Shown: positions 1-64,000 of the stretch, piece after piece
How the letters are laid out: each line of letters opens with the position of its first letter
Position numbering within the stretch: the first letter of the stretch is position 1
DNA from: Falsiroseomonas algicola
GTDB taxonomy: Bacteria; Pseudomonadota; Alphaproteobacteria; Acetobacterales; Acetobacteraceae
Reading direction: 5' to 3'
DNA: 64,000 nucleotides
Assembly (NCBI RefSeq): GCF_011040385.1
Contig: NZ_JAAIKB010000003.1
Location: forward strand, 310,001-374,000
Notes under the pieces: generated by a model
Databases searched by the model: none
Told to the model about the DNA's origin: nothing
Seen by the model: the letters and a program-made list of their open reading frames with translations, nothing else
Position numbers and translations under genes: made by a program

Positions 1-279
1 GGTCAGCTGGATGGTGGCGCTGCCATCCTTGGCGGCGTTGGAGGAGAAGTAGAGCAGGTTGTCGATGCCGGAGAGCTGCTGCTCGATCACCTGCACGACC
101 GTGCTCTGCACCGTCTCCGCCGAGGCACCGGGGTAGGAGACCTGGATGGAGATGGCGGGCGGGGCGATGGCGGGATACTGCGCCACCGGCAGGATGCGCA
201 GCGCCAGCAGCCCGGCCAGCATGATGCCGATCGCGACCACCCAGGCGAAGACCGGGCGGTCGATGAAGAAACGCGCCAT
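1..279 (-). CDS. RND efflux pump inner-membrane permease (N-terminal part)
   Basis: The first 93 codons of an AcrB/MexB-type (HAE1) permease; the rest lies off the left edge. The start [13 protein letters not shown], followed by one hydrophobic helix and a periplasmic stretch with YPAIAPPAI and [10 protein letters not shown], is the standard opening of this family (full length about 1,040 residues). These pumps use the proton gradient to expel drugs and solvents through a periplasmic adaptor and an outer-membrane channel. The start lies 4 bp after the stop of the adaptor gene, so both form one minus-strand operon with the adaptor first. No outer-membrane channel gene is in view. Substrate cannot be read from the sequence. 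Confidence 0.93.
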
Positions 280-283
280 GGGC

Positions 284-1480
284 TCAGCTGCCCGCGCGGG
301 CCACGGGGGTGGCGCGTTCCGTCGGGTTCACCCGCGCACCGGGGCGGATGCGCTGCACGCCTTCCACCACCACCCGGTCGCCGGGGTTCAGCCCCTCCGT
401 CACCAGCCAGTCCGTGCCGATGGCGCGGGTGGTGCGCAGCGTGCGCGGCTCCACCACGTTCTGGGCGTTGACCACGAAGGCCATGGGCTCGCCGCGCGGG
501 GTGCGGGACACCGCCTGCTGCGGCACCAGCAGGGCGCGGTCGGTCACGCCCTCCTCCACCTCGGCCCGCACGAACATGCCGGGCAGCAGGAGCTGGTCGG
601 GGTTCGGGAAGACCGCGCGCATGGTGACGGAGCCCGTGCCCTGGTCGACGATCACCTCGCTGAACTGGATCTCGCCGGGATGCGGGTAGCGGGAGCCGTC
701 CTCCAGGATCAGCGCGGCGCCGGCCCGGTCGATGGAATCGCGCCGCAGCGCGCCGCTCGCGACATCCCGCCGCTGCTGCAGCAGCGCGGCGCTGGGCTGC
801 GTCACGTCCACATAGATCGGATCGAGCTGCGTGACGGTCACCAGCGCCGCCGCCTGGTTGGCGGTCACCAGCGCGCCTGGTGTCACGGTGGAACGGCCGG
901 TGCGGCCATTGATGGGGGAGGAGACGCGGGTGAAGGCGAGGTCGATCCGCGCGGTCTCCAGCGCCGCCCGGGCGGACATCACATCGGCCTGCGCCTGGCG
1001 CAGCGTCGCTTCCGCATTCTCCAGGTTCTGCTGGGAGACGGCCTGCGCCTGCACCAGCGACCGGTAGCGGGTCGCGGTGCCGCTGGCCGCGCGCTCCGTC
1101 GCCTCCGCCCGCGCCAGCGCGGCCTCCGCGCGGCGCACCGCGGCTTCGAGCGTCGCCGGATCGATCTGGAACAGGGGCTGGCCGGCCGAGACGCGCTCGC
1201 CCTCATTGAACAGGCGTTCACGCAGCACGCCGCCGACCTGCGGCCGCACCTCCGCCACGCGATAGGGCGCGGTGCGCCCCGGCAGCGTGGTTGTCACCGG
1301 CACTTCCTTGCGTTCCAGCGTCACCACCGTGACGGCGGGCGGCGGGGGCGGCGCGCCCTGGGCCGCGGCCTGCTTCGGCGGCTCGTCGCAGGAAGCGACG
1401 AGACCGATCACGCCGACCAGCGCGAGACGCGGCAGCAGGCGGCGCGGCAGGGTCTGCCTGAAGCCGGGGGAGGGTTGCAT
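284..1480 (-). CDS. RND efflux periplasmic adaptor (membrane fusion protein)
   Basis: 398 aa, usual length for AcrA/MexA adaptors. An N-terminal hydrophobic segment ends in VASCDEPP, a lipobox-like Cys near residue 30, so it is probably a lipoprotein anchored in the inner membrane. Next come the lipoyl half-motif ([20 protein letters not shown]), an Ala/Glu/Arg-rich coiled-coil hairpin at about 90-170, the second lipoyl half with INGRTGR, and the beta-barrel region containing GMFVRAEVE. The start has GAGGTCGC a few bases upstream. It links the permease encoded directly downstream to an outer-membrane channel. The upstream 96 bp hold three inverted repeats (separate entry) and no regulator gene is adjacent. 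Confidence 0.93.
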
Positions 1481-1511
1481 GCGACCTCGATGAAACGCGT
1501 CGGTTGTCGGA

Positions 1512-1582
1512 ATGGGAAACTGGCGCGTTTCCAGCGGAAGTCAACATAAGATGCTGCAACGCAGCGTAACCGGCAGTTACGC
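1512..1582 (-). promoter_or_regulatory. Control region of the RND operon with three dyads
   Basis: Between the adaptor start (1480) and the MFS stop (1577) lie three perfect inverted repeats: GGAAAC-N6-GTTTCC (1515-1532), GCTGC-aac-GCAGC (1552-1564) and GCGTAAC-cggca-GTTACGC (1564-1582, overlapping the MFS stop codon). The first has the spacing of a TetR- or MarR-type operator. The last could equally end transcription from the MFS gene. A TTGACT at about 1533-1538, read on the minus strand, is a possible -35 box. Assignments are inference from position. Confidence 0.4.
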
Positions 1583-2707
1583 GGCGCGTCCCCGCAGCCA
1601 GGTCGTTGCCAGGAAGGCCAGGCAGATGGCAGCAGCGAAGAAGGCGAGGCCATGCGTCGCCGCTTCCATCGACAGCCCCGCCAGCACCGGCCCCGCCAAC
1701 GCGCCGGCGCCCCACATGAAGCCCATGGCCGCATAGACGCCGACCAGCGCCGATCCCTGGAAGCGGCTGCCCACCACCGCCAGCATCACCGTATAGATGC
1801 CCACGAAGCAGCCGCCCCAGACGAAGAGCAGCGCATAGGTGGCCCAGGGGTTGCCGAGCGCCAGCGGCCAGGCAAGCGCGCCGAGTCCGGCCGCCAGCGC
1901 CAGCAGCCGCACGAGGCGCAGCCGCTCCATCCGGTCCGCCAGCCAGCCGATCGGCAGCTGCAACAGGATGGCGCCCGCCATCATGCAGGTCATGAGCTGG
2001 GTCGCGCTGTCCTCCGTCCAGCCGAGCCGCACCGCGTAGAGGGCAAGGAAGGAGAGCCCCGCCGTCTCGATCGCCGCGTTCAGCACCACGGCGGCGATGG
2101 CGACGGGGGCGAGGCGCATGAAATGCAGCGGGCCCTCATGCGACGGCGTCTCGAAGGCCGGCGCCACGACGCGGGGCGAGGCGACGAGCAGCGTCGCCGC
2201 CAGCGCGATGCCCGCGCCGACCATGTAGGGCAGGGCGCCATGCGTGCCGAGGAAGGAGAGCATGAGGGGGCCGAGCGCGAAGCCCACGGACATCGCTGCC
2301 GTGTAGGCCGCCATGGCGCGGCCGCGATTCTCCTCCGTGCTCAGGCTGTTGGTCCAGGTCTCCGACATCACGAAGAGGATCTCGGACGCCGCGCCCATCA
2401 GCAGCCGCAGCAGGAACCACACCCAGACCAGGCGCACCAGCGGGAAGGCCACCAGCACCGCCGCCGCCAGCAGCAGCGCGATGATGACGAGGCGCCTTAT
2501 GCCAAGCGGCACGACGATCCGCGGCAGCAGCCAGGCCATGGCGAAGACGCCGATGGCATGCATCGCCGCATTGGCGCCGATGGTGACCTCGCTGAGGCCC
2601 TGGCCCGCGAGGTCCAGCGCGATGAGGGAGGCGCTGAGGCTGTAGGTCAGGCCGAACAGCGTCGCCACCGCGATGACCGCGGCGCGGGACAGCAGGTTGT
2701 CAGGCAT
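1577..2707 (-). CDS. MFS transporter
   Basis: 376 aa, with hydrophobic helices spread over the whole length (about 10-12 predicted), typical of the major facilitator superfamily. The short loop WLADRMERLRLVR in the second half fits the conserved MFS loop between helices 8 and 9 (G-x-x-x-D-R). The ATG at 2707 was chosen because it overlaps the hyuB stop by 8 bp, a translational-coupling arrangement, and the protein then starts MPDNLLSRAA directly before helix 1. It is the last gene of the minus-strand hyuA-hyuB unit, so it may move the lactam or hydantoin substrate or its product. The substrate is not evident from sequence; some efflux MFS proteins look the same. Confidence 0.85.
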   Translation of the reverse strand: MPDNLLSRAAVIAVATLFGLTYSLSASLIALDLAGQGLSEVTIGANAAMHAIGVFAMAWLLPRIVVPLGIRRLVIIALLLAAAVLVAFPLVRLVWVWFLLRLLMGAASEILFVMSETWTNSLSTEENRGRAMAAYTAAMSVGFALGPLMLSFLGTHGALPYMVGAGIALAATLLVASPRVVAPAFETPSHEGPLHFMRLAPVAIAAVVLNAAIETAGLSFLALYAVRLGWTEDSATQLMTCMMAGAILLQLPIGWLADRMERLRLVRLLALAAGLGALAWPLALGNPWATYALLFVWGGCFVGIYTVMLAVVGSRFQGSALVGVYAAMGFMWGAGALAGPVLAGLSMEAATHGLAFFAAAICLAFLATTWLRGRAA

Positions 2708-4331
2708 AGCCCATCCGGGCATCGCGGTCGCTGGCGTCCGGCGCGCGGTCCGCCGGTGGGCCGAAGCCGCCGCCGCCCGAGGTTTCCAGCCGCACCACAT
2801 CGCCCTGCTGGAGCTTGAGGTTGTCCGTCTTGGGCGGGATCGGGCTTTCCGCGCCATCCCGCCGCAGCACCAGCGCGCCCTTCGCGGCGGGGCCGCCGCC
2901 GGCCAGCCCGTAGGGCGCGTGATCGAAGCGGTCCATGTTCGCCGTGAAGAAGCAATGCGCGCTGTCCACGCGCCATTCGCGTACCAGCCCGAGCCCGCCG
3001 CGCCGCATGCCCGCGCCGCCGCTGCCATCGCGGAGCGCATAGCGCAGCACGGTCAGCGGCAGCTGCGCCTCGATCATCTCGATGGGGATGTTGCTGTTGT
3101 TGTGCATGCCGCTGGCATAGGCGTTGACGCCATCCTTGGCGGGATGCGCGCCCGATCCGCCGATCTCGATCTCCACCAGCACGTCGCGCTGGCCGCTTTC
3201 CTTCACCGTCTGGAAGGTGGTGACGTAGCTGTTGCCGTAATAGGCGGCGGGGATGAGGTCCGGCACCGCCTGGTGCAGCGCACCGTTCATGGCGTTCAGC
3301 AGCCGGTGCGTCACCGCGATGCGATGCGCGACGGGCGCGGGGTGGCGGGCATTGACGACAAGGCCCTCCGGCGCCGTCACGCTGATTGGCCGGTAGCAGC
3401 CCGCCGACATGTGCAGCGAGGAATCGGCGCAGCACATCAGCGCGAACATCACCGCGGCATTGGTGGAAGCGAGCGTCGCATTGGTCGGCCCCGCCACCTG
3501 GGGCGAGCAGCCGGAAAGGTCGACGCGCGCCGTCTCCCCTTCGATGTGCAGCCGCACATGCAGGCGGATGCGCTTGCCGAGATCGATGCCGTCATCATCG
3601 AGGAAATCCTCGAACTCATAGACGCCGTCGGGCATCCGCCCGATGGCCGCGCGCATGCCGGCCTCGCTCATGTCGAGGATGCGCTGCCCCGCCTCGATCA
3701 TCGCCGCGGCGCCGAAGCGATTCGCCAGCCGGGCCAGCGCCGCCGCGCCCACCTCCAGCGAGGCGAGCTGGGAAGAGAGGTCGCCCAGCAGCAGATCGGG
3801 CTTCCGGATGTTCTGCCGGATCATCGCCCAGATGCCCTCGTTCCGCACGCCACGCTCGATCAGCTTGACGGGCGGAATGCGCAGCCCCTCCTGGAAGATC
3901 TCGGTCGCCTTGGCGGCGTAGGAGCCGGCGACGAGCCCGCCGACATCGATGTGGTGACAGAGCGTGCCGACGAAGGCGATGCGCGCGCCGCCATGGAAGA
4001 CGGGCCGGAAGGCCAGGATGTCCGGCAGGTGCTGGCCGCCGCAATAGGGATCGTTGAAGATGACGACATCGCCCTCGTGCCAGGCCTCCGGCTGCACATG
4101 GTCCGCCAGCAGCGTGCGCAGCGCATGCGTCATGGAATTGAGGTGGCCGGGGATGCGCGCGGATTGCGCGAGGTTCTGGCCCTCGGCGTCGAAGACGGCG
4201 GTGGAGTAGTCCAGTAATTCGCGCACGATGGTGCTGCGGCTGGTCCGCCAGATCGTGATGTCCATCTCCGCCGCCGCCGCCGTCAGCGCGTTGCGGATGA
4301 CCTCGATCTCGATGGGGCCGAGCTTCTTCAT
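2700..4331 (-). CDS. hyuB: Hydantoinase B / 5-oxoprolinase beta-type subunit
   Basis: 543 aa, the usual size of HyuB. The start MKKLGPIEIEVIRNAL, the block EGQNLAQSARIPGHLNSM and the block FNDPYCGGQHLPDI are signatures of this family, which with HyuA forms ATP-dependent hydantoinases, 5-oxoprolinases or acetone-carboxylase-like enzymes in the cytoplasm. The start overlaps the hyuA stop by 4 bp (ATGA), so the two subunits are translationally coupled. The C-terminal GxG-rich part (GSGGAGMRRGGLGLVREW) is intact. Which ring or carbonyl substrate is used cannot be told from sequence. Confidence 0.94.
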   Translation of the reverse strand: MKKLGPIEIEVIRNALTAAAAEMDITIWRTSRSTIVRELLDYSTAVFDAEGQNLAQSARIPGHLNSMTHALRTLLADHVQPEAWHEGDVVIFNDPYCGGQHLPDILAFRPVFHGGARIAFVGTLCHHIDVGGLVAGSYAAKATEIFQEGLRIPPVKLIERGVRNEGIWAMIRQNIRKPDLLLGDLSSQLASLEVGAAALARLANRFGAAAMIEAGQRILDMSEAGMRAAIGRMPDGVYEFEDFLDDDGIDLGKRIRLHVRLHIEGETARVDLSGCSPQVAGPTNATLASTNAAVMFALMCCADSSLHMSAGCYRPISVTAPEGLVVNARHPAPVAHRIAVTHRLLNAMNGALHQAVPDLIPAAYYGNSYVTTFQTVKESGQRDVLVEIEIGGSGAHPAKDGVNAYASGMHNNSNIPIEMIEAQLPLTVLRYALRDGSGGAGMRRGGLGLVREWRVDSAHCFFTANMDRFDHAPYGLAGGGPAAKGALVLRRDGAESPIPPKTDNLKLQQGDVVRLETSGGGGFGPPADRAPDASDRDARMGYA

Positions 4332-6361
4332 GCCGCGATCCTCCGCGCGATGATCGCGCCCTCGGGGTCGAGCGCCGCGCGCCAGCCGGCGGCGATGACG
4401 TGGGTGGCGAAGGCTTCCTCGATGATGGCGGGGCCCTCGATGGTGTCGGCCAGGCGCAGCCTCTCCCGCCGCCAGACCGGCCAGGAAGTCGCCGCGCCGC
4501 CCTGCCACACCTGGCGCGATCCCGGTGCCGTCGCGGTATCGGCGGGCGTCGCGCTCGCCTCCTCCGGCTTGTCGAGCCGCCCGATGGCGGCGGCGCGCAA
4601 GGTCACGATCTCCACCGGATCGCCCTCCGCCGCGTAGGAGAAGCGCGCGCGATGCGTCGCGTGGAAGCGCGCGAGCAAGGGCGGCAGGGCAGGGGCCTCC
4701 GGCCAGGGCACCAGCAATTCGAAGGCCTGGCCGCGGTAGCGGAGATCGGCCGAGATCTCGACCGCACGCTGCGCGGGCGCCACGCCATCCTCCGCCAGCC
4801 GCGCATCGGCCTCCGCGCGCAGAGCCTCCACCGCCGCCGCCACAGCCTCCGCCTGGTCGTCGCGATACAGCCGCGACCGCGCGAGGTCCTGCACGAGGTC
4901 GGAGAAGAGGATCCCGTAGGCCGAGAGCGTCCCGGGCTCCCGCGGGAAGACCACTTCCGTGATGCCGAGTTCGTCCGCCACTTCGGTGGCATGCAGCCCG
5001 CCCGCGCCGCCGAAGGACAGCAGCGCGAAGTCGCGGGGATCGAGCCCCTTCTCGAACAGCGAAAGCCGCACCGCCGCCGCCAACTGCGCATTGGTCACAC
5101 GCAGCACGCCCTCCGCCGCCGCTTCCGTGCCCAAGGCGAGCGGTGTCCCGATCCGCGTCTCCATCGCCGCCCGCGCGCCCGCGAGGTCCAGCGCCATCGC
5201 CCCGCCCAGGAAGAAGTCGGGGTCGAGCCTCCCCAGCACGGCATTCGCATCCGTCACCGTCGGCTCCGTCCCGCCGCGCCCGTAGCAGACCGGCCCCGGC
5301 CGTGCCCCCGCGCTGCGCGGCCCCGCCGTCAGCCGCCCCGCCGCATCGACGTTGGCGATGGAGCCGCCCCCCGCGCCGATGGTCCGCATCTCCACCATCG
5401 GCAGCCGCACCGGCAGCCGGTCCACCTCCCCCTGCGTCACCAGCCCGATGACGTGGTCCTGCACGACGGAGACGTCGAAGCTCGTCCCCCCCATATCCAC
5501 CGCGACCAGGTTCGGCCGTTCCAGCCGGCGGGAGAGCCGTTCCGCCGCCAGCGCGCCGCCCGAGGGGCCGGAGAGCAGCAGCCGCGCCGGCTGTTCCGCG
5601 GCCCGCCGCAGGCTGCACATGCCGCCATTCGACTGCACCAGGAAGATGCGCGGCCTGAACCCGTCCTCCCCGAGCCGCGCCTCCAGCCGGGCCAGGTAGC
5701 GCTGCACCACCGGCATCAGCAGCGCGTTCAGCACCGTCGTCGACAGGCGCTCATACTCCCGGATCTCCGGGCTGATGTCGGAGGAGAGGCTGATGGGCAC
5801 GCCGGGCAGCGCCTTCGCCACCGCATCCCGCAGCGCGCGTTCATGCGCGGGGTTGGCATAGGCATGCAGCAGCCCGATCGCGATCGCCTCCGGCGCCGCC
5901 GCGCGCAGCCTGTCCGTCAGCGCGGTCAGGTCACCCAGCGGCACCTCCACGCTGCCATCCGCGCGCATGCGTTCCACCACGCCGAAGCGCCGGTCGCGGT
6001 CCATCAGGCAGGGGAAGGGGTCGGGCGCCAGGCCGTAGATGTCGCGCCGGACGTGGCGCGTGATCTCCAGCACATCCTCGAACCCCGCCGTCGTCAGCAG
6101 CACGCCGCTGGCCAGCTTGCGTTCCAGCACCGCATTGGTCGCGATGGTCGTGCCGTGCAGCAGCAGCCCCACATCGGCCAGCGCGAATCCGAAGCGCGCC
6201 GCCGCCTGGCGGATGCCGGTCATCAACCCCTCGGAGGGATCGGCCGGCGTGGTGGGCGCCTTCCAGGCCATGACGCGGCCGTGGCGCTGGTCCAGGATCT
6301 GGAAGTCGGTGAAGGTGCCGCCGATATCGACCGCGATGCGAACGGGCTGCGTCGCGCTCAT
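4328..6361 (-). CDS. hyuA: Hydantoinase A / 5-oxoprolinase alpha-type subunit
   Basis: 677 aa, full length for HyuA. It opens with VDIGGTFTDFQ, the ATP-binding phosphate loop of the actin/acetate-kinase fold. LLHGTTIATNAVLERK follows at about 70-85, and VAVDMGGTSFDVS near 290 is the second phosphate loop. GGAGGLHA and the C-terminal EGPAIIEE are also family blocks. It supplies the ATPase part of the ATP-dependent ring-opening enzyme, with HyuB encoded immediately downstream. First gene of a three-gene minus-strand operon (hyuA-hyuB-MFS). Confidence 0.95.
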   Translation of the reverse strand: MSATQPVRIAVDIGGTFTDFQILDQRHGRVMAWKAPTTPADPSEGLMTGIRQAAARFGFALADVGLLLHGTTIATNAVLERKLASGVLLTTAGFEDVLEITRHVRRDIYGLAPDPFPCLMDRDRRFGVVERMRADGSVEVPLGDLTALTDRLRAAAPEAIAIGLLHAYANPAHERALRDAVAKALPGVPISLSSDISPEIREYERLSTTVLNALLMPVVQRYLARLEARLGEDGFRPRIFLVQSNGGMCSLRRAAEQPARLLLSGPSGGALAAERLSRRLERPNLVAVDMGGTSFDVSVVQDHVIGLVTQGEVDRLPVRLPMVEMRTIGAGGGSIANVDAAGRLTAGPRSAGARPGPVCYGRGGTEPTVTDANAVLGRLDPDFFLGGAMALDLAGARAAMETRIGTPLALGTEAAAEGVLRVTNAQLAAAVRLSLFEKGLDPRDFALLSFGGAGGLHATEVADELGITEVVFPREPGTLSAYGILFSDLVQDLARSRLYRDDQAEAVAAAVEALRAEADARLAEDGVAPAQRAVEISADLRYRGQAFELLVPWPEAPALPPLLARFHATHRARFSYAAEGDPVEIVTLRAAAIGRLDKPEEASATPADTATAPGSRQVWQGGAATSWPVWRRERLRLADTIEGPAIIEEAFATHVIAAGWRAALDPEGAIIARRIAA

Positions 6362-6443
6362 GCTCGCGCGGGCCCACGCTCAGAACGGCGCATCAGCGAG
6401 TCTCCGGTCGGTTCAGACCGGCAGCATGGCCGCGCCGTGAAAG

Positions 6444-6478
6444 CGGCGCCAGCCCGGGTCACGCCCGGGCCGGCGCCG
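6444..6478 (-). terminator. Strong GC-rich hairpin downstream of the HU gene
   Basis: Two 7-bp stem segments, CGGCGCC and GCCCGGG, separated by one mismatch and closed by a 5-nt loop, make a 15-bp stem. It starts 6 bp past the HU stop (minus strand) and is followed only by a short TTTC tract. It probably ends the HU transcript and insulates it from hyuA, whose start is at 6361. Confidence 0.7.
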
Positions 6479-6484
6479 AACGCC

Positions 6485-6796
6485 TCAGGCCTTCGCGGCC
6501 TTGCGCTTCGCCTTCTTCATGCCGGCCAGCGCGGATTCCTTCAGCGCCGGGCTCGCCTTGAACTTCACGGTGGCGCCGGCCTTCACCTGCACCTTCTCGC
6601 CGGTGCGCGGGTTCATCGCCGTGCGCTTCGCCGTCTCGCGCACCGCGAAGGCGCCGAAATCGGGAATCGTGAAGCGGCCGGTCGCGACGATCTCGGTCTT
6701 GATCGCGGCGATGATGTCGGCAGCGAGCTTGCCCGCGGCGTTCGCCGGCATCTCCGTGGACTTCACGATCACATCCGTGAGGAACTTCTTTGACAT
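6485..6796 (-). CDS. HU-family nucleoid DNA-binding protein
   Basis: 103 aa. After MSKKFLTDVIV comes the HU/IHF fold, with the family block GRFTIPDFGAFAVRETAKRTAMNP (beta arms entering the minor groove) near residues 42-65, then GEKVQVKAGATVKFK. The C-terminus has a Lys/Ala tail (KKAKRKAAKA) seen in some proteobacterial HU proteins. It bends and compacts DNA. The gene is monocistronic: a strong hairpin follows and about 150 bp of non-coding sequence precedes it. GGAGACGCAA lies just upstream of the ATG. Confidence 0.92.
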   Translation of the reverse strand: MSKKFLTDVIVKSTEMPANAAGKLAADIIAAIKTEIVATGRFTIPDFGAFAVRETAKRTAMNPRTGEKVQVKAGATVKFKASPALKESALAGMKKAKRKAAKA

Positions 6797-6949
6797 GTTG
6801 CGTCTCCTTGCAGGCAGCACCGCATAGCCGAGCGCGATGCCGATGTCAGCGGCGAAGTCAGGCGATTCGCCGATCTTCTCGCGCTGCACTGCGGAAATTC
6901 CGTGATGTGACGCCCCGGAACGGCTTTTCGCGGCGAAAACCGCAGGGAT

Positions 6950-8935
6950 TCACGCCGCCGCGGCCATGCGCCTGAACCCCAACGCCGCCAGCCGGGCCTG
7001 CGATTCGGCCGAATCCAGCACCCGCAGGAAGGCCCGGACCGGCGCGCGATCCGCCCGCGCCTCGGCCAGGAAGAAGTCGTAATGTTCATCCGCCAGCGGC
7101 AGGAAGCCGAGCCCATAGGCGCGCGCCACCGTCTCGATCGCCACCCCCCAATCCGCGCGTCCCTGCGCCACGGCGGCCGCGACCGCATTGTGGGATTTCG
7201 GCTGGTTTGCGTAGCCCGCGGGCCTCGCGCCGCCCAGCAGCCCGTCCAGCAGGATGCGCGTGCCAGACCCCGCATTGCGGTTCACCAGCAGGCAGCGTGG
7301 ATCGGCCGAGGCCGCCGCCACCGCCGCCGCCCCGTCCATCCCGGCGAAGCGGCCGTCGCCGGGCCGGAACACCACCCCCTGCAGCCGCCGCCAGCCCGGC
7401 ACCAGGCGCAGCCCCGGCGCCAGGAAGGGCGCGTTGTAGGCGCCCGTCTTCGGGTCCAGCAGATGCGCCGGCGCCAGGTCGCATTGTCCCCGCTTCGCCG
7501 CCGCCAGCCCGCCCAGGCTCCCCACCGCCAGGCTGCGCGCGCCGATCCCCTCCGCCGCCAGCAGGTCCAGCATCGCATCCAGCCCGACGCAGTGGCTGCC
7601 GATGATGGTCAGCGCCGGCAGCCTCGCTGGCCCGCCGATCAGCGTCACGCGCAGCGCCTGCCCGGCCTCCGCCCCCTGGTCCAGCGCCGGGATGGCGAAG
7701 AACCCGTCCGCGGCTCCGAAGGCCGTGACGCTGCCCGAGCCCTTGCCGAGCGGCCAGGCCATCAGCCCGTCCTCGCCCCCATCCTGCCCTTGGGCCAGCG
7801 ACGCCATCACATATTCCTCGCGCCCCAGCTCGCTCGGCATCCGCACCGCGAGCCGCGCCGGCACCTCCGCCTCCACGCGTTCGGGAAGCCCGGCCATCGC
7901 CCGCAGCAGCGGCACCGCGAACCGATGGAAGGTGAAGACGGCACTCGTCGGGAAGCCCGGCAGCACGAAGACCGGCTTGTCCCGCAGCCTTGCGATGCAG
8001 AGCGGCTTGCCCGGCTTCAGCGCCACCCCGTGCACGATCACGCCATCCCCCAGGATGCGGTGGGAGACATCGCCCGCGCCCTTGCTGGTGCCGCCGGACA
8101 TGACGACCATGTCCGCCTCCTCCAGCGCGCGGGAAAGCGCGGCCGACAGCGCCGCCTCCTCATCCCGCAGGATGCCGAAGGGCAGGGGCTCGCCGCCATT
8201 CTCCGCCACCGCCGCCGCCAGGATGGCCGCATTGCTGTCGGGGATGGCGCCCGGCGGCAGCACGCTGCCCGGCGCGCGCAGCTCATCGCCGGTCGAGATC
8301 ACCGCGACGCGCGGCCGCCGCACCACGGGCACCGAAGCGATCCCGCAGGCCGCCAGCATGCCGATCTCGCGGCTCGTCACCACGGTGCCGGCGCGCAGCA
8401 CCGTCTCCCCCTTGGCGATGTCGCTGCCCGCGAACCCCACGAAGGCGCCGGGTGCGGCGGCGCGGGACAGCAGGATGGCGGGCGGCTCGCCCTCCTCCAG
8501 CCCCCCTTCCTCCATCACGGTATGCTCGATCATCACCACGGCATCGGCGCCGCGCGGGATCACGCCGCCGGTCGCGATGGCGGTCGCGGTGCCCGGCGCC
8601 ACCTCGATCCCCGGCGCCACGCCGCAGGCCAGCACCTCCGCGTTCAGCACCAGGCGGCGCGGCGTCGCCTCCGTGGCACCGGTGGTATCGGCCGCCCGCA
8701 GCGCGAAACCATCGACGGCGCTGCGGTCGAAGGGCGGCGCATCCGCCGCCGCGGCGATGGGGCGCGCCACCACGCGGCCGAGCGAGTCCGCCAGCCCCAC
8801 GCTTTCCTCGCCCAGCGCCTGGAACGGAAAAGCCGCGCGCAGACGCGCCGCCGCTTCCTCGGCGGAGACAACATCGAGAAACTGTTCCTGCCGCGCGGCG
8901 CGGCGGATGCGCTCAACCAGGGAAGGATCGGTCAT
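6950..8935 (-). CDS. moeA: MoeA molybdopterin molybdotransferase fused to a PBP-like domain
   Basis: 661 aa: MoeA (about 1-435) followed by a periplasmic-binding-protein-like domain (about 440-655). MoeA inserts molybdate into adenylylated molybdopterin to make Mo-cofactor. The signatures are intact: RSAVDGFALR (71-80), VISTGDEL (212-219), GGTSKGAGD (281-289), LKPGKPL (306-312) and LPGFPTS (325-331). The C-terminal part (GSHCVGLDAML, NRNAGSGTR, ADWGVAIE) resembles molybdate-binding domains that elsewhere occur alone or fused to regulators; it has no export signal, so it acts in the cytoplasm. The start overlaps the stop of the preceding MoeA-like gene by 4 bp (ATGA). A user of the cofactor, the PaoABC-like enzyme, lies 40 kb away. 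Confidence 0.92.
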   Translation of the reverse strand: MTDPSLVERIRRAARQEQFLDVVSAEEAAARLRAAFPFQALGEESVGLADSLGRVVARPIAAAADAPPFDRSAVDGFALRAADTTGATEATPRRLVLNAEVLACGVAPGIEVAPGTATAIATGGVIPRGADAVVMIEHTVMEEGGLEEGEPPAILLSRAAAPGAFVGFAGSDIAKGETVLRAGTVVTSREIGMLAACGIASVPVVRRPRVAVISTGDELRAPGSVLPPGAIPDSNAAILAAAVAENGGEPLPFGILRDEEAALSAALSRALEEADMVVMSGGTSKGAGDVSHRILGDGVIVHGVALKPGKPLCIARLRDKPVFVLPGFPTSAVFTFHRFAVPLLRAMAGLPERVEAEVPARLAVRMPSELGREEYVMASLAQGQDGGEDGLMAWPLGKGSGSVTAFGAADGFFAIPALDQGAEAGQALRVTLIGGPARLPALTIIGSHCVGLDAMLDLLAAEGIGARSLAVGSLGGLAAAKRGQCDLAPAHLLDPKTGAYNAPFLAPGLRLVPGWRRLQGVVFRPGDGRFAGMDGAAAVAAASADPRCLLVNRNAGSGTRILLDGLLGGARPAGYANQPKSHNAVAAAVAQGRADWGVAIETVARAYGLGFLPLADEHYDFFLAEARADRAPVRAFLRVLDSAESQARLAALGFRRMAAAA

Positions 8936-9900
8936 CGGGGAAGGGCTTCGGCCTCGATCTCGGCGCCGGCTTCGTAGCCCTCCGCGCCGGGCGGCACCAC
9001 CAGCACGGCCGCCGCGGCCGAGAGCGCCTGCAAGGGCAGCGCGCCCACCGCCAGCGGCGTCGCCACCCCGGCGCCATCCAGCGCCAGCGGCACCAGCTCC
9101 GCCAGCCCCACCGTGGAGGCCACCTTGCGCGCCAGCCGGGCGCGGATCGGCGCCGGCGCGGCGGCCCCCGCCAGGGCGCGCAGCGCCGGCAGCCCCAGCA
9201 GCAGCCAGGCGGCGACGGCATCCTCCGCGAGCGGCGGCAGCAGCACCGCCGGCACGCCACCTTCGCGCCCGATCCCGGCTGCCATGCCCGGCCGCGCGCC
9301 CATCCCGGTCATGGCCTCCGCCAGCCCGCCCTCCTGCGTCAGGACCAGGTCGGGCGGCCCGTCCTGCGTCTCCGCCCCCGCCGCCACCGTCCAGGCCGAA
9401 AGCAGCGCCAGCACCGCCGGATCGGCATGCCGCAGCGCGAGGCGCGGCACGCGCACCGCCACCTCCCGCACCCCCAGCGCCGCCAGCGCCGGCAGGTCCG
9501 CCGCCCGCAGCGACTCTCCCGCCGCGCGGATCACCCGACCGGCCTCGATCTCCCCGCCCGGCGCGCGCACCCCGTCGCCGGGCGTCGCCTGTTGCAGGGC
9601 GAGCGGGAGGGGGCCGTCGCCATCCATGTCGAAGGGATCGAGCAGCGCATCCGTCCCCGGCGGCAGCGCCTGCCCCGGGCCGAGGCGCAGGGCCGCGCCG
9701 GGGATCGGCACGGGCGCATAGGGGCTTGCCCCCTCCGTCTCCGCCGCCGCCACCGCCCAGCCATCCCGCATCGCCACCGGCGCGGCGGGCACCGGCGCCG
9801 CGGCCCGCACCTCCTCCGCCAGCACATGGCCGATCGCCGAGGCGGGCGCGCGCCGGTACGGCGCCACCGGCGCCAGCTTGGCCAGCAGAAGCGCGCGCAT
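8932..9900 (-). CDS. Short, divergent MoeA-like protein
   Basis: 322 aa against about 400 for MoeA. The N-terminal domains are recognisable (VAMRDGWAV matches the MoeA MDGYAV block; PPGTDALLDPFD matches GADAVV; then PGEIEAGRVIRAAGE-like spacing). The GGTSxGxxD active-site loop appears reduced to EGGLAEAMTGMG, and the LPGxP block to VPAVLLPP. It is coupled to the intact MoeA fusion by a 4-bp overlap. It could be a regulatory or partner subunit of the MoeA dimer, or an eroding duplicate. No frameshift is seen and the frame is open throughout, which argues for selection. Confidence 0.72.
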   Translation of the reverse strand: MRALLLAKLAPVAPYRRAPASAIGHVLAEEVRAAAPVPAAPVAMRDGWAVAAAETEGASPYAPVPIPGAALRLGPGQALPPGTDALLDPFDMDGDGPLPLALQQATPGDGVRAPGGEIEAGRVIRAAGESLRAADLPALAALGVREVAVRVPRLALRHADPAVLALLSAWTVAAGAETQDGPPDLVLTQEGGLAEAMTGMGARPGMAAGIGREGGVPAVLLPPLAEDAVAAWLLLGLPALRALAGAAAPAPIRARLARKVASTVGLAELVPLALDGAGVATPLAVGALPLQALSAAAAVLVVPPGAEGYEAGAEIEAEALPR

Positions 9901-10040
9901 CGCATCCGGCGCGGTCAGGCGAAGGGGGGTGGAGATGGCGGCCGTCCCGGTTTCCGTTGGCCCGCAGTTAGGGGCGCTGCGCCCGATTCACCAGCGCCCG
10001 GGTCCCGGGAAGTGATGCCGAACCACGCACGCCGTGATCG

Positions 10041-10070
10041 AAAACACAAAAGGGAGAGCGCAACCCTCCC
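10041..10070 (-). terminator. Orphan hairpin with T-rich tail, readable on the minus strand
   Basis: On the minus strand GGGAG and CTCCC arms (10052-10056 and 10066-10070) are followed by TTTTGTGTTTT (10041-10051), the form of an intrinsic terminator. No protein gene lies just upstream on that strand, and moeA-like only starts at 9900. Apart from this, the 9901-10170 gap shows nothing recognisable. Confidence 0.35.
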
Positions 10071-10170
10071 CCGTCATGCCCGCATGGCGTGCATTCCGGG
10101 GGGCGGTGTAGGCTCGCGCAACCTTGAACAACTGCCGGATTCCGTGATCCCCTTGGCCTTTGTCCTGCGC

Positions 10171-10563
10171 ATGCTCGACCGGTTGCGCAGCCTGCCGCTG
10201 TGGATGCGCCTTCTCTGCGCGCTCCTCTTCGGCCTCCTTGCCTTCCTCGTCCGGATCACCCTGCTCGATCACCGCCCGGGCGCGGGGCGGGACCTCATGC
10301 TCGTCGCGATCGTCCTCTCCGCCTTCTGGTGGGGCTTCTGGCCCGGTCTCGTCACCGGGTTCACGGTGCGCGGCCTGGCACTCTGGTATTTCGTCGGCCC
10401 GCCGGAGGTCACGCTGGTCCGTCCCTGGGACGACAAGGGGATCTGGTTCTTCATCGTCATGACCGTCTCCGCCGCCTGGGCCGCGGGCACGGCGCTTCTG
10501 GTGCTGTCCCGCGCCGAGGACCGCGGCGATGACGGCCGCCCGCCCGACCGCCTGGAAGGCTGA
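10171..10563 (+). CDS. Small DUF4118-like membrane protein
   Basis: 130 aa with four hydrophobic segments: LLCALLFGLLAFLVRITLL, LMLVAIVLSAFWWGFW-PGLVTGF, LALWYFV, and FFIVMTVSAAWAAGTALLVL. The layout and the WWGFWPGL turn resemble the DUF4118 membrane module found in the N-terminus of KdpD-type kinases, here standing alone. No kinase or other catalytic domain follows. The ATG at 10171 is the first in frame near helix 1; a GTG at 10144 is an alternative start and neither has a good ribosome-binding site. The gene lies upstream of, and in line with, the GntR regulator. Function unknown. Confidence 0.6.
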   Translation: MLDRLRSLPLWMRLLCALLFGLLAFLVRITLLDHRPGAGRDLMLVAIVLSAFWWGFWPGLVTGFTVRGLALWYFVGPPEVTLVRPWDDKGIWFFIVMTVSAAWAAGTALLVLSRAEDRGDDGRPPDRLEG

Positions 10564-10570
10564 GTCTCTC

Positions 10571-10602
10571 GATTTTCGAAGATACTTGATTGATCGAATA
10601 TC
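10571..10602. promoter_or_regulatory. Putative GntR operator, gntR promoter copy
   Basis: GATTTTCGAAGAT (10571-10583) is followed 10 bp later by TCGAATATC (10594-10602), giving an imperfect inverted repeat of the form GATnTTCGA...TCGAAnATC. It sits 37-68 bp before the GTG start of the GntR regulator. The same 13-mer occurs once more, before the alpha/beta-hydrolase gene at 15694. Autoregulation by the adjacent GntR protein is the simplest reading. Confidence 0.5.
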
Positions 10603-10638
10603 CGCCCCTAGGCTCCCCGCGACGGGAAGGGGGGTATC

Positions 10639-11346
10639 GTGCCGCCGCGCACCAACCAGAAGCCGGCCGAGCCGGAAGCGGTGCTGGTCAGCCAGGACGT
10701 GTTGTCGCGCCTGAAGGGCGACATCCTGGATGGCCACTTCGCACCCGGCACGCGGCTCCGCTTCGCCGATCTCCAGCGCGCCTATGGCGCCGGCATCGGC
10801 ACGCTGCGGGAGGCGCTGTCCCACCTGCTGCCGGAAGGCCTGGTCGAGCTCGATGCCAATCGCGGCTTCCGCGTCGCCGCCATCTCGGCCGATGACCTGC
10901 AGGACGTCTCCGCCCTGCACATCGAATTCGAACAGCGCGCCATCCTGGACAGCGTCCGCCATGGCGACGATGCGTGGGAAGCCGGCCTCGTCCTCGCCTT
11001 CCACCGCCTCGCCAAGATCGAGCGGCTGAGCCGAGAGGAACGCAAGCAGCGCAGCAGCGAATGGCTGGCCGCGCATCGCGACTTCCACCGCGCCCTCGTC
11101 GCCGCCTGCCCGTCCCGCTGGCTGCTGCGCCTGCGCGCGCAGATGTATGACCACATGGAGCGCTATCGCCTCGTCTCCCAGCGCCACCGGCCGCTCGGCC
11201 CATCGAAGCGCGCGGAGCATGAGGCGATCCATGACGCGGCGCTGTCCCGCCAGGCGGAGCGCGCGGCCGAACTCCTCGGCGCCCATCTGCGGGAGACCAC
11301 GGAGACGGTGCTGCGCCACGCGCCGCAATTCATGCCGCCGCCCTGA
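10639..11346 (+). CDS. GntR-family (FadR/FCD-type) transcriptional regulator
   Basis: 235 aa. The N-terminal winged helix spans about 20-85, with LKGDILDGHFAPGTRLRFADLQ and the recognition part GIGTLREALSHLLPEGLVELDANRGFRVA, a typical GntR pattern. The C-terminal helical domain (about 95-225) has the FCD spacing of metal-ligand residues (HRDFHRALVAAC, HEAIHDAAL), so a small organic acid is the likely effector. The start is GTG with GGGAAGGGGGG just upstream. It precedes an extradiol dioxygenase and a TctC receptor on the same strand and probably controls them together with the dehydrogenase/hydrolase genes that face them. Confidence 0.9.
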   Translation: MPPRTNQKPAEPEAVLVSQDVLSRLKGDILDGHFAPGTRLRFADLQRAYGAGIGTLREALSHLLPEGLVELDANRGFRVAAISADDLQDVSALHIEFEQRAILDSVRHGDDAWEAGLVLAFHRLAKIERLSREERKQRSSEWLAAHRDFHRALVAACPSRWLLRLRAQMYDHMERYRLVSQRHRPLGPSKRAEHEAIHDAALSRQAERAAELLGAHLRETTETVLRHAPQFMPPP

Positions 11347-11377
11347 GACGAAGCGGGCGAGGGAGGAAGGAAGAAGA

Positions 11378-12331
11378 ATGCAGGACCCCATCATCAAGGT
11401 GCGCGACGTCGCCTGGATCCGGCTCGGTTCGCCGGACCTCGACCAGGCCGAGCGTTTCCTCACGGATTTCGGCCTGGTCCGGCAGGTGCGGACGGAGGAT
11501 CGCCTCTACATGCGCGGCACCGGGGAAGCCCACCATCTGCACATCACCGAATGCGGGCCGGACCGCGTGCTGGCCGTGGGCTTCCACGCCGACAGCGAAG
11601 CCGACCTGCACCGCCTGGCCGCCCATGCCGCCGGTGCCTCGGGCGTCGAGGACCTGAACGAGCCAGGCGGCGGCAAGCGCGTGCGCCTGAAGGACCACAA
11701 CGGCTTCACCATGGAGGTGGTGCACGGCGTGGCGACGGTGGCGACGCTGCCGGAACGCCATTCCGTGCTGAACACCGGCGCGGATCGCCCGCGCCTCGGC
11801 CAGTTGCAGCGGATCGAGCCGCGCCCCTGCCAGGTGAAGCGCATGGGCCATGCGGTGTTCAGCACGCCGGACATCGAGGGCTCCGTCGCCTGGGCGCATC
11901 GCCACCTCGGCTTCGTCGTCAGCGAGCATGTCCATGCCGAGGACAATCCGGACTTCCTGCTGGCCAGCTTCAACCGCGCCGACCGGGGCGAGGAGTTCGT
12001 GGACCACCACATCATGATGTTCGGCCGCCACAGCCGCGCGGGCCTCAACCACATCTCCTACGAGGTGCAGGACATGGACGACCTCCATGCCGGCCATGAC
12101 TGGCTGAAGAGCCAGGGGCACTACCACCTCTGGGGCATCGGCCGGCACCTGCTGGGCAGCCAGGTCTTCGACTACTGGAAGGATCCCTGGGGCCGCGTGC
12201 ATGAGCATTGGACGGACACGGATGTGCTGAACGCCGCCGTGGCGCCCCGCAAGCTGCCGAAGAGCCAGGGGCTGAAAAGCCAATGGGGGCCACAGGCGCC
12301 CCAGGAATTCCGGGAAGCCGCGAGCGTCTGA
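11378..12331 (+). CDS. Extradiol ring-cleavage dioxygenase (VOC family, catechol 2,3-dioxygenase type)
   Basis: 317 aa, the size of two-domain type I extradiol dioxygenases. Two VOC modules are visible (about 8-115 and 155-280). The iron triad is present in the second: His158 in MGHAVFSTPD, His225 in LNHISYEV and Glu276 in GRVHEHW. The enzyme is expected to open a catecholic ring next to the hydroxyls with O2 in the cytoplasm. GAGGGAGGAAGG provides a good ribosome-binding site 31 bp after the gntR stop, so the two are likely co-transcribed. The TctC receptor downstream and the nearby alpha/beta hydrolase suggest an aromatic-acid pathway, but the ring substrate is not evident. Confidence 0.88.
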   Translation: MQDPIIKVRDVAWIRLGSPDLDQAERFLTDFGLVRQVRTEDRLYMRGTGEAHHLHITECGPDRVLAVGFHADSEADLHRLAAHAAGASGVEDLNEPGGGKRVRLKDHNGFTMEVVHGVATVATLPERHSVLNTGADRPRLGQLQRIEPRPCQVKRMGHAVFSTPDIEGSVAWAHRHLGFVVSEHVHAEDNPDFLLASFNRADRGEEFVDHHIMMFGRHSRAGLNHISYEVQDMDDLHAGHDWLKSQGHYHLWGIGRHLLGSQVFDYWKDPWGRVHEHWTDTDVLNAAVAPRKLPKSQGLKSQWGPQAPQEFREAASV

Positions 12332-12374
12332 TCCCGCGCGCCGCCTGCGGCGGCTTCCGGGACCAGACGCTCGC
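12320..12374. terminator. Long hairpin overlapping the dioxygenase stop codon
   Basis: Arms 12320-12336 (GCGAGCGTCTGATCCCG) and 12358-12374 (CGGGACCAGACGCTCGC) pair at 16 of 17 positions. The loop itself holds a second stem, GCCGCC-tgc-GGCGGC (12340-12354). The TGA stop of the dioxygenase is inside the left arm. There is no T tract, so it may attenuate, stabilise the upstream mRNA or act with Rho rather than end transcription outright. The TctC gene begins 150 bp further on. Confidence 0.6.
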
Positions 12375-12523
12375 TTGCCTTGCCCTCAGACGCCGGGCGC
12401 GCGCTCCGCGCGCTTGGCTTCGCGGCACTGGCCGCGGGCCGCATTCGCGGCCTCGGCCGGCCGGGCCGGCCGCCAGTGTCTGCGCTCGACAATGAAACGC
12501 CGAGTAACGGAGGAAACAACAAG

Positions 12524-13492
12524 ATGCTCACCCGCCGCCTGGCGCTCGGCCTGCTGGCTGCGCCGCTCATTGCCCGCCCGGCCCTGGCCGCCTGGCCGGA
12601 CCGCCCCATCCGCCTGCTGCACGGCTTCGGCCCCGGTGGCACGGCGGACATACTGGCCCGCCTGATTGCCACGCCGATCGGGGAATCACTGGGCCAGTCG
12701 GTGGTGGTGGAATCCCGGCCCGGCGCCGGCGGCAACATCGCCTCCGCCGCGCTGGCCCGCAGCCCGGCGGATGGCCACACCATCGGCCTGCTGACCGGCG
12801 GCCATGCCGTCTCCGCCGCCTTCGCCCAGGGGCTGACCTTCGACCCCGTCAACGACTTCGACTTCGTCTCGATGATCGTGCGCTACGCCTTCGTCATCGT
12901 CGTGCGGGCGGACAGCCCGGCGCGGGACCTGGCGGGGCTGGTGGCGATGGCGAAGGCGCAGCCCGGCCGCGTGACCTTCGGCTCCGCCGGCGTCGGATCG
13001 ACGCATCACCTGGTGGGGGAGATGCTGAACGCCACGGCCGGCATCCAGATGCAGCACGTGCCCTATCGCGGCGACGCCGCCGGCACCACGGCGCTGCTGG
13101 GCGGCGAGGTCTCCGCCATGGTCACCACCAGCGTCGGCGTGCTGCCGCATGTCCGCGCCGGCACGGTGCGGTGCCTGGCGGTGAGCGCCGCCACCCGGTC
13201 GAAGCTGCTGCCCGATGTGCCGACGGTGGCGGAGGGCGCGAACCTGCCGGGCTTCGAGGCGCCCACCTGGGCCGGCATCGCCGCGCCGAAGGGGCTGCCG
13301 GAGCCGGTGGCGCTGCGCCTGCACCAGGTGATCGCGACGGTTATCAACGAACCCGCCATGCGGCGTCGCCTGGACGATCTGGTGGACGGGGAGGTCGATG
13401 CCGGCCGCCCCGGCGACATGCGGCCCTTCGTGGCGGCGGAGATCGCGCGCTGGCGCGCGGTGATCCAGCGCCAGGGCATCCAGATGCAATAG
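12524..13492 (+). CDS. Tripartite tricarboxylate transporter substrate-binding protein (Bug/TctC)
   Basis: 322 aa. A cleavable signal (RRLALGLLAAPLIARPALAAWP) directs it to the periplasm. The family blocks follow: WPDRPIRLLHGFGPGGTAD, VVESRPGAGGNIA, FGSAGVGSTHHL with LNATAGIQMQHVPYRG, and DVPTVAEGANLPGFEAPTW. These receptors bind carboxylates and deliver them to TctAB permeases; no TctAB genes are in the window, so it must share a distant permease or act as a sensor. AACGGAGGAAAC precedes the ATG. It probably captures the acid degraded by the adjacent dioxygenase pathway. Confidence 0.93.
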   Translation: MLTRRLALGLLAAPLIARPALAAWPDRPIRLLHGFGPGGTADILARLIATPIGESLGQSVVVESRPGAGGNIASAALARSPADGHTIGLLTGGHAVSAAFAQGLTFDPVNDFDFVSMIVRYAFVIVVRADSPARDLAGLVAMAKAQPGRVTFGSAGVGSTHHLVGEMLNATAGIQMQHVPYRGDAAGTTALLGGEVSAMVTTSVGVLPHVRAGTVRCLAVSAATRSKLLPDVPTVAEGANLPGFEAPTWAGIAAPKGLPEPVALRLHQVIATVINEPAMRRRLDDLVDGEVDAGRPGDMRPFVAAEIARWRAVIQRQGIQMQ

Positions 13493-13574
13493 GGGCGCGA
13501 TTCCGCTGGCGCCCGCGCCGTCGTTCCTGTTATGTTCCAGTTATCATGGCCCGAGCCGCGCCACCACCTCGAAG

Positions 13575-13601
13575 CCCTCTCCCCCATCGGGGGGGAGAGG
13601 G
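13575..13601. repeat. REP-like GC hairpin in a convergent intergenic gap
   Basis: Perfect 11-bp arms CCCTCTCCCCC and GGGGGAGAGGG around a 5-nt loop, followed by GTCGGGTGAGGGGGG. Sequences of this kind recur in intergenic regions of many proteobacterial genomes, so it may be a dispersed repeat that also stops convergent transcription. The rest of the 13493-13723 gap is locally AT-richer and shows no gene. Confidence 0.55.
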
Positions 13602-13723
13602 TCGGGTGAGGGGGGCTCACCACCCGCACAACCCCACCCATTCATCCGTGAAGCACCCCCAAAATTCGGTGCTAAAGGTGCATAAACGCCATAATCGGCA
13701 TAAGTCACTTAGCGACTAAAAGG

Positions 13724-14761
13724 TCACACCAGCGCCGGCACCTCGACGCCCAGCCGGCCCGCCGCCTCGACCAGTTGCTTCCAGACCCCCGGCGGCAGCG
13801 GAATGCCATCGGCCAGCCGCCGCGCCCGCTCCGCATCGCCGCGCTCGCCGGGCACCAGCAGCGCCTCCGCCCCCGCCGCGCGGGGCTGGGCCGCGATGGT
13901 CGCGGCCAGGTCGTCGACATCCGCGGCCAGCGCGGCCGGATCGCCGAAGGCCGAGAGGTCGAGCGCGATGGCGACGCCGTTCATGCCGTAGGATTTCTCG
14001 CCGCGCAGCGCCGGCGCGATCATCGGGTTGGTCGCGACCAGGCTCGCCAGGCATTCGATCATCAGCGACAGGCCCGCCCCCTTCGGCCCGGCCATCGGCA
14101 GCAGGGTGGCGACCTTCGCGGCATCCGTGGTGTCCGCCCCCTCCGCATCGATGCCCCAACCCGTGGGGATGGGGGTGCCGGAGGCCTTGGCGCCGAGGAT
14201 CTTGCCGAGCGACACCGTCGCGGTGGCCATGTCGAGCAGCAGGGGAGGGTGCGCGCCGCCGGGCATGGCAATGGCGATGGGGTTGGTGGAAACCACGGCC
14301 TTCCGGCTGCCCGGCCAGGCCATCAGCGGGATGCTGGCGGTCATCACCAGCCCCGCCATGCCCTGCGCGGCGGCCTGCAGGGCGAAATGCCCGACGGCGC
14401 CGGCATGGGTGATGTTGCGCGCGACGCACCAGCCCACATGCACGCGCTTCGCCGCCGCGATCGCCTCCTCTATCGCGCGCTTCATCGCGACGGGCCCGGG
14501 CGCGCCCGCGGCATCCAGCAGCGCGATGGCGCCGGCCGCTTTCAGCAGCCGCATCTCGGCTGCGGGTTTGATGTCGCCGCCCGCGATCTGCTCGAGGTAG
14601 CGGGGGATGCGGATCACGCCGTGGCTGTCCACGCCACGGAGATTGGCGAAGACCAGCGTCTCCGCCCAGACCGCCGCATCCTCGCGCGGCGTGCCCGCGG
14701 CGGCCAGGATGTCGCGCGCGAGGGCGTGCAGGGCAGGGGCGGCGATGCGGAGCTTCGACAC
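13724..14761 (-). CDS. Ldh-family (malate/L-lactate/ureidoglycolate) dehydrogenase
   Basis: 345 aa, normal for this NAD(P)-dependent family, which is unrelated to classical lactate dehydrogenases. Diagnostic segments are FANLRGVDSHGVIRIPRY (active-site His in DSHG), NITHAGAVGHFAL, STNPIAIAMPG, LLLDMATATVSLGKI, and GPKGAGLSLMIECLAS near residue 230-245. The enzyme oxidises a 2-hydroxy acid to a 2-oxo acid. The GTG start at 14761 lies 2 bp after the hydrolase stop, so it is the second gene of a two-gene minus-strand operon. The exact hydroxy acid is unknown. Confidence 0.9.
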   Translation of the reverse strand: MSKLRIAAPALHALARDILAAAGTPREDAAVWAETLVFANLRGVDSHGVIRIPRYLEQIAGGDIKPAAEMRLLKAAGAIALLDAAGAPGPVAMKRAIEEAIAAAKRVHVGWCVARNITHAGAVGHFALQAAAQGMAGLVMTASIPLMAWPGSRKAVVSTNPIAIAMPGGAHPPLLLDMATATVSLGKILGAKASGTPIPTGWGIDAEGADTTDAAKVATLLPMAGPKGAGLSLMIECLASLVATNPMIAPALRGEKSYGMNGVAIALDLSAFGDPAALAADVDDLAATIAAQPRAAGAEALLVPGERGDAERARRLADGIPLPPGVWKQLVEAAGRLGVEVPALV

Positions 14762-14763
14762 GG

Positions 14764-15636
14764 CTAGGCCTTCGCCACCGGGAAATGCACGTCGAGCCAC
14801 CCCTTCAGGATGCCCGCCGTGCGCTGGTTGCCGGCGGCCAGCGGGAAATGGTCGGTGCCGGTGATGAGGACCAGGTCCTTCGGCTGCCCGGCCTTCTCCC
14901 ACAGCCGGATCGACTGCTCGGTCGGCGTCACCGTGTCGTCGGCGCCATGGATGAACAGCACGGGGCGGGGGCTGATCCAGTGCACCACCTCCTCCGCCTT
15001 GAAGTCGAACATGGATTGCGCGGTATCGGCGGAGACTTCCATGAGTGCGTTGGGCGACAGGTTCTTGCGCAGATGCTCCTGCATCGGCACCACGTCGAAG
15101 CGCGGCACCGTCAGCGCCTCGCCCGTCTTCTCCTTGTGCGCGCGGTTGGCGGCCAGCATGGCGAGGAACTTGGGCCAGGCCTCGCCGGGATGCTGGCCCA
15201 TGAACTTGCGCTCGCCATGCCCCCAGCCGCAGGAGGAGATGACGGCGGCGAAGCGCTGGTCCACCGCGCCGGCATAGCAGGCGACGGCTGCGCCGAAGCT
15301 GTGGCCGATGATGCCGATCCGCGTCGGGTCGATCTCCGGCCGCTGCGACAGCCAGTTCAGTGCATTCTTGGCGTCCGCCACCTGGTCATGGCACAGCACG
15401 TAGCCGCGCTTGCCGCCGGACTTGCCGCAGCCGCGGAAGTCCATGCGCAGCACGGCATAGCCGAAGGATTCCAGCAGCCGGGCCATGATCTCCGCATGGC
15501 TCTTGTCCTTGGACCCGATGAAGCCGTGCAGCACGATGAAGGCCGGCAGCCGCGTGCCGGGCGGCGTGCCGTCCGGGATGTGCAGGTCGCCCGCGATGTC
15601 GATGCCGTCGGAGACGAAGCTGACGGGGGTGTCCAT
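14764..15636 (-). CDS. Alpha/beta hydrolase (dienelactone-hydrolase/esterase-like)
   Basis: 290 aa. The fold shows VLHGFIGSKDKS (oxyanion region), the nucleophile elbow GHSFGAA near 116, VLFIHGADDTVTP containing the acid Asp, and the catalytic His in GTDHFPL near 267: a complete Ser-Asp-His triad. There is no signal peptide, so it is cytoplasmic. The ATG at 15636 places the reading start just before SFVSDGIDIAGDL; in-frame sequence further upstream would run into the putative operator. With the dehydrogenase it could process a ring-cleavage or lactone product. C-C hydrolase or ester hydrolase activity cannot be told apart here. Confidence 0.87.
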   Translation of the reverse strand: MDTPVSFVSDGIDIAGDLHIPDGTPPGTRLPAFIVLHGFIGSKDKSHAEIMARLLESFGYAVLRMDFRGCGKSGGKRGYVLCHDQVADAKNALNWLSQRPEIDPTRIGIIGHSFGAAVACYAGAVDQRFAAVISSCGWGHGERKFMGQHPGEAWPKFLAMLAANRAHKEKTGEALTVPRFDVVPMQEHLRKNLSPNALMEVSADTAQSMFDFKAEEVVHWISPRPVLFIHGADDTVTPTEQSIRLWEKAGQPKDLVLITGTDHFPLAAGNQRTAGILKGWLDVHFPVAKA

Positions 15637-15693
15637 GGAAGGGCCGTGTCCTCTGACTTGGCGCGGTTGGGCGCGCGGGCGGAGTAGGGCACG

Positions 15694-15722
15694 GATTTTC
15701 GAAGATGCCAAGCATGTTCGAA
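15694..15722. promoter_or_regulatory. Putative GntR operator, hydrolase promoter copy
   Basis: GATTTTCGAAGAT (15694-15706) is followed 10 bp later by TTCGAA (15717-15722). The 13-mer is identical to the copy before gntR at 10571, with nearly the same spacing to the second TTCGAA/TCGAA half. It lies 58-86 bp upstream of the hydrolase start on the minus strand, a normal operator position. Confidence 0.5.
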
Positions 15723-15730
15723 GGCGAAGG

Positions 15731-16384
15731 TCAGTCCTGCGCCAGCGCCGCCTCTCCCGCCGAGGTCAGGCGGTAGGTGCCGCGGCTCACGCGCTCGAAC
15801 CAGCCATGCACGTTGCGCAGCAGGATGGTCGGCGCGTCCGGCACCACCGCCTTCACGGCGCGGGTCGTCGCCGGCCCGTCCCGCAGCGCGCCGGCGCAGG
15901 CCAGCGCCGCCTGGCGATAGGCGGTCATGATGGGCTTGCGGTTGCCCCCGCCCGGCGTCGGGTCGCCGCGCCGCTTCCGGTGCTCCGCCAGCAGGCGGGA
16001 CCGCTTCGGCAGGTTGGGCCGGGGGCGATAGGGCGAGGGCTCCGCCAGCACCTCCACGCGGCCCGTCCCGGGCAGCACCGCCAGCAGGCCGAAGCCCAGC
16101 AGCCGGCAGAGCCTGTGCGCGCGGCGGTCCCGGTCCCGCCCCTTGCGGGTGGCGGGCACGGCCAGCCAGACCTCGTCGCAGGCCGCCAGGCGGTCCACGC
16201 CCTGCAGCAGCAGTTCCAGCGTGAAGCCGCCCTTCATCTCCGCGATCACCAGCAGCGGCGGGTCGCCCGCGCCCAGCGCCACCACGTCGCAGCCCAGCAC
16301 CTCGCCCTTGGGCTCCAGCCCCAGCCGCTCCAGATGCGCCTTCACGGCGGCGTAGAGGCTGGTCTCCGGGGCGCGCTTCGGCAT
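15731..16384 (-). CDS. DUF2161 family protein (PD-(D/E)XK-like fold)
   Basis: 217 aa, cytoplasmic. The N-terminal part (ETSLYAAVKAHLERLG, CDVVAL, LLVIAEMKGGFTLELLLQ) has the E...D...ExK pattern of PD-(D/E)XK nuclease-like domains, as proposed for DUF2161. The central part is basic (KRSRLLAEHRKRR), and the C-terminus looks like a small winged helix (ILLRNVHGWFERVSRGTYRLTSAGEAAL). It may act on nucleic acids; its function is unknown. The ATG at 16384 starts MPKRAPET and lies 32 bp after the histidine-kinase stop, so it may share the kinase transcript. Confidence 0.75.
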   Translation of the reverse strand: MPKRAPETSLYAAVKAHLERLGLEPKGEVLGCDVVALGAGDPPLLVIAEMKGGFTLELLLQGVDRLAACDEVWLAVPATRKGRDRDRRAHRLCRLLGFGLLAVLPGTGRVEVLAEPSPYRPRPNLPKRSRLLAEHRKRRGDPTPGGGNRKPIMTAYRQAALACAGALRDGPATTRAVKAVVPDAPTILLRNVHGWFERVSRGTYRLTSAGEAALAQD

Positions 16385-16416
16385 GGGCCGGGCATGCGCC
16401 CGGGCCGCGCGGGGCG

Positions 16417-18987
16417 TCAAGCCGGGGAGGGTGCCGCCGGCAGGCGGATGCGGAAGACGGCGCCGCCGCCTTCGTTGCTGGCGGCGATGGTGCCGCCCAT
16501 GTGGTGCACGAGTCCCTGGCAGAGGGAGAGGCCGAGCCCGGTGCCGGCATCCTCCCCCTTGGTCGTGACGAAGGGCTGGAACAGCCGGGCCATCACGCGC
16601 TCGGGGATGCCGCCGGCATTGTCGGCGATGGTGATCAGCACGGCATCGCCTTCCTGCTCCGCCGTCACCGTCACCAGCCGCGGGCTGCCGGCCTGCCGCG
16701 ATGCCAGCGCATCCCGCGCATTGCCGATCAGGTTCACCAGCACCTGTTCCAGCGGCACGAGCTGGCCCAGCACCGCCGGCACGGGGTCGCCGATCTCCAC
16801 GCGCAGCGTCACGCCGGCATCGCGCAGCGTGCCTCCCAGCACCGCCAGCGCGCCGTCCAGCGCCGTGCTGACCGGCACCGGCACCATCGGCGCGTCCTCA
16901 TCAGCGCCCCGGGCGTAGCGGCGCAGGTGATCGACGACGGAAGCCGCGCGGGCGACGTAGCCCGAGATGCGGCCAAGCCGCGCGCGCACCGCCGCCAGGT
17001 CGCCCTTCTCCGCCGCCTGCTGCGTGTTGGACACCGCCAGGCCGATGGCCAGCAACGGCTGCTTCAGCTCATGCGCCAGGCCGCCCGAGACCTCCCCCAG
17101 CGAGGCGAGGCGCGCGCTGGTGATGGCGCGGGCCTTGGCCTCGCGCTCCGCCGTCACGTCCACGAGGTAGCCGACGAAGTCCAGCGCGCTGTCATCGGGC
17201 CGCGCCACCACGCGCGTGGTCATGCGGATGGTGAGCGTCGTGCCGTCGGGGCGGCGCAGCGTGAGGTCGGCGGACCAGCCACCCTCCCGCTTCATGGCCT
17301 CGATGCCCTCGAGCACGGTGTCGAAAGGGGAGAGCACGGCGGCAAGGCCGCCGGCGGAGGAAAGCGCCTGCTCGCTCCAGCCGGTCACCTGTTCCAGGCT
17401 GCCGCTGATGTAGTCCTCCCGGTAGCAGCCGCGGCCATGGCGCCAGGTGCAGGCGGCGCAGGTCCAGGCGCGGGCGCGGAACACGACCACCGGCGCCAGG
17501 GCGAGCGTGGCGTCCAGTTCCTCCCGTGCCGCCGCCGCGCTTTCCAGCGCCGAATGCTCGGCGCTGGCGTCGCGGAGGTAGCCGACGATCTCGCCCCCGC
17601 CATCGGGACGGCGGGACAGGCGCTCCATGCGCATCACCACATGGCGCCAGCTGCCATCGGGCTGGCGCAGGCGCCAATGGTGCTTGGCGCTGCCGTCGCG
17701 CAGGACGCGGCTCACCATCTCCTGCCGCGGCGGCGCATGCTCGTCGTAGAGGTAGGTCCAGTCCTCCACGTCATCCAAGGCGCCATCCGTCCAGCCCGTC
17801 ACGCCGCCGATGTCGCCGGCGCGGTAGGTGAGGCGGGAGGATCCGTCGGCGGCGACATCGCGCAGGAAGATCACGGCAGGCAGCCTGGCGTGCAGGCGCC
17901 GCAACTCCGCCTGCCCTGCCGCCAGGACGGCGACTTCCGTTGCCGCGTGGCGCGCGCGTTCCGCCACCAGCACCAGCACGGCGCAGAGGATGACCAGTCC
18001 GGTGAAGCCGATCGCTGCCAGATACGCCGTGCCTTCGAGCAGTCTCGCCGTCTGCAGCGTCTGCGACGCATCGACGGCGCCGATGGCGACCAGATTGGTG
18101 CCCGGCACCAGCCGGCCGACCGTCAGCCGGTCCGGTCCGCCCTGCACCACAGGGCCCTCTCGCCGGAAGATGCCGTCGCGCATCAGGACCTCGCGCATGG
18201 GGTCGCCGAGCACGGGCTGCCCGATGAGCGGAGCGGCGCGGTGGCTCCCCGCCAGCAACTCTCCCTCCAGCCGCACCAGCGCCGACAGGCTTCCGTCACG
18301 CTCGACGATGTTGGCCAGCAGGGGAGCGATGTCGGCCGGGCGCAGCAGCGCGATGGCGGCGCCGACGAACCCGCCATCGGCATCGGCCAGCCGCCAGGAT
18401 ACGGGAAGCAGGCGGTCGCGCCCGGGCGAGGGGCGGCCGAAGATCGGGCCGACCTGCCCATCCCGATGCCGGCGGAAATGATCGCGCTCACCGACCGAGA
18501 AGCCGGCATGGCCGCCAGCCGAGTGCCAGAGCACGTCACCCTTGGCATCGACGATGCCGAACTGGGCGATGCCGAGTTCCGCATTGTCCAGGATGGCGCG
18601 GATCGTCGTCTCCACATCGGCCCGCCGGCCAGCGTCGCCCGGCTGCGAATAGGTGAGCCAGCGCTGCGCCTGGTTGCGCAGCATGCCGCTGATGACGATG
18701 GTCTTGCGGGCGAACTGCTCCGTGGCGAGCGCTTCCGCGCCAGCCCGTTCGAAGCCGGCCTCGACCGCGGTCCGGCCTGTCTGGCTGGCGACGGTGAGCG
18801 CGAGGGCCCAGGCGCCGACGACGCTCAGGCTCAGCAGCGCCAGGGTGCTGAGACGGCTCAACCGCCCAAGCAAGCCCGCGGGCGACAGCAGCGCCAGACG
18901 GATGGCCTCGCGCAACGGGGTGCCGCCGAGTGCGGCCGTGATCGGCAAGGGCGTCTTCCTGGCGTCGGGCCCGCGGGCCTTAGGCAT
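16417..18987 (-). CDS. Membrane sensor histidine kinase with Cache and two PAS domains
   Basis: 856 aa. TM1 (about 46-66), a periplasmic Cache-like domain (about 70-300, with DVLWHSAGGH and PVSWRLAD), TM2 (about 321-343), PAS1 (about 365-480), PAS2 (about 495-615), then HisKA with His639 in GGLAHELKQPL, and HATPase with N757 (NLIGNARDA), DNAGG and GTGLGLS (815-821). It is a complete kinase. PAS2 contains a cysteine set C510, C513 and C521 (CAAC-x7-C). No response regulator is next to it. A DUF2161 gene follows, and the two aerotaxis genes lie upstream on the same strand, 115 bp away. Confidence 0.92.
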   Translation of the reverse strand: MPKARGPDARKTPLPITAALGGTPLREAIRLALLSPAGLLGRLSRLSTLALLSLSVVGAWALALTVASQTGRTAVEAGFERAGAEALATEQFARKTIVISGMLRNQAQRWLTYSQPGDAGRRADVETTIRAILDNAELGIAQFGIVDAKGDVLWHSAGGHAGFSVGERDHFRRHRDGQVGPIFGRPSPGRDRLLPVSWRLADADGGFVGAAIALLRPADIAPLLANIVERDGSLSALVRLEGELLAGSHRAAPLIGQPVLGDPMREVLMRDGIFRREGPVVQGGPDRLTVGRLVPGTNLVAIGAVDASQTLQTARLLEGTAYLAAIGFTGLVILCAVLVLVAERARHAATEVAVLAAGQAELRRLHARLPAVIFLRDVAADGSSRLTYRAGDIGGVTGWTDGALDDVEDWTYLYDEHAPPRQEMVSRVLRDGSAKHHWRLRQPDGSWRHVVMRMERLSRRPDGGGEIVGYLRDASAEHSALESAAAAREELDATLALAPVVVFRARAWTCAACTWRHGRGCYREDYISGSLEQVTGWSEQALSSAGGLAAVLSPFDTVLEGIEAMKREGGWSADLTLRRPDGTTLTIRMTTRVVARPDDSALDFVGYLVDVTAEREAKARAITSARLASLGEVSGGLAHELKQPLLAIGLAVSNTQQAAEKGDLAAVRARLGRISGYVARAASVVDHLRRYARGADEDAPMVPVPVSTALDGALAVLGGTLRDAGVTLRVEIGDPVPAVLGQLVPLEQVLVNLIGNARDALASRQAGSPRLVTVTAEQEGDAVLITIADNAGGIPERVMARLFQPFVTTKGEDAGTGLGLSLCQGLVHHMGGTIAASNEGGGAVFRIRLPAAPSPA

Positions 18988-19101
18988 TTCGGGGGGAGGC
19001 GAGGCGGGGCGAGCGCGGGGGGGCCGTCGCCGCTCGGCACCGTGTAGCCGCCCCGGCAGTTCAACACTTAGTTTATTTCGTGAAATCTGCGCAATGCATG
19101 G

Positions 19102-20427
19102 TCAGGCCGCCCTTGCCTTTTGCAGGAAGGTTCCAACCCCGCTGCGCAGGCGTTCCGCCTGCTCGGCCAGCCCCTGCGAGGCCGCCAGCACGTCCCGCGC
19201 CGCGCGGCCAGTGGTGGCGGCCGCCTCGCCCACACCCTCGACGCTCGTGGCCGCGGTGGCGCCGCCGGCGGCCACGCCCTGGACGCTGCGCGCGATCTCC
19301 TGCGTCGCCGCGCCCTGCTCCTCCACCGCGGCCGCGATGGCGCTGGCCACCTCGTCCGTCTGGTGCACGGCGGCGCTGATGCTGCGCAGCGCATCCACGG
19401 AACCCTGCGTCGCCGCCTGCATCTCCGCGATCTGGCGCCCGATGTCGTCGGTGGCGCGCGCGGTCTGGGCGGCCAGCGCCTTCACCTCGCTGGCCACGAC
19501 GGAGAAGCCCTTGCCGGCCTCCCCGGCGCGGGCGGCCTCGATCGTCGCGTTCAGCGCCAGCAGGTTGGTCTGGCCGGCGATGTCGGCGATCATCCGCACC
19601 ACCTCGTTGACCCGCGCCGCCGCGGCCGACAGGCCCGTGACGCTGGCATCGGTGCGGCGCGCCTCCTCCACCGCCTTGCGCGCGATGGTGGAAGCGCGCG
19701 TCACCTGGCGGCTGATCTCGCTGACCGAGGCCGAGAGTTCCTCCGCCGCCGCCGCGACCGCATTGGTCTCCGCGGCGGTGCTGCCGATGGCGGAGGCCGC
19801 CGTGGCGGCTTCCTCCGCGCTGCGGGCCGCGCCGGAGGACAGGGATTCCGCATTGTTGCGCATGGACGCCGCGGCGCTGGCGACTTCGGAGACGACCTCG
19901 CCAACCTCCGACTCGAACTGCGTGGCGAAGTCGGCGAAGGCGCGCGCCTTGGCTTCCATCGCCGCGCCGCCGGCATTGATGTCCGCGGCCGCGGCGGCGA
20001 AGGCGCCGGGCAGGCCGCGCAGCAGCACCTTGCGGTGATGCGCACCCTGGCTCGCGGCCTTCATCGATCCGCCGGCTTCCCGCACGAAGGCGTCGGTGAT
20101 GTCGAGCAGGTGGTTCACGCCCCGCTGCAGGCGGCCGAGGGGGCCGGCCGGCGGCACGCCGATGATCCGCGCCTCCAGGTCGCCGCGGGAGGCGGCGGTG
20201 GCGACGCGGGCGATCTCGGCCATGCCGGCTTCCTCCCGCCGCAGGCGCCAGGCGGCGGCGCCAAGCGGGGCGAGCACCAGGGCGGCGGCGACCACGGTGC
20301 CGAGCGGCCCCGGCGGGGTGGCGACCAGCCCCCAGGCGGCTTCGCCCAGCGTGATGGCGCCCGCGACGCCGATCAGCGCCATGGGCGGCAGGAAGCGGCG
20401 GTCAGACGGAGAAGGCGAACTGCTCAT
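19102..20427 (-). CDS. Methyl-accepting chemotaxis protein without a periplasmic sensor
   Basis: 441 aa. Two hydrophobic segments (about 15-33 and 40-60) with almost no periplasmic loop, then a HAMP-like stretch and a full signalling domain with the CheA/CheW tip [20 protein letters not shown] and [11 protein letters not shown]. It therefore needs input from elsewhere. The gene overlaps the upstream Aer-type PAS gene by 26 bp and has AGGAGG before its ATG, so the two should be made together. It ends in a Lys/Ala tail with no pentapeptide for CheR/CheB docking. Confidence 0.9.
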
Positions 20428-20926
20428 AGCTGAGCCTCCTTTCGGCGAGGAAGGCGGCCAGCAACTCGGCGCCCTGGCGCTGGCCGGCCTTGCGGTCGGC
20501 TTGTGCATGCTCCGCCGCCAGCAGGCGCTGGTAGAGCGGCTCGATGCGCGCGATCTGCGCAGCGTCGGGCTTGCGGCGGTTGGAATGGAAGCCGGTGATG
20601 GCGCCGCCGGCGTCGCGGCTCGGCGTCACATGCGCGAAGACCCAGTAGTGGTCGCCGTTAGAGGCCATGTTCTTGACGTAGCCGAAGAACTCGCCGCCCG
20701 CGGCGATCGTCTTCCACATCATCTCGAAGATGCAGCGCGGCATGTCGGGGTGACGGACGATGCTGTGGGGCTGGCCCAGCACGCTAGCCAGCGACATGCG
20801 GGAAACCGACAGGAACACCTCGTTCGCGTAGAGGATCCGACCCTTCGGATCCGTCTTCGTGACGATGATCTCGTCTTCGGCGAAAGGGCTTGCACGCCCC
20901 GTTGGCGTCGTTTTGTGGTTGGCCAT
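20402..20926 (-). CDS. Aer-type PAS redox sensor protein
   Basis: 174 aa. The PAS domain (about 20-125) carries the Aer pattern: [49 protein letters not shown] and [12 protein letters not shown], as in FAD-binding aerotaxis sensors. After it comes a charged helical tail (about 130-170) but no membrane or signalling domain. The downstream MCP has the missing parts, so the pair looks like an Aer receptor split into two proteins. Start chosen at MANHKTTP, which has GCAGGAGGG ahead of it. Confidence 0.85.
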
Positions 20927-21052
20927 TCGGCCCTCCTGCAACCTGGCGGCCTGTTTGACCGCCAGAGCAGAAGCTACGGGCGAAATGCTAACGGGTTACG
21001 ACCGCGTGACTATCAAGGGGGCACGGCGAACAAGTTTTGGTCATCGCGCGAT

Positions 21053-21652
21053 TCACGCCGGGGGCGGGGCGGTGCGGGCCATGGCTGGCAGGCGGGAGAC
21101 GCGGGCGTACCAGGCCTCCAGCGTCGGATGCCCCGGCCGCCAGGGTTCGTTGGCATAGCGGAAATCGAGGTAGCCGAGCGCGCAGGCGATGGTGATCTCC
21201 CCGATCGTCGTCAGGGCGCCGAGCGTGCCGGCCTCGGCTTCCAGCGCATCGACGGCGCGGGCCACCTTCCCCTGCTGCAGCTCGATGTAGCTTCGCCTTC
21301 CCTCATCCTGCGGCAGCGCGATCTCCCGCCGCCGGGGCTGGGAGGCATCGAGGATGCCATCGCCCAGCGCCTGCTGACGCAGCGCGTTCCAGCGCGCGGG
21401 GCCGGCGGGCGGGAAGAGCGGCGGCGCCGTGCCGATGCTGTCGAGGTATTCGCAGATGACCGGGCTGTCGAACAGCGCGACGCCGTCATCCGTCACCAGC
21501 GTCGGCACCTTCGACAGCGGGTTGAGGCGCGGCAGCGCCGGGTCCTTGCCCGCCTCCAGCCAGGGCTCGATCAGATGCTCGATCCCGCGCTGGATGGCGC
21601 AGGCGCGCGCCTTGCGGACATAGGGGCTGTTGGGGGAGATGGTGAGCTTCAT
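21053..21652 (-). CDS. Glutathione S-transferase family protein
   Basis: 199 aa. An N-terminal thioredoxin-fold domain (about 1-75: MKLTISPNSPYVRKARACA, NPLSKVPTLV, FDSPVICEYLD) is followed by the all-helical domain. The cis-Pro VPT and the D-S-P glutathione-binding block are intact; Ser9/Ser-Pro at SPYVRK is the likely activating site. It conjugates or reduces small electrophiles in the cytoplasm. Monocistronic on the minus strand; the 126 bp to the aerotaxis genes hold nothing recognised. Confidence 0.88.
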   Translation of the reverse strand: MKLTISPNSPYVRKARACAIQRGIEHLIEPWLEAGKDPALPRLNPLSKVPTLVTDDGVALFDSPVICEYLDSIGTAPPLFPPAGPARWNALRQQALGDGILDASQPRRREIALPQDEGRRSYIELQQGKVARAVDALEAEAGTLGALTTIGEITIACALGYLDFRYANEPWRPGHPTLEAWYARVSRLPAMARTAPPPA

Positions 21653-21729
21653 GACGGGCCGCGTCCTCCTTGGTCGCGGCCAGTCTTGTCCCGCCCGGGG
21701 CGCCCGGCAATCCGGGGGCAGTCCGGGGG

Positions 21730-22941
21730 TCAGCAGCCCGCCAGGCGCCGCCCGTGGTCGCGCATGCGGGCCTCCGCCGGCGCCAGCGACAGCAACTCCC
21801 AGCACCAGCGGTCGACGTAGTTCGCCGAGAGGTAGCCGTAGCCCTGGCGGCCGACCGGTGGCAGGCCGTCCTGGATGTCGGTGTGCGGGAACTCGGCGAA
21901 GCGCGCGCCCCAGCTGTTGCGGAACAGGAAGTAGCCGCCCCGGCGTTCCCGCGCATGCGGCAGGAAGCCCAGGATGCAGACGGCGTGGCCGCCATCCTCC
22001 ACCGCGCCCGGCACCGGGTCCGGCACCTTGCCGTAGAGCAGCGCGCTGCGGGACCGCCAGTTGTTCTCGCCCGGCGCCGCCGCGGCGTCCCGCATCATCG
22101 GGAGGGCGATCGCGGTGGCGCGGCCCTGGCGCAGCAGCGCCAGCAGGCGCGCCGCCGTGCCGGGGCCCTGCGAATCCTCGGGCTCGTCATCATAGATCAC
22201 CGGGTCGGTCCAGCGATCCTTGTAGGCCTTGGCCTGCACGGCGGGGGAGGGCGTCGCCCCGGTGGCCCAGGCGGGGTCGGGCAGCGCGGCGATGTAGGGC
22301 TGGTCGGCCTCCGCGCAGATGCCGGCCAGGGACAGCGCCTCCATCGCCTGGCGCAGCTTGTGATGCTCCGGCTCCGCCTGGCCGGAGGGGCTGCGCTCCT
22401 TCATTGCCCAGAACAGGTACTGCTCCGACAGGTCAGGATCATCGTCGCCGTCCAGGTGGTGCGGATGTTCCAGCATGGCGGTGACGGCGAAGGGGATGCA
22501 GGTGGGGCGGCGGCCCTGTTCGCGCAGACGCCACCGGGCCTCGCCCAGCAGCGTGATGGCGGGGCCGTCCAGGCGGGGCCTGTCCCGCGGAGGCGCGGGG
22601 CGGCGATTGGCGTTTTCGGTCATGGCAGCGGCCTTCGCGGGCGTGGTGTTCAGGGGGATGGGCGGGACGGCACCCGGCACCGCCGCGAGCAGGCGGCGCC
22701 GCAGCGCGGCCAGGGCCCGGATCTCCCGCGGCTCGGACTGCGCCGCGGCCGCGTGCAGGATGGCCGCGCGGCGTTCGGCGCTGCCCTCGAGCAGCGAGGG
22801 GTTGGATTCGATGCGGCAATGCAGCGTGCGGGGGCTGCAGGCGCCGGCTTCCGCCAGGCGCTGTGCCTCCCCCCGGCTGAGGCCGATCCGCGCGGCGAGG
22901 CGCAGGTAGTCGGCCGTGGCGTAGCGGCCGGTGCCGGACAT
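21730..22941 (-). CDS. Papain-like (C1 family) cysteine protease
   Basis: 403 aa. All papain landmarks are present: oxyanion Gln142 six residues before the nucleophile Cys148 (EQGRRPTCIPFA), His319 in GGHAVCILGF and Asn342 in FRNSWG. The N-terminal 125 residues are an Ala/Arg-rich helical region of no known type (possible propeptide or targeting domain), and no signal peptide is visible, so it may act in the cytoplasm. The ATG at 22941 lies 4 bp past the PAP2 stop: last gene of a SARP-PAP2-protease minus-strand series. The substrate is unknown; some bacterial C1 enzymes of this kind process peptides or effectors. Confidence 0.85.
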   Translation of the reverse strand: MSGTGRYATADYLRLAARIGLSRGEAQRLAEAGACSPRTLHCRIESNPSLLEGSAERRAAILHAAAAQSEPREIRALAALRRRLLAAVPGAVPPIPLNTTPAKAAAMTENANRRPAPPRDRPRLDGPAITLLGEARWRLREQGRRPTCIPFAVTAMLEHPHHLDGDDDPDLSEQYLFWAMKERSPSGQAEPEHHKLRQAMEALSLAGICAEADQPYIAALPDPAWATGATPSPAVQAKAYKDRWTDPVIYDDEPEDSQGPGTAARLLALLRQGRATAIALPMMRDAAAAPGENNWRSRSALLYGKVPDPVPGAVEDGGHAVCILGFLPHARERRGGYFLFRNSWGARFAEFPHTDIQDGLPPVGRQGYGYLSANYVDRWCWELLSLAPAEARMRDHGRRLAGC

Positions 22942-22945
22942 GGCC

Positions 22946-23863
22946 TCAGCCCCCCGCCGGTGGCTTGGGCGCCGGCCCGGCGCTGACGCCACCCCATTCC
23001 GCCTGGGCCGCGGCCAGCGGCGTGGGCTCCCCGGCCCAGATCTCGGAGTCCAGCACCGGGCGCAGCCTGCGCCAGATGCTCGGCCCCTTGCCCTGCACGC
23101 CGTGCACGAGCCGTTCGCTGGCTTCCGAATCGCTCGGGAAATGCACGCCGGCGATGTGGCGGTTGACGGCCAGGCGCTGCGCCAGCGTGCGGCAGGCTGG
23201 CGCCATGGCCGGGCAGGCCTCCGCCAGCGTGAGGCCGATGAGGTGGGCGTGCAGCGCGTGGCCGCTGGGGTAGGAGGGGTGCGGCGGCACCGGGATGGGC
23301 GGCATCAGCGCCGGATAGACCTGCGGCGGGCGCGGCCGGTTGTAGACCGACTTCCAGTGCATGCAGACCATATGCGCCACCGCCATGGCCGCCGACATCA
23401 GCGTCCAGGTCGCGGGATGGGATTGCGGCGTCATGCTGAAGAGCTGCGCCCAGTAGCGCGCGGGCTCCCCGGACTGGGCGACGAGTTCGTCCATCCGGTC
23501 TTCCCGCATGTAGACCAGGTTCAGCAGCGCGGCGATGTCCTGTTCCAGCGCCTTCTGGCTGTTGTCGGGCGGGGACAGGGCCACCTTCTCCCAGCCGCTG
23601 CGGGCGAAGGCGGCGAGGATCGGCATGGCGCGGAGCGTCGGGTCCCAATGGCCGGGCCGCCAGGCGGCGCCCAGGATCAAGGGCAGCTTGCCGGTGACCT
23701 CGGCCTGGGACAGCTGGTCGTCGTCCGGCGTGGAGGGGCCTTCCAGAGCACCGTCGATCGGCAGCCCGCCGCCGCCGCCCGGGCCTTCCGGCCGCATGCC
23801 GCCATCGCGCGCGCCAACCCGCCCGCCAGGGGACATGCCCCCGTCGCCACTTGATCTCTTCAT
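22946..23863 (-). CDS. PAP2-superfamily phosphatase / vanadium-haloperoxidase-like protein
   Basis: 305 aa. The three phosphate/vanadate-pocket motifs are in order: K171-x4-R176-P-R178 (KSVYNRPRP), P199-S-G-H202 (YPSGHALHA) and R235-x5-H241 with D245 (NRHIAGVHFPSD). Soluble class A phosphatases and vanadium haloperoxidases share this pocket; there is no obvious membrane segment, unlike lipid phosphatases. The N-terminal 45 residues are Gly-rich and disordered, with no clear signal peptide. Downstream of the SARP regulator (66 bp gap) and immediately before the protease gene. Phosphatase or peroxidase activity cannot be decided from the motifs. Confidence 0.85.
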   Translation of the reverse strand: MKRSSGDGGMSPGGRVGARDGGMRPEGPGGGGGLPIDGALEGPSTPDDDQLSQAEVTGKLPLILGAAWRPGHWDPTLRAMPILAAFARSGWEKVALSPPDNSQKALEQDIAALLNLVYMREDRMDELVAQSGEPARYWAQLFSMTPQSHPATWTLMSAAMAVAHMVCMHWKSVYNRPRPPQVYPALMPPIPVPPHPSYPSGHALHAHLIGLTLAEACPAMAPACRTLAQRLAVNRHIAGVHFPSDSEASERLVHGVQGKGPSIWRRLRPVLDSEIWAGEPTPLAAAQAEWGGVSAGPAPKPPAGG

Positions 23864-23929
23864 ATCCGTGATCCTCGAAGGGCCTGCCTCGCGGCAGGAT
23901 GGTCAGGTCCCGGCCATCCGGGTGGATGG

Positions 23930-26011
23930 CTAGGGTGGGAAGCCCGCCAGCAGCAGCTGGCGTTCGTAGGTCTCTCGTCGTCCCAGGTCGCTGAAGGGGT
24001 GCTGGGCCAGGCTGGCGCGGACGCGGTAGCCGGGCTGCTGCGCCAGCGCGTCGCGCGCCAGCATCCGCGCCGCCTCCACCTCTCCCTGCGCGGCGAGGGA
24101 GGCGGCGGTGACGCGGAGGTTGGAGAGGTAGCGTGGGTTGAGCGCCAGCGACCGCCTTCCATGTTCGACGGCGGTGGCGAAATCCCCGGCCACGTAATGG
24201 GCGATGGCGAGGAAGTGGAAGGTCCGGAACAGGAAGGGGTCGTCGGGGGCCAGCGACAGCGCGCGTTCCGCGCGGCGCACCGCTTCCGCGCCATCGCCGA
24301 GATAGGCGTAGGTCGGGCTGCTCTGCAGCCAGGCCGTCGCGTCGTTCGGCGCCAGGTCCAGCGCGCGGGACAGCAGGCGCAGCGCCTCGTCATAGCGGCG
24401 GTGGCGGGTGGTGCGGTTGTGGCCGAGCAGCGACAGCGCCCGAGCATTCTGCGGATCCGCCGCGATGGCGCGCGCCACGGCGGTGTCCATCGCGGCGGTG
24501 TCGCCCGCCACGTCCTTCGACCAGCGCTGCCCGACCCAGAGGCTGAGCCAGGCGGCCTGCGTCGCATGCGCCATGGCGTAGCGGCCATCCATCGCGATGG
24601 CGCGCCGCAGCAGCGCACCCGCCTGCTCGAAGGATCTCTCCTCCAGCGCCGCCATCATGTGGCGGGCCTGGAGGACTAGGTGGTAGGCGCCGATGGCCCC
24701 GGGCGGGCGGCGGGCGGCCTCCCCCAGCTCGATCTCCTGCACCCGGGGCGCGAGGGTATTGGCGACGCTGGCGGCGATGGCGTCCTGCGCGGCGAAGAGC
24801 CCGGCATCGGTCGCGTCGAAGGCGCGCGCCCAGACCACCGTGCCGCCTTCCACCGCCGTCAGCTGGACATTGAGGCGCAGCGCCTCCCCCGCCCGGCGCA
24901 CGGTGCCGGAGACGACGTAGCGCGCACCGAGCGCGGCGCCGGCGGCGGGCGCGTCGATGCCGGCCTCCGCATCCTCCGGCCGCCGGCCCGCGATGACCAC
25001 GGGCTCCCGCATCGCGGCGAGGGAGCAGATCACCTCCTCCACCATCCCCTCCGCGAACCAGCGGGGGACGGGGTCGGCGCCGATGGCGCGGAAGGGCAGC
25101 ACGGCCACGCGCGGCACGTCGTCCGACCAGGCGGAGCCGGCGGCGGCGGCACGGGCGGCGGCCGGGGCGCGCCAGGCGGTCTCCGCCTGGCCCTCCACCA
25201 GACCCTGCTTGATCTCCACCGCCAGCGCCTGGGTGGCGGCGGAGGGTTCCATGTCCAGCTCGCTGCCGAGATGCTCGTAGAGCGCCCCGTAGTGGCGCAG
25301 CGCGACGCCGAGCTCCCCATCCTCCGCCGCCAGGCGCATGGCGACCCGGCAGGCCGCTTCATGGGTGGGGTCGAGCCGCAGCGCCGCTTCCGCCATCTGC
25401 CGGCGAACGGCGCGGGGATGGGCCGCATCGCCATAGGCCGCTTCCAGCGCATGCAGCACCTGCGCCAGCGCCGTGCGGCGGCGTGCCTGCAGCCATTCCG
25501 CGAAGAGGGGGCTCAGATCCTCGTAGCCCGCCAGCATCTGGTCGATGCAGCCGGGCTGGCTGCGCAGCAGGTCCGGCAGCTCACCGGCGCCGATGGCGTG
25601 CAGCGCGCGGTCGAGGTCGAGCGCGAAGGCGCCGGGGGCAAGGCCCACCTCGTCCCGCCCCGCGGCCAGGGCGTCGCAGCCGCGCTTCTCCAGCGCCTCC
25701 CGCAGCTCGAACAGCGTCTGGCGGAGCGAATTGCGGGCCTGGCGTTCGGCGACGTCGGGCCAGAAGAGGCCGGAGAGCCGGTCCCGCGGCACCGCGGCCG
25801 TGCCGGCTTCCAGCGCCAGGAAGGCCAGCATCGCCCGCGCCTTGCGCCCCGCCAGCGGCAGCGGCCCGCCGGCGAAGCCCAGCGTCAGCCCGCCGAGGCA
25901 GCCGATCGCCAGGATCGGGCGCGGGGTGGGCTCGGCCGGGGCGGCGCTGGCGGTGATCGCCAGCGGGCTCATGCTCGTCATGACCATTCCGGTGGGCGCG
26001 GTTTCGGGCAT
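23930..26011 (-). CDS. SARP/BTAD winged-helix regulator with TolB-like and TPR domains
   Basis: 693 aa. An OmpR-like winged helix (about 36-130, with RKARAMLAFLALEAG and RNSLRQTLFELREAL) and a bacterial transcriptional activation domain (about 130-275, ALRLDPTHEAACRVAMRLAAEDG, SELDMEPSAAT) define the SARP architecture. A TolB-like segment (about 300-425, VAVLPFRAIGADP) and TPR repeats (about 440-690) follow. No ATPase domain is present. SARP proteins activate by binding direct repeats in front of target promoters; five 11-bp repeats lie in the divergent gap with the AOS-like gene. The ATG at 26011 is the first of three close candidates (others at MVMTS and MTSMS). The signal sensed by the TPR part is unknown. 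Confidence 0.87.
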   Translation of the reverse strand: MPETAPTGMVMTSMSPLAITASAAPAEPTPRPILAIGCLGGLTLGFAGGPLPLAGRKARAMLAFLALEAGTAAVPRDRLSGLFWPDVAERQARNSLRQTLFELREALEKRGCDALAAGRDEVGLAPGAFALDLDRALHAIGAGELPDLLRSQPGCIDQMLAGYEDLSPLFAEWLQARRRTALAQVLHALEAAYGDAAHPRAVRRQMAEAALRLDPTHEAACRVAMRLAAEDGELGVALRHYGALYEHLGSELDMEPSAATQALAVEIKQGLVEGQAETAWRAPAAARAAAAGSAWSDDVPRVAVLPFRAIGADPVPRWFAEGMVEEVICSLAAMREPVVIAGRRPEDAEAGIDAPAAGAALGARYVVSGTVRRAGEALRLNVQLTAVEGGTVVWARAFDATDAGLFAAQDAIAASVANTLAPRVQEIELGEAARRPPGAIGAYHLVLQARHMMAALEERSFEQAGALLRRAIAMDGRYAMAHATQAAWLSLWVGQRWSKDVAGDTAAMDTAVARAIAADPQNARALSLLGHNRTTRHRRYDEALRLLSRALDLAPNDATAWLQSSPTYAYLGDGAEAVRRAERALSLAPDDPFLFRTFHFLAIAHYVAGDFATAVEHGRRSLALNPRYLSNLRVTAASLAAQGEVEAARMLARDALAQQPGYRVRASLAQHPFSDLGRRETYERQLLLAGFPP

Positions 26012-26079
26012 TGCGGGGCGGCGGCTTCGGGGCGGTGGATATCGCCCTGCAACAATCCACCACGCGTCGCGCCCCCCTG

Positions 26080-26134
26080 GCAACGTGGCGGTAAGGCGCC
26101 GTTAACGCCCGTCTAACGTTCGGCGAACGCCGCC
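26080..26134 (+). promoter_or_regulatory. Five 11-bp direct repeats, probable SARP operator
   Basis: Consecutive 11-mers starting at 26080, 26091, 26102, 26113 and 26124: GCAACGTGGCG, GTAAGGCGCCG, TTAACGCCCGT, CTAACGTTCGG, CGAACGCCGCC. The shared core is AACG (AAGG once) at an exact one-turn period. Known SARP activators bind short direct repeats spaced 11 bp apart. The array ends 32 bp before the AOS-like ATG and lies 69-123 bp upstream of the regulator's own start, so it can serve both directions. Confidence 0.6.
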
Positions 26135-26165
26135 CATGCATGGTGTTCCCATGAGGAGAACCGCC

Positions 26166-27470
26166 ATGCGCGCCATGAACGACGACCAACGCGGCCTGCC
26201 CGAGCTGGAGACCGTGGCCGGCGACTACCTGGAGCGGGAAGGGCCCGACCTGCTCGACCGGTGGGAGAGGCACCAGGCCTTCTGGGAGGCCAGGATGGCG
26301 GCGGGGCTCGATGCCCAGCCGCGGGTGATGCTGGACCGGGTCGGCCCGGAAGCCCATGTGCTGACGCGGGGCCAGGACCGGATGCGGGGCGTGAACTTCG
26401 CCTCCCCGGACTACCTCTCCCTCTCCACCCATCCGGCGCTGGCGCAGGCGGCGAAGGAGGCGATCGGCCGCTGGGGCCTCGGGGCCTCAGGGCCCGTCAG
26501 CGTCCAGGGGGGCAGCCTGCCGCAGCAGGTGCTGGAGGAGCGGATCGCGGACCTGCTCTGCTGCCGCGATGCCACCGTCTTCCCCTCCGGCTGGGCCGCC
26601 ACCCACAGCGTGCTGACGACGCTGCTGCGGGAGGAGGATCACATCATCCTGGACCCCGCCGCCCATCCCGCGCTGCGGGAGGCCTCGGCCCGGGCCACAC
26701 CGAACCGCCATGCCGTGTCCCAGAGCAATCCCGGCGCGGTCGCCGCCTACCTCGCCCTGCTGCGGTTGCGCCATCCGCGGGCCGGCCTGCTGGTCGTGGC
26801 GGAGACGATCTGCGCCGCCGATAGCGGGGAGCACGATCTGCGGGCGCTGCGCGATGCCTGCCGCGAACACGGCGCCACCTTCATGGTCTGCGTGGGCCAT
26901 GACCTGGGCGCGATCGGGAATGGCGGCCTCGGCGTGCTGGGCGAACAGGGGCTGGCGGGGGAGGTCGACATCGTCGTCGGATCCTTCGCCGCCAGTTTCG
27001 GCAGCGCGGGCGGCTTCGTGGCCGGCAATGCCAGCGGGCTGAAGCCGGCGTTGCTGGCCTTTGCCGGGCCGCTGCAGCACGCCACCGCCTTCTCCCCCGT
27101 CCAGGCCTGCATCGTGCTGGCCGCGCTCGACCTGCTGCGGTCGGCGGAGGGCGCGCAGCGGCGGCGGCGGCTGATGGCCAATGCGCTGCAGCTTCGCCAA
27201 GGCCTTGCGGCGCGCGCCTTCACCGTGCCGGGGCGGCCAAGCGGCATCGTGCCGGTGGAGATCGGCGCCATCGCCGATGCGCGGCGCCTGACCCGCGCCG
27301 CCATCGCGCGCGGCGGGCTGGTGGAACTGGTCGAGCATCCGGAGGTGCCACGCTACAGCGCCCGCTGGCGGCTGCACGTGATGGCCGACCATACGGAGGC
27401 GCAGATCGAGCGCATCATCGGCATCGCCGTCGCGGCGCGGGAGGAGGCGCAGCCCCGCCTGACAGGGTGA
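26166..27470 (+). CDS. AOS-family aminotransferase homologue lacking the PLP lysine
   Basis: 434 aa. Fold and motifs match 8-amino-7-oxononanoate synthase/KBL enzymes: NFASPDYLSLSTHP, FPSGWAATHSVL, HIILDPAAHPA, GHDLGAIGNGGLGVLG and GSFAASFGSAGGFVAG. In active enzymes the last block reads G-T/S-F/L-S-K; here the Schiff-base lysine is Ala276. The Asp that pairs with the PLP ring nitrogen, three residues before the motif His (His245), is Cys242. It should therefore not work as a normal PLP enzyme. The ATG at 26166 has GAGGAGAA 8 bp upstream. Divergent from the SARP gene and 43 bp ahead of the peptide ABC operon, it may be a scaffold or sensor. All other conserved glycines are kept, so it is not a decayed gene. 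Confidence 0.85.
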   Translation: MRAMNDDQRGLPELETVAGDYLEREGPDLLDRWERHQAFWEARMAAGLDAQPRVMLDRVGPEAHVLTRGQDRMRGVNFASPDYLSLSTHPALAQAAKEAIGRWGLGASGPVSVQGGSLPQQVLEERIADLLCCRDATVFPSGWAATHSVLTTLLREEDHIILDPAAHPALREASARATPNRHAVSQSNPGAVAAYLALLRLRHPRAGLLVVAETICAADSGEHDLRALRDACREHGATFMVCVGHDLGAIGNGGLGVLGEQGLAGEVDIVVGSFAASFGSAGGFVAGNASGLKPALLAFAGPLQHATAFSPVQACIVLAALDLLRSAEGAQRRRRLMANALQLRQGLAARAFTVPGRPSGIVPVEIGAIADARRLTRAAIARGGLVELVEHPEVPRYSARWRLHVMADHTEAQIERIIGIAVAAREEAQPRLTG

Positions 27471-27513
27471 CAAGGCGGGTTGACACCGGCCGCCCGGCGC
27501 GAAGACTGGGTGC

Positions 27514-29310
27514 ATGCATGAAGACCGGTTGCGCCACCTCCTCGACCTGATTCGCGGGGGCGTGCTGTCGCGCCGCGATGCCCTCCGGCGCCTTGCGGGC
27601 CTCGGCCTGACCGCGCCGATGGCGACGCAGGTGATGGCGCTGGCGGGCGTGTCGCCCGCGGCGGCGCAGGCCCCCGGTGCCGAGCCCGTCCGGCGTGGCG
27701 GCGGCGGCCCGCTCCGGCTGCTCTACTGGCAGGCGCCGACCCTGCTGAACCCGCATTTCGCGACCGGCGCCACCAACCAGGATGCGTCGCGCATCTTCTA
27801 CGAACCGCTGGCGGGCTGGGCGGCGGATGGCACGCTGCTGCCGGTGCTGGCGGCGGAGATCCCCTCCATCGAGAATGGCGGGCTGGCGCCGGATGGCCGG
27901 TCCGTGACCTGGAAGATCAAGCCCGGCGTGCGCTGGCATGACGGCGTGGCCCTGACGGCGGATGACCTGGTCTTCAACTGGGACTACGCCCGCAACCCCG
28001 CCACGGCGGCCGTGACGGCCGGCAGCTATCGCGACGTGACGGTGGTGAAGGTCGATGACCTGACGGTGCGGGTCGAGTTCCGCCAGCCCACGCCCTTCTG
28101 GGCGGAGACCTTCGTCGGATCGCGCGGCCTGATCGTCCCGAAGCATCTGTTCGAGCGCTACGTGGGCGCGGCATCGCGCGATGCGCCGGCGAACCTCCGG
28201 CCCGTCGGCACGGGGGCCTATCGCTTCGTCTCCTTCGCGCCGGGCGATGTGCTGCATGCGAGCCTGAACCCCGACTACCACCTGCCCACCCGCCCCTTCT
28301 TCGACACGCTGGAGGTGAAGGGCGGCGGCGATGCGACGAGTGCCGCGCGCGCCGTGCTGCAGACCGCCGACTACGACTTCGCCTGGAACCTGGCGGTGGA
28401 GGACGACATCCTGAAGCGCCTGGAAGCCGCCGGGCGGGGACGCGTCGTCTTCATCGAGGGTGGCGACATCGAACTGCTGCACCTGAACCCGACCGACCCC
28501 AACCGGGAGGTGGAGGGGGAGCGGTCGCACGCCTCCACCACCCATCCCGCCCTGTCCGATCCGGCGGTGCGCCAGGCGATCGGCCTGCTGGTGGATCGCG
28601 ACGCGCTGGAACAGTTCATCTATGGCCGCGGCGGCCCCGCCACCGGCAATGTGCTCAACAACCCGCCCCGCTTCCGCCCGCCCCAGCCTTCCCGCGCCTT
28701 CAGCGTGGAGCGCGCGAATGAGGTGCTGGAGGCGGCGGGCTGGCGCCGCGGCCCGGATGGCATCCGCGCGAAGGACGGCGTGCGGCTGCGCTTCGTGCTG
28801 CAGACCTCCGTCAACGCGCCGCGCCAGCGCACCCAGGCGCTGATCAAGGCGGCCGCGCTGCGGGCGGGCATCGATGTGGAGGTGAAGGCCGTGGCGGCCA
28901 CGGTCTTCTTCTCCTCCGACGTCGCCAATCCCGATACCTACACGAAGTTCTACGCCGACCTGCAGATGTTCACGACGGTGATGACGCAGGCGGACCCGCA
29001 GCGCTTCATGAACCAGTTCGTGTCCTGGGAAATGGCAAGCCGCGCCAATCGCTGGCAGGGCCGCAATATCTATCGCTGGCGCTCGCCCGAGTATGACCGG
29101 CTGTTCCGGGAGGCGGAGGGGGAGCTGGACCCGATCCGCCGTGCCGACCTGTTCCTGCGCATGAACGCGTTGGTCCTGGCCGATGGCTACGTCATCCCGC
29201 TGGTCGGGCGGCCGCGCGTCAACGCGCATGCGAACGCGCTGCGCCCCGTGCTGAGCGCCTGGGACAACACCCTCTGGCTGCTGAGCCATTGGGGTCGCGA
29301 AGGGGGCTAG
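27514..29310 (+). CDS. ABC transporter substrate-binding protein, family 5 (peptide/opine type), copy 1
   Basis: 598 aa. A Tat-like signal (LSRRDALRRLAGLGLTAPMATQ, cut after AAAQA) exports it to the periplasm. Then the SBP_bac_5 fold: LLYWQAPTLLNPHF, YEPLAGWAADGTLLPVLAAEIPS, TWKIKPGVRWHDG-ALTADD, LRPVGTGAYRF, SDPAVRQAI. It presents a peptide-like or opine-like ligand to the permease encoded by the same gene series. It has the same length as copy 2 (30709) and is very similar along its whole length, so it arose by duplication. It lies 43 bp after the AOS-like gene. Confidence 0.93.
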   Translation: MHEDRLRHLLDLIRGGVLSRRDALRRLAGLGLTAPMATQVMALAGVSPAAAQAPGAEPVRRGGGGPLRLLYWQAPTLLNPHFATGATNQDASRIFYEPLAGWAADGTLLPVLAAEIPSIENGGLAPDGRSVTWKIKPGVRWHDGVALTADDLVFNWDYARNPATAAVTAGSYRDVTVVKVDDLTVRVEFRQPTPFWAETFVGSRGLIVPKHLFERYVGAASRDAPANLRPVGTGAYRFVSFAPGDVLHASLNPDYHLPTRPFFDTLEVKGGGDATSAARAVLQTADYDFAWNLAVEDDILKRLEAAGRGRVVFIEGGDIELLHLNPTDPNREVEGERSHASTTHPALSDPAVRQAIGLLVDRDALEQFIYGRGGPATGNVLNNPPRFRPPQPSRAFSVERANEVLEAAGWRRGPDGIRAKDGVRLRFVLQTSVNAPRQRTQALIKAAALRAGIDVEVKAVAATVFFSSDVANPDTYTKFYADLQMFTTVMTQADPQRFMNQFVSWEMASRANRWQGRNIYRWRSPEYDRLFREAEGELDPIRRADLFLRMNALVLADGYVIPLVGRPRVNAHANALRPVLSAWDNTLWLLSHWGREGG

Positions 29311-29340
29311 GAAGCCGGGCGGCGAGGGGCCTAGGCTTCC
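29310..29340 (+). terminator. Hairpin after the first binding-protein gene
   Basis: GGAAGCC (29310-29316) and GGCTTCC (29334-29340) pair around a 17-nt G-rich loop, starting at the last base of the stop codon. There is no T tract. It probably reduces, rather than stops, read-through to the amidohydrolase gene 26 bp later. Confidence 0.4.
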
Positions 29341-29365
29341 CACCTTGGCAGGCAGGAGCCCCCGC

Positions 29366-30568
29366 ATGACCGCCGCTTCCGTGATCGAGGCCGTGCAGGC
29401 CTGGCAGCCCGAACTCGCCGCCATCCGCCGCGACATCCACGCCCATCCCGAACTTGGCATGGAGGAGCATCGGACCTCCGCCCTGGTGGCGCGCTACCTG
29501 GAGCGGCTGGGGATCGAGGTCGCGACGGGGATCGGCAAGCTCGGCGTGGTGGCGACCATCAAGGGCACGCTGCCGGGCCAGCGGGTGATCGGGCTGCGGG
29601 CGGATATGGACGCGCTGGCGATCGAGGAGCAGACGGGCAAGCCCTGGGCCTCCACCACGCCGGGGCTGATGCATGCCTGCGGGCATGACGGCCACACGAC
29701 GATGCTGCTGGGGGCGGCGAAGTATCTCGCGGCGAACCGGGATTTTGCCGGCACCGTCCACCTGATCTTCCAGCCCGCCGAGGAAGGGCGTGGCGGCGCC
29801 AAGGCGATGCTGGAGGACGGGCTGTTCGACCGCTTCCCCTGCGATGCCATCTACGGCCTGCACAACAAGCCGACGATCCCGGCCGGGCGCTTCGCCATCC
29901 GCAAGGGCCCCGCGCTGGCGGCGGCGGACAGCTTCACGGTGGTGTTCCACGGCACCGGCGGCCATGGCGGTTCGGCGCCGCACCTGGCGACCGATGTAAC
30001 GGTGGTGCAGGCGCATTTCGTGCTCGCGCTGCAGACCATCATCGGCCGCAACGTGCCGGCGGTGGAGAGCGCCGTGCTCAGCGTCGGCGCGATTGCAGGC
30101 GGGTCGCTCAAGGCGTCGAACGTCATGCCGGCGATGCTGACGGTGACGGGCACGTCGCGCAGCTACACGCCCGTGGTGCGGGACCTGCTGGAGCGGCGGA
30201 TCGGCGAGTTGGCGCATGGTCTGGCGGCGATGCATGGCTGCACGGCGGAGGTCGGCTACCGCCGCGGCGTGCCGCCGACCGTCAACCACCCGGAGCAGAC
30301 GGAGGTCGCCATGGCGGCGGCGGCCGATCTGGTGGGGGAGGCGCTGCTCGACCGGAACATGACGCCCGTCATGGGCGCCGAGGATTTCGGCCTGATGCTG
30401 GAGAAGCGGCCGGGCGCCTTCATGTTCCTCGGCGGCGGCACGGGGCCGGATGGCGTCTCCCCCAATGTCCACACGCCGCTCTTCGACTTCAACGACGACA
30501 TCATCCCGATGGGCGTCGCCTACTGGGCCAGCATCGTGGCGCAGGAACTGGGCGGGCAGCGGCGCTGA
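29366..30568 (+). CDS. M20-family amidohydrolase (hippurate/N-acyl-amino-acid hydrolase type)
   Basis: 400 aa, standard for M20D. Metal-binding blocks are intact: LRADMDALAIEE, MHACGHDGHTTMLLGAAK, QPAEEGRGGAKAM with the catalytic Glu pair, YGLHNKP, HGTGGHGGSAPH, and MGAEDFGLML near the C-terminus. It removes an acyl group from amino acids, or hydrolyses a related amide, in the cytoplasm; there is no signal peptide. Placed between two binding-protein genes of one transporter, it most likely hydrolyses what the transporter imports. GGCAGGAG precedes the ATG. Confidence 0.92.
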   Translation: MTAASVIEAVQAWQPELAAIRRDIHAHPELGMEEHRTSALVARYLERLGIEVATGIGKLGVVATIKGTLPGQRVIGLRADMDALAIEEQTGKPWASTTPGLMHACGHDGHTTMLLGAAKYLAANRDFAGTVHLIFQPAEEGRGGAKAMLEDGLFDRFPCDAIYGLHNKPTIPAGRFAIRKGPALAAADSFTVVFHGTGGHGGSAPHLATDVTVVQAHFVLALQTIIGRNVPAVESAVLSVGAIAGGSLKASNVMPAMLTVTGTSRSYTPVVRDLLERRIGELAHGLAAMHGCTAEVGYRRGVPPTVNHPEQTEVAMAAAADLVGEALLDRNMTPVMGAEDFGLMLEKRPGAFMFLGGGTGPDGVSPNVHTPLFDFNDDIIPMGVAYWASIVAQELGGQRR

Positions 30569-30708
30569 AAAAGGGCGATCGGGGCCTTGCCGAAAATGGC
30601 TGGCGGCGCCGCCACAATCCTGTAGCGTGATGGACGACAGGGGTAGCGGCTGGACGGTCCGGACAACGGGCTGCCAGGCCGGATGAGGCAGTATTCGGGA
30701 GAGTTGGG

Positions 30709-32505
30709 ATGACGGAAGACGAACTCCGCTCGCTGATCGGCCGTGTGAAGCGCGGCACGCTGTCGCGACGAGGATTCGTGAAGCGCGTGGCGGCCGTGGG
30801 CCTGACGGCGCCGATGGCGACGCAGCTCCTGGCCGTGACGGGCGCGGCGCCGGCGGCCGCGCAATCCATGCCGGCCTATCGCCCGACGCGGCGCGGCGGC
30901 GGCGGGCCACTGAAGATCCTCTACTGGCAGGCGGCGACGCTGCTCAATCCGCACTTCGCCAATGGCAGCACCAACCAGGAAGCGGCACGCATCTTCTACG
31001 AGCCGCTGGCCGGCTGGGCCGCCGATGGCACGCTGGTGCCGATCCTGGCGGCCGAGATCCCGAGCCGGGAGGCCGGTACCCTGGCGGCGGACGGCAAATC
31101 CGTGACCTGGAAGCTGAAGCAGGGCGTGACCTGGCATGACGGCACGCCCTTCACGGCGGACGACGTCGTCTTCAACTGGGAATACGCCCGCAATCCCGCC
31201 AATGCGACGGTGACGTCCGGCAGCTACAAGGACATCAATGTCGTCAAGGTGGACGCCCATACCGTCCGCGTGGAGTTCCAGAAGCCGACGCCCTTCTGGG
31301 CTGATGCCTTCGTCGCCACGCGCGGCATGCTGATCCCGAAGCATCTCTTCCAGAACTTCGCTGGTGCCAATTCACGCGATGCGCCGACCAATCTGCGCCC
31401 CGTCGGCACCGGCCCCTACCGCTTCGTCAGCTTCGCGCCGGGCGATTTGCTGCGCGGCGAGCTGAACCCGAACTACCACCGGGAGAACCGGCCCTACTTC
31501 GACACGATCGAGATCAAGGGCGGCGGCGATGCCGTCTCCGCCGCGCGCGCCGTGCTGCAGACCGCGGATTTCGACTTCGCGTGGAATCTGCAGGTGGAGG
31601 AGGAGGTGCTGGCGCGGCTCGAGGCCTCGGGCCGCGGCAAGGTCAATGTCGTGGACAGCGGCAATATCGAGTTCATCCAGCTCAACGTCACCGACCCGAA
31701 CACGGAAGTGGATGGCGAACGGTCGTCGATCCGCACGACGCATCCGGCCTTCTCCGACCCCGCGGTGCGCCAGGCCATGAACTTCCTCTGCGACAAGAAT
31801 TCGCTGCAGCAGTTCATCTATGGCCGCGCCGGCAAGGCGACGCCCAACTTCCTCAACAACCCGCCGCGCTACCGGTCGGAGGCGATGCGCTCCGAATTCA
31901 GCATCCAGAAGGCGAATGAGGTGCTGGATGCCGCGGGCTGGGTGCGGGGCCGCGACGGCATCCGCGCCAAGGGCAATGTCCGGCTGCGCTTCGTCTACCA
32001 GACCTCCGTCAACGCGCCGCGGCAGCGGACCCAGGCGCTGATCAAGCAGGCGGCGCAGCGCGCGGGCATCGACCTGGAGCTGAAGTCCGTCGTCGCCACG
32101 GTCTTCTTCTCCTCCGACGTCGCGAACCCGGATACCTATCCGAAGTTCTACGCCGACATGCAGATGTACACGACGACGATGACGGAGGCCGATCCGCAGA
32201 CCTTCATGAACCAATACGTGTCATGGGAGGTCAGCCAGAAGTCCAACAACTGGCAGGGCCGCAACGTGCTGCGCTTCCGGAACGAGGAATATGACCGCGT
32301 CTTCCGCGAGGCGGATGGGGAGATGGATCCGGTCAAGCGCACCGCGCAGCTGATCCGGCTGAACGACATCGTCTGCGGCAGCCACCACATCATCCCGCTG
32401 CTCAGCCGGCCCAACGTCTCCGGCCAGATCAACGCGATGCGCACCAACCTCAGCGGCTGGGACAACTACCACTGGATGATCGCGGATTGGTACAAGGAAG
32501 CCTGA
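30709..32505 (+). CDS. ABC transporter substrate-binding protein, family 5, copy 2
   Basis: 598 aa and collinear with the copy at 27514 (shared NPHFA, YEPLAGWAADGTL, TWHDG, TNLRPVGTG, TSVNAPRQRTQALIK and FFSSDVANPDTY blocks). The Tat-like signal reads LSRRGFVKRVAAVGLTAPMATQ. GGGAGAGTTGGG precedes the ATG. The ligand region differs in places (for example IEFIQLNVTDP against IELLHLNPTDP), so the two copies could bind related but distinct ligands. It directly precedes the permease genes and is probably the principal receptor. The 140-bp leader before it could carry its own promoter (TTGCCG near 30588). Confidence 0.93.
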   Translation: MTEDELRSLIGRVKRGTLSRRGFVKRVAAVGLTAPMATQLLAVTGAAPAAAQSMPAYRPTRRGGGGPLKILYWQAATLLNPHFANGSTNQEAARIFYEPLAGWAADGTLVPILAAEIPSREAGTLAADGKSVTWKLKQGVTWHDGTPFTADDVVFNWEYARNPANATVTSGSYKDINVVKVDAHTVRVEFQKPTPFWADAFVATRGMLIPKHLFQNFAGANSRDAPTNLRPVGTGPYRFVSFAPGDLLRGELNPNYHRENRPYFDTIEIKGGGDAVSAARAVLQTADFDFAWNLQVEEEVLARLEASGRGKVNVVDSGNIEFIQLNVTDPNTEVDGERSSIRTTHPAFSDPAVRQAMNFLCDKNSLQQFIYGRAGKATPNFLNNPPRYRSEAMRSEFSIQKANEVLDAAGWVRGRDGIRAKGNVRLRFVYQTSVNAPRQRTQALIKQAAQRAGIDLELKSVVATVFFSSDVANPDTYPKFYADMQMYTTTMTEADPQTFMNQYVSWEVSQKSNNWQGRNVLRFRNEEYDRVFREADGEMDPVKRTAQLIRLNDIVCGSHHIIPLLSRPNVSGQINAMRTNLSGWDNYHWMIADWYKEA

Positions 32506-32514
32506 GCTTCCCCT

Positions 32515-33474
32515 GTGGCCAACTACCTTCTCCGCCGCCTGCTGATCGCGATCCCGAGCCTGCTCGGGATCAGCGTCATCCTCTTCGTGGTGCTGGCGCT
32601 GGCGCCGGGCGATCCCTTCGGGGAGCTGACGACGAACCCGGCGATCCCGCCCGAGGTGCGCGCGAATCTCCGCGCCAGCCTCGGGCTGGATGACCCGATC
32701 CACCTTCGCTACATCAGCTGGCTGACGGCCATGATGAAGGGCGACTGGGGCTATTCCTTCGTCAGCCGCATCCCCGTGGACCAGCTGATCCTGCAGCGCC
32801 TGCCGACGACGCTCGCCGTCATCGGCATTTCTCAAATTGTGGCCCTGGCCATTGCGCTGCCGGTGGGCGTTTACGCCGCAACCAGGCCCTATTCGATCTT
32901 CGACCAGGTCGCGAATACGCTGGCCTTCGTGGGTTTCTCCCTGCCGACCTTCTTCACGGGCCTGGTCTTCATCCTGATCTTTTCCATCACGCTGGACTGG
33001 CTGCCCTTCGTCTATCGCACCGGCATCGATGCCAGCGGCTGGCGGTGGTGGTGGGAGCAGTTCCGGCAATCGATCATGCCGATCATGGTGCTGGGCCTGT
33101 TCCAGGGGGCGACCTGGACGCGCTTCGTGCGCTCCGCCGTGCTGGACGTGATCCGGCTGGACTACGTCACCACCGCGCGGTCCAAGGGACTGACGGAGGG
33201 CACCGTCACCATGAAGCATGTGGTGCGCAACGCGATGATCCCCGTGGTCACGCTGGTGGCGCTGCAGATGCCGGCGGTATTCGGCGGCGCCATCGTGACG
33301 GAGCAGATCTTCCGCGTGCCGGGCATCGGCAGCCTGCTGATCACCTCCATCCTCGCCAACGACACGCCGGTGATCATGGCGGTGACCTTCGTCTTCGCCG
33401 CCCTCGTCATCTTCTTCAACCTGCTCGCGGACATCCTGTATGGCTGGCTCGATCCCCGCATCAGCTACAGCTAG
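32515..33474 (+). CDS. Peptide-type ABC transporter permease (DppB-like)
   Basis: 319 aa with six predicted membrane helices. Typical DppB features: N-terminal YLLRRLLIAIPSLLGISVILF, then LGLDDPIHLRYISWL, and the EAA loop VIRLDYVTTARSKGLTEGTVTMKHVVRNAMIPVVT, where the ATPase docks. The start is GTG, 9 bp after the binding-protein stop, and its ribosome-binding site is weak. Pairs with the DppC-like subunit to form the channel in the inner membrane. Confidence 0.94.
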   Translation: MANYLLRRLLIAIPSLLGISVILFVVLALAPGDPFGELTTNPAIPPEVRANLRASLGLDDPIHLRYISWLTAMMKGDWGYSFVSRIPVDQLILQRLPTTLAVIGISQIVALAIALPVGVYAATRPYSIFDQVANTLAFVGFSLPTFFTGLVFILIFSITLDWLPFVYRTGIDASGWRWWWEQFRQSIMPIMVLGLFQGATWTRFVRSAVLDVIRLDYVTTARSKGLTEGTVTMKHVVRNAMIPVVTLVALQMPAVFGGAIVTEQIFRVPGIGSLLITSILANDTPVIMAVTFVFAALVIFFNLLADILYGWLDPRISYS

Positions 33475-34365
33475 CGTCCCCGCAAGCCGCCCCCGGGTCG
33501 GTCCGTGGCAGGAGGTCTGGCGCCGCTACCGCAAGCACAGGCTTGCGGTGGTCAGCGGCGTCATCCTGCTGACGCTGATCCTGGGCGTGCTGCTGGGCCC
33601 GCTGGTCTGGACGCTGCCGATCGACGAGATCGACTTCTCCGCGCGGTTGCAGGGCCCGTCCTGGGAGCATCCGCTGGGCACGGACGATCTCGGCCAGGAC
33701 CTGCTGGCGCGCATCCTCTATGGCGGGCGCATCTCGCTGGCCGTGGGCTTCGCGGCGATGCTGGTGGCGGTGGTCGTCGGCGTCGTCGTGGGCGCCCTGG
33801 CGGGCATGTCCGGCCCGCGGGGCGATGCGGCGCTGATGTGGGTGACGGACCTGTTCCTGGCCCTGCCGCAGCTGCCGTTGCTGCTGCTGATCATCTACCT
33901 CTTCCGCGACAGCCTGAAGGAGGTGGTGGGGCCGGAGGTCGGGGTCTTCATCCTGATCGTCGCCGTCATCGGCGGCTTCCGCTGGATGCCCGTGGCCCGC
34001 CTGGTGCGCGCGCAGTTCCTCTCGTTGCGGGAGAAGGAATTCGTGGAGGCGGCGCGGGCCCTGGGCGCATCCCGCACCCGCCTGGTGGTGCGCCACATCC
34101 TGCCGAATGCGCTGGGGCCCGTGATCGTCGCCGCCACCATCGACGTGGCCGCGGCGATCCTGGCGGAATCGACGCTGTCCTTCCTCGGCCTCGGCTTCCC
34201 GCCGGATATTCCGACCTGGGGACGACTGCTCTTCGACGCCAAGGATCACCTGGATTTCTCGCCGCACTGGGCGCTGTTCCCGGGGCTCGCCATCTTCCTG
34301 ACCGTCCTCAGCATCAACTATGTCGGCGACGGGCTGCGCGATGCGCTGGACCCGAGGCGCGTGCA

Positions 34366-34369
<4 letters not shown>
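33440..34369 (+). CDS. Peptide-type ABC transporter permease (DppC-like)
   Basis: 309 aa. A cytoplasmic N-terminus (WRRYRKHRLAVVSGVIL), then HPLGTDDLGQDLLARILYGGRISL, the standard DppC entry block, and the EAA loop FVEAARALGASRTRLVVRHILPNALGP. About six membrane helices. The ATG at 33440 overlaps the end of the DppB-like gene by 35 bp; a later start would remove conserved residues before the first helix. Its stop overlaps the next start in GTGA. Confidence 0.93.
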
Positions 34370-35337
<968 letters not shown>

Positions 35338-35347
35338 GGCGCGCGCG

Positions 35348-36322
35348 ATGACCGAACCGCTGCTGTCCGTCCGCAACCTTCAGAAGCGCTTCGACGTCCG
35401 GGGCGGGCTGCTGCGGCGGACGATCGGCCAGGTGCATGCCGTCTCCGGCGTGTCCTTCGACCTCGCGCCCGGGGAGACGCTGGGCCTGGTCGGTGAATCC
35501 GGCTGCGGGAAATCCACCACCGGCCGCCTGATCCTGCGCCTCATCGAGCCCAGCGATGGCGAGGTCTGGTTCCAGGGGCGCAACGTCACCGCGCTGGATC
35601 ACAACCAGCTCGGCACGCTGCGGCGCGACCTGCAGATCATCTTCCAGGACCCCTTCGCCAGCCTGAACCCCCGCATGACCGTCGGCGCCATCATCGCGGA
35701 GGCGCTGATCATCCATGGCCTGGCGAAGACGCGGCAGGAGCGCGAGGAGCGTGTGGTCGAGCTGCTGGAGACGGTCGGGCTGAACGCCGACCACATGCGG
35801 CGCTTCCCGCATGAATTCTCCGGCGGCCAGCGCCAGCGCATCGGGATCGCCCGCGCGCTCGCGGTTTCCCCCAAGCTCGTCGTCTGCGACGAACCCGTCA
35901 GCGCGCTCGATGTCTCGATCCAGGCGCAGGTGGTGAACCTGCTGGAGGACCTGCAGGAGAAGTTCGGCCTCACCTACCTCTTCATCGCGCATGACCTGTC
36001 GGTGGTGGAGCACATCAGCGACCGGGTGGCGGTGATGTATCTCGGCCGCGTCGTCGAGATCGCCTCCTCCCGCGACCTCTACGACACGCCGCTGCACCCC
36101 TATACGGAGGCGCTGCTCTCGGCCGTGCCGATCCCGGATCCCACGGTGAAGCGCACGCGCATCCGCCTGCAGGGGGATGTGCCAAACCCGATCAACCCGC
36201 CCAGCGGATGCCACTTCCACACGCGCTGCCCGATCGCGAAACCCGACCCCTGTTCGACGGTGGTGCCGGAACTGCGCCAGGCGCGCGACGGCCATTGGGT
36301 GGCCTGCCACCTCCGGGGGTAG
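35348..36322 (+). CDS. Peptide-type ABC transporter ATPase (DppF-like)
   Basis: 324 aa. Walker [11 protein letters not shown]-loop [15 protein letters not shown], signature [14 protein letters not shown], Walker [13 protein letters not shown], and His switch IAHDLS. The C-terminus contains the oligopeptide-type domain [11 protein letters not shown]. Last gene of the transporter series and 10 bp behind the DppD-like gene. It ends 3 bp from the convergent response-regulator gene, with no terminator between them. Confidence 0.95.
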
Positions 36323-36325
36323 CGG

Positions 36326-37105
<780 letters not shown>

Positions 37106-37139
37106 GTCGACACGGGAGAATTGGTGCCGGGGCGTAACC

Positions 37140-37805
37140 TCAGGCGCCGAGGAGTGCGTCCAGCCCGCCATGCCGCCGTGACGCCGCGGCGATCAGGATG
37201 GCGGTGGCCTCCGGGTCGAAATGCAGGCCGGCGCAGGTTTCCAGTTCCAGCAGCGCGGCATCGCGGGGCAGCGGCTTCCGGTAGGGACGGCCCGGCTCCA
37301 CCATGGCGACCAGCGCGTCCGCCACTGCGACGGCCCGGGCCAGCGGAGGCTGGGCGGTGGCCGGAAGGCCGCCGGGGTAGCCGCCGCCGCGCCAGCGTTC
37401 GTGGTGGCCGCGGGCGACATCAATGATGACCGGCGGCAGGCCGGCCTCGGCCAGGATGGCGGCGCCCGCCTCCGGATGGGCGCGGATCAGGTCCAGCGAG
37501 ACCTTGTCCAGCCCTCGCTCCGAATCCAGTGTGGCCGGGGGAACCCGAAGCTTGCCGATATCGTGCAGCAACCCGGCGATCATCGCGGTGGCGACATCGC
37601 CGACATAGGCAGGGCCCTCCAGCGCCATGGCGTGGAGGGCCTGGGCGACCCGCACGGAGTGGCCGACGCTCGCGGGGTGGTGGTCACGCAGGCGGCCCAG
37701 CAACGCCATGACCGCGTCGCGCTGCGGGTATTCGTCGAGCACGGCGGCGAGGTGAGATGTCTTGCCGGGCAGCGTTGACTCGGCACGGTGCGCTGAAGGT
37801 TCCAT
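37140..37805 (-). CDS. Stand-alone HD-GYP phosphodiesterase domain protein
   Basis: 221 aa, a single HD-GYP domain with no sensor. H81-D82 in GLLHDIGKLRVPP is the metal-binding HD, His134-His135-Glu136 (HHERWRGGGYPGGL) and G142-Y143-P144 complete the signature. Such enzymes hydrolyse cyclic di-GMP. In the usual HHExxDGxGYP the Asp is Gly here (RGGGYP), which may alter activity. It is followed by a response regulator and is divergent from a GH8 glucanase gene. The palindrome ATGCTAGCAT (37815-37824) is 10 bp upstream of its ATG. Confidence 0.88.
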   Translation of the reverse strand: MEPSAHRAESTLPGKTSHLAAVLDEYPQRDAVMALLGRLRDHHPASVGHSVRVAQALHAMALEGPAYVGDVATAMIAGLLHDIGKLRVPPATLDSERGLDKVSLDLIRAHPEAGAAILAEAGLPPVIIDVARGHHERWRGGGYPGGLPATAQPPLARAVAVADALVAMVEPGRPYRKPLPRDAALLELETCAGLHFDPEATAILIAAASRRHGGLDALLGA

Positions 37806-38001
37806 ACCGTTGGAATGCTAGCATGCCGGCTCCACGCCACACCCCCGCGGCACAGCCCGCCTACAAAACCGAACAAAACCTGCGTCGAACCGGCGCGGAA
37901 GCGGAGCGTAACCATGGCGGTACGACAGGGGCCGCGAGGGGGACAATGCTGGCGTGGCGTGACGGGTACAGTCATTGGATGCCGGCAAGGGGATATCCCT
38001 G

Positions 38002-39093
38002 ATGATCGGCCGGCGGTGCCTGCTGATGTCTGCGCCTGCGATCCTGGCCGGCCATGCCGCCACGGCCCAGCCGATCCAGCCTGGGGGCCTGGCGGAGGCG
38101 GCGGATTGGGAGAATTTCCGCCGACGCTTCATCACGCATGATGGCCGCGTCGTGGACAATGGCAATGCTGGCGCCACCCATTCGGAAGGGCAGGGGGCGG
38201 CCATGCTCTTCGCCGTCCGCTTCGATGATCGCGCGACCTTCGACCGGCTGCTCCGCTTCAGCCGCCAGGCGCTGCGGCGCCCGGATGATTCGCTGCTGGC
38301 CTGGCGCTATCAGCCCGGCGCGGCGGTGCCGGTGGCGGACCTCAACAACGCCACGGATGGCGATCTGCTGGCGGGCTGGGCGCTGGCGGAGGCGGCAGGA
38401 CGCTGGTCCTCCGGCGAGTATCGGCGGCTGGCCGCGCAGGTGGCGCGGGATGTGCTGAAGCGCCTGGTGCTGCCGCATGCCGATGGGCCGGTGCTGCTGC
38501 CGGGGGCGGAGGGCTTCCTCAAGCCCGACCATGTCCTGGTGAACCCGGGCTACGCCATGCCCAACGCGTTCCGCGCCCTGGCGGCGCTGGTGCCCAGCCC
38601 GACCTGGGCCGGGCTGGAGGCGATGGGCCGGCAGGTCGCGGATCGTGCCCGCTTCGGTCGCTGGCGCCTGCCGGCAGATTGGGTCGCGCTGTCCCGCGGC
38701 GATGGCCGCCCGGTGCTGGCGCCAGGTCCCGCGCCGCGCTTTTCCTATGACGGGGTGAGGGTGCCGCTGCACCTCATCTGGTCCGGCAGCGTCGCGGCCC
38801 CCGCGCTCCTCGCGCTGGCGGAGTTCTGGGCGGAGCCCGAGCACGCGGCGGCGCCGGCCTGGGTCGATCTCCGCAGCAACCTGATCGCTCCCTATCGGGG
38901 CGATGTCGGCATCCAGGCCGTGGCGCAGCTCACTGTCGCGACGGTCATGGGGCGGCTGTCGGCGCTGCCGCGGGTGGAGGAGGCGACGCTCTACTATCCT
39001 GCCTCGCTCGCGATGCAGTGTCGCCTCGCCTGGCAGGATATCGGGCCCCGCATCGCGACAGTTCCGGCCGTCGAGGGCTTCCGTCCCGGCTGA
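38002..39093 (+). CDS. Glycoside hydrolase family 8 endoglucanase (BcsZ-like)
   Basis: 363 aa. A signal peptide (RRCLLMSAPAILAGHAATAQP) sends it to the periplasm. The catalytic residues fit GH8: Glu62 in HSEGQGAAMLFAV (general acid) and Asp119 in NNATDGDLLAGWAL. In cellulose-producing bacteria BcsZ trims cellulose in the periplasm; no bcsA/B genes are in the window, so it could also act on other beta-1,4 glucans. The ATG at 38002 follows AAGGGGAT. Divergent from the HD-GYP gene, which suggests a cyclic-di-GMP link. Confidence 0.87.
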   Translation: MIGRRCLLMSAPAILAGHAATAQPIQPGGLAEAADWENFRRRFITHDGRVVDNGNAGATHSEGQGAAMLFAVRFDDRATFDRLLRFSRQALRRPDDSLLAWRYQPGAAVPVADLNNATDGDLLAGWALAEAAGRWSSGEYRRLAAQVARDVLKRLVLPHADGPVLLPGAEGFLKPDHVLVNPGYAMPNAFRALAALVPSPTWAGLEAMGRQVADRARFGRWRLPADWVALSRGDGRPVLAPGPAPRFSYDGVRVPLHLIWSGSVAAPALLALAEFWAEPEHAAAPAWVDLRSNLIAPYRGDVGIQAVAQLTVATVMGRLSALPRVEEATLYYPASLAMQCRLAWQDIGPRIATVPAVEGFRPG

Positions 39094-39197
39094 CGCGTGC
39101 GGGCCTGCCGGCGATATCCGCGCCCGTGCTACACGGGCGATGCAACCCGGGCAGTGCTGTATCGTTGCCGTTCCGCGCGTTGCAGCGGGAGCGATTG

Positions 39198-39911
39198 ATG
39201 CGGCGACAGGCGGTATCCGGCGTGGTGTTGGGCCTTGCCATGACAGTCGGCTCGGCCATGCCTGCCGCGGCGAATGGCGGTGATCCGCTGGAGCGGGTGA
39301 ACCGCTACACCCATGGCTTCAACACCCTCCTGCGCGTCCATGTCCTGACGCCCGCGGCCCGCCTCTATGTCGAGCAGGTGCCGGCGGAAGTCAGGCAGGG
39401 CATCGGCCAGGCGCTTGCCAATCTGGGGGAGCCGGTGACGGCGATCGCCGGCCTGGCGGGCGGTGAGTTCGCCGTCGCCGGAAACGCGCTGCAGCGCTTC
39501 GGCATCAACACGGTGCTGGGCTATGGTGGCGTCCGGGACGTGGCGCGGGAGCGTGGCCTGCCGCCGCGGCCCTACGGCCTGGCGGATGCCGCCTGCGGCT
39601 GGGGCGTGCCGAGCGGACCCTATCTGGTGCTGCCGGTGCTCGGCCCTTCGACACTCCGTGACGCCGCGGCGACCTTCGCCACCGGCCTCGCCCTGTCGCA
39701 GGCGGTGGGGCCGGAGGTCGTGCTGGGCTGGCAGACGGGATCGTCCTTCCACGGCTATGCGGAGATGCATCGGTCATTGGACAGCGCCGATGCGCAGGCG
39801 ATCGACCCCTATGCCATGCAGCGCAGCGCGCATCTCCAGCGCCGCGCCCTTGCCTGCCCCGGTGACGGGGCGCTGCAGGTCGCGGCGGGGATGATCGAGG
39901 AGGAGGAGTAG
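39198..39911 (+). CDS. mlaA: MlaA/VacJ-family lipid-asymmetry protein
   Basis: 237 aa. After a signal sequence (VVLGLAMTVGSAMPAAAN) comes the MlaA domain: DPLERVNRYTHGFN, LANLGEPVTAIAGLAGGEF, RFGINTVLGYGGVRDVA, CGWGVPSGPYLVLPVLGPSTLRDA. MlaA removes misplaced phospholipids from the outer leaflet of the outer membrane and hands them to MlaC. Unlike classical MlaA there is no lipobox cysteine at the cleavage site, so it is not a lipoprotein by this route. The ATG at 39198 has GGGAGCG upstream. No mlaBCDEF is adjacent. It ends 3 bp from a convergent gene. Confidence 0.9.
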   Translation: MRRQAVSGVVLGLAMTVGSAMPAAANGGDPLERVNRYTHGFNTLLRVHVLTPAARLYVEQVPAEVRQGIGQALANLGEPVTAIAGLAGGEFAVAGNALQRFGINTVLGYGGVRDVARERGLPPRPYGLADAACGWGVPSGPYLVLPVLGPSTLRDAAATFATGLALSQAVGPEVVLGWQTGSSFHGYAEMHRSLDSADAQAIDPYAMQRSAHLQRRALACPGDGALQVAAGMIEEEE

Positions 39912-39914
39912 CCG

Positions 39915-41042
39915 CTACAGGCGGCTGCTCGCGATCCGCGCGCCTTCGACGAGGGAGCCGAGCTTCGCCCAGGCGATGTCGCCATGCACCGCGCCATAGC
40001 CCGCGAAGGTGCCGAAGCCGCAATCCGTGCCGGCGATGACGCGGTCGGGCCCGACGAGGCGCGCGAAGGTCTCGATGCGCTGCGCCACCAGCTCCGGGTG
40101 CTCCACGAAGTTGGTGGTGCTGTCGAGGCAGCCCGGGATCAGCACCCAGTCCGGCGGCAGCCTGGTGTCGCGCCACACCGTCCATTCATGCGCGTGGCGC
40201 GGGTTCGAAGCTTCGAAGAGAAGCCCGCCGATCTTCAGCTTCAGCAGTTCCGGCAGCACGCGCGCCAGCGCGATGTCGCGGGTGTGCGGGCCTTCGTAGT
40301 TGCCCCAGCAGATATGCAGGCGGACGCGCTTCGCATCGATGTTGCGCAGCGCGTGGTTGATGATCTCGACATGGCGCGCGGCGCGGCGGAGGAAATCCTC
40401 CTCGCTCATCTCGGGATAGAGCATGTGGCGGCCGAGGCCGAGGTCGGGGGCATCGATCTGCACGGTGAGGCCGGCGGCGACGATGCCCTCGTATTCGTGG
40501 CGCATCCCCTCCGCCAGGTCTTCCATGTAGCTGTCGATGTCGGGATGGATGTCGGAGGGCTGGAACAGCGCGATGACGCCGGGCGAGGCGCTGTTCATGA
40601 AGCCGTCGCGGTAGCCGGCCTTGTGCATCGCCGCCTTCATGACCGTCAGGTCGCGCGCCAGCGGCGCCATGTCCTTCACCGTGATCGGCGCCGTGCAGCG
40701 TGGCCGGCGGTAGGTCGGCGTGCCGCCGGCCTTGGACAGCTTCTCCATGAAGGACGGAAAGTCCTGGAGATCGGCGGGGGCGCGGCGCGGGCTGTCGCCG
40801 GAAAAGCCGGTCAGCCGGTCCTTGATGTAGGTGGCGTAGGAGATCTTGGAGGTCTCGCCATCCGAGGGCAGGTCGATGCCGATCGCGGCCTGCTTCGCGA
40901 GCACCGCATTCGTCGCCTCCTCCATCGCCTGGTCATAGGCGGCGGGGTCGAAGGGCTGTTCGCGTTCGCGGGCGAACAGCAAATCGGCGACGATCTGGCT
41001 GCGGGGGAGCGACCCCACATGCGTCGTCAGGATGAGGGCCAT
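39915..41042 (-). CDS. MetE-like (cobalamin-independent methionine synthase C-terminal type) methyltransferase
   Basis: 375 aa, half the length of MetE and equal to its catalytic barrel. The zinc site is complete: His243 and Cys245 (RLHICWGNYEG), Glu277 (GLLFEASNP) and Cys341 (IAGTDCGFGTF). HVGSLPRS at the start is the family opener. Family members transfer methyl or open epoxides onto thiols; the methyl acceptor or donor is unknown here. It overlaps the bicupin stop by 1 base and is the last gene of a sugar-type ABC operon, so it likely modifies the imported compound. That is unusual company for a methionine synthase. Confidence 0.88.
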   Translation of the reverse strand: MALILTTHVGSLPRSQIVADLLFAREREQPFDPAAYDQAMEEATNAVLAKQAAIGIDLPSDGETSKISYATYIKDRLTGFSGDSPRRAPADLQDFPSFMEKLSKAGGTPTYRRPRCTAPITVKDMAPLARDLTVMKAAMHKAGYRDGFMNSASPGVIALFQPSDIHPDIDSYMEDLAEGMRHEYEGIVAAGLTVQIDAPDLGLGRHMLYPEMSEEDFLRRAARHVEIINHALRNIDAKRVRLHICWGNYEGPHTRDIALARVLPELLKLKIGGLLFEASNPRHAHEWTVWRDTRLPPDWVLIPGCLDSTTNFVEHPELVAQRIETFARLVGPDRVIAGTDCGFGTFAGYGAVHGDIAWAKLGSLVEGARIASSRL

Positions 41043-42040
41043 CAGACGAACTCCGGCGCTGCCGGCGAATCCCCGCCGCGGACGACATAGGCGGCGACGC
41101 CGTTGGAGGAGCTGGCGCGGAAGGCGCGGGGCATGCCCTTCGGCGTGGTGAAGGTGTCGCCCGGGCCCATGATAATCTCGCCCTCCGGCGTGGTCACCTG
41201 GAGGACGCCGCGATGGACGAAGATCACCTCCTCCTCCTGCCGCGTGTGGGACGGCACGGCGGCGCCGGATTCGAGGCGCAGCGCGCGCAAGTTGAAGCCA
41301 TGCGGCCACCAGCCGATGATCGGGCCGGGCTCGAAGCCATCGCCCGTCGTCGCGGGGCCGATGATCGGCAGTTCCTCCACGCCGGCGCGCGCGAGGGGGG
41401 AGTTCGGGTTGGCGTGGAGGTCGGCCGCCTTGACGACGCAGCCGCGCAGCCGGTCGGCGGGCGGCGTCGCGAGCTGTGCGATCTGTTCCGGCCCGGGGGG
41501 CTGCTGCAGCACGGCGTTGGGGGGCACGCTTTCGCCGATGGTCGTATCCACGAGGCGCCCGCCTTCCAGCAGCACCAGGCCGTATTGCTGCGCCAGTTCG
41601 AAGACGCGCGGTGCCCAGGTGACCTTGCCGGGATTGTCGCGGCCGAGCACGGCGAAGAGGAAGCCGCTCTCCTCCCCGATATTCTCGAAGCCGCGATACA
41701 TGTGGGTGGGGATGGAGATGGTGTCGCCTTCCTCCATCACCGCCTCGCCCTCATCCGCGTTGACGCCGAAGATCATGCGCCAGCGGCCCTTGTGGACGAT
41801 GAAGACCTCCGCCGTCTCATGGCTGTGCTGGCTGTTGAGGCAGCGGGGCGGCTGGCGGGCGCCGCCGATGTTGAAGCCGTGCGGTTCCGGGATGTGGACG
41901 TGCTGGTTCGGATTCTCGCTGACGCCAGGCCCGATGAGCGTGAAGTTCTCCTTCTGGTCGGAACCGGGGGTGCGGCTGTCCACGAAGGCGTTGCGGCAGG
42001 GGATGAGGTCCGCGTAGCGGATCAGGCGATGCTGGATCAT
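41042..42040 (-). CDS. Two-domain cupin (bicupin) protein
   Basis: 332 aa. First cupin (about 60-130): His72, His74 and Glu78 in QHSHETAEVFIVHKG match the metal-binding motif H-x-H-x3-E. Second cupin (about 235-320): AVPSHTRQEEEVIFVHRG keeps one His, with Arg in the second position, so its metal site is altered. The arrangement recalls gentisate-dioxygenase-like and related bicupins, but the sequence does not identify a substrate. It is coupled to the ATPase gene by a 4-bp overlap and to the MetE-like gene by 1 base. Possible dioxygenase or isomerase acting on the imported compound. Confidence 0.82.
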   Translation of the reverse strand: MIQHRLIRYADLIPCRNAFVDSRTPGSDQKENFTLIGPGVSENPNQHVHIPEPHGFNIGGARQPPRCLNSQHSHETAEVFIVHKGRWRMIFGVNADEGEAVMEEGDTISIPTHMYRGFENIGEESGFLFAVLGRDNPGKVTWAPRVFELAQQYGLVLLEGGRLVDTTIGESVPPNAVLQQPPGPEQIAQLATPPADRLRGCVVKAADLHANPNSPLARAGVEELPIIGPATTGDGFEPGPIIGWWPHGFNLRALRLESGAAVPSHTRQEEEVIFVHRGVLQVTTPEGEIIMGPGDTFTTPKGMPRAFRASSSNGVAAYVVRGGDSPAAPEFV

Positions 42041-43107
42041 CGGGGGGCTTCCGGATTGAGGCGCCTGGTGGTGGCGGCGTCGAAGAGGTGAAGGCGCGTG
42101 GCATCGAGGCGGAGCGCGACGGTGCTGCCGATCTCCGCCCGCCAGGCGCGATCGGCCTTGGCGATCAGCCGTGCCTCGCCGGCCATGACGGTGACGAGGA
42201 CGGCATCCCCGGTGAGTTCCACGGCATAGATGCTGGCATCGAGGTCGCCACCGCCGGCGGGTGCCACCGTTACATCCTCAGGCCGCACGCCGAGCACGGC
42301 AGGGCCGGCATGGTGGCCGACCCGCGTCGTGAAGCGGAAGCCGCCGGGGGCGGTGAAGACGCCGTCGCCGTGGTGACCGGTGACGAGATTCATCGGCGGC
42401 GATCCGATGAAGCCCGCCACGAAGAGATCCGCGGGGCGGTCATAGATGACCTCCGGCGTGTCGAGCTGCCGGATCTCGCCCTGGTTCATGACGGCGACGC
42501 GGTGCGCCAGCGTCATCGCCTCGATCTGGTCATGGGTGACGTAGACGGTGGTGACGCCGAGCTCGTGCTGGAGGTGCTTGATCTCCGCCCGTGTGGAGAC
42601 GCGCAGCTTGGCGTCGAGGTTCGACAGCGGCTCATCCATCAGGAAGACGGTCGGACGGCGCACGATGGCGCGGGCCAGAGCCACGCGCTGGCGCTGGCCG
42701 CCCGACAATTCCCTCGGCTTGCGGTGCAGCAGGTCGCCGAGCTCGACCTTGGCGGCGGCGGCCTTGATCTGCGCGTCGCGCTCCGCGCCCTTGATGCCGC
42801 GCAGCTTCAGCGGATAGCCGATGTTGTCGCCGACGGTCATGTGCGGATACAGGCCGTAGGACTGGAACACCATGGCGATGTCACGGTCGCGCGGCGGCAA
42901 ATCGTTCACGCGCTGGCCGCCGATCAGGATGTCGCCGCTGGTCGGCTCCTCCAGCCCCGCGATCATGCGCATCGTCGTCGTCTTCCCGCAGCCCGAGGGG
43001 CCGAGCAGGACCATGAACTCCCCATCGCGAATGGCGAGCGACTGGTCCCGCACCGCGACGAAGCCGCCCCAGCGCTTGGTGACGTTGAGAAGGGCTACAT
43101 CCGCCAC
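42037..43107 (-). CDS. Sugar-type ABC transporter ATPase (UgpC/MalK family)
   Basis: 356 aa. Walker A GPSGCGKTT (about 36-44), Q-loop FQSYGLYPHM, signature LSGGQRQRVALARA, Walker B VFLMDEPLSNLD, His switch VTHDQIEAM, and a C-terminal TOBE-type domain (about 240-350, LGVRPEDV) found in CUT1 importers. The start is GTG at 43107, 7 bp after the permease stop, with GAGG upstream. Drives uptake through the two permeases encoded just before it. Confidence 0.94.
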   Translation of the reverse strand: MADVALLNVTKRWGGFVAVRDQSLAIRDGEFMVLLGPSGCGKTTTMRMIAGLEEPTSGDILIGGQRVNDLPPRDRDIAMVFQSYGLYPHMTVGDNIGYPLKLRGIKGAERDAQIKAAAAKVELGDLLHRKPRELSGGQRQRVALARAIVRRPTVFLMDEPLSNLDAKLRVSTRAEIKHLQHELGVTTVYVTHDQIEAMTLAHRVAVMNQGEIRQLDTPEVIYDRPADLFVAGFIGSPPMNLVTGHHGDGVFTAPGGFRFTTRVGHHAGPAVLGVRPEDVTVAPAGGGDLDASIYAVELTGDAVLVTVMAGEARLIAKADRAWRAEIGSTVALRLDATRLHLFDAATTRRLNPEAPR

Positions 43108-43114
43108 ATCGGCC

Positions 43115-43954
43115 TCACTTGACGGCGCCGCCCGTCATGCCGCGGACGAAGTGCCGCTGGATGACGGAAGACAGGAAGAACATGGGTATCGAGATCAGGA
43201 TGCCGGCGGCCGCGATCAGCTCCCACAGGTCGCCGCGCTCCGTCCGGAATCGCGTGATGCCGACCGGCAGCGTCACGGCATCGTCGCGCGTCAGGATCAG
43301 GGCGAAGAGGAACTCGTTCCAGGTCAGGATAAAGCAGAACACCGCGGTGACGACGACGCCGGGCCAGACCATGGGCACGACGATGTCGATGATGACGCGC
43401 AGCCTCGTCGCGCCATCCACCATCGCCGCTTCCTCGGACTCCGTGGGCACGGCATCGAGGAAGCCCTTCAGCATCCAGACCGCGAAGGGCGTGACGATGG
43501 CGAGGTTGACGACGACCAGCGCGAGATGCGTGTCGAGCAGCCCGAGGTCGCGGAACAGCAGGTAGAAGGGCAGCACCACGACGACGGCCGGGATGAACTG
43601 CGTCGCCAAGATGGTGAAGAACAGCGCGCCCTTGAAGGGCATCTCGAACCGGCTGAAGGCATAGGCGGCGAGGGTCGAAGCCGGGATGGAGACCAGCACC
43701 GTCAGCCCCGCCACCACCAGGCTGTTCAGGAAGGTCTGCCCGATGTTCCAGGGATGCGCGAAGATCGTGCGGAAATTGTCGAGCGTCGGGGTGAAGAAGA
43801 CCGTGAGGTCGAAGAGGTCCACCGGCCGCTTGAAGGCCGTCAGCGCCATCCAGAGGATCGGGAACAGGATCAGGAACAGCACCAGTAGCAGCAGCGCGGA
43901 TTCCACGCCGCGCCACAGCATCCGGCGGCGCCGCGCCTGAGCGTTGCGGTCCAT
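43115..43954 (-). CDS. Sugar-type ABC transporter permease (MalG-like)
   Basis: 279 aa with six predicted helices. The first helix is LLLLVLFLILFPILWMALTAF, and the EAA loop is EEAAMVDGATRLRVIIDIVVPMVWPGVV; the C-terminus ends IQRHFVRGMTGGAVK, typical of MalG-type subunits. Start MDRNAQARRRR lies 2 bp after the MalF-like stop. It forms the channel together with the MalF-like protein. Confidence 0.93.
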   Translation of the reverse strand: MDRNAQARRRRMLWRGVESALLLLVLFLILFPILWMALTAFKRPVDLFDLTVFFTPTLDNFRTIFAHPWNIGQTFLNSLVVAGLTVLVSIPASTLAAYAFSRFEMPFKGALFFTILATQFIPAVVVVLPFYLLFRDLGLLDTHLALVVVNLAIVTPFAVWMLKGFLDAVPTESEEAAMVDGATRLRVIIDIVVPMVWPGVVVTAVFCFILTWNEFLFALILTRDDAVTLPVGITRFRTERGDLWELIAAAGILISIPMFFLSSVIQRHFVRGMTGGAVK

Positions 43955-43956
43955 GC

Positions 43957-44838
43957 TCAGTGCCCCCCCGGCTTGCGGAGGATGAGCTTCATGTACCAGA
44001 CCGCGAGGAAGACCAGCAGCGCGGTCAGGATCCAGGCCACCGCACTCGCATAGCCCATGTCGTACCAGCGGAAGGCGATGGAGAAGACGAGATGCGCGAG
44101 CGTCACCGTCGATTGCCCCGGACCGCCGCCCGTGAGCGTGACCACCTGGTCGAACATCTTCAGCGCGAAGACGGTCTTGAGGATGGCGACCACGGCCAGC
44201 ACCGGCAGCAGCGCGGGGATGGTGACGTCCCGCAGCACCTGCCACTCCGTCGCGCCATCGATGCGGGCGGCTTCCTCCGGCTCCTTCGGCAGGGCCGCCA
44301 GGCCACCCAGCACGACCAGCGTCATGTAGGGCACCCAGCGCCAGGCGTCGGAGAACATCAGCACCAGCAGCGCGGCGACGGGATCGGCCAGCCAGACAAA
44401 GCCCTTCAGCCAGGGGATGATCGCACCCGCCATCCAGGTGAAGACGCCCATCTCCGCGTTGAACATGAAGCGGAAGGAGATGCCGACGAGGGCCGGCGAC
44501 ACCGCGAAGGGCAGGATCAGCACGGCGCGCGTGACGCTGTGCAGCACGCCCGCGCGCCGCAGCAGCAGCGCGAGGCCGAGCGCGGAGACGACCGTGACCG
44601 CGACATCGACCAGCGTGAAGATCGCCGTCACCTTCGCCGCATTGGCGAAGTCCGGATCATCGGTGAGTGCGATCAGGTAGTGCTCGACGCCGATGAAGGG
44701 GCCCGGCGTCAGCGACCGCGTCAGCCGCCAGTCCCGGAAGCTGGTGACCAGGGAGACGCCGAGCGGCCAGATCGTCGTCCCCATCACGAGCAGGGCCGCC
44801 GGCAGGATCAGCACGTATTTCAGCCAGCGGTCCCGCAT
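43957..44838 (-). CDS. Sugar-type ABC transporter permease (MalF-like)
   Basis: 293 aa with six predicted helices. N-terminal WLKYVLILPAALLVMGTTIWPLG, EAA loop EPEEAARIDGATEWQVLRDVTIPALLPVL, then TGGGPGQSTVTLAHLVF, a hallmark of the MalF/UgpA branch. The ATG at 44838 begins MRDRWLKYVL. Its start lies 5 bp past the binding-protein stop. Confidence 0.93.
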   Translation of the reverse strand: MRDRWLKYVLILPAALLVMGTTIWPLGVSLVTSFRDWRLTRSLTPGPFIGVEHYLIALTDDPDFANAAKVTAIFTLVDVAVTVVSALGLALLLRRAGVLHSVTRAVLILPFAVSPALVGISFRFMFNAEMGVFTWMAGAIIPWLKGFVWLADPVAALLVLMFSDAWRWVPYMTLVVLGGLAALPKEPEEAARIDGATEWQVLRDVTIPALLPVLAVVAILKTVFALKMFDQVVTLTGGGPGQSTVTLAHLVFSIAFRWYDMGYASAVAWILTALLVFLAVWYMKLILRKPGGH

Positions 44839-44843
44839 GCGTG

Positions 44844-46160
44844 TCAGCCGCGGCGGACGATGCGCCGCACCTGCGCCGCGGCGGCGTTGAAGGCATCCGG
44901 CACGGTGCGGCTGCCCGACGCTGCCTCGCTCATCGCCGTCTCCAGCGCTTCGGCGATCTGCGGCCATTCGGGGCCGAAGGTGATGCTCTCCGTCCTCGCC
45001 AGGCCTTCCGCGGCGAAGCGGTGCATGCCGCCGAAGCGGGCATTCACCTGATCGTCCACCAGGTTCGGCTGCATCACCGCGACCACGTCGCTCTCGCGAG
45101 GGTCGAGCAGCACCTCCTTCTCCAGCGCCGGGTTGGCGATCCAGGTGAGAAGCTCCGCCGCCGCTTCCTTGCGCCGCGACCGGCGGCTGATGCCCCAGAC
45201 CCAGGTATTGGTGAAGGTGGTGCGCGGGCGGCCGGCGTAGCTCGGCATGGGCGCGAAGCCGAGCTGCGCCTCGGTCAGCCGACTCGATTGCGGGTTCACC
45301 AGCGTGGAGCGCACCCACCACCAGACCGGCAGCATGGCCGCATTGCCTTGGCCCATGAAGTTCACGGAATCCTGCTCCGCGAAGGAGAGGCTGCCGGCGG
45401 GCGCGATGCGGTGGCGGCGCAGCAGGTCCACGTAGTCCTGCACGGATTGCAGGCCGGCGGCGCTGTTGAAGGCGGGCTGGCCCTGCGCGTCGAACAACTG
45501 CGCGCCGCGGCCCCAGAGGAAGTTGTACCAGACCATCAGATTCTGGCCGTTGCCGCGGCCATAGGGCACGGAGACGCCGCTGATGCCCGGCTCCTTCTCC
45601 TGGATCGCGCGGCCGGTCTCGACCAGCGCCTCCCAGGTCGCGGGCGGCGTCAAATTGTGCTTCTCGAAGAGGTCCTTCCGATAGAAGAGCAACTGCACAT
45701 GGCCGCGGCTCGGCAGGCCCAGCAGGCGGTTGTTCACCCGGCCCTGGCGGAGATGCGCCTCCGGCCAGCGATCCAGCGGGATGCCCTTGGTGCGGACGAT
45801 GTCGTCGATGGGGTCAAAGAGGTTGTTCAGCGATGCCACCCACTGGTCCATCGCGATGGCCAGGTCGTAGTCGCCGCCGCCGCCGACCATCTCCGCCGTC
45901 AGCGCTTCGCGCATGCTGGCGAAGGGCACGAAGGTGTATTTCGCGGTGATGCCGGTCTGCTCGGTGAAGGCGGCCAGCCGCGCCTCATGCGCGCGGAACT
46001 GGCTGGCCACCACGCAGAGCACCTTCAGCTCCGTCCCCGCGAAGGGCTTGCCGGGGCGCAGCCCGGGTGTGGCAGTCACGGAAGCCTGTGCCTTGCCGGC
46101 GAGGGCCAGTGCGGCGCCGCCCGTGGCGGCGGCCAGGATCTCACGACGATGCAGCGCCAT
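44844..46160 (-). CDS. Sugar-type ABC transporter substrate-binding protein
   Basis: 438 aa. A Tat-like or Sec signal (HRREILAAATGGAALALAGKAQAS) leads to the periplasm. The mature part has the family 1 solute-binding fold: GTELKVLCVVASQ, LTAEMVGGGGDYDLAIAMDQW, LLGLPSRGHVQLLFYRKDLFEK, TPPATWEALVE, and VWGISRRSRRKEAA. It is the first structural gene of the operon, with GGGAGGA before its ATG and a LacI-type operator 37-56 bp upstream. Ligand unknown; a glycoside or polyol is usual. Confidence 0.93.
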   Translation of the reverse strand: MALHRREILAAATGGAALALAGKAQASVTATPGLRPGKPFAGTELKVLCVVASQFRAHEARLAAFTEQTGITAKYTFVPFASMREALTAEMVGGGGDYDLAIAMDQWVASLNNLFDPIDDIVRTKGIPLDRWPEAHLRQGRVNNRLLGLPSRGHVQLLFYRKDLFEKHNLTPPATWEALVETGRAIQEKEPGISGVSVPYGRGNGQNLMVWYNFLWGRGAQLFDAQGQPAFNSAAGLQSVQDYVDLLRRHRIAPAGSLSFAEQDSVNFMGQGNAAMLPVWWWVRSTLVNPQSSRLTEAQLGFAPMPSYAGRPRTTFTNTWVWGISRRSRRKEAAAELLTWIANPALEKEVLLDPRESDVVAVMQPNLVDDQVNARFGGMHRFAAEGLARTESITFGPEWPQIAEALETAMSEAASGSRTVPDAFNAAAAQVRRIVRRG

Positions 46161-46196
46161 GGCGCGTTGTCCTCCCTGGCCGCGGCTTGGGCCGGG

Positions 46197-46216
46197 CCTT
46201 GCATGCGTATGCAAGG
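46197..46216. promoter_or_regulatory. LacI-family operator before the ABC operon
   Basis: CCTTGCATGCGTATGCAAGG: 8-bp arms CCTTGCAT/ATGCAAGG around a 4-bp centre, with the central CG step normal for LacI/GalR operators. It sits in the 90-bp gap between the LacI gene and the binding-protein gene, the natural place for operon control by that regulator. Confidence 0.75.
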
Positions 46217-46250
46217 CTAGCGACAGGCCGGCCATCCTGGCAAGCCTCGG

Positions 46251-47318
46251 TCAGCCGCTTTCGTGGCCGCGCCAGATCCGCTGGCCATCCCGGTCCAGCC
46301 AGCCGCTTTCCGGCAGGCGCGTGCTGGCGCGCATCACCAGCTCCCCCGGGACCACGGCCTGGCGCGTCGGCGCTGCGGGGTTCTCGATCATCTCGCAGAC
46401 CAGGGCGACGGCGGCATCCACCATGGGCTGAAGGGGCTGGGAGAAGGAGGTGAGGGCATAGCTGCGCCACTTCGCGGGCGCCGTGTCGTCGAAGCCGACC
46501 AGCGCCAGGTCTTCCGGAATGCGCAGCCCGAATTCGTGCCGCGCGACCTCCGCCACCGCGATCGCCATGTGGTCATTGGCGCAGAAGATGGCGTCGGGGC
46601 GATCGGCCCGGGCGAGCAGGTTGCGCGCCGCGGCGGAAGCGGCCTCGAAGCTGTAGGAACCGACGGCGCGTGCGGGCAAGTCGAAGCCGTGCCGCGCCAG
46701 CCCCTCGGTGAAGCCGCGTTCGCGTTCCTGGCTGGTGGATGAATTCTCGATGCCGGCCACGAAGCCGAAGCGCCGATGCCCGCCCGCCACCAGCAGGTCG
46801 GCAATGCGCTGGCCGCCCCGGTGATTCTCCCCGGTCACGGAGGAGACATGCGCGGTGCTGGTGGTGCGGTTGAACAGCAGGACCGGGATGCCGGCCTGGC
46901 GGCACTGTTCCGCCAGGGCGGAGGAGAGGGTGGTGGAGGCCAGGATCAGCCCATCCACCTGCCAGGCCATCACCTCCTCCAGCAGCGGGTCGGCGTGGCG
47001 GCCATGTTCGGGCATCAGCAGCAGCAGCTGGTAGCCGCGGGCGCGCAGCCCGCGCGACATCGCCTCCAGCACCTCCGGATAGAACTGGTTCTGCAGGTAG
47101 GCAGCGGCCATGCCGATGATCCGGCTGCGCCTGGTGGTCAGGGACCGAGCGATGGCGTTCGGGCGATAGCCCAGCGCGCGGGCCGCTTCCTCCACCTTGC
47201 GGCGCGTCTCCTCCGCGATGGAGGCGCCGGGCGTGAAGGCACGGCTGACCGCGGATTGGGAGACGCCGGCGCGGCGCGCGACATCGGTGGAGGTGGCGGG
47301 GCGCCGGCCCTCATTCAT
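46251..47318 (-). CDS. LacI-family transcriptional regulator
   Basis: 355 aa. N-terminal helix-turn-helix TSTDVARRAGVSQSAVSRAFT and hinge helix RPNAIARSL, followed by the periplasmic-binding-protein-like effector domain (IIGMAAAYLQNQFYPEVLEAM, DGLILASTT, LVGFDDTAPAKWRSYALTSFSQP). It should repress or control the ABC-bicupin-MetE-like operon that starts downstream, via the operator at 46197. The ATG at 47318 starts MNEGRRPATSTD. A sugar-like ligand from the transporter is the likely inducer. Confidence 0.92.
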   Translation of the reverse strand: MNEGRRPATSTDVARRAGVSQSAVSRAFTPGASIAEETRRKVEEAARALGYRPNAIARSLTTRRSRIIGMAAAYLQNQFYPEVLEAMSRGLRARGYQLLLLMPEHGRHADPLLEEVMAWQVDGLILASTTLSSALAEQCRQAGIPVLLFNRTTSTAHVSSVTGENHRGGQRIADLLVAGGHRRFGFVAGIENSSTSQERERGFTEGLARHGFDLPARAVGSYSFEAASAAARNLLARADRPDAIFCANDHMAIAVAEVARHEFGLRIPEDLALVGFDDTAPAKWRSYALTSFSQPLQPMVDAAVALVCEMIENPAAPTRQAVVPGELVMRASTRLPESGWLDRDGQRIWRGHESG

Positions 47319-47360
47319 GGGGCGGCTGATCGCGACAGGCAGCGCGACGGCATGCGGGTT

Positions 47361-47396
47361 CCATCCGGGGGCAATCCCACACTGCCCGCGGGATGG
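47361..47396 (-). terminator. Imperfect hairpin after the DUF35 gene
   Basis: CCATCCGGGGGCA (47361-47373) pairs with TGCCCGCGGGATGG (47383-47396) with one bulge and a mismatch, 17 bp beyond the DUF35 stop on the minus strand. It probably ends the thiolase-DUF35 transcript before the LacI gene. No T tract. Confidence 0.45.
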
Positions 47397-47413
47397 GTCC
47401 GGTGGCAAGCCGC

Positions 47414-47812
47414 TCAGGCGGGCGCGAAGCCCGGCAGGGTGAAGCCCTCCGCTCCCTCGATGCCGCGCAGCGTGACCGCCTGGCCGAGCCGCGGGGTATC
47501 GCCCAGGAACCGGCCCATGGCGCGGACGCCTTCCTCCAGGTCCACCACCACCAGCGTGTAGGGAAGCTCCGCCTTGAAGGCGGGGTGGAAGGGGTGGTGG
47601 GCGACCGTCCAGCTATGCACCGCGCCGCGGCCGCTGCAGTCCTTCCAGGTGACCTCGGCACTGTGGCAGGCATCGCAGAGGTAGCGGGGGTAGTGGCGCA
47701 GCTTCCCGCAGGCCCCGCATTGCTGCACCCGCAGCACGCCCGCCTTGAGCCCATCCCAATAGGGCTGCGTGAGCGGGGAGGGGTGCGGCGCCGGCTTCGT
47801 CGTCTCGGACAT
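47414..47812 (-). CDS. DUF35 zinc-ribbon/OB-fold protein, thiolase partner
   Basis: 132 aa. The N-terminal rubredoxin-like zinc ribbon has two CxxC pairs, QQCGACGK and YLCDACHS, followed by the OB-fold (GRGAVHSWTVAHHPFHPAF, VVDLEEGVRAMGRFLG). DUF35 proteins pair with thiolase-fold enzymes, for example the Ltp2-ChsH2 retro-aldolase of steroid side-chain breakdown. The gene follows the thiolase gene at 5 bp, so both likely form one complex that acts on acyl-CoA. Confidence 0.88.
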   Translation of the reverse strand: MSETTKPAPHPSPLTQPYWDGLKAGVLRVQQCGACGKLRHYPRYLCDACHSAEVTWKDCSGRGAVHSWTVAHHPFHPAFKAELPYTLVVVDLEEGVRAMGRFLGDTPRLGQAVTLRGIEGAEGFTLPGFAPA

Positions 47813-47817
47813 GCTGC

Positions 47818-48969
47818 CTACCCCCGCCGCGCGATCATCAGGGCGCCATCGCCGAGATCGCCATAGCCCGTCGCCACGCCGAGCTCGACGCCCGGCACCT
47901 GGGCGCGGCCGCCTTCGTGCCGCAACTGCCGGACGAGCTCCACGATGTGGTTCATGCCGATCATGTGCGCCTGACTGAGCAGCCCGCCATGGGTGTTCAC
48001 CGGCAGCGCACCGCCAAGGGCGATGCGTCCGCCCTGCACGAAGGCGCCACCCTCGCCCTTGGCGCAGAAGCCCATGTCTTCCAGCTGACAGAGCACGACC
48101 CAGGTGAAGCAGTCATAGATTTCCGCCACCTGGATGTCGGCTGGGGTGACGCCCGCCATGCCGAAGGCGCGCGGCGCCGCCTTGGCGATGCCGAGCCGCG
48201 TCATGTCCGGCCGCTGCGTGATGGCGCTGGGGCTGTCCGGATGGCCCTCCGCGATGCCGGAAACCAGCACGCGCGGCGCGCGCAGGTCGCGGGCGCGGTC
48301 GGCGGCGCTGACGATGAAGGCGGCGCCGCCATCGCTTTCCAGGCTGCAATCCAGCAGCCGGAAGGGATCCGCGATCATGCGGCTGGCCTGGTGGTCCGCC
48401 AGCGTCATCGGCTTCTTCATGATGGCGTTGTCGTTGAGCAGGGCGTGGCCGCGGATCGCGACCGCGATCTCGCCCAGCTGCTCGCTGGTGGTGCCGAACA
48501 GCTCCATGTGCCGCCGTGCCATCGGCGCATAGAGCTGCGCAGGGGCGATGGCGCCGAGCGGCAGTTCGAACTCCGTCACCAGGTGGAATTGCGGCATGGC
48601 GTGGATGCGCGCACCGACACGGGCGGCGATGGAGGTGTTGCGCCCCGCCGCGACGAGCACGTGATGGCACAGCCCGGCCTGGATCGCCGCGGCCGCCGTC
48701 TGCACGGAGGCGATGCCGCCCGCGCCGCCCATCGGTGTCACGGCGGTGTAGCGGAGATCATCGATGCCGAGATTGGTCGCGATCTCCTCGGCCGAGGCGC
48801 CGCTGGTGCCGATCGGCATGATGCCATCGATGTCGCGGGGCGAGAGGCCCGCATCGGCAATCGCGCGCAGCGACGCCTCCAGCAGCAGCGCGGTCGGGTG
48901 GCGCGTGGAGCCGCGCGCATAGGCGGTCTCCCCGATGCCGGTGATCGCCGTACGGTCGCGCAGCGACAT
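47818..48969 (-). CDS. Thiolase-fold enzyme (SCP-x/Ltp2-like)
   Basis: 383 aa. Thiolase fold with AITGIGETAYARGS, SPRDIDGIMPIG, VLVAAGRNTS, SLESDGGAAFIVSA, DIQVAEIYDCFTWVV and NTHGGLLSQAHMIGMNHIVE. The position of the nucleophilic Cys in classical thiolases reads PMGGAGGIASVQT here, without Cys. Family members without that Cys, paired with DUF35, cleave or form C-C bonds as aldolases rather than thiolases, so that is the likelier role. The ATG at 48969 precedes MSLRDRTAIT. First gene of a two-gene operon, divergent from the Pao-like genes. Confidence 0.87.
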   Translation of the reverse strand: MSLRDRTAITGIGETAYARGSTRHPTALLLEASLRAIADAGLSPRDIDGIMPIGTSGASAEEIATNLGIDDLRYTAVTPMGGAGGIASVQTAAAAIQAGLCHHVLVAAGRNTSIAARVGARIHAMPQFHLVTEFELPLGAIAPAQLYAPMARRHMELFGTTSEQLGEIAVAIRGHALLNDNAIMKKPMTLADHQASRMIADPFRLLDCSLESDGGAAFIVSAADRARDLRAPRVLVSGIAEGHPDSPSAITQRPDMTRLGIAKAAPRAFGMAGVTPADIQVAEIYDCFTWVVLCQLEDMGFCAKGEGGAFVQGGRIALGGALPVNTHGGLLSQAHMIGMNHIVELVRQLRHEGGRAQVPGVELGVATGYGDLGDGALMIARRG

Positions 48970-49291
48970 CACGGCGCCCGAACCAAGTCGGTCGCGCAGC
49001 CCCCTGCCAGCATCTCCTGGCGTCTCCTGTCCCGTCACGCCGTCAGCATGGAGCCGCGCCTGCCGCGGGGGAAGCCAGGGGGCGGCAGGTGGAATGACGT
49101 CGGCGTGATGGCGCGCTGCCGCAACGGGGCACGATGCCGCCGGTTGTGTCCGCAATCTTCGCCATCGCTGTACCCGCATCCGAGGCGAGGCACCGCCGAC
49201 GGATGGCGCCGCACTCCATGAGTTTCCGTGAATGGACTGGCGCCCCGCCTCGGGCGCCCCTGTCGCCGCCCGTCACTGAAGGAAGACCCGC
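48970..49291. other. Divergent intergenic region, thiolase / Pao-like operons
   Basis: 322 bp without a gene. It must hold both promoters. A dyad GGCGCCC-cgcct-cGGGCGCC lies about 40 bp before the PaoA-like start, and no regulator gene is adjacent. Nothing else recognisable. Confidence 0.6.
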
Positions 49292-49915
49292 ATGACACCG
49301 CCCGACCCGATAGCCCTGTCGCGCCGCACGCTGGTGGCGGGAGCGGCTGCCATGACCTCCGCCGGCGGAGCGGCTGCCGCGCCAGCGGCCGCGACCGGAA
49401 CGACGCCGTCCGCCCTGACGCTGCGGGTGAACGGGGAGGATCGCCACCTCGACCTCGATCCTCGGACGACGCTGCTGGATGCGCTGCGGGAGCAGCTGCA
49501 CCTCACCGGCAGCAAGAAGGGCTGCGACCACGGGCAGTGCGGTGCCTGCACGGTGATGGTGAACGGCACGCGCATCTATTCCTGCCTGACCCTGGCCGTG
49601 ATGCATGATGGCGACGCCGTCACGACCATCGAGGGCCTGGGGTCGCCGGAGGCGATGCACCCGATGCAGGAAGCCTTCGTGCGGCATGATGGCTACCAGT
49701 GCGGCTACTGCACGCCCGGCCAGATCTGCGCCTCCGTCGCCATGCTGGAGGAGATCAAGGCCGGCATCCCGAGCCATGTGACGGAGGACCTCAACGCCGC
49801 GCCTGCGCTGACGGCCGACGAGATCCGGGAGCGGATGAGCGGCAACATCTGCCGCTGCGGGGCCTATTCCAACATCCTCGACGCCATCACCGATGTGGCG
49901 GGGAGGCCCGCATGA
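49292..49915 (+). CDS. paoA: Periplasmic aldehyde oxidoreductase, [2Fe-2S] subunit (PaoA-like)
   Basis: 207 aa. A Tat signal ([22 protein letters not shown]) marks export of the folded enzyme. The plant-type [2Fe-2S] cluster is [16 protein letters not shown] with a later Cys (YSC), and the second cluster is [10 protein letters not shown] plus ICRCGAY, the standard xanthine-oxidase-family pattern. It transfers electrons from the Mo centre. GAAGGAAGACCC precedes the ATG. The stop overlaps the next start in ATGA. Confidence 0.92.
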
Positions 49916-50859
49916 GGCCCTTCACCTATGAGCGTGTCCGCACGCCGTCGGAGGCCGCTGCCGCGGCGCAACGCCCCGGGGCCCGCTTCATCGCCGGCGG
50001 CACCAACCTGCTGGACCTGATGAAGCTGCAGATCGAGGCGCCCACCCATCTGGTGGACGTCAACCATCTCGGCCTCGATCGCATCGAGGAGACGGGGGAG
50101 GGCGGGTTGCGCATCGGGGCGCTGGTCCGCAACACCGACCTCGCCGCGGATGCGCGGGTGAGGCGGGACTATGCGGTGCTGTCGCGCGCCCTGCTGGCCG
50201 GGGCCTCGGGACAGCTGCGCAACAAGGCGACGACGGCCGGCAACCTGTTGCAGCGGACGCGCTGCCCCTATTTCTACGACACCGCCCAGCCCTGCAACAA
50301 ACGCCAGCCCGGCAGCGGCTGCGCGGCGATCGGCGGCATCACGCGGCAGCTCGCCGTGATCGGCAGCAGCGATGCCTGCATCGCCACCCATCCCAGCGAC
50401 ATGGCCGTCGCCATGCGGGCGCTCGATGCCATCGTGGAGACGATCGATGGGGAGGGCGGCGAGCGCCGCATCCCGATCGCCGAGTTCCACCGCCTGCCCG
50501 GGGATACGCCGCATCTGGACACCACGCTGCGCTCCGGTGAGTTCATCACGGCTGTGACGCTGCCCGCGCCCGTGGGTGGTCGGCATTTCTATCGCAAGGT
50601 GCGTGACCGCGCCTCCTACGCCTTCGCGCTGGTCTCGGTCGCCGCGATCGTCCAGCCGGATGGCAGCGGCCGCGTCGCACTCGGCGGCGTGGCGCATCGG
50701 CCCTGGCGGGTGGAGGCGGCGGAGGGCGAGCTGCCCCGCGGTGCACGCGCCGCCATGGTCGCCATCCTGGATGGCGCGCGTCCGACGCATGAGAACGCGT
50801 TCAAGCTGCGGCTCGCGGAGCGGACGCTGGCGGGCGTGCTGGATGAGGCGAGGAGCTGA
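49912..50859 (+). CDS. paoB: Periplasmic aldehyde oxidoreductase, FAD and [4Fe-4S] subunit (PaoB-like)
   Basis: 315 aa. The FAD block [18 protein letters not shown] and [21 protein letters not shown] place it in the CO-dehydrogenase flavoprotein family. The inserted loop carries Cys118, Cys128, Cys137 and Cys156 ([31 protein letters not shown]), the extra [4Fe-4S] ligand set of PaoB. It has no signal of its own, so it is co-exported with the PaoA-like subunit. Overlaps PaoA by 4 bp, and PaoC starts 3 bp after its stop. Confidence 0.92.
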
Positions 50860-50862
50860 GCC

Positions 50863-53082
50863 ATGAAGTTCGACACCCCCGCCACCAGCAACCCGATCGA
50901 CCAGCTCAAGGTCGTCGGCCGCCCCACCACGCGCATCGAGGGTCCGCTGAAGACCACGGGCCGCGCGCCCTATGCCTATGAACGCCACGACGTCGCGCCC
51001 AACCAGGCCTATGGCCATGTGCTGGGTGCCGGCATCGGCAAGGGCCGCGTCGTATCGATGGAGACCGACGCCGCTCGCGCCGCGCCCGGCGTCATCGCCA
51101 TCGTCACCACGCTGGACATGGCGCAACTGCCCAAGGGCAAGATGAACACCGCCTTCCTGTTCGGCGGCGCGGAGATCCAGCATTACCACCAGGCGATCGC
51201 CGTCGTGGTGGCGGAGAGCTTCGAGCAGGCGCGCGATGCCGCCGGCCTGATCCGCGTGGAATATGCGCGCGGGGAGGGGCGCTTCGACCTCACCGCTGCG
51301 CGGCCGCAGGCGAAACCCGTCGATGCCGATGGCAAGCAGGCGAGCGCCGAGGAAGCCGATGAGCGCGTCGGCGACTTCGAAGGCGCCTTCGCGCGGGCCG
51401 AGGTCACGCTGGACGAGAGCTATACAACGCCCGACGAGAGCCACGCGATGATGGAGCCGCATGCGACCATCGCGGCGTGGGATGGGGGGAAGCTCACCAT
51501 CTGGACCTCCACGCAGATGGTGGCGTGGTGGCGGCGCGACCTGGCCATCACGCTCGGCCTGAAGCCAGAGGATGTGCGGGTGGACAGCCCCTATATCGGC
51601 GGCGGCTTCGGCGGAAAGCTGTTCCTGCGCGCCGATGCGGTGATGGCGGCGCTCGGCGCGCGCGCGGCGGGGAGGCCCGTGAAGCTGGCGCTGGCGCGGC
51701 CGCAGGTCGCGAACAACACCACGCATCGCCCCGCCACCATCCAGCGCATCCGCATCGGCGCCGGGCGCGACGGGCGTATCACCGCCATCGCGCATGAGAG
51801 CCTGTCCGGCGACCTGCCGGACGGACAGCCGGAGACGGCGGTGTCGCAGACGAAACTCCTCTACGCCGGCGCCAACCGGCTGATCGCGATGCGCCTGGCG
51901 GAGCTGGACCTGCCCGAGGGCAACTCCATGCGCGCGCCTGGCGAGGCGCCGGGCATGATGGCGCTGGAAGTCGCGATGGATGAGATGGCGGAGAGGCTCG
52001 GCCTCGATCCCGTCGAGTTCCGCATCCTCAACGACACCCAGGTAGATCCCTCCGATCCAAGCCGCCCCTTCTCCCAGCGCCAGCTGATCCGCTGCCTGCG
52101 GGAAGGGGCGGAGCGCTTCGGTTGGGCCCAGCGCAACGCCAGCCCCGGGCGGCAGCGCAACGGGCGCTGGCTCACCGGGCTCGGCATGGCGGCGGGCTTC
52201 CGCAACAACCTCGTCGTGAAGTCCGGCGCGCGGGTGCGGCTCGGCACCGATGGCATGGTCACGGTCGAGACCGACATGACCGATATCGGCACGGGCAGCT
52301 ACACCATCATCGCGCAGACGGCGGCGGAGATGATGGGTGTCGGCCTCGACCGCGTCCGCGTCCGGCTCGGCGATTCCGACTTCCCGGTCTCGGCGGGCTC
52401 GGGCGGGCAGTTCGGCGGCAATTCCTCCACCGCCGGCGTCTATGCCGCCTGCGTGAAGCTGCGGGAGGCCGTGGCGCAGCGCCTCGGCTTCAACGCTGCC
52501 GATGCCAGCTTCAGCGATGGCGAGGTGCGCGCGGGCAACCGCCGCGTGAAGCTGGAGGAGGCGGCCGCGGCGCAGGAGTTGGTGGCGGAGGACAGGATCG
52601 AATTCGGCGACCTGTCGAAGCGCTTCCAGCAATCCACCTTCGCGGGCCATTTCGTGGAGGTCGCGGTCGATGCCTTTACCGGAGAGGTGAGGGTGCGCCG
52701 CATGCTGGCCGTCTGCGCCGCCGGCCGCATCCTCAACCCGATCTCGGCGCGCAGCCAGGTGATCGGCGCCATGACCATGGGCGTCGGCGCCGCGCTGATG
52801 GAGGAGCTGGCGGTCGACAAGCGCCACGGCTTCTTCGTCAACCACGACCTCGCGGGCTACGAGGTGCCGGTGCATGCCGACATCCCGCAGCAGGAGGTGG
52901 TGTTCCTGGATGAGACCGACCCCGTCTCCTCCCCCATGAAGGCCAAGGGCGTGGGCGAGCTCGGCCTTTGCGGCGTCGGCGCCGCGGTAGCGAATGCGAT
53001 CTACAACGCCACGGGGGTGCGCGTGCGCGACTATCCGGTGACGCTCGACAAGCTGCTGGAAGGCCTGCCGGACATCGTCTGA
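50863..53082 (+). CDS. paoC: Periplasmic aldehyde oxidoreductase, molybdenum subunit (PaoC-like)
   Basis: 739 aa. Mo-cofactor domains: VGRPTTRIEGPLKTTGRAPYA, YIGGGFGGKLF with the glycine-rich pterin contact, the MRAPGEAPGMMALEVAMDE segment, and the end block MKAKGVGELGLCGVGAAVANAI, whose Glu is the catalytic base of the family. It oxidises aldehydes in the periplasm, with FAD and Fe-S in the other two subunits. No PaoD/XdhC chaperone gene is adjacent. A hairpin follows the stop by 6 bp. Confidence 0.93.
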   Translation: MKFDTPATSNPIDQLKVVGRPTTRIEGPLKTTGRAPYAYERHDVAPNQAYGHVLGAGIGKGRVVSMETDAARAAPGVIAIVTTLDMAQLPKGKMNTAFLFGGAEIQHYHQAIAVVVAESFEQARDAAGLIRVEYARGEGRFDLTAARPQAKPVDADGKQASAEEADERVGDFEGAFARAEVTLDESYTTPDESHAMMEPHATIAAWDGGKLTIWTSTQMVAWWRRDLAITLGLKPEDVRVDSPYIGGGFGGKLFLRADAVMAALGARAAGRPVKLALARPQVANNTTHRPATIQRIRIGAGRDGRITAIAHESLSGDLPDGQPETAVSQTKLLYAGANRLIAMRLAELDLPEGNSMRAPGEAPGMMALEVAMDEMAERLGLDPVEFRILNDTQVDPSDPSRPFSQRQLIRCLREGAERFGWAQRNASPGRQRNGRWLTGLGMAAGFRNNLVVKSGARVRLGTDGMVTVETDMTDIGTGSYTIIAQTAAEMMGVGLDRVRVRLGDSDFPVSAGSGGQFGGNSSTAGVYAACVKLREAVAQRLGFNAADASFSDGEVRAGNRRVKLEEAAAAQELVAEDRIEFGDLSKRFQQSTFAGHFVEVAVDAFTGEVRVRRMLAVCAAGRILNPISARSQVIGAMTMGVGAALMEELAVDKRHGFFVNHDLAGYEVPVHADIPQQEVVFLDETDPVSSPMKAKGVGELGLCGVGAAVANAIYNATGVRVRDYPVTLDKLLEGLPDIV

Positions 53083-53088
53083 CAGCAA

Positions 53089-53110
53089 GGGGGCCGGGCA
53101 GCCGGCCCCC
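53089..53110 (+). terminator. Hairpin after the Pao-like operon
   Basis: Perfect 9-bp stem GGGGGCCGG/CCGGCCCCC with a 4-nt loop, 6 bp past the PaoC-like stop. No T tract, as is usual for this GC-rich genome. Probably ends the operon. Confidence 0.65.
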
Positions 53111-53111
53111 A

Positions 53112-53167
53112 CTGTCCCAGAAAGATCGGCCGCGACTGTCCCTGTTGTTCCGGCGCCGTCTGGGACA
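53112..53167. promoter_or_regulatory. Repeated TGTCCC boxes before the second TctC gene
   Basis: CTGTCCCAG (53112-53120) and CTGTCCCTG (about 53137-53145) are direct copies, and CTGGGACA (53160-53167) is an inverted copy, all 41-96 bp before the TctC start. A pattern of this sort can be an operator. No regulator has been matched to it. Confidence 0.35.
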
Positions 53168-53207
53168 CTCCTCAGGCAACGACAAAGCCTTCGAGGAGGG
53201 ACGCCCC

Positions 53208-54191
53208 ATGCTGCGACGCACAATGCTTGCCGCCGGCCTTGGCCTGCCGGCGCTGATCCAGGCCCGACCCGGGCAGGCCCAGGCCACCGGCGGCGCCTGG
53301 CCGAACCGCGCCGTGACGATCGTCGAGGGCTACCCGCCCGGCGGCGTCACCGACCTCGCCTCCCGCGCCGTCGCGGAGCGCATGGCGCGCGAATTCGGCG
53401 TTCCCGTGGTGGTGGACAACCGGCCTGGTGCCGCGACCTCCGTCGCCGCCACCTACGTCGCCCGGTCGCGGCCGGATGGCTACACGCTGGCGATGGGCAC
53501 CACGACGCTCGCCATCAACCAGACCCTGCAGCCCACGCTGACGCCGCGCGATCCGGGGCGGGAGCTCGATCCGATCGGCATGGTGTTCCGCACGCCCTTC
53601 ATCCTGCACGTGCACCCCTCGATCCCCGCGCGCAGCACGGCGGAGCTGATCGACTACGCCAAGGCCAATCCGGGCAAGCTGCTCTTCGCCTCCCCGGGCA
53701 CGGGCGCCGTCAGCCATCTGTGCCTGGAGCTGTTCAAGGCCCGTGCCGGCATCGACATCGTGCATGTTCCCTATCGCGGCGGTGCGCCGGCGGCGCTGGA
53801 CCTGCGGGCCGGCCGCGTCCACGCCATGTTCCAGGCGCCGCAGGAAGCCGCGCCGACGCTGCGGGAGGGTGCGACGCGCGGCCTTTCCGTCACGGCGCCG
53901 ACCCGGCTGGCCGACTATCCCGCTCTGCCCCCGATCAACGAGATCATCCCGGGCTTCGAGGTCTTCTTCTGGCAGGGCCTCTTCGCCCCCGCCGGCACGC
54001 CCGCCGCGGTGATCGATCGCGCCGGCGCCGCGCTGCGCGCCGCGACGGATGATGCGGCGAACCGCGCCCGCCTGGCGGAGCAGGGCGTCGAACTCGTCTC
54101 CGGCGATGCGGAGATGCTGCGCCAGACGCTGGCCGCCGATACGGCGCGTTGGGGCAGCGTGATCCGCGATGCCGGGATCAAGCTGGAATAG
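53208..54191 (+). CDS. Tripartite tricarboxylate transporter substrate-binding protein (Bug/TctC), second
   Basis: 327 aa with a signal (RRTMLAAGLGLPALIQARPGQAQA). Family blocks: AWPNRAVTIVEGYPPGGVTD, VVDNRPGAATSVAA, FASPGTGAVSHL, DIVHVPYRGGAPAALDLRAGRV and PALPPINEIIPGFEVFFWQG. GAGGAGGG precedes the ATG. No TctAB genes are near. It comes 43 bp before the HMG-CoA reductase gene, so its ligand may be a short carboxylate linked to mevalonate or hydroxymethylglutarate breakdown. That is inference from position. Confidence 0.92.
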   Translation: MLRRTMLAAGLGLPALIQARPGQAQATGGAWPNRAVTIVEGYPPGGVTDLASRAVAERMAREFGVPVVVDNRPGAATSVAATYVARSRPDGYTLAMGTTTLAINQTLQPTLTPRDPGRELDPIGMVFRTPFILHVHPSIPARSTAELIDYAKANPGKLLFASPGTGAVSHLCLELFKARAGIDIVHVPYRGGAPAALDLRAGRVHAMFQAPQEAAPTLREGATRGLSVTAPTRLADYPALPPINEIIPGFEVFFWQGLFAPAGTPAAVIDRAGAALRAATDDAANRARLAEQGVELVSGDAEMLRQTLAADTARWGSVIRDAGIKLE

Positions 54192-54234
54192 GGGCCTTCG
54201 CGCTCCCTCCCAGCCACCCCCTCAGGACCGGATC

Positions 54235-55512
<1,278 letters not shown>

Positions 55513-55564
55513 CCATCCGCTGCGCCACCGCGAAGGATGCGCGCGGCGGCGGGCGAAGGGGGTC

Positions 55565-56959
55565 ATGGGAGCAAGGCCGACGACACGGGTGCAGGAGATC
55601 GTCGATCGCATCGCCGATGCGATCGAGCGCGGCCTGCTGAAGCCCGGGGAGAAGCTGGCCTCCGTCCGGCGCGCCGCGGAGGATCACGGCGTCTCCAAGA
55701 ACACCATGGCGGAGGCCTATGACCGGCTGGTCGCCTCCGGCCATCTGGAGCCGCGGCGCGGCGCGGGCTACTTCGCCGCCGCCACGGCGCGCCCCGCGCG
55801 CGCCCGCGTGCCGCCGCACCTGGCGGAGGCGATCGATACCGTCTCCCTGCTGCGGGAACAGCTGGAAGCCCAGCACAGGGTCCGGCCGGGCGATGGACGC
55901 CCGCCGCCCGGCTGGATGGAGGGCTCCGAACTCTCGGCGCAGTTCGCGGGCGGCAAGTGGCGGCCGGGCGGCAGCCTGGAACATGGCTATGGCAGTTCCT
56001 GGGGCTTCCTGCCGCTGCGGGAACGCATCGCGCTGTCGCTGGTCGAACGCGGCATCTCCTGCGCGCCCGACCAGGTGCTGACGACCATGGGCGCGAACCA
56101 CGCGCTCGACCTCGTCATCCGGCACATCGCGGAGCCCGGCGACACGGTGCTGGTGGATGACCCCGGCTACTATCCGCTCTTCGGCAAGCTGCAGCTGGCG
56201 CGGCTGCGAGCCGTCGGCGTGCGGCGCCTGGCGGAGGGCCCGGACCCGGACGAGTTGCTGGCGAGGCTGGCGCAGCACCGGCCGAAGGCCTTCTTCACCC
56301 AGTCCCTGGCGCACAACCCGACCGGCGGGACGCTGTCGCCCGCCATCGCCCATCGCGTGCTGGCCGCGGCGGAACGGCACGGCGTGGCGATCGTGGAATG
56401 CGACCCCTTCGCAGACCTCCTGCCCGCGGCCAGCACGCGGCTGGCGGCGCTGGACGGGCTGCGGCGCGTGATCAGCATCGGTACCTTCTCGAAAACCCTC
56501 TCGGCATCGCTGCGCGTGGGTTTCGTGGCGGCGGCGCCGGCCGTGGTGGCGGCGCTGAACGATCTCAAGATGCTCACGGTCGTGTCCACTTCCACCTATG
56601 CGGAGCGCTTCGTCGCGCATCTCATCCAGGGTGGTCACTACCTGCGGCACCTGCGCCGCCTGCGGCAGCGGGTGGAGGCGGCGACGGCGCTGGCGGTGCG
56701 GCAGATGGCGCAGGCCGGCTGGCCGGTGGCGCCGCCGGCGGGGGGCGGGCTCTATCTGTGGGTGCCCTTTCCCGTGGGCCTGGACGAGGCCGAGATCTGC
56801 CACCGCGCCTCGGCCGAGGGCATCTTCCTGGCACCCGGCTCGATCTTCCGGCCGGAGCGTGGCGTGGACCAGCAGCCCGCGATGATGCGCGTGAACGTGG
56901 CCTATGCGAGCGATCCCCACTTCCTGGCCTTCCTGGAACAGGCGCCGTCGCGGCGTTGA
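55565..56959 (+). CDS. MocR-type regulator (GntR winged helix fused to PLP aminotransferase domain)
   Basis: 464 aa. The N-terminal winged helix (about 5-75, IADAIERGLLKPGEKLASVRRAAEDHGVSKNTMAEAYDRL) is GntR-type. The larger C-terminal domain (about 110-460) is a class I aminotransferase fold, with the PLP lysine kept in IGTFSKTLSASLRVGFVA and the GANHALDLV, DDPGYYPL, HNPTGGTL landmarks. Such proteins use PLP as a co-effector. It likely controls the HMG-CoA reductase-TctC region. The ATG at 55565 has GAAGGGGGTC upstream. Confidence 0.92.
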   Translation: MGARPTTRVQEIVDRIADAIERGLLKPGEKLASVRRAAEDHGVSKNTMAEAYDRLVASGHLEPRRGAGYFAAATARPARARVPPHLAEAIDTVSLLREQLEAQHRVRPGDGRPPPGWMEGSELSAQFAGGKWRPGGSLEHGYGSSWGFLPLRERIALSLVERGISCAPDQVLTTMGANHALDLVIRHIAEPGDTVLVDDPGYYPLFGKLQLARLRAVGVRRLAEGPDPDELLARLAQHRPKAFFTQSLAHNPTGGTLSPAIAHRVLAAAERHGVAIVECDPFADLLPAASTRLAALDGLRRVISIGTFSKTLSASLRVGFVAAAPAVVAALNDLKMLTVVSTSTYAERFVAHLIQGGHYLRHLRRLRQRVEAATALAVRQMAQAGWPVAPPAGGGLYLWVPFPVGLDEAEICHRASAEGIFLAPGSIFRPERGVDQQPAMMRVNVAYASDPHFLAFLEQAPSRR

Positions 56960-57069
56960 GCCGCGCCAGGCGGGCCCGTCGTCAGCGCTGTTGTATGCGG
57001 TTGGTATCCCACCTAGGCTCACGGAGCATCCGGTTGCTGGCCGGATTCACCATGACGAGGAGACGCCGC

Positions 57070-58056
57070 ATGCCCATCGGGAGTCTGGCTGTTTCACGCC
57101 GTGCGCTGCTTGCGGCCAGTGGCGCCGCCGCGCTGCCGGCGCGCGCCCAGGGCGGGTGGAAGCCGGCGCGGGAAGTGAGGATCCTCTGCGGCTTCGCGCC
57201 CGGTGGCGCCGGCGACCTGCTCTGCCGGCTGATGGCCGATGCGCTGCGCGCCCAATGGGGCCAGACGGTGATCGTGGAGACGCGCTCCGGCGCCGGCGGC
57301 ATCATCTCCGCCGAGGCCTGCGCGAGGGCGGCGCCCGATGGCCATACCGTCGTGCTGGCGACGATGGCGATGCTGACGGTCTCCCCGCAGCTTCCCGGCG
57401 TGACGATGCCGATCAATGTGGAGACGGACCTCACCCCGATCGCGAGCCTGGCCGGCATCTACAAGATCCTCGTGGCCTATCCGCAGGCGCCGTTCCGGGA
57501 CGTACCCGGCCTGATCGCGCATGCGCGGGCCCATCCGCAAGCAGTGGCCTATGGCTCGGCCGGCGTCGGTTCCAGCCCGCATCTGGCGGCGGAACTCTTC
57601 GCGCGGCAGGCGGGGGTGGAATGCACCCATGTGCCGTATCGCGGCGGCGCGCCGGCCATCACGGACCTGGTGGCGGGCCGCATCGGCTTCATGATCGGCA
57701 ACATGCCGGAATTCCTGGGCCAGATCCGCAGCGGGGCGCTGCGCGGCATCGCCTTCGGCGGCAGCGCCGCGGCGCCCGCCCTGCCGGACCTGCCGCTGAT
57801 CAAGCAGTGGCTGCCGGACTACGATGTCAGCAACTGGTTCGGCTTCTGTGGCCCGGGCCGCATGCCGGCGGAGATCCTGGCGGCATGGAACAGCGCCTTG
57901 CAGGCGGCGCTGGCGGATCCTGGGACGCGCGGAAAGATGGTGGAAGCGGGGATGGAGATCATGGGCGGCCCGGTGGCCAACTTCACCAACCTTATCGCCG
58001 CCGACCGGCAGCGCTGGGGCGGCGTCATCCAGGCGGCCGGCATCCGTGCCAGCTGA
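57070..58056 (+). CDS. Tripartite tricarboxylate transporter substrate-binding protein (Bug/TctC), third
   Basis: 328 aa. The ATG at 57070 has GAGGAG at spacing 8 (an ATG at 57052 is also in frame), then a signal (VSRRALLAASGAAALPARAQG). Blocks ILCGFAPGGAGDLLCRL, VETRSGAGGIISAEA, YGSAGVGSSPHLAAELF and THVPYRGGAPAITDLV are typical. Ligand unknown. It overlaps the following CMD-like gene by 11 bp, so the two are co-expressed. Confidence 0.92.
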   Translation: MPIGSLAVSRRALLAASGAAALPARAQGGWKPAREVRILCGFAPGGAGDLLCRLMADALRAQWGQTVIVETRSGAGGIISAEACARAAPDGHTVVLATMAMLTVSPQLPGVTMPINVETDLTPIASLAGIYKILVAYPQAPFRDVPGLIAHARAHPQAVAYGSAGVGSSPHLAAELFARQAGVECTHVPYRGGAPAITDLVAGRIGFMIGNMPEFLGQIRSGALRGIAFGGSAAAPALPDLPLIKQWLPDYDVSNWFGFCGPGRMPAEILAAWNSALQAALADPGTRGKMVEAGMEIMGGPVANFTNLIAADRQRWGGVIQAAGIRAS

Positions 58057-58768
58057 CCCGACCCCGCCGGAGGTTGTCCGGGCACGGCTCGAGGAGTTCC
58101 GCGCGCGCCGCGGCTATGTCCTGCCCCACCAGGGCGCCATGGCCGCCGCCATGCCCGACCTGCAGGACGCCTATGGCGTCATGTACAAGGCGCTGACGCT
58201 GACGGAACGCCACCTCGACCCCTTCGAGAAGGAGTTCGTCTGGCTCGCCATCCTGACGGCGGCGGAGGAGCATGTCGGCACCCACCATGTGGACCTGTTC
58301 TTCCGCACCGGCGGCACGGGACCCCAGGCGGAGGCGGTATTCCGCCTGGTCGCCTGGGCGCGCGGGGCGGAGACCTTCGGTTTCCTCGACCGGCATTGGC
58401 AGGGCTACTTCCCCGAGGTGCCGGCGGCCCGCGCCTATCGCGGCGGCACGGCGGCGCTGATCGCCGGGCTGGACGTGCCGGCGTATCTCGCGCGGCTGGC
58501 CCTGCTGGGCATCCACGCGGCGCGCGGCGCGCATTGGCCGCTGACCGCCGACCTCGAAGCCGCCTATGGCGAGGGGGTGCCGGAGCCGAAGATGGCGGAG
58601 GCGATGAGCCTGGCCATGTGGCCCTGCGGCGTGAACCGGTTCCTCGAGGCGTGCGGCGTCTGGCTCGAGCTGCTGCGGAGCGGCCGCGTCGAGCCGTCGC
58701 CCGCTTTCCGGGCCTGGGCGGAGACACCAGGGCAGGACGGCTTCGCACTGGCACCGCGCGGGCGCTGA
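58046..58768 (+). CDS. AhpD/CMD-like (carboxymuconolactone decarboxylase family) protein
   Basis: 240 aa in two related helical halves, as in double-CMD proteins: first VLPHQGAMAAAMPDLQDAYGVMYKALT with EEHVGTHHVDLFFRTGG, then a second copy with HAARGAHWPLTADLEAAYGEGVPEPKMAEA. The AhpD redox Cys pair is absent (EEHVGTHH instead of ExxCxxC), so it is not an AhpD peroxidase; decarboxylase or unknown activity remains. The GTG start at 58046 overlaps the TctC stop by 11 bp. Last chromosomal gene before the att site. Confidence 0.8.
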   Translation: MPADPTPPEVVRARLEEFRARRGYVLPHQGAMAAAMPDLQDAYGVMYKALTLTERHLDPFEKEFVWLAILTAAEEHVGTHHVDLFFRTGGTGPQAEAVFRLVAWARGAETFGFLDRHWQGYFPEVPAARAYRGGTAALIAGLDVPAYLARLALLGIHAARGAHWPLTADLEAAYGEGVPEPKMAEAMSLAMWPCGVNRFLEACGVWLELLRSGRVEPSPAFRAWAETPGQDGFALAPRGR

Positions 58769-58838
58769 CCGACGATCGGCGCGCCTTGCTGAAGGCGCGG
58801 CTTCCGGCGGCCTCTGCGCTTCTGCGATTTCACTGGAG

Positions 58839-58855
58839 TGGCTGGGGGACCTGGA
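58839..58855 (-). other. tRNA-Gln 3'-end remnant, probable attachment site of the island
   Basis: On the minus strand TCCAGGTCCCCCAGCCA reads as one T-loop base, the 3' half of a T-stem (CCAGG), a 7-nt acceptor strand (TCCCCCA), discriminator G and CCA: the exact 3' end of a proteobacterial tRNA-Gln. The rest of the tRNA does not follow. This is what integration into a tRNA 3' end leaves at the distal junction. The intact tRNA-Gln should lie past the right edge, beyond the integrase. Confidence 0.6.
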
Positions 58856-58917
58856 CCCGCAGCGTCACTGGCTTCCAACCTGTTGATCCCTAAGCCCTGA
58901 CAGGGCCGGCGGAGTGG

Positions 58918-58939
58918 ATGGTGGGACCATGGTGGGACC
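58918..58939. repeat. Tandem 11-bp repeat next to the att site
   Basis: ATGGTGGGACC occurs twice head to tail, 62 bp inside the element. Short direct repeats close to an attachment site can be integrase arm-binding sites. Only two copies are seen. Confidence 0.5.
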
Positions 58940-59289
58940 GTCGCGGCTGCGTCGGCAAGGGGGCAAGCGAAGGCGCTTGCCGTTACCTCGCGACACACCG
59001 GGGCAGGCCCATTGTCCCTTGGAGTGTTCATTCCACCCTGTCCGCAGGACACTCGGCGGTGGCCGGGGTGCGGGACCGCTCTCAGGCCCTTTATGGGCGA
59101 TACTGCCCATCGCCTTCGCACAACAATGCATCTGATTAACGCATGAAAGGATGTTTTTCTTATTGTTGCGGTTGATGCGCCCGAATCGCGTTGGAGGCGC
59201 TAGACTAAGCCTTGAGAGCCCTACTGCCTGAGTTCGCTGCGACCGTCGCTACCGACCGGGCTAAGGGTGAAACTGCGGATGATCGCGAC
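58940..59289. other. Left end of the island, no gene recognised
   Basis: 350 bp that become AT-rich near 59130-59170 (TGTTTTTCTTATTG). Small open frames here show no recognisable protein features. The promoter of the RelA/SpoT gene is expected in this stretch; TTGATG at 59172 and TAGACT at 59201 are candidate elements but their spacing is not ideal. Confidence 0.5.
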
Positions 59290-60474
59290 GTGTTGCCCAA
59301 CTCCGCCCCCAACTACAGCAAAAGGGAGGTCGCCCGAGCGGGCGAAGTGATTGCCAGCGGGCTGTCGTGGTCGCCAGAAACCGAGGAAGTTATCCGGCGA
59401 GCGTTCCTTGTCGCGCACAGTTGGCGTGACTCTCATGCATTTCCGATGCGGAGCATCCGCCACTCGGTCATCCATCACATGAAGGAGGCTGGACTTGACG
59501 GCCTAACGGGCGCTCGCCTCAAGCGCATGCCTGCAATCCGCGGGAAGCTGCTGCGCAAGAAGTGGAATCTTGCCCAGCTACAAGACCTCGGTGGGTGCCG
59601 GGCCATAATGCCCGATATCAGGAGCGTCCATGCGCTTCATGACGCAATCCGCGTTGGCATCCGGCACGAAGTCAGACATGAAGATAATTATATTGCCGCG
59701 CCCAAGGATGACGGATACCGCAGCCACCATCTCATCCTAAAATTCACTGCAAAGAACAGCATTGAAGAAAAATTTGAGGGCCGGCGCATCGAGTTGCAGA
59801 TCAGAACAAAGTTACAGCATGCGTGGGCCACCACTGTTGAAGCCGTCGGCTTGTTTCGGGGCGAGAGTCTGAAGAACCACCAGGGAAGCCTAGACTGGCT
59901 CCGCCTATTCGCCCTGATTTCAGCCGAATTTGCCGAAGCAGAGGCTTCGCCACTTCCTCCGGGCGCGCTCCAGAAACACGAGAGGGTAGCTGAAATTAGG
60001 CGCCTTGAAGCCGAGCTAGATGCTCTTAGGCTGTTGGATCAGATCCGAATTGGCATGCACGGAACAGATATTCCGCTTGGCCCCGCTTACAGGCCGACGC
60101 ACTTCCTGATCCGCTTCGACCACGCCAGCCAGAGAGCCAGCGTCGAGCCTCACAACATCGCGAAAGAGGCGGCGAAGTCATACGACAACGCCGAAGTTCT
60201 GGACAGTCGAAAGGGCGCTAATAGCCAGACGGTTGTGCTGGTGGAGGTGGACAAGATCGAAAATCTGAAGGCGGCGTATCCAAACTACTTTGGTGACGTT
60301 CACGAGTTTCGGCGTCAGCTTGAACAGATCACACGTGATGGCGCGGCCACTGAATACGCTGTCGCACCCCGGCAGCGCACAAAGACGCCGCCAGCGCCGT
60401 ATGGCGATCTGTCGTGGCTCCGGGGCAGCCGCTTTGGCCGGGCGCCATATAGGGGCGGCGGCCGAAAGACCTGA
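59290..60474 (+). CDS. RelA/SpoT-domain protein, probable small alarmone synthetase
   Basis: 394 aa. The nucleotidyltransferase (synthetase) domain is complete: RLKRMPAIRGKL (77-87), DLGGCRAI (D99, R104), PKDDGYRSHH (K139, Y143, R144, H146) and ELQIRTKLQHAW (E168, R172). It is predicted to transfer pyrophosphate from ATP to GDP/GTP or another nucleotide or tRNA. No hydrolase (HD) domain, TGS or ACT domain is seen. The C-terminal 200 residues are unassigned. Single-gene synthetases in mobile islands include ToxSAS toxins and the CapRel phage-defence proteins. GTG at 59290 chosen because related proteins start just before the YSKREV block; a TTG at 59212 is an alternative. Confidence 0.85.
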   Translation: MLPNSAPNYSKREVARAGEVIASGLSWSPETEEVIRRAFLVAHSWRDSHAFPMRSIRHSVIHHMKEAGLDGLTGARLKRMPAIRGKLLRKKWNLAQLQDLGGCRAIMPDIRSVHALHDAIRVGIRHEVRHEDNYIAAPKDDGYRSHHLILKFTAKNSIEEKFEGRRIELQIRTKLQHAWATTVEAVGLFRGESLKNHQGSLDWLRLFALISAEFAEAEASPLPPGALQKHERVAEIRRLEAELDALRLLDQIRIGMHGTDIPLGPAYRPTHFLIRFDHASQRASVEPHNIAKEAAKSYDNAEVLDSRKGANSQTVVLVEVDKIENLKAAYPNYFGDVHEFRRQLEQITRDGAATEYAVAPRQRTKTPPAPYGDLSWLRGSRFGRAPYRGGGRKT

Positions 60475-60509
60475 CCTCCAACGCGCTCGCTTGCGGGTCT
60501 TGGCCGTGC

Positions 60510-61151
60510 TCATCCGGCCGTCTCCTTCGCAGTGACCGCAACTCGCTTGGCGATCTTAGCGACCGTGGCGCGACTGCATCCGGTGGCGGCCTGCACCTGC
60601 GACCACGAAAGCCCCTTCGCCAGCATGGAGGCGATGGCGGTGTTCCGCTGCGTGTCCTCCTGGCGGCCCTTGTAGAGGCCCGCAGCCTTGGCCTTCGCCT
60701 GTCCGTCGGCCTGCCGGCGGCGGCGGTCCTCGTAATCCTTGCGGGCGACGGCGGCGAGAACGTCCAGCATCATGCCGTTGACAGCCGCGAACATGCGGGT
60801 CGTGAAGCCGTCATCGGTGGTGGTGGCGAGCATCCAGGACGTGGGCAGGTCCATCGCCACTACCCGCACCTGTCGCGCCTCCATCTCGGCCCGCAGCTTT
60901 CGCCAATCGGCTTCGGTGAGCCGTGAGAGGCGGTCCACCTGTTCGATGAGCAGCACGTCCCCGGGGCGGCTGTCGGCGAGGAGCCGGAACAACTCCGGCC
61001 GTTGAAGCGAGGCGCCGCTTTCGTTCTCCACGTAGCTCGCGGCGATGGTCAGGTCGCGTTCTGCGGCGAACGCCTCAAGGGCGGCCCGGGCGCGGGTCGC
61101 GTCTTGTTCGCTGGTGGATGCGCGGAGGTAGAGGCGAGCGAGGGTCGGCAT
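60510..61151 (-). CDS. Serine recombinase (resolvase/invertase type)
   Basis: 213 aa. Catalytic Ser12 in YLRASTSEQD, then VENESGASLQRPEL and VLLIEQVDRLSRL with the conserved DRxxR, followed by a long E-helix region (MLDVLAAVARKDYEDRRRRQ) and a C-terminal HTH (GLSWSQVQAATGCSRATVAKIAKR). It makes strand exchange at short sites; it could resolve or invert part of the element. It is convergent with the RelA/SpoT gene (35-bp gap). Its own upstream region holds a 19-bp direct repeat. Confidence 0.92.
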   Translation of the reverse strand: MPTLARLYLRASTSEQDATRARAALEAFAAERDLTIAASYVENESGASLQRPELFRLLADSRPGDVLLIEQVDRLSRLTEADWRKLRAEMEARQVRVVAMDLPTSWMLATTTDDGFTTRMFAAVNGMMLDVLAAVARKDYEDRRRRQADGQAKAKAAGLYKGRQEDTQRNTAIASMLAKGLSWSQVQAATGCSRATVAKIAKRVAVTAKETAG

Positions 61152-61167
61152 GATGTCGGAGCCTCCA

Positions 61168-61215
61168 GTTCATTTAGAATGGTTCACACTTTATTGGTTC
61201 ATTTTGGATGGTCAA
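61168..61215. repeat. 19-bp direct repeat before the serine recombinase gene
   Basis: GTTCATTTAGAATGGTTCA (61168-61186) and GTTCATTTTGGATGGTCAA (61197-61215) match at 15 of 19 positions, 29 bp apart. Located 17-64 bp ahead of the recombinase start on its upstream side, they could be its own binding sites or a regulator's. Confidence 0.5.
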
Positions 61216-61655
61216 GTATCGAGAGTGAGCTGGCGTGGAGAGTAGTTCCGTTGAGGCATACCCAAAGTGAACCGGTCTTTGGGCCTTGCCTTGCTTGCCT
61301 TGCTCGCGGCGGTGGCGCCGCGCGGGCCGTCGGGCGACGGTCTGGCGGTGGTGGCGCGAAGGAGTCGGGTGGGATCGGGCCGACGGTGTCCCTCTTAAGG
61401 CGGCCCCGGCGGGCGAGGCGGGCCCCTACGGGGGGAATGCGCGGCGCTCGCGGTGGCGGGTGACCGTTCAGGGGCGTGACCCAAAATGCCCGGGGCACGC
61501 TGCGCGTTCAGAGGGGGCGAGCGGGCGGGCCATCGGCAAGAAAATATCGCTCTTTCCCAAGGGGTTAAGCGCCCTCCGGGCCCACGCTTGTCGCCTAGAG
61601 GCGTCTAGTTTTGACAGCCGCTTAGGGGCCCGCTGCGGTGTCTTCGGCTACCACC
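61216..61655. other. 440 bp without a recognisable gene
   Basis: Very G-rich and irregular, with GC tracts such as GGCCCCGGCGGGCG. A small dyad CTAGA-ggcg-TCTAG at 61595-61608 is followed by TTTT, a weak terminator shape on the plus strand. Small open frames here have no protein-like character. Confidence 0.5.
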
Positions 61656-62375
61656 TCAAAACTCTGACGGCCTCCACGGCGCGGCCTCGTGAAGCTCCCG
61701 CAAGGCTGCCTCTGCGGCCTCGATGATGGCCCCGCGCCGGTCCGGGTCATGGACCCCACGGGCTGCCGCGACGGCCTGCCGTATGGCGTCATGCGCGGCG
61801 CTGGCGAAGGCCGCTTCCGGGTCATCGGGCGATGGGGCCTCGGCGGGTGTGCCGACCTCGCCGCCGTATTCCAGGGCGATGTCGGGGAAGTCCTTGTGCA
61901 TCCAGTTGCTCACAGTCTGATGGGTGACGAGCCCGCCAAGGGCCTTCGCGATGTCCCGATAGGACAGCCGCCCAGACGGCTGCCTGGCACTCGCGGCCGT
62001 GCGGTGCTTGCGGGCTCTGATAAAGGCGCGGAAGGCGTCCCGCACTTCACGCGGCTTGAGCGGCAGGCCGTGGGCGAGGTTGGCCTCGGCGGCAAGCCAA
62101 CGGGCTTCCCGTGCGGTGGCCTGGACGATGACCGCCGGGACGGACGTTGCGCCGATGGCTTGGTGCGCCGCGACGCGGTGCCACCCGTCGACCAGCGTCG
62201 GGACGCCTTCGATCATGGCGACCCGGACGGGCGGCAGTTCCACGCCTGCCCGAAGCGCCGTTGCGTATCGATCCACCACGGCGCGGTTGGTGCCGTGCCT
62301 GATCTGGTTGCGCGGGTCGCGGTGTAGGTCAGCGATGTCGAGCTTGATGGGGGCAGCCTCGGTCGGGGAGAACAT
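61656..62375 (-). CDS. ParB-like N-terminal domain protein
   Basis: 239 aa. The ParB/Srx-type nuclease-like domain (about 10-95) shows KLDIADLHRDPRNQIRHGTNRAVVDRYATALRAG and the box PTLVDGWHRVAAHQAIG, comparable to the GERR/GHHR CTP-binding box of ParB. A helix-turn-helix follows (SYRDIAKALGGLVTHQTVSNWMHKDF, about 135-165). No parA is present, so it is more likely a regulator or plasmid-style maintenance protein of the element than a chromosome-partition protein. Third gene of a minus-strand operon, 3 bp after the HNH-like gene. Confidence 0.85.
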   Translation of the reverse strand: MFSPTEAAPIKLDIADLHRDPRNQIRHGTNRAVVDRYATALRAGVELPPVRVAMIEGVPTLVDGWHRVAAHQAIGATSVPAVIVQATAREARWLAAEANLAHGLPLKPREVRDAFRAFIRARKHRTAASARQPSGRLSYRDIAKALGGLVTHQTVSNWMHKDFPDIALEYGGEVGTPAEAPSPDDPEAAFASAAHDAIRQAVAAARGVHDPDRRGAIIEAAEAALRELHEAAPWRPSEF

Positions 62376-62378
62376 GGC

Positions 62379-62804
62379 CTAGTCCTCCGCGTCGGGCGCG
62401 GTGGCGCCACGCCAATCGGTCTTCAGGTTGTCGCGGCAAAGGTTCAGCGGGTTGCCGTCGAGATACTGCACCTGTCGGTCTGCCATCTCATCTAGTCCCA
62501 AGACGAGATGCGAGACCATGACCATCTGGCCCTTTCGCTCGCCTATGCCTGGGGGCAGCGTGGTGCGGAAATAGCCTTTGGCGCTACGTCCGTTGCCGTT
62601 CGGCGTGATGCCGGGAAGGTCCCCGTTGAACATCGCGACGATGCGATCCCAATCGGGGGCGTGCATCGTAGCGGTCGTTGGTAGCGGATAAGTCGGCAAT
62701 GTGATGCGGACTATCGGAATGTCGCGGCCCGCGATGGGCTCCACGGGCTCGATAGTCACGGGCAGCCGGCGGTGCCGCCCAACCCGCATGGTGACCGGCC
62801 TCAT
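62379..62804 (-). CDS. HNH-nuclease-like small protein
   Basis: 141 aa. It has VRITLPTYPLPTTATMHAPDWDRIVAMFNG, then a segment QVQYLDGNPLNLCRDNLKT that matches the NPLNNRxxNLR end of phage and mobile-element HNH/AP2 proteins. The canonical first His pair is not clear (HLVLGLDEMADRQV at that position), so nuclease activity is doubtful; DNA binding is possible. It begins with an ATGA overlap with the small upstream gene and ends 3 bp before the ParB-like gene. Confidence 0.65.
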   Translation of the reverse strand: MRPVTMRVGRHRRLPVTIEPVEPIAGRDIPIVRITLPTYPLPTTATMHAPDWDRIVAMFNGDLPGITPNGNGRSAKGYFRTTLPPGIGERKGQMVMVSHLVLGLDEMADRQVQYLDGNPLNLCRDNLKTDWRGATAPDAED

Positions 62805-62992
62805 GCTTCGCTGCTCCCGAAGGGCACGCGGCGCTTCCTGACAGGGCGCTTGGCGGGAAGCTCGATGTCCACCTTGAGGGCAGCGGCGCGATTTGCGAAA
62901 GCTGCCTTGACGGCGGCGTAGTCGGGCCACGCGGCGGGCGCTGACGGCGCGGCGGACGTGGTGGTGGTGCTGTCGGTGGTTGCGTGTTCCAT
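62801..62992 (-). CDS. Small basic protein of unknown function
   Basis: 63 aa. Thr/Ala/Ser-rich start (MEHATTDSTTTTSAAP), a short helix AWPDYAAVKAAFANRAAALK, and a basic tail KRPVRKRRVPFG. It is coupled by a 4-bp ATGA overlap to the HNH-like gene, which supports it as real. First gene of the operon; it may help bind DNA or RNA. Confidence 0.6.
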   Translation of the reverse strand: MEHATTDSTTTTSAAPSAPAAWPDYAAVKAAFANRAAALKVDIELPAKRPVRKRRVPFGSSEA

Positions 62993-63200
62993 GATCTTGG
63001 CAGGGGATGAGGGGCGCCGTGCGCGGGTCTTACGTTGACTGCACACAGCGCGAAGAAGCCCTGGCGGGACGCGCGGCGTCCGGGGCGGACCAAGCGGCGT
63101 GCGAAGGTGTGCGCGTGGCGCTTCGATCCGCCCCGCCGTCATCGCTTGCCAGGGCAAAACTGGGGTTCAGAGTGGGCGGGTATTCGCCCGCCGATTCTGC

Positions 63201-63318
63201 TGTGGGGAGGGGCCGGATAATCTGCTCCGGCGTAACGGGCGGCACCGATCCAGGGCGAAGGCCGGCAGCTTCCGAACTTCCTCTTGTGGGGAGGTCCGGA
63301 CTAATCCGCCGCTCGGAC
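63201..63318. repeat. Paired hairpin repeats in the 62993-63399 gap
   Basis: Two copies of one design: TGTGGGGAGG directly followed by a hairpin with a TAATC loop. Copy 1 (63201-63230): CCGGA-taatctgc-TCCGG. Copy 2 (63285-63318): GTCCG-gactaatccgccgct-CGGAC. They are 84 bp apart. The 407-bp region has no gene and runs into an AT-rich patch at 63330-63352. Candidate regulatory RNA elements, or sites bound by an element protein. Confidence 0.55.
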
Positions 63319-63399
63319 TAACCTGATGATATTACAAGAAAAAATTTACGGTGTAGTCTGACTGCACTTGAGTCGATTCGGCAACAAATTCTAGCCCGC

Positions 63400-64000
63400 C
63401 TAGGCGGCTCTTCTGTCGTCGCTCTCGCCTGCGACATGGAGGCCCGACAAGTCCACCTCCGGGTAACTTAACAGCGCGAGCGTCGCGGCAACTGCCTTCA
63501 ACCCTGGCCCTTTGTCGTATCGCACGGCGCCTTCGCTCCCCTGCCTCGCGTGGCCCATGAGGAAGTCAACATGGCGCTCTTGCTGGTGATCCGTAATGGT
63601 ATCGCGCAGACGCGTGATGGCGTTGTGGCGGAAGGCGTGCATCGCCACTCCGGGCCGAAAGACCTTGATGGCCCGGCGATACTCGACAAACCAGCGCGTA
63701 ATGCGCGGCCCGCGCTTGCAATCCTTACCCTGCGGCGCGAGGTCGGGGAACAGCGGATCATTTGGGTTCGGCGCCGTCTTGGCGACATAGGCCAGGAAGC
63801 CAAGACGGATTAGCTCCGCGTGAAGCGGGATGACGCGGGTTGCGGCTTCGCTCTTGAGTGAGCGATCCCCGGCCTCGCCGTTATCCTTCGTCTCGACAAG
63901 GCGCAGCGCCCAGGTTCCTTCGTCATGCCATACGTCGCGCCTGTAGAGGTCTGCGAACTCCTCAAGGCGTGCGCCGTGATAGAGGGCGAGGATTGGCAAC
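63400..64000 (-). CDS. Tyrosine recombinase/integrase of the island (C-terminal part)
   Basis: The catalytic domain of a phage-type integrase; its N-terminal arm- and core-binding parts lie off the right edge. Catalytic residues present: first Arg in YHGARLEEFADL, HAFRHNAITRL (His-x-x-Arg), the GH of LMGHARQ, and Tyr in GAVRYDKGPG. It should insert the element into the tRNA-Gln 3' end whose remnant is at 58839. A 12-bp palindrome CCGCCTAGGCGG spans its stop codon. Confidence 0.9.
   Translation of the reverse strand, partial: LPILALYHGARLEEFADLYRRDVWHDEGTWALRLVETKDNGEAGDRSLKSEAATRVIPLHAELIRLGFLAYVAKTAPNPNDPLFPDLAPQGKDCKRGPRITRWFVEYRRAIKVFRPGVAMHAFRHNAITRLRDTITDHQQERHVDFLMGHARQGSEGAVRYDKGPGLKAVAATLALLSYPEVDLSGLHVAGESDDRRAA

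Follow-up and report, generated by a model that had tools for sequence, protein, structure and literature searches.

Five short direct repeats in exact 11-bp steps, lying between the gene for a SARP-type regulator and a divergent AOS-like gene, probably form a multi-site operator through which the regulator is predicted to control the AOS-like gene. The candidate SARP operator originally proposed for this array gains support from the conservation of its three AOS-proximal units, the ODB-BTAD fold of the neighbouring gene product, and the association of TNACG repeats at 11-bp spacing with BTAD genes. We put at about even chances the broader proposal of an alphaproteobacterial SARP-type family with its own operator code (TTNACG at 11 bp) between regulator and divergent target; the array in the window (the whole 64,000-nucleotide stretch of DNA analyzed here) would be an extended form, with up to five protomers driving a conserved, catalytically dead AOS-fold protein. 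An operator code for alphaproteobacterial BTAD proteins, if true, would make the targets of a large, little-studied family readable from sequence, and would show whether AfsR-type activation reaches longer arrays in another phylum.

Results

Five cores at 11-bp steps in a divergent gap

The 184-bp intergenic gap (25982..26165) that contains all five cores separates the regulator gene (23930..25981, minus strand) from the AOS-fold gene (26166..27470, plus strand); this placement, between a SARP/BTAD-type gene and a divergent AOS-like gene, had been noted and is borne out by gene coordinates and domain matches. The AASG cores all lie on the plus strand, at exact 11-bp steps, one helical turn apart: AACG at 26082 in unit 1 (GCAACGTGGCG, 26080..26090), AAGG at 26093 in the degenerate unit 2 (GTAAGGCGCCG, 26091..26101), and AACG at 26104, 26115 and 26126 in units 3 (TTAACGCCCGT, 26102..26112), 4 (CTAACGTTCGG, 26113..26123) and 5 (CGAACGCCGCC, 26124..26134), respectively. 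Their claimed positions and spacing were confirmed from the sequence, and shuffling places the pattern beyond chance: five AASG words at 11 bp never arose when the gap was shuffled 20,000 times with its dinucleotides preserved. With no mismatches, the five-copy pattern occurs once on both strands of the window; with up to three, there are three matches, namely the array and its two one-unit shifts (shuffles: mean 0.03, largest 2). The array is absent from the output of Tandem Repeats Finder and of a second repeat search, because only short cores are common to its units. Its interpretation as coding sequence was rejected, as it is placed between the conserved starts of both genes.

The neighboring gene encodes a SARP-type regulator

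The 683-aa regulator combines an N-terminal OmpR-type winged helix, a BTAD, a middle part and TPR repeats. Its start (ATG at 25981) was chosen because the orthologs L039 and L040 align from there. The Pfam search recovered the BTAD (PF03704, 29.7 bits vs. a cut-off of 22.1) and the TPR repeats, and no ATPase domain between them; no receiver domain was reported in the protein. NCBIfam model NF009037 (HilA/EilA) matches residues 385-678 of the 717-aa frame at 27 bits, against a cut-off of 589.

A 272-aa N-terminal part was modeled from seven sequences (mean pLDDT 88.4). AfsR and EmbR top both structural comparisons of this model, with a clear gap to the next entry, and the predicted fold matches solved structures over the whole 230 residues. 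Among proteins of solved structure, EmbR is also the closest in sequence (E 1.8e-14, residues 25-259). In AfsR, according to the sections of PMC10936776 drawn on here, T88 and R92 read bases, and R87 and R94 contact the DNA backbone. Both backbone-contacting arginines are kept in our alignment, while K95 is replaced by E, T88 by Q and R92 by E; since the two base-reading positions are Q and E here, base reading must differ from that of AfsR. In L038, the aligned recognition helix is unlike the others, yet the array is retained.

We name the protein SARP-type on the strength of its domains, rather than a classical SARP, because its host lies outside the actinobacteria, contrary to the exclusivity stated in a review (PMC10972967, in the part used here), which calls SARPs exclusive to actinobacteria; the alphaproteobacterial regulator does not conform to that limit.

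Three AOS-proximal units are conserved in orthologous gaps

AOS matches at E <= 1e-60 came from 3 of 200 genomes of the family and 3 of 15 of the genus (the own genome being counted in both), and an AOS profile at E <= 1e-85 matched 5 of 397 genomes in the family and 3 of 395 in the order, two sets that overlap greatly. Scanning named genomes for AOS homologs gave nine loci. Distinct gaps with a divergent regulator/AOS pair number five: those of the window, L037, L038, L039 and L040, with L046 and L047 duplicating L039 and L040. The window genome shares its genus with a genome that carries the Roseomonas ponticola gap.

Units 3-5 retain their exact 11-bp spacing in all five gaps, each of which has TAACG in unit 3 and TAAC in unit 4. 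When the gaps are aligned on the array, the window, L039 and L040 have TTAACG/CTAACG/CGAACG in these units, L037 has TTAACG/CTAACG/CCGACG (unit 5, CGACG) and L038 has GTAACG/GTAACA/CGAACA (unit 4, TAACA; unit 5, GAACA). AA is present at all five positions only in the window and its two near relatives, L039 and L040, whose five cores are CAACG, TTAAG (L039) or TTAAA (L040), TAACG, TAACG and GAACG. The CAACG of unit 1 is in register in both; L038 has AA without AACG at this position, and L037 has neither. Unit 2 is absent from L037 and L038. The expected conservation in orthologous gaps therefore holds for units 3-5 in five of five, and fails for units 1 and 2 in L037 and L038.

The 11-bp periodicity was reached by 8 of 300 shuffles for the window, 1 for L039, 14 for L040, 64 for L037 and 5 for L038; given the figure for L037, the evidence there is the aligned cores and not periodicity as such. 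No array accompanies the AOS homologs L051 and L052, which have no BTAD match in their 1.5-kb flanks. In L043 (Gemmobacter aquaticus), a BTAD gene lies 3′ of the AOS gene on the same strand, and TGACGG occurs twice at 11 bp upstream of AOS; the overall 11-bp periodicity of this locus was attained in 34 of 300 shuffles, and the stretch with the best score is elsewhere.

TNACG and TTNAC repeats at 11 bp are enriched upstream of BTAD genes

The word TNACG was noticed while scanning 26 upstream regions and recorded, after which 60 further regions were fetched. These contain 12 TNACG pairs at spacing 11 (in 10 regions), 7 at 20, 5 at 8, 4 each at 23, 27 and 29, and 1 each at 10, 12 and 13. Another 28 regions (9 within the own family and 19 in other families of the class; 10 were search loci and 18 fetched stretches) made up a third set, thin alone, with 3 pairs at 11 bp, all outside the own family, 2 at 12, and 1 or 0 elsewhere. 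Combined, 18 of 114 upstream regions of related alphaproteobacterial BTAD genes carry a TNACG pair at 11 bp. The 114 regions were drawn among the matches listed; L162 and L172 were dropped (51 and 192 bp upstream left), and the N-terminal matches listed but left out include G156:C17, G119:C205, G147:C73 and G167:C512.

When regions were grouped by single-linkage clustering of their upstream DNA, TNACG at 11 bp was present in 12 of 43 clusters, against 0-5 clusters at any other spacing from 6 to 40. An unbiased word-by-spacing scan of 50,009 combinations (a count that includes reverse complements twice), in which expected counts were the mean of the other spacings in the same triplet class with a floor of 0.25, ranked TTNAC at 11 bp first (10 clusters, 0.91 expected, p 4.7e-8) and TNACG at 11 bp next (1.59 expected, p 1.3e-7). 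With the five clusters that had suggested the word removed, TTNAC at 11 bp tops 38,156 combinations (8 clusters, 0.59 expected, p 2.2e-7). After Bonferroni correction, the three p values are ∼0.002, ∼0.006 and ∼0.008, respectively. AASG (AACG or AAGG), the core first proposed, was rejected as the true core: it is not conserved, unit 2 reading TTAAG or TTAAA in the near relatives, and the core enriched at other BTAD loci is TTNAC(G).

Among 90 LysR, TetR and GntR upstream regions from the same bacterial family (G+C 0.659 vs. 0.652), one has a TNACG pair at spacing 11. Random 600-bp stretches of the own genome (114 per draw, 500 draws, leaving out the window and L190, which holds the array of a paralog) average 0.57, with a maximum of 5. 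The 11-bp TNACG repeats are associated with BTAD genes and not with control regulators. One LysR control, L228, has a TTNACG pair at 11 bp; no significant regulator match was found in that locus.

The association covers part of the family. Of the 43 clusters, 27 are without an 11-bp pair of either word (TNACG or TTNAC). These include the clusters that rank second and third in size (11 and 6 regions), and the largest (39 regions) has no TNACG pair at this spacing and a TTNAC pair in only two regions. Spacing 20 also exceeds the rest, with 8 TNACG pairs. The variable letter in the 21 wider-set TNACG pairs is C in 15, A in 14, G in 11 and T in 2 of 42 cases. Exact 6-mer repeats show a mild excess at 11 bp (45 vs. 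a scaled background of 26). The best three-unit score per region was not clearly higher at spacing 11 than at 9 or 12 (26 regions), de novo EM motif discovery on 43 cluster representatives returned AT-rich motifs, and GC words dominated a word enumeration that made no correction for composition.

At other loci, the ORFs that the repeats face are, by eye, mutually dissimilar, as would be expected if the regulators act locally. Also by eye, one five-member cluster shows a common layout in four regions (L079, L094, L106 and L107): a TNACG pair at 11 bp, a further copy 20 bp on, and a TAT/ATAG word ∼24 bp past that copy. This arrangement is possibly a conserved three-site promoter.

The array and a paralogous locus in the own genome

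The genome-wide count envisaged for the array was run on 1,260,631 bp (19% of 6,560,827, window included). At spacings of 7-20 bp, there is one five-copy AASG array at 11 bp and one at 15 bp, and none at the remaining 12 spacings. Within this DNA, a TAACG pair at 11 bp is confined to the window array, and a TTNACG pair to L190:3978, upstream of the paralogous BTAD regulator L002. This paralog (36% identical; G000:C11 near 343978) has TTTGACGCTGC GTTGACGCTGC upstream, facing a divergent ORF. Plain TNACG pairs show no excess in this DNA (13 at 11 bp vs. 6-18 at other non-triplet spacings).

Discussion

A proposed mechanism and its relation to known systems

We propose that several protomers of the regulator bind side by side on one DNA face, one OmpR-type DNA-binding domain per 11-bp unit, at three conserved sites and, in the window, at as many as five. 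Alongside a weak candidate -10 element, they would recruit RNA polymerase to the AOS-like gene, so that the array would serve in activation rather than repression. Signal input would presumably come via the middle part and the TPR repeats. The distal units 1 and 2, kept only in near relatives, could seat extra protomers or raise local concentration. The candidate -10 element is CATGGT (26139..26144, plus strand), 9 bp past the last core; if it is used, then by analogy with AfsR transcription would begin near 26151, with the units 3-5 cores at about -47 to -22. At the corresponding distance, L039 and L040 have CATGGT, L037 CAAGCT and L038 GACAAA, so a six-letter word with A in second place is present in five of five gaps, a weak pattern. 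A sigma-70 consensus scan gave no match, and a terminator scan was also empty. A likely ribosome-binding site, AGGAG (26154..26158, plus strand), also occurs in L039 and L040.

The large SARP AfsR and the small SARPs ActII-ORF4 and DnrI share the OmpR-type DNA-binding and BTAD fold of the window regulator, and SARP sites are direct repeats 11 (or 22) bp apart, a pattern that the array matches as sequence. Here too, the repeats lie upstream of a weak -10 candidate; the SARP rule places the 3′ repeat 8 bp from the -10 element, compared with 9 bp from core to CATGGT in the window. In the portions of PMC10936776 used here, AfsR has a C-terminal TPR, as does the window regulator, and the two protomers of its dimer lie next to each other on two 11-bp repeats centered at -29.5, over a poor promoter/-35 region. 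The AfsR repeat, CGTT(T/C)ATCGNN in the portion of PMC10972967 used, has by eye the letters TTNA in common with the core of the window family, and the same portions of both papers name SARP sites of two or three repeats. The window differs from the SARP family in its alphaproteobacterial host, the lack of an ATPase domain, the TTNACG core and its three to five units. EmbR of Mycobacterium tuberculosis has an FHA domain after the BTAD (PMC10936776, same portions), unlike the window regulator.

Resemblance to the HilA/EilA-type proteins of Enterobacteriaceae, reflected in the NF009037 match, concerns the middle and TPR part and not the DNA-binding part. The HilA box is itself an 11-bp direct repeat, and PhoB binds 11-bp tandem sites outside the Actinobacteria. 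In contrast to the response regulators PhoB, CtrA and PhoP, with their receiver domain, the window regulator carries a BTAD. The array had been expected to extend the SARP repeat rule beyond Actinobacteria; since 11-bp tandem sites of OmpR/PhoB-type proteins (CtrA) are already known there, that extension would concern the rule for BTAD proteins, for which the array is a candidate case. The repeat rule and the fold are likewise known, while an alphaproteobacterial BTAD operator code with an extended array looks new: among the matches listed from the open-licence PMC literature, no operator of a proteobacterial BTAD regulator appeared by title or abstract.

Alternative interpretations

CtrA, or another OmpR/PhoB-type response regulator, could occupy the array, with the BTAD gene a mere neighbor. 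This is a serious rival because L039 and L040 carry a perfect TTAA-N7-TTAAC, formed by units 2 and 3, and the CtrA motif TTAA-N7-TTAA has the same 11-bp spacing (PMC6180460, in the part used here); the structural matches also include a PDB entry whose title names six PhoP molecules, showing that regulators of this kind can form multi-site arrays. We nevertheless regard it as unlikely. The window itself reads GTAA-N7-TTAAC, and L037 and L038 are without TTAA-N7-TTAA at the array, leaving the full site in two of five gaps; at the variable position of the wider-set pairs, C and G together outnumber A (26 vs. 14 of 42), unlike TTAA; and the TNACG pairs accompany BTAD genes, not the LysR, TetR and GntR genes of the same bacterial family. 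CtrA as the sole explanation was rejected on the missing site, in the window and two deeper orthologs, and on the mismatch in the variable letter. The 1.26 Mb of the own genome contain six TTAA-N7-TTAA sites.

That the regulator uses the array mainly on its own gene, by autoregulation or repression, rather than to activate AOS, seems more improbable still. The gap is common to both genes, and 6 of the 21 wider-set pairs are directed towards the regulator, with L089 and L105 carrying one pair per direction; however, 36 bp separate the end of the last core from the AOS start, the array begins ∼100 bp before that of the regulator, and the conserved copies are those closest to AOS. Chance, or the base composition of a GC-rich gap, is the most remote of these explanations. 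The shortness of the cores (4-5 letters) and the spacing-15 AASG array might speak for it, but it is contradicted already by conservation in five gaps, and further by the shuffles and the family-wide excess. Control of the AOS-like gene by the divergent SARP-type regulator thus remains our preferred reading.

The AOS-like protein and neighboring genes

The probable target is a 434-aa protein that matches the BioF and serine-palmitoyltransferase models, well under their cut-offs. In the window, L039 and L040, a catalytic lysine (SKTF to AASF) and aspartate (DVAHD to CVGHD) are lost, which we take to be the PLP Schiff-base lysine and the PLP aspartate; both are intact in L037, L038, L041, L042, L043, L051 and L052. 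dN/dS is 0.14 against L039 and 0.15 against L040, consistent with purifying selection. Judged by these sequences, the three proteins are a conserved pseudo-enzyme clade.

Two Anaerolineae loci also hold AOS homologs. Upstream of that in L042, a metagenome-assembled genome, GTTTGGATACG occurs twice in tandem with a related copy two units on (5856-5899), an array with an 11-bp period (2 of 300 shuffles) and a different word. A BTAD match (E <= 1e-3) is absent from the 6 kb upstream of this homolog, as are 11-bp pairs of TNACG and of TTNAC. In L041, a weak BTAD match (28%) lies upstream of AOS on the other strand, with one TNACG pair at 11 bp at its edge, possibly coding, and none near AOS.

A PAP2 phosphatase-like gene (22946..23863, minus strand) follows the regulator gene, and a homolog adjoins the regulator in L037-L040. 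In loci of the window type, genes for solute-binding proteins and an M20 peptidase come after AOS. In L037, where AOS is intact, an animal-type haem peroxidase (PF03098; 7334-9031) follows AOS and an A4 peptidase (1711-2802) follows the PAP2 gene; a distant peroxidase homolog (27% identity) is encoded at L043:9977-11488.
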